A program made the position numbers and the translations under genes. Below are positions 1 to 33,264 of a stretch of DNA of 33,264 nt, piece by piece. The stretch's first letter is position 1. The number at the start of each line of letters is the position of its first letter. This DNA is from Oscillibacter sp. (lineage in GTDB: Bacteria > Bacillota > Clostridia > Oscillospirales > Oscillospiraceae). The DNA lies in contig JAGBDS010000010.1 in the NCBI GenBank assembly GCA_017937405.1, positions 1 through 33,264 of the forward strand, in the 5' to 3' direction. Below the pieces are notes generated by a model that worked only from the letters and a program-made list of their open reading frames with translations, had not been told where the DNA came from and did no database searches.

Positions 1-31
1 GCAACTGAGCGCCGCTAACGGCAGCCTTGTT

Positions 32-778
32 TTAGGCAGTTGTTCCGGGTTTAATCACCACGGTGTAGTGCTTGGTTGCGCGCTTCAAGATAGCGTTGGC
101 AGAAACCTCGTCATTCAGAATCATGGAACTCCAGCTTGCCGGTTCCCGCTGCGAGCAGATAATGGTGCTGAGATTAATCTCGCATCGCTTCTCCAAAATT
201 TCAAAGAGGATTTTCACCTCACGCTCGTCGGTGATGGTATGTAACAGGAAATCGTCCAGGATGAGCAGAGCGGCTCCACAGATTCTTTTCAGGCGTTTCT
301 GGTACTTCGAGTAGTCCTGCACCTTGATTGCCACCAGTGCCTCCAGAAGGGACTCGCAATGGTGGTATTCCACTTTGTAGTTGTTGCAGGCAACAATGCC
401 AATGGCCTTTGCCAAATAGGATTTACCGCTGTCGGATGGCCCCAGAATGCAAACATTCAGGCCGGAATCAATGAAGTCTAACGAAGCCAACGCTTCAGTA
501 ATTCCACGGGGCAGATACTCACGCTCAGCTGAATCAACACAGTTGGTGAGTTCCTGCGGACACCCTCGCAGATGTGCGCTGCGTAGACGGCACTGGATGC
601 GTTTGTTCATCTTCTTCTGGTATTCTGGCTCAACAAGATTAGCTATCGCCATCAATGGATCAAGCTCCAGAAAATTTGGAGATCGGTACATTTCATCCAG
701 AGTAGAGGACATGCCGGGCAAGCCCATTTCGTTCAGTTCAGCAAGAAGCGTGTTAAAGAGTGCTTTTCCGGTGAGCAT
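32..778 (-). CDS. istB: IS21-type helper ATPase IstB
   Basis: This 248-residue protein is an AAA+ ATPase of the DnaC/IstB family, which helps the IstA transposase select target DNA. The N-terminal ~100 residues are the helical IstB domain, followed by the P-loop at residues 113-120 (GPSDSGKS) and a Walker B strand LLILDD at 171-176. Length matches the family (about 250). Its ATG at 776-778 overlaps the istA stop codon (TAATG on the minus strand), giving translational coupling, with a GGCGGTGA ribosome site just upstream inside istA. One oddity is visible: the P-loop normally reads GPxGxGKS/T, but residue 116 is Asp instead of Gly. This may impair ATP binding. The reading frame is intact, so any decay would be recent. 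Confidence 0.9.
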   Translation of the reverse strand: MLTGKALFNTLLAELNEMGLPGMSSTLDEMYRSPNFLELDPLMAIANLVEPEYQKKMNKRIQCRLRSAHLRGCPQELTNCVDSAEREYLPRGITEALASLDFIDSGLNVCILGPSDSGKSYLAKAIGIVACNNYKVEYHHCESLLEALVAIKVQDYSKYQKRLKRICGAALLILDDFLLHTITDEREVKILFEILEKRCEINLSTIICSQREPASWSSMILNDEVSANAILKRATKHYTVVIKPGTTA

Positions 779-2394
779 TACTTGTCACCGCCTTTCCCCT
801 TACGCTGAGCCAAATTCTGGCTGCGGGAGAGGAGCCTGTTAATGTCCATGGACTCAGCGTCCATGACAAAAGCCCCCTTATTGCGTTCTTCGTTAGCAAC
901 AGTGTTGTAGCCGGAAGTTCCCAGATCTTCTGCAACAACTGGAATCGTATTCTTAATGAACGTGTAGTGTGCCTTACCCAGTTCTAAAGCCTGGCGGCAT
1001 GTTTCCTCCAGCGCCTGCTTGCTGTATTTCCTGGTAAAGCTCAGGACTCCCTGGCACATCCGGTAGGTCTGCACCTCCAGCTTGCGGCTGGAAAGAATGC
1101 GCTTAATAACCGCCTCGGTATTAGGACCAATGGTCATGGCCTTCCGAGTGAAATATGTACCGTTCCATTCGGACATTTCCCTGTAGCTTGCCGGAAGATG
1201 GTTCGGATCCGTAGACCACTGGCTCTTTGCAGTGGCTCTGGGCCATTCACAGATAAACTGCCCCTCTTTGGAAAAAATCTTTACCGTGGTAGAAGAAGCT
1301 CGGATAAGCACTTCCTTGTGCAGATAGGCCCGGTCTACGCTGTAATAAGCGTTGTCGAAGCGAACATGGTAATCTGGAGACACTTTGGCCTTCCAGCGTT
1401 CCATGTATTCATACGGCACAGGAGGCAGCGGCATGAGCTCCCGGCGCTCCTCATCCCAGTAGTAGCGGCGGTTGTGCGGCTTCTTGGTGAACGGGGCGTT
1501 ATTAAGCTTGTCCAGGTGCTTCCAAAGGTCACGGTTGAACTGCTCCAGACTGAAGTAGTCCATTTCCTCCATGTCGTGGAAGAAGCCCTTTTCCAAAATG
1601 CCAACAGCATTCTCTACAGAGCTCTTGTACTTGGGCTTCTTTACTTTGGCAGGCAGGATGACCGTGTGGTTGTATTCAGCCCATTCAGCGTAATCCTTGT
1701 TCAATTCCGGGGCAATCCAGTCCCGGTTTGCAATGACAGCCTGCTTGCAATTGCCGCAGACGACCAGCGCCGGTACACCACCAAAATACGCCAGAGCATT
1801 GTTGTTTACAGCGATCCACTGTGGTTCCTTGGTGGAGAGCATTCCTTCTGCGTAAATGTACTGGGAATAAGGAAGAACAGCCACGAAGACAACGATCTCC
1901 AAAACCTCACCGGTGAGCGGATCTACCATCTGAAAGGTCTTGCCAGCGAAGTCCACCTCCATCTTCTGACCAATGACGGCGTTGAAATGCAGCGTTTCCT
2001 TGTTTTCCTCACACCACTTGGCGTAGTTCTCACAGAACTGCCGATACGAGTAAAACTTCAGCCCACAATCCCGGCATTTCTTGGCGTACCGGTTCCAGAG
2101 AACCACAAGGGTCATGTTCTTCCGGGATGACATATCCTTTGCTACGGCTTCATAGTCCGGCATCTCATAGCTGAGATCTCGACCGGCAATCGCTGGGTTC
2201 TTCCCATAGACCGCCTCTGCGATACCGTAGTTGGTGATTCCCTGCGGGAGAGGATAGCCAAGGCTCTTGCATTCCTTGAATGCACGCAGGAAGTCGTTGA
2301 CGCCCGAGGGGCTGGCGTTGAGCGACTTGGCTATTGCCATGCCACTCATACCCAAAGCGTAGTGTTTTGTAATGATGTCTTTATAGTCTAACAT
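778..2394 (-). CDS. istA: IS21-type transposase IstA
   Basis: This 538-residue protein is the DDE transposase of an IS21-family element. It has an N-terminal helix-turn-helix region (about residues 15-40), a Cys-containing segment around 107-138 typical of IstA, and an rve integrase core from about 140 to 270. The first catalytic Asp is D148 (MEVDFAG) and the Glu is E261 (KSSVENAVG). The second catalytic Asp, expected in the block usually written as (V)xDNxKxAV, is replaced by glycine: residues 211-220 read VVCGNCKQAV, with a GGC codon. The protein is therefore probably catalytically dead unless another residue substitutes. The length is normal and there is no frameshift. It is coupled to istB through a one-base stop/start overlap. 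Confidence 0.92.
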   Translation of the reverse strand: MLDYKDIITKHYALGMSGMAIAKSLNASPSGVNDFLRAFKECKSLGYPLPQGITNYGIAEAVYGKNPAIAGRDLSYEMPDYEAVAKDMSSRKNMTLVVLWNRYAKKCRDCGLKFYSYRQFCENYAKWCEENKETLHFNAVIGQKMEVDFAGKTFQMVDPLTGEVLEIVVFVAVLPYSQYIYAEGMLSTKEPQWIAVNNNALAYFGGVPALVVCGNCKQAVIANRDWIAPELNKDYAEWAEYNHTVILPAKVKKPKYKSSVENAVGILEKGFFHDMEEMDYFSLEQFNRDLWKHLDKLNNAPFTKKPHNRRYYWDEERRELMPLPPVPYEYMERWKAKVSPDYHVRFDNAYYSVDRAYLHKEVLIRASSTTVKIFSKEGQFICEWPRATAKSQWSTDPNHLPASYREMSEWNGTYFTRKAMTIGPNTEAVIKRILSSRKLEVQTYRMCQGVLSFTRKYSKQALEETCRQALELGKAHYTFIKNTIPVVAEDLGTSGYNTVANEERNKGAFVMDAESMDINRLLSRSQNLAQRKGKGGDK

Positions 2395-2490
2395 CCATTA
2401 CCCTCCTAATAGTGAATTTCCGCTGTTGCGGGTACCACTATTATGGGGGATACATGGACTACATCAAGGGGCTGCCGCTGGCACCGCACC

Positions 2491-2549
2491 GTTGCCGTTC
2501 AGCGCCGCACCAGCTACCGCTGGCTACCGCCGTATGCATGAACGGCAAC
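2491..2549. repeat. Inverted repeat at the istA-side end of the IS21 element
   Basis: gttgccgttca at 2491-2501 and tgaacggcaac at 2539-2549 are perfect 11-base inverted copies separated by 37 bases. The spacer holds a tandem-like gctaccgctggctaccgc and a ccag/ctgg dyad. The position, about 100-155 bases upstream of istA, fits the multiple transposase-binding sites of IS21 termini. This assignment is inference. Confidence 0.45.
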
Positions 2550-2640
2550 TGTAAAAGCCTCTGATTAAGTTGGATTTGTAGAAAAAAGGATTAAAAAATT
2601 GGAAATGCCACCAAAAAATAGAGAGCATAAAAAATATATA

Positions 2641-2669
2641 TTGACTTTTGTATATCGGCGTTTTATGGT
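2641..2669 (+). promoter_or_regulatory. Candidate sigma-70 promoter of the LacI-MBL-TctCBA-kinase operon
   Basis: TTGACT (2641-2646) and TATGGT (2664-2669) are separated by 17 bases in the AT-rich stretch between the IS element and the regulator gene. Predicted transcription starts near 2676, leaving a leader of about 100 bases that contains the operator at 2744-2757. The -10 box is imperfect. Confidence 0.45.
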
Positions 2670-2743
2670 AAAGAAAAGAAGTCCTGAACCTGCTGGTCGG
2701 CGATTTGCACAATGGCTTGCCAGCTGTTTTTTGAACAGAAAAA

Positions 2744-2757
2744 TGAGAACGTTCTCA
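2744..2757. promoter_or_regulatory. LacI-family operator (perfect 14-bp palindrome)
   Basis: The sequence tgagaacgttctca is a perfect palindrome with the central CG step typical of LacI/GalR operators. It lies 19 bases upstream of the start codon of the LacI-type regulator at 2777, so autoregulation is likely. Because it lies downstream of the best promoter match, it may act as a transcription roadblock, or a nearer promoter was missed. Confidence 0.7.
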
Positions 2758-2776
2758 AAGAGCGTGGGAGAACACA

Positions 2777-3772
2777 ATGGCAGCAACGATTATTGATGTC
2801 GCACGGATGTGCGGATATTCAAAAGCGACGGTTTCCAGAGCGTATGCCTCTCCGGAAGCAGTCAGCGAAAAAGCCCGCGAAAAGATTTACGCGGCGGCAA
2901 AAAAATTGAACTATGCTCCCAATGCCATTGCGAGAGCAATGGTACGGCAGCGGACGGAAAACATTGCTTTCATCATTCATGAAAAGCAGTATCCCGCTAT
3001 TCTGAATCCTTTCTACTCTCCTCTTTTGGAAGCTGCTATGCAGGAAGGAACTCGCCGGAATTACAGCTTGTTTGTGACCACCAGCCAGGATATGCGCCTG
3101 CCTAATGGAGATATCTACATCAAAAAACATATGGACGGCGTGATTTTTGCCGGCGAGGCCGATGTACGGACCATTGAGGAATTCCGCAAGCAGAACATCC
3201 CGGTGGTTTTGGTAAATAATCATCTGGATATGGAAGGATTGCTGTGTGTTTCGGCTGACCACTACGGCGGCGCGGTACAAGCTACGGCGCACCTTTGTGA
3301 GCGTGGACACCGCAAGATCGGCTTGTTGGCAGGACGGTTTTCCCCTCAAGTCAGTGAAGCCCGTGCGGAGGGCTTTTTCAAGACCCTTGCCCAGTATGAT
3401 GTACCTGTTGACACCCGCTTTATCGCGGCCATCGAGCCCACGCTGGAAGCCGGAGAGGAAGCCATGACCCGGCTCCTGCAGGAACCAGATCATCCCACGG
3501 CATTTTTCTGCACCAACGATACCATTGCCGCAGGCGCTATGAAAGCAGTCTTTCGGGCAGGGCTAAAGATGCCCGAGGATATTGCCATCGTAGGTTTCGA
3601 TGACAGCTATATCAGCCGGGTGGTGGCTCCTGAACTGACTACCGTGAAGATCGATGTAGACCTGATGGGGCGGCTGGCCGCTCAGCGCCTGTTTGACTTG
3701 ATCGACGGCAGTGAAGTCGCGGATACACAAATTGAAATCCCCACAGAACTGATCGTCCGGGAAACAACCTGA
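2777..3772 (+). CDS. LacI-family transcriptional regulator (TctCBA operon)
   Basis: This 331-residue protein is a LacI/GalR-type regulator. Residues 4-50 form the helix-turn-helix plus hinge (IDVARMCGYSKATVSRAYAS, then a YAPN hinge). The rest is a periplasmic-binding-protein-like sensor domain ending with the usual IAIVGFDD and LTTVKID motifs. The start is supported by a GGGAG ribosome site at 2766-2770. It is the first gene of a plus-strand operon with a metallo-hydrolase, a tripartite carboxylate transporter and a sugar-type kinase, and a perfect operator lies just upstream. It probably represses the operon until a substrate or phosphorylated product binds. The effector cannot be read from the sequence. 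Confidence 0.93.
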   Translation: MAATIIDVARMCGYSKATVSRAYASPEAVSEKAREKIYAAAKKLNYAPNAIARAMVRQRTENIAFIIHEKQYPAILNPFYSPLLEAAMQEGTRRNYSLFVTTSQDMRLPNGDIYIKKHMDGVIFAGEADVRTIEEFRKQNIPVVLVNNHLDMEGLLCVSADHYGGAVQATAHLCERGHRKIGLLAGRFSPQVSEARAEGFFKTLAQYDVPVDTRFIAAIEPTLEAGEEAMTRLLQEPDHPTAFFCTNDTIAAGAMKAVFRAGLKMPEDIAIVGFDDSYISRVVAPELTTVKIDVDLMGRLAAQRLFDLIDGSEVADTQIEIPTELIVRETT

Positions 3773-3819
3773 GACTTTGACCTGTATATACGGAAATTTA
3801 AGCGGAAAGGAGTGAAACG

Positions 3820-4803
3820 ATGGAAGCAACCGTAATCAATGTTGGATATGGTGATGCGATTTTGGTGGAAACTGATGACGGATATCGGCTCCTGCTGGAT
3901 GGCGGAAGCGGCCTGGCATCGGAATTTGAAGGCGATCCTTACCGCATCCGCTCCGTGGATTACCTCTCCAAGCAGCAGATCGGCCATCTGGACGCCGTGG
4001 TGATCTCTCACATCCATGAGGACCATGTGTGCGGCCTGGAAGCGGTATTACAACAGACGGCGGTAGACCATCTCTATGTTCCATACCCGGCGGAGCCCTT
4101 TTTACAGGGCTGTGAGCTGATGCCTGCTAACGGAGTTCCCCGCAGTGTGCCATTGTACACCAATGCACTGAATGCCTACCGGAGAATTTTGCTTTATGCC
4201 AAAGAACGTGGAATTCCTGTTACCGTGCTAAAAACCGGGGATGTGTTGGAGTTTGGGACGGATGCGAGGATGCGGGTGCTGGCACCGAAAAACGGCGTTG
4301 TAGATGCGTACATGGAAGCCGTGGAGCGGGCATACCGGTTGGCCGATGATCCCGTCGCTGTGACCGAGTGTCTGACCCGGCTGGACGCCACCTCCAATCA
4401 CACCAGCATGCTGCTGAGTTTTGAACTGGAAAACACCGTTTTCCTCAGCGCGGCGGATAGCTGCCCTCGTGAATGGAACGAAGTTCCTAAAATTTTTCTT
4501 GAAAATGTAAACGTTCTCAAATTACCACATCACGGGCAAATCGACTCGGTTTCTGAACTTTTTATGAAAAATATGCCGCTGCGGTATGTGATTACCACCT
4601 CGGCGTCTGACAGGCGATATAACAGTGCGAATGAACAGGTATACCAGCAGCTGACCGCAATGTTCCCGGCGGATCGTACCCCTCAGTTCCTGTTCTCAGA
4701 CGAGCGGGAATATCCGCCTTATTTCTCACAGCCTGACGGATTTCAGGCAATCAAACTTGTAATGGATTCCGGAAAGATCACACCGGAGTTTATTAAAATT
4801 TAA
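3820..4803 (+). CDS. Metallo-beta-lactamase-fold hydrolase
   Basis: This 327-residue soluble protein has the metallo-beta-lactamase fold. The metal-binding HxHxDH motif is HIHEDH at residues 64-69, preceded by the structural Asp in LLLDGG (27). The distal ligands are likely the Asp in LSAADSC and the His in KLPHHG, as in the ComEC/Rec2-like and related hydrolase subfamily. No signal peptide or membrane segment is seen. An AAAGGAG ribosome site precedes the ATG. It lies 47 bases after the regulator and 19 before the binding-protein gene, so it is co-transcribed. In this setting it may hydrolyse an ester, lactone or phosphoester of the imported compound. That function is inference, and the substrate is unknown. 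Confidence 0.85.
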   Translation: MEATVINVGYGDAILVETDDGYRLLLDGGSGLASEFEGDPYRIRSVDYLSKQQIGHLDAVVISHIHEDHVCGLEAVLQQTAVDHLYVPYPAEPFLQGCELMPANGVPRSVPLYTNALNAYRRILLYAKERGIPVTVLKTGDVLEFGTDARMRVLAPKNGVVDAYMEAVERAYRLADDPVAVTECLTRLDATSNHTSMLLSFELENTVFLSAADSCPREWNEVPKIFLENVNVLKLPHHGQIDSVSELFMKNMPLRYVITTSASDRRYNSANEQVYQQLTAMFPADRTPQFLFSDEREYPPYFSQPDGFQAIKLVMDSGKITPEFIKI

Positions 4804-4822
4804 GAAAAGAGGAGAAAAAACG

Positions 4823-5851
4823 ATGAAAAAGCTCATGTCTCTGGCCCTCGCGCTCATCATGGTCCTGAGCTTGGCAGCCTGCGGCGGCAAGACCGCTGAT
4901 ACGCCCAAGCCCGACAGCCAGCCCCAGCAGGAAACCACCGACAAGACCCCTGAGAAGCCCGCGGATTCCTTCCCCGAGAAGCAGGTGACCATCATCATGC
5001 CCTGGAGCCTGGGCGGCGGTCCCGACACCATTGCCCGTCAGGTTGCTTCCTACGGTGAAAAGTATCTGGGCGTCCCTGTGATCGTTGAAAACCACACCGG
5101 TGGTTCCGGCACCATCGCTATGAACGACGCTCTGCAGGCAGCGGACGACGGCTACACCATGGTGGTCGCCAATGGTCCTCTGTTCTCCCTGACTCCCAGC
5201 TTTATCAACATCAACTACACCCTGGACGATATTACGCCCCTGATCGGTATGCGCATTACCGAGTTCGTCATCCTGACCAACTCCAAGAGCGGCATTACCA
5301 ACATCGATGAGCTGAAGGCTTACGCCGCTTCCGGCCACACCATCAAGTACGCCACCACCGGCGGCCCCGGCAACGACAGCTACACTATGATTTCTGTCCT
5401 GTTCAAGCTGCTGGACATCCCCTCTGAGGCAGTTCCCTATGACGGCGGCCAGGAAGCCATCAACGCTCTGGTCGGCGGCCATGTGGATGTGGCCATTGGT
5501 TCTCCTCCGACCTATCGTGACTATGTTATCAACGGCGACCTGAACTGCCTGGGCACTTTCATCCCCGAGGGTCTGGATGTGGAAGGCATCGGTCATATCC
5601 CCTCCTTCAAGGATCAGGGCATCGACGTGGACTTCACCGGTATGGACTACTTTGCCGTTCGTTCCTCTGTGGACGACAGCAAGAAGGAAATTCTGACCAA
5701 CTTCATCAAGCAGGTCTATGCTGATCCTGACTTCCAGGAGTTCATGAAGGGTATGGGCATGAAGGCTTGGGAAGCCACCGAAAGCGAGATTATCGGCATG
5801 GTGGAATCTCAGACCGAGGCTATGACCAAGTACATCCCTCTGGTTCAGTGA
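4823..5851 (+). CDS. tctC: Tripartite tricarboxylate transporter substrate-binding lipoprotein (TctC)
   Basis: This 342-residue lipoprotein is the extracellular solute receptor of a TctCBA secondary transporter. The signal peptide has a hydrophobic run ending in a lipobox LAAC (Cys about residue 19), followed by a Pro/Lys/Gln-rich linker to about 50. The mature domain begins with the family's typical KQVTIIMPWSLGGGPDTIAR strand-loop and continues with VENHTGGSGTIA, both carboxylate-binding segments of TctC/Bug proteins. Length is usual for the family. A GAAAAGAGGAG ribosome site precedes the ATG. The transporter genes tctB and tctA follow. The ligand is probably a carboxylated compound, but Bug proteins vary too widely to name it. 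Confidence 0.95.
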   Translation: MKKLMSLALALIMVLSLAACGGKTADTPKPDSQPQQETTDKTPEKPADSFPEKQVTIIMPWSLGGGPDTIARQVASYGEKYLGVPVIVENHTGGSGTIAMNDALQAADDGYTMVVANGPLFSLTPSFININYTLDDITPLIGMRITEFVILTNSKSGITNIDELKAYAASGHTIKYATTGGPGNDSYTMISVLFKLLDIPSEAVPYDGGQEAINALVGGHVDVAIGSPPTYRDYVINGDLNCLGTFIPEGLDVEGIGHIPSFKDQGIDVDFTGMDYFAVRSSVDDSKKEILTNFIKQVYADPDFQEFMKGMGMKAWEATESEIIGMVESQTEAMTKYIPLVQ

Positions 5852-5859
5852 CACGCCCC

Positions 5860-5890
5860 GGTGCCCCATATCCCCGCGATATGGGGCACC
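5860..5890 (+). terminator. Intercistronic hairpin after tctC
   Basis: A perfect 13-bp stem (5860-5872 with 5878-5890) with a 5-base loop begins 8 bases after the tctC stop. No U-tract follows, so it more likely stabilises the upstream message or partly attenuates transcription into tctBA than acts as a full terminator. Confidence 0.75.
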
Positions 5891-5915
5891 TATCCTAAAA
5901 TGAGGTAATGAGATT

Positions 5916-6380
5916 ATGAAGATCAAATATAATACGGAAATGATCTCAGGCGCCATTTTTGCCATTCTTGGTGCCGTGCTATGGTTCCTGATTCCGACAC
6001 AGGTCCAAACACTGGAGAAAACCGTCATCAACGCCCAAACTTTCCCCCGCATCGCCATTGGCGGACTGTTCCTCTTTTCCGTGGGCCTGCTGCTGGAGGG
6101 CCTGTTTGCACGGGAAAAGAAGGAAGTGTACATCACCAAAGAGAGCTTCCGCTCTGTAGCCTTCAAGAAAGAACTGCGTTCCATCCTGTTTGCGCTGTTT
6201 TTGATCGCTTATTGCTTCCTTGTGGGCCATTTGGGATATGTTGTGACAACGGTACTGCTGGTTTTGGCGGTCATGCTGTTTTATGGAGCCCGCAAGTGGT
6301 ACTACTATGCCATTCCCTTGGGTATGGTGGGTATCGTGTACTATGTATTCAAGGTGCTCCTGAGAATCTCTCTGCCCTGA
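5916..6380 (+). CDS. tctB: Tripartite tricarboxylate transporter small membrane subunit (TctB)
   Basis: This 154-residue protein is the small integral membrane component of the TctCBA transporter. Four hydrophobic segments are visible: about residues 10-27, 45-62, 90-110 and 114-145, the last probably two helices or a long hairpin. A basic cytoplasmic loop with an REKKEVYITKESFRS-like stretch separates the second and third. Length and hydrophobic pattern match TctB. A TGAGGTAATGAG sequence just upstream serves as a ribosome site. It follows the tctC hairpin and precedes tctA by 18 bases. TctB is poorly conserved in sequence, so the call leans on topology and operon position. Confidence 0.88.
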   Translation: MKIKYNTEMISGAIFAILGAVLWFLIPTQVQTLEKTVINAQTFPRIAIGGLFLFSVGLLLEGLFAREKKEVYITKESFRSVAFKKELRSILFALFLIAYCFLVGHLGYVVTTVLLVLAVMLFYGARKWYYYAIPLGMVGIVYYVFKVLLRISLP

Positions 6381-6398
6381 TCAGAAAGGAGAATGCTT

Positions 6399-7889
6399 AT
6401 GGAACAATTTTTAGGTGGACTGCAGATCCTGATGCAGTGGCAGCACTTTTTGATCATTCCTCTTGGCCTGGCTATCGGTATCGTGGTTGGTGCCATTCCC
6501 GGCCTGACCTCTGACCTCGGTATTATTCTTTGTATCCCTCTCACCTACGGCATGGAGCCCACCATGGCGATTTTGATGCTGCTGGCTATCTACTGCGGCG
6601 GTACTTACGGCGGCTCCATCACCGCAATTCTGATCAACACCCCCGGCACCTCCGCCAATGCGGCGACTCTGTTTGACGGCTATCCCATGACTGTAAAAGG
6701 GCAAGCGTTCAAGGCGCTGCAAATGGCGCTGTACGCCTCTACCATCGGCGGCCTCATCAGCGCTGTGGCGCTGCTGTTTCTGGCTCCTCAGATCGCAAAG
6801 ATCACGCTGCTGTTTGGTCCCGCTGAATATTTTGCCTTGGCTGTATTCGGCCTGTCTGTCATTGCGGGCGTTTCTAACAACAGCATCTTCAAAGGCCTTA
6901 TTGGCGCCTGCATCGGCCTGTTTATGGCAACCATCGGCATGGACAATATCAGCGGTACAGCCCGCTTTACCTTTGGAAGCAATCGGCTGATGAGCGGCAT
7001 CGACCTCATCATCGCCCTCATCGGACTGTTCGCGATTTCTGAGATCATGATGAAATCGCAGTATGACCCCAAGAAAGACCACAAAACCATCAGTGCCTCG
7101 GCTATCACCAAGGACAAGATCACCAAGGATGAGTACCGGCGCTGCCGGAAGCCTATCGCGCTGGGTTCCCTCATTGGCGTCATAATCGGAGCCGCGCCCG
7201 GTACCGGCGGCGGTCTGGCGGCGTTCATCTCTTACAACCAGACCAAGCAGGCATCTAAGCATCCCGAGACCTTCGGGCATGGCGAGATCGAAGGCGTGGC
7301 AGCCTCCGAGTCTGCCAACAACGGTGCCTGCGGCGCTACCATGATCCCCATGCTGACCCTGGGCGTTCCCGGCGACGGCGCCACGGCTATTCTCATGGGC
7401 GCGTTCATGATCCACGGTATGATTCCCGGCCCCACGCTGTTCAAAGAGCAGGGAAATATCCTGTATGCCATCATGCTGGGCCTGATCGTGGTTAATGTGT
7501 TTATGTACATCCTGGGCAGCGGCTTCACCCGTTTCTACGCCCATATCACCCGAATCCCTTACGAGATCCTGGCAGCCATCGTGCTGACCTTCTGCATCGC
7601 AGGTGCATACTCCACCAACAACCGGATGTATGATATCTACATTATCCTGATTTTCGGTATCGTGGCGTATTTCCTGCGCCGCATGGACTTCCAGCTGGTG
7701 CCAATTCTGCTGGGCATCGTGCTGGGGCCTCTGGCTGAGAAAAACTTCCGCCGGGCGCTGGTACTGTCTGACGGCAGCCTGAGCATCTTCTTTACCCGTC
7801 CCATCAGCTGCGCTTTCATCGTGATCGCTGTGGGCTCTGTGCTGCTGTTTGCTTGGAAGAATTATAAGGCCAAGCGTAGAGTACAGTAA
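6399..7889 (+). CDS. tctA: Tripartite tricarboxylate transporter large membrane subunit (TctA)
   Basis: This protein of 496 residues is the large channel-forming subunit of a TctCBA secondary importer. It shows about ten to twelve hydrophobic segments and the family signature GGTYGGSITAILINTPG followed by a GYPM motif. A second conserved glycine-rich repeat, GAAPGTGGGLAAFISY, lies in the middle of the protein. The second ATG (6399) is chosen over the one at 6393 because AAAGGAG at 6385-6391 sits 7 bases before 6399 but only one base before 6393. It is followed by a strong hairpin and then the kinase gene. Confidence 0.95.
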   Translation: MEQFLGGLQILMQWQHFLIIPLGLAIGIVVGAIPGLTSDLGIILCIPLTYGMEPTMAILMLLAIYCGGTYGGSITAILINTPGTSANAATLFDGYPMTVKGQAFKALQMALYASTIGGLISAVALLFLAPQIAKITLLFGPAEYFALAVFGLSVIAGVSNNSIFKGLIGACIGLFMATIGMDNISGTARFTFGSNRLMSGIDLIIALIGLFAISEIMMKSQYDPKKDHKTISASAITKDKITKDEYRRCRKPIALGSLIGVIIGAAPGTGGGLAAFISYNQTKQASKHPETFGHGEIEGVAASESANNGACGATMIPMLTLGVPGDGATAILMGAFMIHGMIPGPTLFKEQGNILYAIMLGLIVVNVFMYILGSGFTRFYAHITRIPYEILAAIVLTFCIAGAYSTNNRMYDIYIILIFGIVAYFLRRMDFQLVPILLGIVLGPLAEKNFRRALVLSDGSLSIFFTRPISCAFIVIAVGSVLLFAWKNYKAKRRVQ

Positions 7890-7899
7890 CAAAATGACG

Positions 7900-7931
7900 G
7901 AAAGCGGCGCTCTGGAGTGAGCGCCGCTTTC
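7900..7931 (+). terminator. Hairpin between tctA and the kinase gene
   Basis: A perfect 13-bp stem (7900-7912 with 7919-7931) and a 6-base loop begin 10 bases after the tctA stop and end in TTTCTTTG. It may act as a partial terminator or mRNA stabiliser. The kinase start codon is 21 bases downstream, so some readthrough is expected. Confidence 0.7.
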
Positions 7932-7952
7932 TTTGAAAAGGAGAAATTAACT

Positions 7953-8834
7953 ATGAAGCAATCATATGACGTGCTGGTCATCGGACCGGTGTCCTTGGAC
8001 CACAACATTGACTATCAGGGCAATGAACGCAAGGAACTGGGCGGCGCCGTGGTAGCCTCCGGCTTCGCGGCAGCCAAGAGCGGCAACAAGACCGCCCTGT
8101 TCACCAAGCTGAACCCCGCCGACGCCGATGTGGAGGCGCGGTTCGCAGGCTCTGGTGCGGACCTCTATTGGAAGGAATCCAAGGCAACCTGCTCCATCCG
8201 CAACCAGTATTTCACCGCCGACAAGGAAAAAAGGGCCTGCACCTCCATGGGTGTGTGCGATCCCTTCAAGTTTGAGGAGCTGCCGGACATCGAGACGAAA
8301 ATCTACCACTTCGCCGGACTGGTGTACGGCGACTTTGACGGCGCCCTGTTCGCTGAGGCTGCCAAGCACGGCAAGGTAGCGGTGGACGTCCAGTGCCTTC
8401 TGCGGCACGTGGAGGCGGACAAGACCATGGCCTTCCACGACTGGGCGGAGAAGATGGAATACCTGCCCTGTATTGACTACCTCAAGACCGACGCCGCCGA
8501 GGCGGAGATTTTGACTGGCCTCACTGACCGGGCGGAGGCGGCCAAGCTACTCCACAGCTGGGGCGCGAAGGAAGTGCTCATCACCCACAACACCGAGGTG
8601 CTGGCCTACGACGGCAAGGACGTCTATACCTGCCCCATCAAGGCCCGGAATCTCTCTGGCCGCACGGGGCGGGGCGACACCACCTTCGCTGGGTACATCA
8701 CCGAGCGCCAGCGGGCGGATATCGCCGAGGCCCTGCAGTACTGCACGGCGCTGGTGTCCCTGAAAATGGAGACGCCGGGCCCCTTCCAGGGCACCCGCCA
8801 AGATGTGCTGGACTACATCAAGGATTTTTATTAA
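7953..8834 (+). CDS. PfkB-family (ribokinase-like) carbohydrate kinase
   Basis: This 293-residue cytoplasmic protein belongs to the PfkB/ribokinase family, which phosphorylates sugars, sugar acids or nucleosides with ATP. The N-terminal strand YDVLVIGPVSLDH and the following GGAVVASGFAAAKSG match PfkB signature 1. The C-terminal signature GRTGRGDTTFAGY carries the catalytic Asp at about residue 242. The ATG at 7953 is preferred over an in-frame ATG at 7917 because AAGGAG (7938-7943) precedes it and the earlier one lies inside the intercistronic hairpin. As the last gene of the operon it probably phosphorylates the compound delivered by TctCBA and released by the metallo-hydrolase. Its substrate is not known. 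Confidence 0.9.
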   Translation: MKQSYDVLVIGPVSLDHNIDYQGNERKELGGAVVASGFAAAKSGNKTALFTKLNPADADVEARFAGSGADLYWKESKATCSIRNQYFTADKEKRACTSMGVCDPFKFEELPDIETKIYHFAGLVYGDFDGALFAEAAKHGKVAVDVQCLLRHVEADKTMAFHDWAEKMEYLPCIDYLKTDAAEAEILTGLTDRAEAAKLLHSWGAKEVLITHNTEVLAYDGKDVYTCPIKARNLSGRTGRGDTTFAGYITERQRADIAEALQYCTALVSLKMETPGPFQGTRQDVLDYIKDFY

Positions 8835-9130
8835 AAAGTGATTCTATTTTTAGCGAATTTTCTAAACTGGCTGGCAATACATATGTCCACAACAATTCCT
8901 CAACAGGGGCCACATACTCCCACGATGCATTTTTTGCTATCGCACGCTGCGGACTTATAACAGATGTATTTTTAACTCGACTCAGTGATTCCACCAGTTT
9001 CGCTGGCCTTCTTTTCTAAAATAGTCAAACTCGTCCAGCTCCCGTACTTTTTCCGCAGGCTCTGGTGCCCTTCCTGATCGTGACGCCGAAAATCATCTGC
9101 TGTAAACAGGGCGATTTCTGCTGGCCGCTA
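8835..9130. other. Intergenic region with possible decayed coding remnants
   Basis: No convincing complete gene is present. On the minus strand several short open stretches read like protein. One ends at the stop 8982-8984 with VRELDEFDYFRKEGQRNWWN before the last His. Another runs from about 8993 to 8819 and contains WEYVAPVEELLWTYVLPASL; it could start at a GTG but lacks a ribosome site. They are in different frames, which suggests a degraded gene at the edge of the accessory island. I cannot assign a family. Confidence 0.3.
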
Positions 9131-9199
9131 ACAAAATCATGAAAAATCCGCCCGGATAAGCCTGAGTTTGAGGCTTGTCCGGGCGGATTCATGATTCAA
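9131..9199 (-). terminator. Large terminator-like hairpin after the UPF0158 gene
   Basis: A long imperfect stem pairs caaaatcatgaaaaatccgcccgga on the left with its near-complement around 9177-9199. An inner aagcct/aggctt stem closes the loop. Read on the minus strand it starts about 50 bases after the UPF0158 stop, and the distal arm ends in GGATTTTTC then ATTTTG, as expected for an intrinsic terminator. On the plus strand it could also stop readthrough from the kinase operon. Confidence 0.65.
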
Positions 9200-9245
9200 A
9201 AGGCATCGGCAGAACTGCCTGAAAGAACGGCCCTGCGATGGATGT

Positions 9246-9740
9246 CTACTGCCGAGCTTTGGTGTCGGCATGGCCGCAAGACGTTTTTTCGCTTCGAAGC
9301 TGATAAGGCAGATTGTAATTCTCACACCATTTCTGGGCGATATCCATGAAGGCGCAGGAACGGAAAGCGTAGTAAGCCTGGTCTAAATCCAAATAGTAGA
9401 TTTCGTCTTTAAAGTGTCGATACGGCTTCTGACCACGAAGCGCCCGGAAAAGACGGCTACTCTTAGAACTGTCCTGGACGGATTCGGCAAAAGACTCCAT
9501 AATGTGATACTCGTGAATATCATATTGGTTAGGCAGGCGAAGATAGTCGCCGGATGCATCAATGCGCTCTGCCAGATCTTTGTCCGGCTGAACATACTCG
9601 CCGTCGGGCAGGTATTCAAACTCACCGGTGGCAACGTTCAAATATTGTTCCCAGTGATCGGAGGCCTCTTCCAGCTTTTCGGCAATGTCCTCCAGATAAA
9701 CGGTCACCAGAGTGCGGCCTGGCTTGTTACAAAGAAACAC
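9246..9740 (-). CDS. UPF0158 family protein
   Basis: This protein of about 164 residues matches UPF0158. It has LEDIAEKLEEASDHWEQYLN followed by TGE, then YDIHEYHIMESFAE, a LFRALRGQKPYRHFKDEI core, and a C-terminal YYAFRS with AQKWCEN helix. The molecular function of the family is unknown. The open frame runs much further upstream and overlaps the ribbon-helix-helix gene in another frame. A GTG at 9738-9740 with GGGGAG 8 bases upstream is the best-supported start; a GTG at 9707 just before the conserved TVYLEDI is an alternative. It lies 55 bases after the ribbon-helix-helix gene, probably in the same transcript. A DNA-binding small protein followed by a partner of unknown function resembles toxin-antitoxin layout, but this is inference. 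Confidence 0.78.
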   Translation of the reverse strand: MFLCNKPGRTLVTVYLEDIAEKLEEASDHWEQYLNVATGEFEYLPDGEYVQPDKDLAERIDASGDYLRLPNQYDIHEYHIMESFAESVQDSSKSSRLFRALRGQKPYRHFKDEIYYLDLDQAYYAFRSCAFMDIAQKWCENYNLPYQLRSEKTSCGHADTKARQ

Positions 9741-9795
9741 AGCGACATCTCCCCTGCCTGGAACTTTGGATTTGAAAACAGAAAGAGCGAAGAGT

Positions 9796-9984
9796 TCAGG
9801 GTTTATGGCTCTGATCCCGATCCATGGTTTCAGCAATGGCACGGTTGATGAAGCCACTAAGGCTTTCGCCTCGAGATTTTGCATAATCTTGAATTTTTGC
9901 TTTTTGTCCCTTAGGCATAATGAGATTGACTCTATCCACGTTTTCCTTTTGCCATTTATTTTTATAATCTGTTCTATCAGGCAT
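9796..9984 (-). CDS. Small ribbon-helix-helix (Arc/MetJ-type) DNA-binding protein
   Basis: This 62-residue protein looks like a ribbon-helix-helix regulator: a DRVNLIMPKG beta-strand, a first helix KAKIQDYAKSRG, the ESLSGFINRAI turn and second helix, and a charged tail. The ATG at 9984 is preferred to the in-frame ATG at 9999 because GGAGGG overlapping the first ATG lies 7 bases before the second. Small proteins of this type act as antitoxins, plasmid or mobile-element repressors, or relaxosome accessory proteins. It is followed by UPF0158 and preceded by a region with two 16-base direct repeats, probable binding sites. The region was also open in another frame, but the ribbon-helix-helix frame is clearly the coding one. 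Confidence 0.82.
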   Translation of the reverse strand: MPDRTDYKNKWQKENVDRVNLIMPKGQKAKIQDYAKSRGESLSGFINRAIAETMDRDQSHKP

Positions 9985-10026
9985 TTTGTGTCCCTCCATT
10001 CAACGCAGACGCTAAACGCCAATACT

Positions 10027-10055
10027 ATTATACAATAAATCGATCTTGGCCAAAG
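10027..10055 (-). promoter_or_regulatory. Candidate promoter of the ribbon-helix-helix/UPF0158 pair
   Basis: On the minus strand a perfect TATAAT (10027-10032) is preceded after 17 bases by CTTTGG (10050-10055), a poor -35 match. Transcription would start near 10020, about 36 bases before the start codon. The weak -35 box suggests an activator or a nearby regulator. Confidence 0.5.
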
Positions 10056-10072
10056 TGGGAAACTTCCACAAA

Positions 10073-10122
10073 AAGTCGTGCGCAAGACTAGCAAAAATAA
10101 CGGTTGAAGTCGTGCGCAAGAC
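10073..10122. repeat. Two 16-bp direct repeats with internal dyad symmetry
   Basis: aagtcgtgcgcaagac occurs at 10073-10088 and again at 10107-10122, a 34-base period (about three helical turns). Each copy is nearly palindromic around TGCGCA (gtc-k-tgcgca-m-gac). The second copy fills the spacer of a plus-strand promoter candidate and both lie upstream of the minus-strand promoter. They are probable operators for the ribbon-helix-helix or XRE protein, or binding sites at a transfer origin. Confidence 0.65.
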
Positions 10123-10132
10123 ATGATACAAT
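10104..10132 (+). promoter_or_regulatory. Candidate promoter overlapping the second direct repeat
   Basis: TTGAAG (10104-10109), a 17-base spacer, and TACAAT (10127-10132) on the plus strand. The spacer is almost entirely the 16-base repeat, so a bound repressor would block it. The predicted start is near 10139, at the head of the structured leader. Confidence 0.5.
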
Positions 10133-10138
10133 ACAGAC

Positions 10139-10392
10139 AAAGCAAGAAATGATCTTGCTGAAAACAAACCCACATCAGATGTGGGGGCAAAAAGTAGCAG
10201 CATACGAGAGCGCCAACTCCCGTATGCCTACGCAGGTGGTTACGGCACCAGCACAGTAGTACAAGACTACGCTACGGGAGAATTATACCCATTTTTCGGA
10301 CATTACGCAAGAACTATTGTCCGAAAATGGGCAGACACCTTTCCAAAGCGGCTTGATGCGCTATGCAGGTTCCAGCCTGCATAGCGCTTTTT
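10139..10392 (+). ncRNA. Candidate structured leader RNA upstream of the XRE-GHKL operon
   Basis: About 250 bases without a gene hold a chain of stem-loops. They are agcaag/cttgct (10141-10159), cccacat/atgtggg (10169-10185), catacgagag/ctcccgtatg with one mismatch (10201-10226), ggtg/cacc (10235-10249), gtagt/actac (10256-10270), a 14-15-bp arm pair cccatttttcggaca with one bulge (10288-10331), and a final intrinsic terminator (10358-10392). In addition ctcccgta (10217-10224) can pair with tacgggag (10273-10280), excluding the third hairpin, so alternative folds exist. A promoter candidate sits just upstream. It could be an attenuating leader, an independent small RNA, or an oriT-like DNA region. 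I do not recognise a known family. Confidence 0.4.
10358..10392 (+). terminator. Intrinsic terminator inside the leader of the XRE gene
   Basis: A perfect 12-bp stem (10358-10369 with 10376-10387), a 6-base loop and a TTTTT tail. It lies about 93 bases upstream of the XRE start codon, so transcripts entering from upstream would end here unless antitermination occurs. Confidence 0.8.
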
Positions 10393-10484
10393 GCTGCGGT
10401 CGAAAGAAAGGTGTGAGGTGCCATGCAGAACACTGGGTAAAGAGACGCTCCCCCAGACAATTTCATCAAAAGAAGGTATTTTCC

Positions 10485-10892
10485 ATGAACGAGAAAAGAG
10501 CGGGTCGCTTTGCGCACGGGATGGAAATGCCCGACTCCGTGGTAGATTATCCCCAAATCGGACAGCGCATCAAGCGGCTCCGCAATCAGCGCGGCATGAC
10601 GCAGGAGGCTCTTGCTGAGGCTACCTCCCTGTCAGTCCCGTACATTAGTCATTTGGAGCGTGCGGTGAAAAAGGGCAGCCTGGAGACGCTGACGCGGATC
10701 GCGGCAGCACTGGGCGTAACGGTGCATGAACTTCTCGGGATTCCACGCTCCGAGAAAGAAGCTTTCCTGCCGGACATGACCTCTGTGCTGGAGGATTGCT
10801 CTCCGAAGGAGCGGAAGTTCCTGCTGGAAGTAACGGCTGCAATCAAAGAGATCATGCGGCAGGAGAAACAGGAATTTTCAAATAATACGTGA
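10485..10892 (+). CDS. XRE-family helix-turn-helix regulator
   Basis: This 135-residue protein carries a Cro/C1-type (XRE) DNA-binding domain at about residues 26-80: IGQRIKRLRNQRGMTQEALA, then SVPYISHLERAVKKGSLETL and LGVTVHELLG. A short helical C-terminal tail rich in Lys/Glu follows. The ATG at 10485 is chosen because AGAAGG lies 8 bases upstream; an in-frame open stretch back to 10317 overlaps a terminator and is not supported. The gene is followed 14 bases later by the GHKL-nuclease gene, so it probably controls that operon. Placement behind a terminator and repeats points to regulated or low basal expression. Confidence 0.88.
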   Translation: MNEKRAGRFAHGMEMPDSVVDYPQIGQRIKRLRNQRGMTQEALAEATSLSVPYISHLERAVKKGSLETLTRIAAALGVTVHELLGIPRSEKEAFLPDMTSVLEDCSPKERKFLLEVTAAIKEIMRQEKQEFSNNT

Positions 10893-10906
10893 AAGGACGA
10901 ACAAAC

Positions 10907-12403
10907 GTGAGCGATATGATCAATATGAAGGAAGAACAGTTCGAACTGGACAATACGCCTGATGCTGAGAACCTCTGGAAGGCCATCGGCGGCAGCTTCT
11001 CCAACATCGCCCAGGCAATCAGCGAGTTTGTGGATGACAGCATCTCCAACTTCCGCCAGAACTGGGGGAAGGCCACCATGGTCCGCACCGTGCGGCTGAC
11101 GCTGCATGCCTGCGGTGAGAAGGTGGACATCACCGTGGAGGACGGCGGCACCGGGATCCGCAACCTGGCAAACGCCATGACGCTGGCAGGTCAGGCTGAC
11201 AAGGAGACGCCTCTGAACGAGCACGGTTACGGCCTCAAGCACGCCCTGGCCTATGTGGACGCCAAGGGCAGCGGCTGGGAGGTCGCTACCAGGACGGAGG
11301 AGGACCTGAAGCGGAACCGCTGCCAGGTGGTCAAGAGCCCCTATGCCATCGGCAAGGGGAAGCTGAACAGCGTCTACCGTACCGGCTGGTGGCCGGCACA
11401 CCTGGGCCCCACCGGCACGATGATCAGCGTCTCCTGCTCTATGGAGATGCTCCGTACGCTGTGCCCCGAGGACAATGAGAAGCAGAAGACTTTCTGGCAG
11501 CTGGTGGATATTCTGGAGGAGGATCTGCGTTATACTTACGCGAATATCCTCTATAACGGCGAGGCTGAAATCGAGCTGGTGGTCAGCGATGGTAAGATCA
11601 ACCGTCAGAAGAAGCTGAAGCCGCTGTTCCCCCAGTGGGAGGCGGGGACGCTCCAGGAGCTGCCCGTCCAGAAGTATGATCTGGGCGGCGGCAGCATCCA
11701 GATCCACTGCCGTTACGGCTCCATCTGCACGGATAAGAATAACTACAGCCACTACATCCGCAGCATGGACGCCAGCGGCGTCGAGATCCGCATCAATGGC
11801 CGGGTCATTGAACACGGCCTGATCAAGCAGGTGTGGGGCCGTTCCATCCACAACTCCCAGAACGCCTTTCTGGCGCAGATCGACCTGCAGACGGATTCCT
11901 GGGATGCCCTGCCGTCCACCAAGAATGCCAAAAACGGCTTCCGGGAGGAGGATCCCCGTCTGCGGAAGCTGTTCAGGTGGATCCGCGCCAATGTCCAGCT
12001 CCCCCCTTCCTCCCGGGAAACGAAGGAGCAGAAGCTGCTGGCCAAACTGGCGGAGAAAAAGCGTGCCGTTCCCGGTATGACCCGGGTGGCGCAGGAAGAA
12101 GGCGTCTTCCGCACCATCGGCCTGAATGAGCGGATGGACCTGCTGACTGCCCAGGGAGGCGCAGTGACCGTCTACGAGGGAAAGGCCGGTCAGACCAAGA
12201 CCCGTGATGTGTACCAGATGATGATGTACTGGCACGGCTGTGTCCAGGATGGCATCCCTGTGGCTGAGGCGGTTCTGATCGGCGAGCGCCACACGAAGGC
12301 GGTTCGCCGCCTGATCCAGCACATCAACGGTATGCTGGGCCCGGACGGCCGGCCCTACTGCTTCCGGGCGGTGACCTGGGCTGAGGAAGGTATCACTGCC
12401 TGA
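10907..12403 (+). CDS. GHKL ATPase with C-terminal PD-(D/E)XK nuclease-like domain
   Basis: This 498-residue protein starts with a Bergerat (GHKL) ATP-binding fold. It has an N-box EFVDDSISN (residues 40-48), a G1 motif VEDGGTGI (D79, G81, G83), a G2 motif HGYGLKHAL (106-114) and GPTGTMISV (167-175). The middle (about 180-330) resembles the second domain that follows GHKL modules in MutL/MORC-like proteins. The C-terminus has MDLL with D411, then VYEGKAG (E424, K426), and QMMMYW (Q437). This is the D-(X)n-ExK plus Q-xxx-Y pattern of PD-(D/E)XK nucleases. The usual Mg-binding Asn of the N-box is Asp (D44). AAAGGA sits 9 bases before GTG 10907; ATG 10916 is possible. The architecture suggests an ATP-switched nuclease, for defence or element maintenance. 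Confidence 0.8.
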   Translation: MSDMINMKEEQFELDNTPDAENLWKAIGGSFSNIAQAISEFVDDSISNFRQNWGKATMVRTVRLTLHACGEKVDITVEDGGTGIRNLANAMTLAGQADKETPLNEHGYGLKHALAYVDAKGSGWEVATRTEEDLKRNRCQVVKSPYAIGKGKLNSVYRTGWWPAHLGPTGTMISVSCSMEMLRTLCPEDNEKQKTFWQLVDILEEDLRYTYANILYNGEAEIELVVSDGKINRQKKLKPLFPQWEAGTLQELPVQKYDLGGGSIQIHCRYGSICTDKNNYSHYIRSMDASGVEIRINGRVIEHGLIKQVWGRSIHNSQNAFLAQIDLQTDSWDALPSTKNAKNGFREEDPRLRKLFRWIRANVQLPPSSRETKEQKLLAKLAEKKRAVPGMTRVAQEEGVFRTIGLNERMDLLTAQGGAVTVYEGKAGQTKTRDVYQMMMYWHGCVQDGIPVAEAVLIGERHTKAVRRLIQHINGMLGPDGRPYCFRAVTWAEEGITA

Positions 12404-12420
12404 GCGAAAAAACTGAGGAA

Positions 12421-12453
12421 GGGCGGGGCCGGTAATGCGGCTTCGCCCCCTTT
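12421..12453 (+). terminator. Intercistronic hairpin after the GHKL-nuclease gene
   Basis: gggcggggcc (12421-12430) pairs with ggcttcgccc (12439-12448) through ten pairs including two G-U wobbles. An 8-base loop is followed by CCTTT. It is likely a weak terminator or a stability element that lowers expression of the two downstream genes. Confidence 0.5.
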
Positions 12454-12476
12454 AAAAGATGAAACAGGAGGAGCAT

Positions 12477-13007
12477 ATGTATATTTCCTTCCATAAGGTT
12501 CAACTCCCGGGAATGGTGTGCGTTCTGATCCACCTGATGTCCCGCCTGACAGAGGAATTCCCGCAGCTGCTCCAGAAATATCTCAATGAACGTCTGGATC
12601 CAGTCAGCGAGCTGTATGACCCGGCGTTCCCGTGGGACAGAGCGCGGCTGATTTTGATGTATCACGGTCCTCAGGAGCTGCCGGACCGCGGCCGGATCAC
12701 CCTCCCCAACGGGCGGACAGTGCAGATGTTCAACATCAATCCCGGACACAGCGGACCCGCCGCTTCCCTGCTGGGAGACTATATTCCGGCCATGGAAACC
12801 GGCCGTCAGGCGCTGCTTGCCGGAGGTACGCCCCTGGAAGCGGCGCTGAAGATCTGGATCTACTGTTTGCAGAACGATACCATGCACACCATGACCTCTA
12901 CGGAGAAGAACTTTCAGCGGGTCGTGGAAGATATGGAGCGGCTTCAGGAAGCATTGGCAGAGGAACTGGCATCCAGCCTGACGATAAAAGGAGGTGTATC
13001 CCAGTGA
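12477..13007 (+). CDS. Protein of unknown function, coupled to the integrase
   Basis: I do not recognise this 176-residue protein. It begins with a hydrophobic, probably helical segment (LPGMVCVLIHLMSRL), then a helix-rich stretch LLQKYLNERLDP. A Pro/Gly-rich middle with GRITLPNGRTVQMFNINPGH looks like a beta hairpin, and a final amphipathic helix NFQRVVEDMERLQEALAEEL could be a coiled coil. There is no signal peptide or clear membrane segment. The ATG at 12477 is chosen over 12459 because AGGAGG (12466-12471) lies between them. Its stop codon overlaps the integrase GTG (GTGA), indicating translational coupling. Position between a nuclease-like ATPase and an integrase suggests an accessory role in that module, which is inference. 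Confidence 0.75.
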   Translation: MYISFHKVQLPGMVCVLIHLMSRLTEEFPQLLQKYLNERLDPVSELYDPAFPWDRARLILMYHGPQELPDRGRITLPNGRTVQMFNINPGHSGPAASLLGDYIPAMETGRQALLAGGTPLEAALKIWIYCLQNDTMHTMTSTEKNFQRVVEDMERLQEALAEELASSLTIKGGVSQ

Positions 13008-14119
13008 TACTTCAGAAGAATCCGACCTTGAAGGAGTGGGCGGAGTTTTGGCTTTCCACCTATGTGCGCCCGGCGGCAAAGCCCAGCGGATATGAGCACT
13101 ACCACGACAATCTCTATAAACACATTTTGCCGAAACTCGGTTCAGTCAGGTTGAATAAGCTGACGACGCCGAGGGTGCAGATGTTTTTAAACGAGGAAGC
13201 CGAGCGTGGAAATCTCCGTGACGGCGGCCCGCTCAGCGCCAAGAGCCTCAAGAATATGCGGGTAGTGCTGGACGTCTGCTGCAAGCGCGCCGTGGCTGAT
13301 GGGTATATGGAAGCCAATCCTGTCCCTGCGACAGTGTATCAACACTGTTCTGCCCCGAAAGTGGAGGTCATGAGCGACAGCAATCAGAAGATCCTGGAGG
13401 AATGGCTGTTTCAGGATGTCTCCCTGCTGAATGCGGGAATTATCATGGGCCTCTACAGCGGTATGCGCTTGGGAGAAGTCTGCGCGGCTCGGTGGCGCCA
13501 TTACGATGCACAGCGCGGCTGCCTCCATGTGGAAGAAACGGTCCGTCGTGTTACCAAGTATCAGCAGACAGTGGGCAGCAAAAAGCGCACGGAACTGGTA
13601 TTTTCATCCGTGAAATCCGATTCATCCAAACGGACACTTTATCTGCCAGATGTGCTGAATGATCTCGCCGCCATGCAGTATGAGAGGTTTCATGTAATCA
13701 CCGGGAGATTTCCCGAACCGGATGATTTCATCATCTTCAATTCTCGGGGTGGCCTGATGGATCCTGACAATCTGAGTCATTACTTTGGGGATGTCCTAGA
13801 TGGGCTAGGACTGCCCCATGTAAAGTATCATGCCCTCAGGCATACCTTTGCCACAAGAGCAGTAGAAAAAGGCGTGGACATTGCAACGGTTTCTGGTCTT
13901 CTTGGGCATGCGGATGTGACCACGACCACACATTACTATGTGCATCCCCGGGAGGAAGCCATGCGCAAGGCTATGACCTCCATCAGCCCGGTCACAACGG
14001 CCTATGCACCGCGGGGCCATCGGAATTTCCCCGGTTTCCCACAGACGGAACCGCAGGAAGCGGAGACGCCTCAACGGATCTGCCGTCGAAGAAAGCACAT
14101 TCAGGAGGCTGTGTCGTAA
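13004..14119 (+). CDS. Tyrosine-type site-specific integrase
   Basis: This 371-residue protein is a phage/ICE-type tyrosine recombinase. An N-terminal SAM-like core-binding domain (about residues 5-100, LKEWAEFWLSTY then LTTPRVQMFLNEEA) precedes the catalytic domain. The catalytic Arg is in LYSGMRLGEVCAARW, the HxxR box is YHALRHTFATRA, and LLGHADVTTTTHYYVHP carries the second His and the nucleophilic Tyr. All the key residues appear present. The start is GTG 13004, with AAAGGAGG 9 bases upstream, overlapping the previous stop. A long open frame back to 12632 is an out-of-frame shadow of that gene. The C-terminal ~40 residues are basic and may be variable. It presumably mobilises the 9.1-14.3 kb island. 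Confidence 0.93.
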   Translation: MILQKNPTLKEWAEFWLSTYVRPAAKPSGYEHYHDNLYKHILPKLGSVRLNKLTTPRVQMFLNEEAERGNLRDGGPLSAKSLKNMRVVLDVCCKRAVADGYMEANPVPATVYQHCSAPKVEVMSDSNQKILEEWLFQDVSLLNAGIIMGLYSGMRLGEVCAARWRHYDAQRGCLHVEETVRRVTKYQQTVGSKKRTELVFSSVKSDSSKRTLYLPDVLNDLAAMQYERFHVITGRFPEPDDFIIFNSRGGLMDPDNLSHYFGDVLDGLGLPHVKYHALRHTFATRAVEKGVDIATVSGLLGHADVTTTTHYYVHPREEAMRKAMTSISPVTTAYAPRGHRNFPGFPQTEPQEAETPQRICRRRKHIQEAVS

Positions 14120-14228
14120 CTGCTGAAGTAAGCGGACGCTTCCTTTGCTTTCAGAAAGGCGAGTTTTGGCGGATCATTACCTGTGCCGCTGTGGCGGCTA
14201 TGATATGGAGCGGTTTTGAATATCTCAG

Positions 14229-14271
14229 AACCGGCGGACAGCGATTTTAAAGCTGTCCGCCGGTTTTTTTG
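14229..14271 (+). terminator. Strong intrinsic terminator after the integrase
   Basis: A perfect 14-bp stem (14229-14242 with 14252-14265), a 9-base loop and a run of seven T including the stem end. It closes the XRE-GHKL-integrase operon and lies 110 bases after the integrase stop. Confidence 0.9.
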
Positions 14272-14968
14272 TTTCTCCCACAAAATAAGCGGGGTTCAAA
14301 GAACTTTTCGCACAAAAAGATGAAATCAGACACCGTTCTGCGATGTACTTCCATTTCCATGCTGTTCCGACGATTTTCTGCCTCGACAATACATCATTTT
14401 TCGAACTTTTTATTATAAAAAACAAATATTTAAATACAAAAATGGACAAAATACGCACTTTTTGGTGAGACAATAGGGGTGCAAAAAATGAAAGCCCGAA
14501 GGCACCCGACAAGTGTTCGGACGCCTCCGGAAGAGAGGGGTGGTACGGGTGAAAAATGCGTTGCCGTCCGGCTGGCGGAGCGCCTGGCGGCAGTGTCCGG
14601 TGGGACATATTTGGAAAGCCACGGCCTTTTCCCGGGCAGGGCCGCCGTGAAAACTGCTACACAAAGGAATCAGCATATGCCGTTCACCGCGCTCACCTCA
14701 CCATGAAGATTGTCGATGGGTTATATCCAGTATATACCACTCTTTTACGTACGGCAATACGATTAGACTGGCAGTGAGGGAGTCAAGGAAGGAAACATAT
14801 GGAAGATCGTATCCGGCTGGAAAAATAGGTGCCCATACTGTACTGCTTCCCCAAAAATCAAAATTGCCATGACATAGGGAATATACTATCTCCAAACGGC
14901 TGCGAAATTCGATTAGCCCTATACATTGAGGTTGATGGGACTTTTCGCTGAGGATCCCGGCGGGAGCA
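14272..14968. other. Intergenic stretch of about 700 bases without a supported gene
   Basis: An AT-rich patch (about 14395-14450) is followed by a GC-rich segment, then a mixed region leading to the glucosidase promoter. Several short frames exist on both strands (for example 14479-14706 plus and 14698-14982 minus), but none has a convincing ribosome site or a recognisable domain. The abrupt composition change and the position directly after the integrase operon make this a plausible right boundary zone of the island. No duplicate of the left flank that could be an attachment site was found by eye. Confidence 0.4.
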
Positions 14969-14997
14969 TTGACAAGCGTCACAAAACGTGCTAAATC
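14969..14997 (+). promoter_or_regulatory. Candidate promoter of the alpha-glucosidase gene
   Basis: A perfect TTGACA (14969-14974) is followed after 17 bases by TAAATC (14992-14997), a weak -10. The start codon is about 39 bases downstream of the -10 box. No LacI-type operator was seen beside it. Confidence 0.35.
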
Positions 14998-15035
14998 ATA
15001 GCAGATATATTTTGCCCGGAAAGGAAACCTTTTTC

Positions 15036-16721
15036 ATGAAAAAATCATGGTGGAACGGCAAGGTTGCCTACCAAATCTATCCTAAGAGCTTTTGCGACTC
15101 CAACGGCGACGGCATCGGCGATCTGCGGGGCGTGCTGTCCAAGCTGGACTATCTGAAGGACTTGGGCATCGACATCATCTGGCTTTCCCCTGTCTACCAG
15201 TCTCCTTTTGTGGACCAGGGGTACGATATCTCCGACTATTACCGCATCGCGGAGGAGTTCGGTACCATGGAGGACTTTGACCTGCTGCTGGCGGAGGCCA
15301 AGCGGCGCGGCATGTCCATCGTCATGGACCTGGTGGTGAATCACTGCTCCGACCGGCACGAGTGGTTCCAAAAGGCCTTGGCGGACCCGGAGGGGGAATA
15401 TGCCGATTACTTTTACTTCCGCAAGGGGAAGGACGGTCAGCCCCCCAGCAACTACCGCTCCTACTTCGGCGGCAGCACCTGGAGCCCCGTCCCCGGGACG
15501 GACCTTTACTACCTCCATATGTTCGCCCCGGAGCAGCCGGATCTGAACTGGGAAAACCCGGTGATTCGCCAAAAGATCTACGACATGGTGAACTGGTGGC
15601 TGGACAAGGGCGTGGCCGGCTTCCGTATCGACGCCATCATCAATATCAAGAAAAACCTGGACTTTCCCTCTTTTCAGCCCGACGGCCCCGACGGCCTAGC
15701 CGCCTGCACGAAAATGGTGGAGTCCGCCCACGGCATCGGGGAGTTCCTTCAGGAGTTGAAGCGCGAGACCTTCGCCAGGCACGACGCCTTCACCGTGGGC
15801 GAGGTGTTTAATATGAAAGAGGATGAGCTGGCGGAATTCATCGGAGACGAGGGTCATTTCTCCACCATGTTTGACTTCAGCGCCCAGGCCCTCACCTTCG
15901 GCGGCCACGGCTGGTACGATGCGCCCACCATTCAATTCGAGCCCTGGCGGGAGGCCCTGTTCAACGCCCAGCGGGAAGTTCAGGGAATCGGTTTCCTGGC
16001 CAACATCATCGAAAACCACGACGAGCCCCGGGGCGCCAGCCGCTTCCTGCCGCCCTACGCCCAAAACGAGACGGGCAAAAAGCTGCTGGCCACCACTTCC
16101 CTGTTGCTGCGGGGCATTCCCTTCCTGTACCAAGGCCAGGAGATCGGCATGACCAACTGCCCCATGACCGATATTTCCCAGTATGAGGACATCAACACCA
16201 TCGACCAGTATCAGGTGGCCCTCCGGGCCGGATGTACCGAAGCGGAAGCGCTGGAGGCCTGTTGCCTCCACAGCCGGGACAACGCCCGAACCCCCATGCA
16301 ATGGTCTGACGCCCCCAACGGCGGTTTCACCACCGGCACGCCCTGGTTCATGGTGAATCCCAATTACCGGGACATCAACGCCGCGGAGCAGGCGGGCCGC
16401 CCGGATTCTCTTCTGAACTACTACAAGCAGCTCATCGCCCTACGGAAATCCGACGCCTATGTGGATACCTTTACTTACGGCGACTTCGTTCCTGCCTATG
16501 AGACGGAGCCGGGCATCCTGGCCTACCTGCGGAAGGGAGAGGGCCAGACCATCCTGGTGGCGGGCAACTACGGCGAGACTGCCCGCACCCTGACACTGGA
16601 CGGCCCCGTGAGACAGGTGCTGCTGACCAATACCGGCAGAGGGGCGGAACTTCTGGCACAGGCAAGGAGCGAGGGACACATCACCCTGGAAAGCTGCGAA
16701 AGCGCCGTGGTTCTGCTTTAA
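15036..16721 (+). CDS. GH13 alpha-glucosidase (oligo-1,6-glucosidase-like)
   Basis: This 561-residue cytoplasmic enzyme belongs to glycoside hydrolase family 13, of the oligo-1,6-glucosidase / alpha-glucosidase / trehalose-6-phosphate hydrolase group. WWNGKVAYQIYPKSF and DSNGDGIGDL open the TIM barrel, and DLVVNHCSD is region I. The nucleophile is D199 in GFRIDA, the acid/base is E256 in VGEVFNM, and the transition-state stabiliser is D329 in ENHDEPR. D199 and D329 coincide with the numbering of the Bacillus oligo-1,6-glucosidase. The ATG at 15036 has AAAGGA 10 bases upstream; an in-frame start at 14988 lacks one. It releases glucose from short alpha-glucosides. It stands alone, ending at a bidirectional terminator, with no transporter or phosphotransferase gene beside it. 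Confidence 0.93.
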   Translation: MKKSWWNGKVAYQIYPKSFCDSNGDGIGDLRGVLSKLDYLKDLGIDIIWLSPVYQSPFVDQGYDISDYYRIAEEFGTMEDFDLLLAEAKRRGMSIVMDLVVNHCSDRHEWFQKALADPEGEYADYFYFRKGKDGQPPSNYRSYFGGSTWSPVPGTDLYYLHMFAPEQPDLNWENPVIRQKIYDMVNWWLDKGVAGFRIDAIINIKKNLDFPSFQPDGPDGLAACTKMVESAHGIGEFLQELKRETFARHDAFTVGEVFNMKEDELAEFIGDEGHFSTMFDFSAQALTFGGHGWYDAPTIQFEPWREALFNAQREVQGIGFLANIIENHDEPRGASRFLPPYAQNETGKKLLATTSLLLRGIPFLYQGQEIGMTNCPMTDISQYEDINTIDQYQVALRAGCTEAEALEACCLHSRDNARTPMQWSDAPNGGFTTGTPWFMVNPNYRDINAAEQAGRPDSLLNYYKQLIALRKSDAYVDTFTYGDFVPAYETEPGILAYLRKGEGQTILVAGNYGETARTLTLDGPVRQVLLTNTGRGAELLAQARSEGHITLESCESAVVLL

Positions 16722-16797
16722 ATCCAGCGCAGGAAGTTCTTTTGCGGGACGGCTTCCATCGTCCGCGAAATGTGCCTCATGTTCTCCTGCAACAAAA

Positions 16798-16831
16798 CAT
16801 CCTCCCCGGGCATGCCGACCCGGGGAGGATG
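16798..16831. terminator. Bidirectional terminator between convergent genes
   Basis: A perfect 13-bp stem (16798-16810 with 16819-16831) with an 8-base loop. It begins 5 bases after the stop of the minus-strand membrane-protein gene, where it is followed by TTTTGTT. It also ends the glucosidase transcript on the plus strand. Confidence 0.85.
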
Positions 16832-16836
16832 CTGCT

Positions 16837-17088
16837 TTACTCGTTTTCGCTTTCAGATTCCTGCAAGGCGGCAGGTCCTTTTCGGATAATATTTTTGACA
16901 GCCTCACGGGTCTTATCCTCCGCGCCAAAGAGCAGAAAACAGATGATCAGCGACCAGGAAGCAAAGCCGCCGAGCAGGGAATCCGGAAAACCGAATACCA
17001 CGGCAATGATGATACCGAAGAGGGAAAACGCCAGGAGATAAGAGACCAACACGCCAATCCAATATATGGAGGACTTGAACTTTTCCAC
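16837..17088 (-). CDS. Small membrane protein of unknown function
   Basis: This 83-residue protein has two hydrophobic segments: IYWIGVLVSYLLAFSLFGII (about residues 8-33) and WSLIICFLLFG (about 45-56). A cytoplasmic-type basic tail (KTREAVKNIIRKG) and an acidic end follow. An AAAGGAG ribosome site lies 7 bases before the ATG, and a terminator follows 5 bases after the stop, so it is a real single-gene unit. I do not recognise a family. It is transcribed convergently to the glucosidase gene and divergently from the peptidase gene. Confidence 0.75.
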   Translation of the reverse strand: MEKFKSSIYWIGVLVSYLLAFSLFGIIIAVVFGFPDSLLGGFASWSLIICFLLFGAEDKTREAVKNIIRKGPAALQESESENE

Positions 17089-17347
17089 GGTGCACTCCTT
17101 TCTTCACGCTCTGGTTTCAGGGAAAGCGCGGGTGAACTTCGCTGCTATTGACTCGCTGATCCTTTCTGGTTCCTGTCTGCTTGAGGCTGTTTCGGGGCTT
17201 GTTCTTCCCTGTCAAATGCGCGTCCGCTCAGACGCTTTTGGCAGCTGCAATCAATTCTATGCGGCCGCTTTCTGCCGGGTGCCGTTTGGAAAACGTAAAA
17301 CAATCGAGTTCTTTTTGCTTACAGGCGGCGCGTGGCCGAGATTCTGC

Positions 17348-17376
17348 TTGCCCGCGCCGCCGGATGCGGATATGAT
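17348..17376 (+). promoter_or_regulatory. Candidate promoter of the M20 peptidase gene
   Basis: TTGCCC (17348-17353) and TATGAT (17371-17376) are 17 bases apart, placing the start near 17383 and leaving a leader of about 20 bases. The rest of the 314-base gap between 17088 and 17403 shows no gene; its left part carries the upstream sequence of the small membrane-protein gene. Confidence 0.5.
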
Positions 17377-17402
17377 AGGATACAAGAGAAAGAAGGGATC
17401 AT

Positions 17403-18635
17403 ATGCTGCTGAACAATGAGACTGTGCGCAAAGCGCTGGATGAGATCCGGGCGCTGGACGAGACCACCACCCGGGAAACGCTGACCCTGTGCCAGATCCC
17501 CGCCCCCTCCCATCAGGAGCGGAAAAAAGCGGAATACATCCTGAAACTGTTCCTGGAGGCGGGGCTGCTGGACGTCCATATGGACGAGGTGTGGAACGTG
17601 CTGGGCCGGTGGCCCGGCACCGGCGGAGGCCCCACTGTCATGCTGGCCGCCCACACGGACACGGTATTCCCCATGGAGACCGACGTTACCGTCCGGAAGG
17701 AGGGCAGCCGCTACTACTGCCCCGGCATCAATGACGACACCCACGCCGTGGCCGAGATCATGGCCGTGGCGAAAGCCATGGTGAAGCATGATCTGCATGC
17801 CAAGGGCGATATCCTCTTTTGCGCCAATGTCTGCGAGGAGGGCCTGGGCGACCTGAAGGGCGTCAAGCACATCTTCGGGCACGAAAATGATATCGACGCC
17901 TTCGTGTCTGTGGATAATCCCGTCACCGGCGGCGTGGTCTATACCGCCACAGGCAGCCGCCGATATCATGTGACCTTTACCGGCAGCGGCGGTCACAGCT
18001 TTTCCGACTTCGGCCTGCCCAACCCCATTCACGCCATGGGTCGGGCCATCGCCGCCATCTCCGAATTCCAGGTGCTCGACCTGCCTAAAACCACGTTCAA
18101 CGTGGGCGTGGTCAACGGCGGCACCTCCGTGAACACCATCGCAAGCTCCGCTTCCCTGCTGATGGACATCCGCTCTGACAGCGACAGCGAGCTGGAGCGG
18201 CTGACGGAGGAATTTCGGCGGGCCATCGACCAGGCGGTGGAAGATGAGAACCGCCGCTGGGGGCCGGATCAGCCGCCTGTAAAGGCAGAGGTGGAGGTGA
18301 AGGGCATTCGCCCCGCGGGCACCCAGTCCCCGGACTACCCCATCGTCACCGCCGCCTTTGAAGCCGCCCGGATGCTGGGTATCCAGCCGGAGCTGCGCCA
18401 TGAGAGCAGCACCGACGCCAACATCCCCATCAGCATGGGCATCCCCGCCATTGCGGTGGGTCGGGGCGGCCGGGAGGGCGGCATCCACACGACCCACGAA
18501 TGGTTCGAGCCGGTGGAGGCCTGGCTGGGCCCCCAGCGGGATTTGCTGCTGGTTCTGCTGCTGGCGGGACTGGAGGGCTGCGTGGAGCCTGCTATCACAC
18601 GGCCTTCTGGGAAACCGGCAGTTCCGGCTCCCTGA
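17403..18635 (+). CDS. M20-family metallopeptidase (peptidase T / carboxypeptidase-like)
   Basis: This 410-residue cytosolic protein matches the M20 di-zinc exopeptidase family. The first metal site is AAHTDTV (H84, D86), the bridging Asp is in GINDDTHA (D111 or D112), and the catalytic Glu pair is CEEG (E145, E146). A late metal-binding His is in IHTTHEWF. A dimerisation domain with TGSGGHSFSDFG lies in the middle. Members cleave amino acids from tripeptides or N-acyl and folyl-type substrates; the specificity here is not readable. AGAAGG lies 6 bases before the ATG. The C-terminal ~15 residues (Pro/Ala-rich) look like a variable tail. It is a single-gene unit ending at a hairpin shared with hydA. 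Confidence 0.9.
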   Translation: MLLNNETVRKALDEIRALDETTTRETLTLCQIPAPSHQERKKAEYILKLFLEAGLLDVHMDEVWNVLGRWPGTGGGPTVMLAAHTDTVFPMETDVTVRKEGSRYYCPGINDDTHAVAEIMAVAKAMVKHDLHAKGDILFCANVCEEGLGDLKGVKHIFGHENDIDAFVSVDNPVTGGVVYTATGSRRYHVTFTGSGGHSFSDFGLPNPIHAMGRAIAAISEFQVLDLPKTTFNVGVVNGGTSVNTIASSASLLMDIRSDSDSELERLTEEFRRAIDQAVEDENRRWGPDQPPVKAEVEVKGIRPAGTQSPDYPIVTAAFEAARMLGIQPELRHESSTDANIPISMGIPAIAVGRGGREGGIHTTHEWFEPVEAWLGPQRDLLLVLLLAGLEGCVEPAITRPSGKPAVPAP

Positions 18636-18656
18636 ACACAAGCCTTGCAAAACGAA

Positions 18657-18701
18657 AATGCTCCCCCAATAGAAGGTAAGCCCTTCTATTGGGGGAGCAT
18701 T
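18657..18701. terminator. 20-bp perfect hairpin between the peptidase gene and hydA
   Basis: A 20-bp perfect stem (18657-18676 with 18682-18701) with a 5-base loop. On the minus strand it is followed by TTTTCGTTTTGC and ends the hydCBA operon, 48 bases after the hydA stop. On the plus strand it lies 22 bases after the peptidase stop but lacks a good U-tract. Confidence 0.85.
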
Positions 18702-18748
18702 GCATAATAGCAATTTTCCGGGTGATTCGGGTTTATCCGGGCACAGGG

Positions 18749-20458
18749 TTATTCCTCACGATTCGCACTGGCGGAATAATGCACATGGAGCAGCTCGTGA
18801 GACCGTTCGCCCAGGTGCTTGAGCAGCTCAGAAGCAATGGGGTTGCTCTCGGACCGCTTGATGAGCGCGTTGCGGTCCGCCTCGTACAAGCCGGCGGCGC
18901 GCTGCTGCTTGATGGGGATGAGGCCGTAGGGCTGGCCTGCGCCGCCGACGCATCCGGTCTTGCAGGTCATGACCTCCACCAGGTCGTAGTAGGCGACGCC
19001 ATCTTCAATGTCCTTGAGCAGCTTCTTGGCGTTCACCAGGCCGTGGACCACGGCGATGCGCAGGACGCGGTCACCCACAGGCAGGGAGACCTCCCGGATG
19101 ACGTCGCTGCCCCGGATGCCGGAGAACTGGATGGCCTGGAGGGTGTTCTTGGACTTGTCCTCCACCACCCGGCGGGCCACAGCCTCCGCCACGCCGCCGG
19201 TGGTGCCGAAGATGGTGGCGGCGCCAGTGCCCATACCGAAGGGCAGGTCGGGAGCCTCGCCCTCCAGCTCCGTGAAGCGGATGCCGGACTCCTTGATCAT
19301 CATGATGATCTCCTGGGTGGTCAGCACCAGGTCCACATCCCGGACACCGTCATGCTGGAACTCCGGCCGGGCGGCCTCCATCTTCTTGGCGGTGCAGGGC
19401 ATAATGGCGATGTGGTAGGTGGTGCGGCCATCCTCGGCGTCCTTCTTCTTGTACTGATCCCGCAGAACGGCGGCGAACATCTGCATGGGGGACTTGCAGG
19501 TGGAGACATTTTTTAGATACTTGGGATTTTCCTTTTCCAGATACTTGATCCAGGCCGGGCAGCAGCTGGTGAACATGGGGAAGGGGCCGCCCTTTTTCAG
19601 CCGCTCCAGGAATTCCGCGGACTCCTCCATGACCGTCAGGTCTGCGCCGAAGTTGGTGTCGTACACCTCGTCGGCGCCCATCATCTTCAGGGCGGACACC
19701 AGCTTGTCGATGGCGTTGACGCCGGGTTCCAGGCCAAAGGCCTCGCCCACGGCCACGCGGACGGCGGGCGCGATCTGGAACACCACTCGCTTATTGGCGT
19801 CGTACAGCACCCGCCAGGCCTTGCCGATCTCGTCCCGGACGGTGATGGCGCCGGTGGGGCAGGCGGCGGCACACTGGCCGCAGCTGATGCAGTTGGTGTC
19901 ACTGAGCTTCCGGTCGAAGGCCGGCATCACCTGCAGGTCGCTGCCCCGGTGGGCGAAGTTCAGGATGCCCATGCCCTGCATCTCCTCGCAGATGCGGACG
20001 CAGTCGCCGCAGAGAATGCACTTGTTGGGATCCCGGACGATGGCGGGAGAGGAGTGGTCCTTCTCATAGTGGGGGCGGGTGTCCTCAAAGCGGACCTTCC
20101 GCACGCCGAACTGAAGCGCCAGGTCCTGCAGGCGGCACTTGCCGCTCTTTTCGCAGGTGGTGCAGTCCCGGCAGTGGGAGGAGAGCATCAGCTCCAGAAT
20201 CATCCGCCGGTGCTTTAACAGACGGGCGGTGTTGGTGCGGATCTTCATGCCGTCCCGGGGCTCCATGGAGCAGGAGGCGTCGATCTTGCCCTTTTCATCC
20301 TCCACCACGCACATCCGGCAGGCGCCGAAGGTGGACAGCTCGGAGTAATAGCAGAAGGTGGGCATATCGATACCGGCCTTCTGAATGACCGCCAGAACGT
20401 TTTTCTCCCCGTCGAAGGGGACACGCTGGCCGTCGATGTACATGATTCCCTTTGCCAT
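18749..20458 (-). CDS. hydA: [FeFe] hydrogenase catalytic subunit HydA (electron-bifurcating type)
   Basis: This 569-residue protein is an [FeFe] hydrogenase with accessory clusters. It has an N-terminal [2Fe-2S] domain (C36, C47, C50, C63), a His-Cys3 cluster (H95, C99, C102, C108), and two [4Fe-4S] sets (C147-C157 and C190-C200). The H-cluster motifs are TSCCPAW (C299, C300), MPCTAKKME (C355) and MTCKTGCVGGAGQP (C499, C503), the same numbers as in clostridial CpI. The third motif deviates from the common CPGGC-GGGGQP by KTG and by Ala for Gly, but all Cys are kept. It starts 4 bases after hydB with AAGGAGGG upstream. With HydBC it would couple NADH and reduced ferredoxin oxidation to H2 formation, or the reverse. 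Confidence 0.95.
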   Translation of the reverse strand: MAKGIMYIDGQRVPFDGEKNVLAVIQKAGIDMPTFCYYSELSTFGACRMCVVEDEKGKIDASCSMEPRDGMKIRTNTARLLKHRRMILELMLSSHCRDCTTCEKSGKCRLQDLALQFGVRKVRFEDTRPHYEKDHSSPAIVRDPNKCILCGDCVRICEEMQGMGILNFAHRGSDLQVMPAFDRKLSDTNCISCGQCAAACPTGAITVRDEIGKAWRVLYDANKRVVFQIAPAVRVAVGEAFGLEPGVNAIDKLVSALKMMGADEVYDTNFGADLTVMEESAEFLERLKKGGPFPMFTSCCPAWIKYLEKENPKYLKNVSTCKSPMQMFAAVLRDQYKKKDAEDGRTTYHIAIMPCTAKKMEAARPEFQHDGVRDVDLVLTTQEIIMMIKESGIRFTELEGEAPDLPFGMGTGAATIFGTTGGVAEAVARRVVEDKSKNTLQAIQFSGIRGSDVIREVSLPVGDRVLRIAVVHGLVNAKKLLKDIEDGVAYYDLVEVMTCKTGCVGGAGQPYGLIPIKQQRAAGLYEADRNALIKRSESNPIASELLKHLGERSHELLHVHYSASANREE

Positions 20459-20462
20459 TTTC

Positions 20463-22367
20463 TCAGCCCTCCTTTGCTGCCGTGATGGCGCCGAAGGGAC
20501 AGTTGCTCACACAGGCGCCGCAGTTGATGCACTTTTCCGGGTCGATGGTGTGGGGCTTCTTCACAGAGCCCTGGATAGCCTCCATGGGGCAGTTCTTCCG
20601 GCACTTGCCGCAGCCCTTGCACGCCTCTGGGTCGATGGTGGGATGGGGCTTTTCCCGGTTGCAGATGGGGCAGTGATGGTCCACAACGTGGGCCAGATAC
20701 TCGTCACGGAAATATTTCAGGGTGCTCTGGACGGGCTTGCAGGCGCTCTGGCCCAGGCCGCACAGGGCGGTGGAGCTGATGGTGTCTGCCAGCTCCTCCA
20801 GCAGGTCCAGGTCCTCCAGGGTGCCCTTGTTGGCGACGATGCGGTCCAGGATCTCCAGCATCCGCTTGGTGCCCTCCCGGCAGGGAACGCACTTGCCGCA
20901 GGACTCCTTCTGGGTGAATTCCATGAAGAACCGGGCAGTCTCCACCATGCAGGTGTCCTCGTCCATGACCACCAGGCCGCCGGAGCCGATCATGGCGCCG
21001 ATGGATTTCAGGGAGTCAAAGTCCAGCGGCAGGTCCAGGTGCTCCTGGCTGGCAGTAGTAGCGCCGCCGGAGGGACCGCCGATCTGGACGGCCTTGAATT
21101 TCTTGCCGCCCCGGATGCCGCCGCCGATATCAAAGACGACCTCCCGGATAGAAGTGCCCATGGGCACCTCGATGAGACCCGTGTTCACCACGTTGCCCGT
21201 CAGGGCGAAGGCCTTGGTGCCGGGGCTGGTGCGGGTGCCGATGGAGTGATACCAGTCCACGCCGTTGCGGACGATGAGGGGGACGTTGGCGAAGGTCTCC
21301 ACGTTGTTCAGCACCGTGGGCTCCGCCCAGAGGCCGTGCTCGATGGTGCGGGGCGGCTTGACACGGGGCATACCCCGGTTGCCCTCGATGGAGGCGGTCA
21401 GGGCGCTGCCCTCGCCGCAGACGAAGGCACCGGCACCCTTGTTGACGTGGATGCGGAAGGAGAAGTCGGTGCCCATGATGCGGTCGCCCAGAAGGCCGTA
21501 TTCCTCGGCCTTGGCGATGGCGGCCTTCAGACGGCTGACAGCCAGGGGGTACTCGGCGCGGACGTAAATATAGCCCTCGTCGCTTCCCACGGCCAGGCCG
21601 GCGATCATCATGCCCTCCAGCACGCTGTGGGGGTTGCCCTCCATGATGGAGCGGTCCATGAACGCGCCGGGGTCGCCCTCGTCGCCGTTGCAGACGATGT
21701 ACTTCTTGGGGGATTTCTGCTTCCGGGCGCCGTCCCATTTGCGGCCCGCGGGGAAGCCGCCGCCGCCACGGCCACGGAGGCCGGAGTCCATGATGGTCTT
21801 GCAGATCTCCTCGTCTGTCATCTCGAACAGGGCCTTCTCAAAGCCGGAATAGCCGCCCTTGGCGATGTACTCCTCAATATCCTCGGCGTCGCTGGTGCCG
21901 CAGTTCTCCAGCACCACCCGGTGCTGCTTCTTGTAGAAGGGGATATCCTCCTGCCGGGGGTAGGCCACGCCGTCCAGGTGATACACCAGACGGTCGATGA
22001 TCTCGCCGCCCAGGACAGTCTTTTCCAGAATTTCGTGGCAGTCCTCGGGCTTGACGTGAATGTACATGACGCCCATGGGCTCGATGTGGACCAGGGGGCC
22101 CATCTCGCAGAAGCCGTGGCAGCCGCTCATCTTCACATGGAGGCTCTTCTCCTCATCGGTGTCATGCTTGAGGCCCACGTACACCTGAAGGCCCCGCTTT
22201 TCACACTCGGCCTTGATGTTGTCGTAGATTTTCAGAGCGCCGCCGGCGATGCAGCCGGTGCCGGCGCAGATCAGCACGGAGGGGACCTGCTCGCTCTGCT
22301 TCAGGGCGTTGCGGGCATTGGCCTGAAACACATGGAAGCTGTCCCGGGTCATTTTCGCGCGTCTCAT
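20463..22367 (-). CDS. hydB: Electron-bifurcating hydrogenase flavoprotein subunit HydB (NuoF-like)
   Basis: This 634-residue protein is the NAD(H)- and FMN-binding subunit. An N-terminal thioredoxin-like [2Fe-2S] domain (C34, C39, C83, C87) is fused to a NuoF core with the glycine-rich loop GRGGGGFPAG and VCNGDEGDPGAF. The NuoF [4Fe-4S] motif ESCGKCVPCREGTKRM follows. The C-terminus has two ferredoxin-type [4Fe-4S] motifs, CKGCGKCRKNCP and CINCGACVSNCP. This layout is typical of HydB/HndC and of formate dehydrogenase beta subunits. The ATG overlaps the hydC stop (ATGA); an in-frame ATG five codons later is possible. The neighbouring hydA makes the hydrogenase assignment firm. Whether it is bifurcating or simply NAD(P)-linked cannot be told from motifs. 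Confidence 0.94.
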   Translation of the reverse strand: MRRAKMTRDSFHVFQANARNALKQSEQVPSVLICAGTGCIAGGALKIYDNIKAECEKRGLQVYVGLKHDTDEEKSLHVKMSGCHGFCEMGPLVHIEPMGVMYIHVKPEDCHEILEKTVLGGEIIDRLVYHLDGVAYPRQEDIPFYKKQHRVVLENCGTSDAEDIEEYIAKGGYSGFEKALFEMTDEEICKTIMDSGLRGRGGGGFPAGRKWDGARKQKSPKKYIVCNGDEGDPGAFMDRSIMEGNPHSVLEGMMIAGLAVGSDEGYIYVRAEYPLAVSRLKAAIAKAEEYGLLGDRIMGTDFSFRIHVNKGAGAFVCGEGSALTASIEGNRGMPRVKPPRTIEHGLWAEPTVLNNVETFANVPLIVRNGVDWYHSIGTRTSPGTKAFALTGNVVNTGLIEVPMGTSIREVVFDIGGGIRGGKKFKAVQIGGPSGGATTASQEHLDLPLDFDSLKSIGAMIGSGGLVVMDEDTCMVETARFFMEFTQKESCGKCVPCREGTKRMLEILDRIVANKGTLEDLDLLEELADTISSTALCGLGQSACKPVQSTLKYFRDEYLAHVVDHHCPICNREKPHPTIDPEACKGCGKCRKNCPMEAIQGSVKKPHTIDPEKCINCGACVSNCPFGAITAAKEG

Positions 22368-22861
22368 ACGGCAGCGTCCTCCTTTTTCCGAATATCCTCC
22401 AGCAGTGCCAGAGCCGCCTCCGGCGTCATCTTCGAATGGACCTCGCCGTCAATGGTCATGACAGGGGCCAGGCCACAGGCGCCCAGGCACGCCACCGTCT
22501 CCAGAGTGAACATCCCGTCCGCCGAGGTCTTTTTCTTCCCCGTCAGACCCAGATAGTCGTGGATGGCGTCATAGATGGGCTGGGATTTGCGGACGTGACA
22601 CGCCGTACCGGCGCAGACCTTGATGATGTACTTTCCCTTTGCTTCCAGGGAGAAGTTCTCATAGAAGGTCGCCACACTGTACACCTTGGCGGTGCTGACG
22701 CCTAGCTTTTCCGCGATCAGGGTCAGCGTATCCTCGCTGAGATACTTGTACTCTGCCTGAATCTCCTGCATGATGGCAATGAGATTCGATTGATCGCACC
22801 CATAGGTTTCGATGATTTCGTTGGCCCGCGTCAATTCCTTATTGATTGGCACTACCATTCT
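22364..22861 (-). CDS. hydC: Hydrogenase NuoE-like [2Fe-2S] subunit HydC
   Basis: This protein of about 165 residues is a NuoE/HydC-type thioredoxin-fold [2Fe-2S] protein. An N-terminal helical bundle (LIAIMQEIQAEYKYLSEDTL) is followed by KVYSVATFYENFSL. The cluster ligands are CAGTACH and ACLGACGLAP, giving the C-x4-C and C-x3-C pattern. It relays electrons to HydB. The start is uncertain: an ATG at 22873 has no ribosome site. The ATG at 22861 is preferred because GAGGAGG lies just upstream, although the spacing is short; a GTG two codons later would be better spaced. It is the first gene of the hydCBA operon. Confidence 0.92.
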   Translation of the reverse strand, partial: RMVVPINKELTRANEIIETYGCDQSNLIAIMQEIQAEYKYLSEDTLTLIAEKLGVSTAKVYSVATFYENFSLEAKGKYIIKVCAGTACHVRKSQPIYDAIHDYLGLTGKKKTSADGMFTLETVACLGACGLAPVMTIDGEVHSKMTPEAALALLEDIRKKEDAAV

Positions 22862-22902
22862 CCTCCTCTGCATACTTGCTTGTTAATGATTCCTGCGGGG
22901 AA

Positions 22903-22931
22903 ATTCTACCATTACTTTTCAAAAGATGCAA
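22903..22931 (-). promoter_or_regulatory. Candidate promoter of hydCBA
   Basis: On the minus strand TTGCAT (22926-22931) and TAGAAT (22903-22908) are separated by exactly 17 bases, about 41 bases before the hydC start codon. No complete Rex-type palindrome was seen; only a TTGTTAA half-site near 22870. The upstream LacI gene points the same way and could read through. Confidence 0.55.
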
Positions 22932-22987
22932 TCATCTGTACAATCTGTGAGGCAATATTCCGAAATATCTGTTCATTTTGGAGAGGG

Positions 22988-24013
22988 TTATCCCAGCCGA
23001 CACGGCTGACAGGTCGAACGCTCCACCAGAGTCGGGGGGATGAGCCGCAGACACGGCTTGACAATGTCCGGAGAGGAGATGGCCTCGATCAGACACTCCA
23101 GGACGGTTTCGAGGATCTTCCGGCTGTCGGGGTCAAATGTGGTCAGGTGGACATTGGGAAGAGATGTGCAGCCGATATTGTCAAAGCCGATCAGCGAAAG
23201 CTCCTCCGGGATGGAAATGTGGAATTCCTTCGCGGCTGCCATGACACCCATGGCAATATTGTCACACGAGGCGAAGATCGCGGTCTCCTGAAAGTTTTGG
23301 AAAAAGAATTGCTTGGCAAGCCGGTGCCCGACTTCAACGGAGGAATAGAGGGCGTCGTTAAAGAGGAGCTGGACGGACATACCGAGCTGTTGGGCGGTTT
23401 TGAGGAAGCTCTTGTAACGGAGAGCGTGGGAGGCGTTCTGATCCTTCGCGCCGAGATAGGCGACTGTGCGGTGGCCGAGACGGAAAAGGTATTCGGCCGC
23501 CATTTTTCCGCCGGCTTCATTGTCGGTGCCTACTACGGGAACAGGGGGCAAAGAGTCGGAAGGCATCAGGCTCCCCTGAAGGACAATGGGAACACGGCCA
23601 ATATAACGCCGAATCAGCGCCGGCGCCTGCCGGGAGGAACTGAACAGAACGATGGCCTCTACCCGGTGACCGATCAGGTAATCAAAAAGCTGGCTGATGT
23701 GGGGATCCTCAACGCGGCCGCGGCAGAGCATGACATGGTAGTCGTGCTCTCTGGCGAGCTGCTCAATGATCAGTGTTATTTCGGCAAACAGCGAATTGTC
23801 GAGGCCGGGGAGAATGCAGCCGATGATCCCGGTGCGGTTGACGCTGAGCCCCTGCGCCAGCCTGTTTGCGCGGTACCCGTACTGACGGCACAGAGCCAGT
23901 ATGCGCTCCTGCGTTTCTTTGCCAACGCCGGGGGCGTTGTTCAGAGCGCGGGACACGGTCGCCAGGGAAACGCCTGCAAGCCTTGCGATATCTTTAATCG
24001 TCACAGTGGCCAT
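22988..24013 (-). CDS. LacI-family transcriptional regulator
   Basis: This 341-residue protein is a LacI/GalR regulator: TIKDIARLAGVSLATVSRAL (residues 5-24) is the helix-turn-helix, YRANRLAQGL the hinge, and the rest a sugar-binding-like sensor with SLIGFDNIG and LTTFDPD near the end. AGGAGGT lies 7 bases before the ATG. Its promoter carries a GNAANCGNTTNC operator at the predicted start, which is repeated in front of the divergent LacI gene at 24398. It lies upstream of hydCBA in the same direction, but a separate hyd promoter exists, so a role in hydrogenase control is not implied. Its effector is unknown. It may share targets with, or counteract, its divergent neighbour. Confidence 0.93.
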   Translation of the reverse strand: MATVTIKDIARLAGVSLATVSRALNNAPGVGKETQERILALCRQYGYRANRLAQGLSVNRTGIIGCILPGLDNSLFAEITLIIEQLAREHDYHVMLCRGRVEDPHISQLFDYLIGHRVEAIVLFSSSRQAPALIRRYIGRVPIVLQGSLMPSDSLPPVPVVGTDNEAGGKMAAEYLFRLGHRTVAYLGAKDQNASHALRYKSFLKTAQQLGMSVQLLFNDALYSSVEVGHRLAKQFFFQNFQETAIFASCDNIAMGVMAAAKEFHISIPEELSLIGFDNIGCTSLPNVHLTTFDPDSRKILETVLECLIEAISSPDIVKPCLRLIPPTLVERSTCQPCRLG

Positions 24014-24034
24014 ATAAAGACCTCCTACATCAAC

Positions 24035-24079
24035 GAAAACGGTTGCATAAATTGTACAACAATTTGAGAAAAAAGTAAA
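24035..24079 (-). promoter_or_regulatory. Promoter and LacI-type operator of the minus-strand regulator
   Basis: On the minus strand TTTACT (24074-24079), 17 bases, TACAAT (24051-24056). The operator gaaaacggttgc (24035-24046, plus-strand reading) fits GNAANCGNTTNC and covers the predicted transcription start. A binding repressor would block initiation. The surrounding acgaaaacggttgcataaattg is almost identical to the site at 24322-24342. Confidence 0.7.
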
Positions 24080-24286
24080 TGATGGATTTCAGGAGAATTT
24101 GAGAAGGAACATCATCTTTATTTGAAGCTGAAATCGGGAATAACCGGCAAAATATGCAAATAAGAGAATATATTATAGAATATATTGTATAGAGATGGGA
24201 GAGCGCGGTTTATCATTGCATCTGTCAACTTATACAAAGGCGGATGGTATATCCTTGAGCACATTATAGAAAATGTTGCTGCTTGA
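24080..24286. other. AT-rich spacer between the two divergent LacI genes
   Basis: No gene is supported. The stretch holds a short direct repeat of agaatatatt (about 24166-24186) and other AT-rich sequence of the kind found in upstream promoter regions. Confidence 0.4.
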
Positions 24287-24335
24287 TTGACACAAACAAG
24301 TGCGAATGATATGATTTTAGAACGAAAGCGGTTGC
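24287..24335 (+). promoter_or_regulatory. Strong promoter and LacI-type operator of the phosphoester operon
   Basis: A perfect TTGACA (24287-24292), exactly 17 bases, then TATGAT (24310-24315). The operator gaaagcggttgc (24324-24335) lies at the predicted start, matching GNAANCGNTTNC. This is the best promoter in the window and should be repressed by one or both LacI proteins. Confidence 0.8.
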
Positions 24336-24397
24336 ATAATTGAAAATTTCTGAAGCCGATTTGGAAAAATGCAGCCGCAATGGAAAGAGGAACTGCC

Positions 24398-25399
24398 GTG
24401 AAGCGAGTAACGATCCGGGATGTAGCCGCCCTGGCAGGTGTCAGTTCCACGACGGTCTCCCGAACGTTGAATGACAGCCCGGCGATCAGTGAAGCCACAA
24501 AAGAAAAGGTGCGAGCGGCCTGCGAGGCACTGAACTATGTGCCGGATATTGCCGCCCGCGGGCTTTCCGGCCATACCACAAATATGATCGGCGTCATTGT
24601 GCCGGACGTCTCCAATCCATACTTTTCCGCATTGTGCGCTTCCGTTGAGGAATGTGCGGCAGAGAACAGCTATCAGGTGCTGCTGACGAATACGCTCCAC
24701 GATCCGGCTCTGGAGATGGAGGCCATCGACTGGATGCTTTCCCAGCAGGTGGACGGCATGATCATCTCGGCCTATTCCCCCCAATCTCAGGAGCGGGACA
24801 CGGCCTTGCTGGGGGATCTGCCGTGTGTCTATCTTGGCAGCAACCACGGTCCGTCGTGCAGCTACGTGGAGGTCGACAATGACCTGGGCGCTTTTGAGGC
24901 GTCGCAGTATCTCTGCCGTCTGGGCCACCGGCAGATCGTGTTTCTGGGCGGCCGCACAGGCTCCCGGACATTGGAACAGCGCCTGGCAGGATACCGCCGT
25001 TCCATGCTGATGAACGGCCTGACGCCCTATGAGTTCGTTGCGCCGGAGTTCGTGCAGAAATTGCGGAGCTGGTGCTACGAGCGGGCGGAGGAACTGTTCC
25101 GGGGGGGATGCATCCCGGACGCGGTGATCGCCTATTCCGATGCCATCGCCATGCAGGTTTTGGCTGCGGCGGAGAAGCATGGCCTCCGGGCGCCGGAGGA
25201 CTTTTCCATCGTCGGCTTTGATGACATTTCCATCAGTATGCTGCCGCAGATACATCTGACATCCATTTCCCAGCAAAAATCCAGGACGGGGCGCATGGCA
25301 GTGGAGCGGCTGGTCGCTCAGATCAAGAGCGGTACCGGACAGACGGCTGACATCGTACAGCCTGAGCTGATGATCCGTTCGTCCTGCCGGAAGAAGTGA
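24398..25399 (+). CDS. LacI-family regulator of the phosphoester/ABC-transporter operon
   Basis: This 333-residue protein is a LacI/GalR regulator. It starts MKRVTIRDVAALAGVSSTTV, with the helix-turn-helix at residues 4-24, and continues through a YVPDIAARGL hinge to a periplasmic-binding-protein-like domain with FSIVGFDDIS and LTSISQ. The GTG at 24398 is chosen over an in-frame ATG at 24380 because AGAGGA lies 6-7 bases upstream and the family normally starts at this Met-Lys. It is the first gene of an operon (spacing 18 bases to the next gene) and has an operator at its transcription start. The effector is likely a component or product of the imported phosphoester, which is inference. Confidence 0.93.
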   Translation: MKRVTIRDVAALAGVSSTTVSRTLNDSPAISEATKEKVRAACEALNYVPDIAARGLSGHTTNMIGVIVPDVSNPYFSALCASVEECAAENSYQVLLTNTLHDPALEMEAIDWMLSQQVDGMIISAYSPQSQERDTALLGDLPCVYLGSNHGPSCSYVEVDNDLGAFEASQYLCRLGHRQIVFLGGRTGSRTLEQRLAGYRRSMLMNGLTPYEFVAPEFVQKLRSWCYERAEELFRGGCIPDAVIAYSDAIAMQVLAAAEKHGLRAPEDFSIVGFDDISISMLPQIHLTSISQQKSRTGRMAVERLVAQIKSGTGQTADIVQPELMIRSSCRKK

Positions 25400-25417
25400 C
25401 GAGAGGAGCGTTTTTGG

Positions 25418-26452
25418 ATGAACGGAATTCCATTAAAAGAGCGAAAGAGGCTGGGAGCGCTGCTGGATACGCAGACGCAGGAAGCTGTTATGGCGCAGAT
25501 CCCGCAATTTCATGAGGCGGAAACGGACAATTTTGTGACGCCGCCGGAGATCCTGCCGGAGCAGATCGGCGTGCTGATGTTTAATATGGAGCGGGGCGTC
25601 AACCTGAAGGAGATACAGGAATTTCTCCGGGATTGCCCGGATATCCAGCCCTTTGACATCATTCTGGCCAATGAACTGGATGACGGCTGCGCCCGGTCCG
25701 GAAACAAGAACACTGCCCGGGAACTTGCCGAGGCCTTTGGCCTGAACTACGCCTGGGGCCTGGAGTTCATTGAACTGGTGAACGACGAAAATGAAAAGGG
25801 CTTTCACGGCAACGCCGTGTTCTCACGCTGGCCCATCCGTCGGGCGGGCGTCATCCGCCTGCCGGAGGAGTATAACTGGTACTTTGACCGTCAGAAGCGT
25901 ATCGGCGGCCGTCTGGCCGTTTTCGCGGAGCTGGATGTGGGCGGAAAGCCCCTGGGCGCCGTATCCATCCATTTGGAGAACCGCACCCACGGTGAGGGCC
26001 GCCTGCACCAGATGAAAACGATACTGGAGGCCGTCCGCCGTGAACTGCCGGATATGCCGCTGATCCTGGGCGGCGACCTGAACACGAACACCTTTGATGG
26101 ACGGGATAAAGAGGACATCAACGATGTTGCCGCCAGCCCGGAGATGCGCCAGCGGTGTCTGGAGGATGTGTTCGACTTTGAGCCTTTGCTGCCTCTGACG
26201 GCGGAGGAGGGCTACCAGATCGTCCCCGGTGAGCCAAAGCTGACCCGCCGCAAGCCTATGCCGGACGGCGGCTTCCTGCCCCTGCGGCTGGACTGGATCA
26301 TGGTGAAGGGCGTTCGGGCGAAGGAGAGCCATATGGTATCCACCGCCAAAGAGGACTTTACCTACGCTGCCCCCGGTTCCGCCCTGGCGGCGTTCACGGG
26401 GAAAGAACTGTCCGACCACAATGCCATCTGGGCACTGTGCCGTCTGGAGTGA
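25418..26452 (+). CDS. Endonuclease/exonuclease/phosphatase-fold hydrolase
   Basis: This 344-residue protein has the EEP (DNase I-like) fold used by nucleases and phosphodiesterases/phosphatases. The motifs are in order: FNMERG (N56), ANELDDG (E86), FHGNAVFS (H130, N132), SIHLENR (H185), GGDLNTN (D220, N222), RLDWIM (D292) and LSDHNAI (D333, H334). These are the metal-binding and catalytic residues of the fold. There is no signal peptide, so it acts in the cytoplasm. GAGAGGAGC lies 9 bases before the ATG. Neighbouring genes for an importer and a glycerophosphodiesterase suggest a small-molecule phosphodiester or phosphomonoester substrate rather than DNA. The substrate itself cannot be read. 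Confidence 0.88.
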   Translation: MNGIPLKERKRLGALLDTQTQEAVMAQIPQFHEAETDNFVTPPEILPEQIGVLMFNMERGVNLKEIQEFLRDCPDIQPFDIILANELDDGCARSGNKNTARELAEAFGLNYAWGLEFIELVNDENEKGFHGNAVFSRWPIRRAGVIRLPEEYNWYFDRQKRIGGRLAVFAELDVGGKPLGAVSIHLENRTHGEGRLHQMKTILEAVRRELPDMPLILGGDLNTNTFDGRDKEDINDVAASPEMRQRCLEDVFDFEPLLPLTAEEGYQIVPGEPKLTRRKPMPDGGFLPLRLDWIMVKGVRAKESHMVSTAKEDFTYAAPGSALAAFTGKELSDHNAIWALCRLE

Positions 26453-26518
26453 ACCATTGTTTTCCCTCCCGCCCCGCGGGATCGAAATAAAAAATTGGCT
26501 GAAAAGGAGAAACGAATC

Positions 26519-27613
26519 ATGAAGAAGTCCACCAAGCGTCTGTTTGCCCTGCTGATGGCAGCTGTGATGCTCCTGGCTCTGACCGCCTGCGGTGGCGGCA
26601 AGAAGGAAGAGCCTGCCAAGGAGCCTCAGAAGGAGACCCAGGAACCCGCGGCCCAGCCCTCCGGTAGCAAGGAACTGACCGTTTACACCGCGTTCCCCGA
26701 GGCTGAGGTCATTTACTACTTCAACAAGTTCGAAGAAGAGACCGGCATTAAGATCAACTACATCCGTCTCTCCGCCGGTGAGATGCTGACCCGCGTGGAA
26801 GCTGAGAAGGACAATCCCCAGGCAACCCTGATGTTTGGCGGCTCCACCGATAACTACATCGCCGCCGTGGACAAGGGCCTGCTGGAGCCCTATCAGTCTC
26901 CCGAGCTGAGCAATACTCCCGACTCCTATCTGGACCCCACCGGCACCTGGAACCCCATCTATGTGGGCTGCATCGCCTTCGCCTGCAACAAGGACTGGTT
27001 TGCCGACAAGGGCCTGGATTATCCCGCCAGCTGGGAAGACCTGCTGAAGCCTGAGTTCAAGGGCGAGGTCATCATGGCCCACCCCGCGACCTCCGGTACT
27101 GCTTACACCGTTTTGTCCACTCTGGTCCAGCTGAAGGGCGATGACCAGGTCTGGGATTACCTGGGTAAGCTGAACAATAACATGTCCCAGTACACCAAGT
27201 CCGGCTCCGCCGCTCCCAACGCTGTTGCCATGGGCGAGGCTGCCATCGCGCTGACCTTCTCTCACGACGGCCTGCAGCCTACCGCTGAGGGCTATCCCAT
27301 CGCACTGAGCTTCCCCTCTGACGGTACCGGTTATGAGGTCGGCGCCACTGCCCTCATTAAGGGCGGCAAGGCTGAGGAGCAGGAGAACGCTAAGCTGTTC
27401 ATCGACTGGATCTGCTCCGAAAAGGGCCAGGGCTGCTATGCCGAGAACAACTCCTTCCGCGTGCCCACCAACACCAAGGCTCCCGTGGCCGACGGCCTGG
27501 TGACCCTGGATCAGGTGGAAGTCATTGATTATGACGCCGTCTGGGCTGCCGGTGTGAAGAAGGATTACTGCGAGCAGTTCGAGGCCAAGATCGCCAGCGC
27601 TCCCAAGGAGTAA
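26519..27613 (+). CDS. ABC transporter substrate-binding lipoprotein (Fbp/Afu-like)
   Basis: This 364-residue lipoprotein has a signal peptide with Lys-rich start and lipobox LTAC, then a Lys/Glu/Pro-rich linker to about residue 45. The mature domain starts ELTVYTAFPEAEV, typical of the FbpA/AfuA/phosphonate-binding branch, with DYPASWEDLLKPEFKGEVIMAHPATSG-like class motifs (split here: YPASWEDLLKPEFKG, then AHPATSG). The ATG at 26519 is preferred to the in-frame ATG at 26495 because AAAAGGAG lies 9 bases upstream and the signal peptide starts here. The ligand in this branch ranges from ferric iron to phosphorylated sugars and aminoethylphosphonate; the flanking phosphodiesterases favour a phosphoester. 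Confidence 0.93.
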   Translation: MKKSTKRLFALLMAAVMLLALTACGGGKKEEPAKEPQKETQEPAAQPSGSKELTVYTAFPEAEVIYYFNKFEEETGIKINYIRLSAGEMLTRVEAEKDNPQATLMFGGSTDNYIAAVDKGLLEPYQSPELSNTPDSYLDPTGTWNPIYVGCIAFACNKDWFADKGLDYPASWEDLLKPEFKGEVIMAHPATSGTAYTVLSTLVQLKGDDQVWDYLGKLNNNMSQYTKSGSAAPNAVAMGEAAIALTFSHDGLQPTAEGYPIALSFPSDGTGYEVGATALIKGGKAEEQENAKLFIDWICSEKGQGCYAENNSFRVPTNTKAPVADGLVTLDQVEVIDYDAVWAAGVKKDYCEQFEAKIASAPKE

Positions 27614-27646
27614 GCGATCCTCGAAAATAGTAGTGCACCACAACCA

Positions 27647-27679
27647 TGGGCTTCCTCCCCCTGGCGGGGAGGAAGCCCA
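27647..27679 (+). terminator. Intercistronic hairpin after the binding-protein gene
   Basis: A perfect 14-bp stem (27647-27660 with 27666-27679) with a 5-base loop, 33 bases after the stop codon, followed only by CTTTCCC. It probably protects the binding-protein message or reduces transcription into the permease gene, as with the tctC hairpin. Confidence 0.75.
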
Positions 27680-27725
27680 CTTTCCCAAACAAACCGATCC
27701 CGGAAATCACGCAGGAGGAACTGAC

Positions 27726-29461
27726 ATGGCAAAAACTGCTGCCGCGGGCGAAAAGAGTACCGCCCGTATGAAAAAGCTGAATGAGACGAAGATGATCCTG
27801 CGGCAGCCGCTGCTGCTGGTGGCGGTCATCCTCACCATTCTGCTTTTACTGCTGTTCGTGGTCTATCCGCTGCTGAAGATCCTGATCTTCAGTATGACGG
27901 ATGCGGACGGAAACTTCTCCCTGGAGAACCTGAAAACGATCCTCACCACATCCCGCTATCTGGCGGTCTTTGGCCGGACCATGCTGCTGGGCGTCATTGT
28001 GGCCGTCATCGCCACCTTTATCGGATATGTATTCGCTTATACCATCACGCGCACCAATGTCCCCTGCAAGGGATTTCTCAAGACCATCGCCACTCTGCCC
28101 ATTCTGTCCCCGCCTTTTATCCTGTCCCTGTCCATCATCTTCCTCTTCGGCAAGCAGGGCTTTATCACCAAGACGCTGTTGGGCATTACCGGCAACAATG
28201 TCTATGGCATGGGCAGCCTGGTCGTGGTGCAGGTCATGAGCTTTTTCCCCATCGCCTACCTGACCCTCTCCGGCATCCTCTCCTCCATTGACGCATCCGT
28301 GGAGGACGCCGCCTGCAACATGGGCGCCAGCCGCTGGCACACCTTCTGGACGGTGACTTTTCCACTGTCCCTGCCGGGCATCATCTCCGGCTGCCTGCTG
28401 GTGTTCATCCAGTCCCTGGAGGACTTTTCCAACCCCGCTACCATCGGCGGTGAATTTTCTACCTTGTCTATCGAGGTCTATCAGATCATCACCGGCAGCT
28501 ACGACATGCAGAAGGGCTCCGTCCTGGCGCTGCTGCTGCTTCTGCCGGCGGTGACCGCATACCTTTTCAATAAATACTGGGTCAGCAAGAAGAGCTTTGT
28601 CACCGTTACCGGCAAGCCCACTCAGGCCCGGAAGATGATCGACGAAGGCCATATCAAGTGGCCCCTGTTCGCCTTCTGCATGGTGGTGGCTGCTGTGATC
28701 CTGCTGTTCTACGGCACCGTGATCTTCGGCTCCTTTGTCCGGACCTGGGGCTACGATTACTCCCTGACCCTGGACCAGTATCGGAAGGCTCTGGCCTATG
28801 GCTGGGACAGCCTGAAGAACTCCATGATCCTGGGCCTGATCTCCGCTGTCATCGGCGGCTTGCTGGGCATGATCATCGCCTACATCACCGCCAAGCGCAA
28901 TTACTACGGCAAGCGGTTTATCGAGGTCTCCTCTGTGCTGATGTTCGCTGTTCCCGGCACCGTGCTTGGCATCAGCTACGTGCTGGCCTTCAACACCAAG
29001 CCCCTGGTCCTTACCGGCACGGCCCTGATCCTCATCATCGTCTTTACCTTCCGTAATATGCCGGTGGCCATTGAATCCGGCACCACCACGCTGCTGCAGA
29101 TCGACAATTCCATCGAGGAGGCTTCTACCATCCTGGGCGCGGATACCGGATATTCCTTCCGGCGCATCACATTGCCCATGCTGCGCAACGCCTTCTTCTC
29201 CGGCATCGTGTATTCCTTCACCAAGGCGATCACCGCCGTCAGCGCGGTCATCTTCCTGGTCTCCGCCCGGTGGAACCTGGTGACCAGCAAGATCTACTCC
29301 CTGTTTGACCAAGCCAAGTACAGTCAGGCGGCGGCCTTTGTCACCATGCTGGTCCTGATCCTGCTGGTGTTCATCGGCATTTTCAACGGCATTATCAACA
29401 TGCTGCTGGCACCCCGTTCCAAGGTGCCGCAGGCTAAGACACAGAAAACGGAGGGAACGAA

Positions 29462-29465
<4 letters not shown>
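27726..29465 (+). CDS. ABC transporter permease, fused double-domain (FbpB-type)
   Basis: This 579-residue integral membrane protein contains two BPD_transp_1 permease domains in one chain, as in FbpB/AfuB. The first begins after residue 25 with PLLLVAVILTILLLLLFVVY. Two cytoplasmic EAA loops are visible, EDAACNMGASRWHTFWTVTF and EEASTILGADTGYSFRRITL, one per half. About twelve membrane segments are expected. The ATG at 27726 has GCAGGAGGA 8 bases upstream; the open frame back to 27633 overlaps the hairpin and is not used. Its stop overlaps the ATPase start by four bases (ATGA), so the two are coupled. Confidence 0.95.
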
Positions 29466-30580
<1,115 letters not shown>

Positions 30581-30619
30581 GACCTGCCGAATCATCCCGT
30601 TTTTGCAAGGAGAGAGCGC

Positions 30620-31366
30620 ATGAAACGGCCACTTTTGTTCGCACACCGGGGTTTTTCCGGCGATTATCCGGAGAACAGTCCCCTGGCTTTCCAGATGGCG
30701 GTGGAAAAGACCGCTGCCGATGGCATTGAGAGTGACGTCCACATCACCAAGGACGGCAAGCTGGTGATCTTCCATGACGCCTCCGTGGAGCGCACCTCCA
30801 ACGGCACCGGCTTTATCAAGGACATGACCTACGATGAGCTGCTGGCGCTGGACATCGGCGCGTGGAAGTCCCCGGAGTTCGCGGGCCAGCACATCTGGAC
30901 CTTCGGAGAGCTGCTGGACTTCTGCAAGGAGACCAAGGTGCTCCTGAACATGGAACTGAAGAATTACGAGGTGTTCTACGAGGGCCTGGAGCAGCGGGTC
31001 ATCGACGAGATCTGTGCCCGTAAGATGCAGGAGCAGGTGTTCGTGTCCTCCTTCAACCACATCTCCATGCAGCAGTTCAAGGAGCTGTGCCCGGACATCG
31101 AGACGGGATTGCTGTATGACAAGCCCTATCTGGATATGGAGCACTACGTTCAGCGCTCCAATGCCGACAACATGCACCCCCGGTACATGCTCCTGCAGTA
31201 CCAACCGGAGCTGATGGAGCTGTTCCGCGGCCGGGGCATGAAGGTCAACACCTGGACGGTAAACGACGAGGATAACATGCGGGATATGATCGCCCGGGGC
31301 GTAGACTGCATCATCTCCAACTACCCCGATGTGCTGTGCCGCGTGGCGGACGAGGCCTGCGTCTGA
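30620..31366 (+). CDS. Glycerophosphodiester phosphodiesterase (GDPD family)
   Basis: This 248-residue cytoplasmic protein is a TIM-barrel glycerophosphodiester phosphodiesterase, which cleaves glycerophosphodiesters to glycerol 3-phosphate and an alcohol. The catalytic blocks are FAHRGFSGDYPENS (H9, R10), GIESDVHITKDG (E37, D39), FHDASVERT (H52, D53) and LLNMELK (Glu as a third metal ligand). Length is normal for the bacterial UgpQ/GlpQ-like cytosolic type. AAGGAGAG precedes the ATG. It is the last gene of the operon, 39 bases after the ATPase, and ends at a strong hairpin. In the E. coli ugp operon an analogous enzyme follows the transporter, which supports glycerophosphodiester uptake here. 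Confidence 0.93.
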   Translation: MKRPLLFAHRGFSGDYPENSPLAFQMAVEKTAADGIESDVHITKDGKLVIFHDASVERTSNGTGFIKDMTYDELLALDIGAWKSPEFAGQHIWTFGELLDFCKETKVLLNMELKNYEVFYEGLEQRVIDEICARKMQEQVFVSSFNHISMQQFKELCPDIETGLLYDKPYLDMEHYVQRSNADNMHPRYMLLQYQPELMELFRGRGMKVNTWTVNDEDNMRDMIARGVDCIISNYPDVLCRVADEACV

Positions 31367-31374
31367 AAACTGCA

Positions 31375-31412
31375 GAAACCCGCTCCGCGGCATCAGCCGC
31401 GGAGCGGGTTTC
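31375..31412. terminator. Bidirectional terminator between the GDPD gene and clpB
   Basis: A perfect 17-bp stem (31375-31391 with 31396-31412) with a 4-base loop, 8 bases after the phosphodiesterase stop and 22 bases after the clpB stop on the other strand. U-rich sequence flanks it on both sides (TTTCCTTTC plus; TTTCTGCAGTTTTC minus). Confidence 0.88.
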
Positions 31413-31434
31413 CTTTCGCAGGTTCAGAACGCCT

Positions 31435-33264
31435 TTATTGCTTTTTGCAGACCAATTCTCCGCTTTCTGCATCCAGCACCAGAGTGCTGCCCGCGGGCAG
31501 TTCGCCCCGCAGGATTTCTTTGGCGATGAGCGTCTCGGCGCTGCTCTGGAGATACCGCTTCAGGGGCCGGGCGCCGTACACCGGGTCGAAGCCCCGGTCG
31601 ATCAGCAGCGTCTTGGCACTGTCGGTGACCTCCAGCTTCAGCGTCTTGTCCGCCAGCCGCCGTTTCAGACCCTGCATCAGGATGTCGATGATACCCTTCA
31701 GGTTTTCCTTGGTCAGGGGCTTGAACATGATAATTTCATCCAAGCGATTCAGAAATTCCGGCCGGAAGGATGCCCGCAGCTCCGCCATGACGGTGTTCCG
31801 GGCGTCCTCGGAAATGCTGCCATCGGGCTGGATGCCGCCCAGCAGCTCCTGGGAGCCCAGGTTGGAGGTCAGGATGATGATGGTGTTCTTGAAGTCCACC
31901 GTCCGGCCCTGGGAATCGGTGATGCGGCCGTCGTCCAGAATTTGCAGCAGGATGTTGAACACATCCGGGTGGGCCTTTTCCACTTCGTCGAACAGCACTA
32001 CGCTGTACGGCTTCCGGCGGACGGCCTCTGTCAGCTGGCCGCCCTCGTCGTAGCCCACGTATCCCGGAGGCGCGCCGATGAGCCGGGACACGGAGAATTT
32101 CTCCATATATTCCGTCATGTCGATGCGCACCAGATTGTGCTCATCGTCGAACAAGCACTCCGCCAGAGATTTGGCAAGCTCCGTCTTGCCCACACCGGTG
32201 GGCCCCAGGAACAGGAAACTGCCGATGGGCCGGTTGGGGTCAGCGATGCCGGCCCGGGAGCGCTGGATGGCCTCCGTCACCAGCCGCACGGCCTCGTCCT
32301 GCCCTACCACCCGTTTGTGGATGACTTCGTCCAGATGCAGCAGCTTCTCCCGTTCGCCCTCCATCAGGCGGCTGACGGGAATGCCCGTCCACTTGGCGAC
32401 GATGTCGGCGATCTCGTTCTCCGTCACCGTGTCGTGGACCATGGTGTTGTCTCCAACGTGCTGCTCGGCAAGGGACTCGGCCTCTTTCAACTCTTTTTCC
32501 AGAGCGGGCAGGTCGGAGTATTTCAGCTTGGCGGCCTTCTCGTATTCCAGCCGGGACTGGGCCTGCTCAATTTGGCCCTGGAGCTGCTCCAGCTTGCCTT
32601 TCAGCTCCTTGACCGTGTCCACGCCGTGCTTTTCTGCCTCCCAGCGGGATTTCAGGGCGTTGAACTGTTCCTTTTCGTCGGCCAGCTCCTTTTTCAATTC
32701 CTCCAGACGGTCCCGGGACAGCTGGTCGTCCTCCTTTTTCAGGGCCATCTCCTCAATTTCCTGCTGCATGATCTTCCGGCGCAGATCATCCAGAGACGCG
32801 GGCATGGAGTCGATCTCCGTCCGGATCATGGCGCAGGCCTCGTCCACCAGGTCGATGGCCTTGTCCGGCAGGAAGCGGTCGGTGATATAGCGGTTTGATA
32901 ACGTGGCAGCAGCTACCAGGGCGTTGTCGTGGATGCGGACGCCGTGGAAAATTTCATAGCGGTCCTTCAGACCACGGAGGATGGAAATGGTGTCCTCCAC
33001 CGTGGGCTCATCCACCTGCACCGGCTGGAACCGGCGCTCCAGTGCGGCGTCCTTTTCGATATACTGGCGGTACTCGTCCAGGGTGGTAGCGCCGATGCAG
33101 TGGAGCTCGCCCCGGGCCAGCATGGGCTTCAACAGGTTTCCGGCGTCCATGCTGCCCTCAGTTTTTCCAGCGCCCACGATGGTGTGCAGCTCGTCGATGA
33201 ACAGGATGATTTTGCCCTCGGACTTGCGGACCTGCTCCAGCACCGCCTTCAGCCGCTCCTCAAA
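31435..33264 (-). CDS. clpB: ATP-dependent chaperone ClpB (N-terminus cut by window edge)
   Basis: This is a 609-residue C-terminal part of a Hsp100/ClpB disaggregase. Visible first is the Walker B of the first AAA+ ring ([14 protein letters not shown]) with its sensor region ([17 protein letters not shown]). The long coiled-coil middle domain follows (about residues 185-310). The second ring has Walker [13 protein letters not shown], Walker [14 protein letters not shown] and sensor 2 GARPLKR. The frame stays open to the last base; a GTG at 33241-33243 is only an internal codon. The N-terminal domain and first Walker A lie outside. The middle domain distinguishes ClpB from ClpA/ClpC. No LGF-type ClpP loop was seen. 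It solubilises aggregates with DnaK and is not linked to the neighbouring operon. Confidence 0.96.

What the first reader, a model, noticed from the sequence alone, without database searches (positions are those of the whole stretch)
10485..14119. XRE - GHKL ATPase/PD-(D/E)XK nuclease - unknown protein - tyrosine integrase operon: candidate undescribed defence or mobility system
The sequence shows one plus-strand operon whose core is a 498-residue protein with all GHKL motifs (N-box, DxGxG, GxGLK, GT) and a C-terminal D-ExK-Q pattern typical of PD-(D/E)XK nucleases. ATP-switched nucleases are common in phage defence, and XRE control plus an integrase is typical of mobile defence cargo. I do not recognise this combination as a named system. 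The nuclease domain and the defence role are inference.
Basis: partly seen in the sequence, partly recalled or inferred. Interest (0 to 1): 0.75.

Follow-up and report, generated by a model that had tools for sequence, protein, structure and literature searches.

The report
Mobile ATP-gated nuclease with RNA switch
A small mobile gene cassette in a gut bacterium carries a predicted ATP-controlled DNA-cutting enzyme of a known kind, kept under a swappable repressor and a conserved three-armed RNA switch that I could not find in the RNA family library.

Summary
GHKL motifs and E374-D411-E424xK426 are conserved in 18 homologues; an AlphaFold model agrees. The architecture is known: Iyer et al. 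2008 called it paraMORC3. XRE (6 of 15 loci), this integrase (4) and the 176-aa protein (3) are optional; the usual partners are a divergent RHH gene (12 of 15) and a leader RNA (14 of 15). The RHH gene's 5' part and the predicted operators differ as one block from the nearest relative, as in phage immunity regions. The leader is a covarying cloverleaf followed by a terminator whose arm covaries with it. It occurs in 51 of 86 genomes of the genus, before unrelated genes, and matches no Rfam family in 15 sources tried. Defence is plausible but untested. Known enzyme type, new regulatory packaging, candidate new attenuator RNA.

The parts
9246..9740 (-). UPF0158-like protein, accessory; among the loci compared, shared only with the nearest relative (L024)
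   Evidence: Pfam UPF0158 8.6e-4, just below its cut-off, on the longer frame 9246-10190; 83% identity in L024
9796..9999 (-). 67-aa ribbon-helix-helix (CopG/Arc-like) protein, divergent; predicted repressor of the operon
   Evidence: phrog_13890 8.5e-17 (unknown function), Arc-like repressor phrog_582 1.6e-4; homologue in 12 of 15 genome loci
10075..10088 (+). near-palindrome GTCGTGCGCAAGAC, predicted operator 1
   Evidence: exact 14-base repeat; these are the only two copies in the window on either strand
10104..10132 (+). promoter-like site TTGAAG-17-TACAAT with TG before the second hexamer
   Evidence: 6 such sites found in 5.5 kb, 3.1 expected; a TTGA/-10 pair at the same place in 12 of 12 loci (loose pattern, no control)
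10109..10122 (+). predicted operator 2, inside the promoter spacer
10190..10297 (+). cloverleaf leader RNA (three hairpins closed by P1), model R1
   Evidence: cmsearch 99.8 bits (the window is a training row); own fold is the cloverleaf, z -3.97; covariation
10358..10387 (+). intrinsic terminator of the leader, 13-bp stem then TTTTT
10485..10892 (+). XRE-family regulator, 135 aa
   Evidence: Pfam HTH_3 1.4e-14; PADLOC HTH models such as Control_protein 1.4e-14 and capH 1.9e-12, which generic XRE proteins may match; in 6 of 15 loci, on either side of the GHKL gene
10907..12403 (+). GHKL ATPase + S5 + PD-(D/E)XK nuclease, 498 aa (nuclease domain about residues 364-498)
12477..13007 (+). 176-aa partner of unknown fold
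   Evidence: no match except DUF7730 at 0.046, below its cut-off; a homologue is fused to a degenerate copy of the nuclease domain in L027
13004..14119 (+). tyrosine integrase, 371 aa
   Evidence: Pfam 3.2e-19; 94, 72 and 63% identical copies beside GHKL in L024, L027, L030

Best explanation
A small integrase-borne cassette (from about 9135 to somewhere between 14119 and 14212; ends inferred from where homology to relatives starts and stops) whose payload is a paraMORC3-like enzyme: an ATP-driven GHKL/S5 dimer clamp that closes on DNA and controls its own C-terminal PD-(D/E)XK nuclease. Because such a nuclease is dangerous to its host, expression has two gates. A divergent RHH repressor binds paired palindromes, one inside the operon promoter, and a cloverleaf leader RNA decides between an intrinsic terminator and read-through. 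I infer that entry into a new cell, or a change of host state, opens the gates, and that the nuclease then acts on competing or invading DNA (phage, plasmid, rival element). SHOWN by sequence, model or covariation: domains, conserved catalytic residues, covarying RNA structure with a terminator, promoter and repeated palindrome, block difference at the repressor, mobile context. INFERRED: repressor binding, attenuation in cells, the signal, dimerisation, nuclease activity and its target.
For: Invariant D43, D79, G83, K111, G170-T171, R299, E374, D411, E424, K426 in 18 homologues, E40 and Q437 nearly so. Model and Foldseek: SMCHD1 ATPase 4.2e-14, Hsp90, MORC3/4, GyrB. Profile against PDB: topoisomerase VI-B 3.9e-5, a histidine kinase 9.3e-5, Mlh1 0.0042, MutL 0.027. 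R-M contexts of relatives: Lactiplantibacillus plasmid with dcm and a Sau3AI enzyme, Priestia plasmid with dcm, MutH/Sau3AI and SNF2, viral contig L041 with BglII-type and HNH nucleases and an integrase. Recombinase genes in 11 of 15 loci and RHH in 12 of 15, against 3 and 0 of 53 shorter comparison regions. Block difference: identity to L024 is 82-98% over 9151-9850, 26-50% over 9901-10200, 88-100% over 10251-10450. RNA: 65 doubly changed cells against 18.4 +/- 3.6 shuffled, 0 of 500; same fold found de novo in 30 sequences outside the training set. Terminator after 56 of 59 RNAs against 16 of 201 windows. Own cloverleaf/terminator-arm pairs bind better than re-paired ones, 0 of 5000.
Against: No defence gene was recognised beside the window operon, and PADLOC has no model for it (six neighbour proteins). 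The second Lactiplantibacillus relative (30%) lies beside a RecD-like helicase and a toxin-antitoxin pair, not R-M genes. The family is rare: 5 of 86 genomes of the genus, 8 of 300 of the family, the window's own only among 398 of the phylum (in one search at most 3 candidates per genome were scored). No direct repeat of 10 bases or more that would mark attachment sites, and no empty site shown. The leader RNA also precedes what look like ordinary host genes, so it need not sense infection. The cloverleaf/terminator-arm pairing is weaker in the window (-8.8 kcal/mol) than in 50 of 55 others. Iyer et al. place paraMORC3 mainly in proteobacteria and Bacteroidetes, not Gram-positives.
Confidence: 0.55

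Rival explanations
1. The nuclease is a component of a restriction-modification system whose methylase and specificity subunits lie elsewhere in the genome (paraMORC3 in the sense of Iyer et al. 2008).
For: Relatives at 25-32% identity lie beside dcm, Sau3AI/MutH and SNF2 genes; Iyer et al. note standalone paraMORC3 genes that may act with unlinked R-M genes.
Against: I recognised no methylase or R-M gene among the genes called around the window gene and its 14 loci, but most of these were read by eye, not by profile, and I did not search the rest of the genome for a cognate methylase.
Confidence: 0.2
2. It serves the element itself: the ATPase-nuclease processes DNA ends or topology for integration, excision or transfer of the element, not defence.
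For: Recombinase genes in 11 of 15 loci; the same integrase (63-100%) in 4 of 15; relatives on mobilizable plasmids and phage contigs.
Against: The linked recombinases are of several tyrosine and serine types (named by eye except the window's), and 4 of 15 loci show none of those probed; such recombinases are not known to need this kind of helper (recalled).
Confidence: 0.12
3. A toxin-antitoxin or addiction module: the nuclease is the toxin, and the XRE, RHH or 176-aa protein its antidote or repressor.
For: PemK/MazF-like genes adjoin the GHKL gene in 4 of 15 loci (clustered; Pfam PemK_toxin 8.1e-17 for the L025 copy); the 176-aa domain is fused to a nuclease copy whose ExK has become KxE in L027.
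Against: No single candidate antidote is present at all loci; RHH is missing in 3 of 15 and the 176-aa protein in 12 of 15.
Confidence: 0.13

Closest known systems
paraMORC3 (Iyer, Abhiman, Aravind 2008, PMC2292703; parts 1-2 of 4 of its main section read)
   Same: N-terminal GHKL, S5 domain, C-terminal RecB-like restriction-endonuclease fold with E-D-ExK; standalone or R-M-linked, laterally mobile
   Different: Firmicutes cassette with RHH gene, leader RNA and integrase; published members could not be compared sequence to sequence, and the paper places them mainly in proteobacteria and Bacteroidetes
VcSduA, GHKL-type Shedu (PMC12137116, passages seen)
   Same: GHKL ATPase fused to a PD-(D/E)XK nuclease, shown to be anti-phage; authors propose ATPase control of the nuclease
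   Different: Its nuclease is DUF4263; none of the 8 Pfam families listed for 18 members here is DUF4263
MutL / topoisomerase VI-B / MORC / SMCHD1
   Same: GHKL+S5 clamp
   Different: These are not known to carry a PD-(D/E)XK domain of this type (recalled)
T-box and riboswitch leaders
   Same: Structured 5' leader whose strand can compete with an intrinsic terminator (general knowledge)
   Different: No Rfam match at the RNA positions in 15 sources; downstream genes are unrelated to each other

Membership tests
paraMORC3 | N-terminal GHKL domain with all ATP-binding motifs | tested here: met
   Invariant D43, D79, G83, K111, G170-T171, with E40 and G81 nearly invariant, in 18 sequences
paraMORC3 | S5 domain after the GHKL domain | tested here: met
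   Foldseek aligns chains that hold GHKL+S5 modules (SMCHD1, MORC3/4, GyrB, Hsp90) over about 390-590 columns; a prediction, query TM-scores 0.28-0.44
paraMORC3 | C-terminal RE-fold domain related to RecB nucleases with E-D-ExK | tested here: met
   E374-D411-E424xK426 with Q437; PDDEXK_1 in 4 of 19 (best 2.3e-5) and Cas_Cas4 in 4 of 19 (best 7.1e-4) tails; secondary structure order
paraMORC3 | direct homology to the published members | not testable with these tools
   Members are named only in figures, which are not held
paraMORC3 | published distribution (proteobacteria, Bacteroidetes); a habit, not a definition | tested here: not met
   The window genome's family and the plasmid hosts found are Firmicutes (paper)
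MORC proper | GhXhhpXXRhl motif in the S5 domain | not tested
   R299 is invariant, but the motif was not aligned to MORC proteins
Shedu (GHKL type) | DUF4263 nuclease domain | tested here: not met
   Not among the 8 families listed for 18 members at E 0.1
Known anti-phage systems (PADLOC 2.0) | profile match of the core protein | tested here: not met
   Only weak single-domain hits, best Cas4 2.9e-4 in a homologue; none for six neighbour proteins at E 0.01
Described RNA families (Rfam 15) | match at the leader RNA | tested here: not met
   No match at the RNA in the window stretch or 14 other loci (E limits 1, 0.5, 0.1)

The most novel reading that the evidence does not exclude
The leader is a new class of transcription-attenuating cloverleaf RNA, spread over Oscillospirales in up to about 24 copies per genome before surface, membrane and unknown genes. 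A mobile ATP-gated nuclease has taken it over as a host-state gate, stacked on a repressor/operator module that is swapped between elements like a phage immunity region.
Probability: 0.5. Interest if true: 0.78.

Novelty: new variant of a known kind. Interest (0 to 1): 0.6.

Why it matters
If true, it gives (1) an orphan RNA switch with many copies, hence many natural reporters, in common gut bacteria, whose signal can be sought directly; (2) a testable case of a paraMORC3-like nuclease, a group predicted in 2008 for which I saw no biochemical test (7 papers hold the word paraMORC, listing; four of them seen in parts or passages), related to MORC and SMCHD1 of eukaryotes; (3) a hint that very small elements exchange repressor/operator blocks, which would give them immunity classes.

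Tried and rejected
Considered and rejected: XRE + 176-aa + integrase as the conserved core (optional parts). Shedu membership (no DUF4263). The 557-aa minus-strand ORF opposite the GHKL gene, taken as the shadow of a high-GC gene (judged; not searched for homologues). The 67-aa ORF 10181-10384 as a protein: in L029 the frame holds a stop, while the RNA structure is kept. The right-hand region 14212-14677 as part of the element: it is also upstream of a large gene in G061 and G084 that I take by eye for S-layer type. PD-L1 chains as top hits of the nuclease profile: chance; NucS at 0.12 is the one sensible hit there.

Led nowhere: attachment-site repeats; an empty site (sugar-kinase relatives share DNA only up to about 8838); single-sequence AlphaFold (pLDDT 34.8); relatives of the 176-aa protein in viral contigs (none) or in the order (own plus one match at 9.9e-4 in 345 genomes); further viral relatives; Rfam hits (animal miRNA names below cut-off; T-boxes and a tRNA away from the RNA).

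Limits: XRE count 6 of 15 is by tblastn at 1e-3; the looser clustering adds distant HTH genes in L027 and L031. The recombinase and RHH probes were cut from the same loci (one serine recombinase from L038, one integrase from L013) and, but for the window integrase, named by eye, so the counts describe rather than test; leaving out one unchecked integrase-like family (F22) keeps 11 of 15. Its 53 comparison regions (300 kb in all, shorter than the loci) were chosen by the RNA (40), by a sugar-kinase gene (10) or by the 14420-14720 leader region (3). R1 was trained on 14 loci, 13 of the 15 genome loci among them; only L034 of the 15 is held out. The structure scored was drawn by me on that same alignment; its measure 'further pair types' is weaker (32 against 27.5, 13 of 500). 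The 30 sequences were picked by the model. Genome scans with the RNA model scored only the best 24-45 candidates per genome. The 201 control windows are random stretches, not leaders. In one search, 32 of 40 loci had a called gene within 800 bases downstream; 31 were scanned. The permutation tests ignore relatedness. The repeated palindromes had no chance control. Gene calls come from my own hexamer script.
Full report
Observation. Flanks are a sugar-kinase gene ending at 8834 and an alpha-glucosidase-like gene from about 15036 (named by eye from translations). The genome is probably an Oscillibacter-like gut bacterium: the same-genus genome G084 shows the contig length and coordinates of Oscillibacter valericigenes An890.

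The enzyme. Pfam alone is weak for this protein but firm for its family: HATPase_c_3 in 16 of 18 members, best 1.1e-11, and PDDEXK_1 in 4 of 18, best 2.1e-6. In an alignment of 18 homologues, down to 27% identity, the GHKL residues D43, D79, G83, K111, G170, T171, the later R299 and K342, and the nuclease residues E374, D411, E424, K426 are invariant; E40 and Q437 nearly so (motif names recalled). A family profile finds topoisomerase VI-B (3.9e-5), a histidine kinase (9.3e-5), Mlh1 (0.0042), MutL (0.027) and, for the tail, NucS (0.49) among solved structures. Query TM-scores are 0.28-0.44 in the rows shown. The tail shows helix-strand-strand-strand-helix-strand at residues 373-459. I could not search the tail's fold alone.

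What it belongs to. Iyer et al. 2008 (PMC2292703, parts 1-2 of 4 of the main section) describe paraMORC3: GHKL, S5 and a RecB-like nuclease domain with E-D-ExK, laterally mobile, in R-M operons or standing alone, mainly in proteobacteria and Bacteroidetes. The window protein meets the architecture, not that distribution. R-M context is seen in distant relatives: 32% identity on a Lactiplantibacillus plasmid with dcm and a Sau3AI enzyme; 25% over 63% of the protein on a Priestia plasmid with dcm, MutH/Sau3AI and SNF2; viral contig L041 (24%) with BglII-type and HNH nucleases and an integrase. A second Lactiplantibacillus relative (30%) has no R-M gene annotated on its plasmid. It is not GHKL-Shedu: no DUF4263.

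Distribution and neighbours. Matches: 5 of 86 genomes of the genus, 8 of 300 of the family, the window's own only among 398 of the phylum, 3 of 72,556 plasmid records, 1 of 50,697 phage records, 5 viral loci. Over 15 genome loci (window, L024-L037): RHH 12, XRE 6, this integrase 4, the 176-aa protein 3; some probed recombinase 11 (L028, L029, L031, L037 show none). PemK/MazF-like genes adjoin in 4 of 15 (Pfam on the L025 copy). In L027 a 176-aa-like domain is fused to a copy of the nuclease domain in which ExK reads KxE: a likely dead nuclease, tying the unknown protein to the enzyme.

Repressor block. In 12 of 12 loci that have both RHH and the leader RNA (11 genome loci and phage contig L013), a TTGA...-10 pair lies between them. 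A repeated palindrome, one copy in the promoter spacer, was clear by script in 8 of 12 (window, L024, L026, L027, L030, L031, L032, L035) and weaker in L037; in L025 and L033 the script's pair was poor (near-copies can be seen by eye), and L013 gave none. No chance control was run. In the window GTCGTGCGCAAGAC occurs twice, at 10075 and 10109, and nowhere else in the window. Against the nearest relative L024 (GHKL 97%, integrase 94% identical, RHH 54%) DNA identity is 82-98% over 9151-9850, 72% at 9851-9900, 26-50% over 9901-10200, 75% at 10201-10250 and 88-100% over 10251-10450; the last, edge bin to 10500 reads 66%, while BLAST gives 91.7% over 10187-14677. The changed block is the 5' part of the RHH gene and the predicted operators. 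Exchange of a repressor with its operators is what heteroimmune phages show (established knowledge); binding is not shown here.

Leader RNA. Between promoter and first gene lies a structure shared by 14 of 15 loci and phage contig L013; L036 lacks it. On the 14 training rows, 27 pairs are 94.2% paired, with 65 doubly changed cells against 18.4 +/- 3.6 in shuffles (0 of 500) and 2-10 when slid. RNAalifold on 30 sequences outside the training set finds the closing stem and three hairpins again, 15 of 24 pairs with double changes. The window RNA folds so by itself (-34.2 kcal/mol, z -3.97). L034, held out, scores 109.2 bits just before its GHKL gene.

Leader RNA beyond the cassette. The model hits, the window's own genome counted, 51 of 86 genomes of the genus at 0.001, 50 of 160 of the family at 1e-6 with up to 24 copies in one genome, and at 1e-8 19 of 147 of the order and 2 of 149 of the phylum. 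Downstream genes are unrelated: of 31 scanned, SLH 4, DUF4230 3, others singly or twice. Rfam has no match at the RNA in any of 15 sources tried. A terminator follows 45 of 47 RNAs and 11 of the remaining 12, 56 of 59 in all, against 16 of 201 random windows; the three without include none of the GHKL loci. Its 5' arm (often GTGTAGG, in another group GTGTTGAGT) pairs with the 3' strand of hairpin P3 (CCTACAC, ACTCAACAC). Own pairs are stronger than re-paired ones: 45 RNAs, -12.73 against -11.18 +/- 0.23; 56 RNAs, -13.12 against -10.51 +/- 0.30; 44 unique pairs, -13.18 against -10.35 +/- 0.36; 0 of 5000 each. Divergent cases change both sides (L135, L142, L146, L136, L139). This is the layout of a terminator/anti-terminator switch; relatedness is not corrected for, and the window's own pairing is modest (-8.8, weaker than 50 of 55 others).

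Is the RNA in print? PMC8040213 lists 3161 candidate RNAs from human microbiomes (passages seen); the name Oscillibacter is absent from its main text and its tables could not be read. The rows listed by the searches showed me no paper on this RNA. So 'new' means not in Rfam 15 at those sources and not found by these searches.

Mechanism. Most likely: ATP binding closes the GHKL dimer on DNA and licenses the C-terminal nuclease; repressor and attenuator keep it silent until the element enters a new cell or the host state changes. Target and signal are inference. Rivals: part of an unlinked R-M system, helper of the element's own movement, or an addiction toxin.

Verdict. Observation confirmed; interpretation partly supported. 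The enzyme is a new variant of a known kind. The leader RNA and the swappable repressor block are the surprising parts.

Noticed in passing
window 10190-10387; G000:C31:6019-6132 and many other contigs: Cloverleaf leader RNA with terminator, widespread before unrelated genes (SLH, DUF4230, TraX, M23 and unknowns). The second copy in the same genome (L134) precedes a 1026-aa protein that looks secreted by eye; no terminator was found after that copy.
   Followed up: yes
L027:8373-9188 (-): 176-aa-like domain fused to a degenerate PD-(D/E)XK domain (ExK to KxE) beside an intact copy: possible pseudo-nuclease partner.
   Followed up: partly
L030:11603-12940, L034:2043-3383, L031:12754-13638, L114 about 4593-5534 on the RNA strand: About 445-aa family recurring near these loci; the L030 and L034 copies match nothing in Pfam or PADLOC. 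The L114 protein resembles it by eye.
   Followed up: partly
window 14212-14677: Region conserved upstream of a large, by eye S-layer-type gene in G061 and G084; I see no such gene after it in the window.
   Followed up: partly
L039 (from a 156-kb viral contig) 6384-7877; L038 2538-4043: A 34% identical GHKL-nuclease inside a large viral contig, and a 38% identical one between two genes that look like serine recombinases.
   Followed up: no
G120:C11 (L035): A copy of the GHKL-nuclease gene broken into two overlapping frames, suggesting decay.
   Followed up: no
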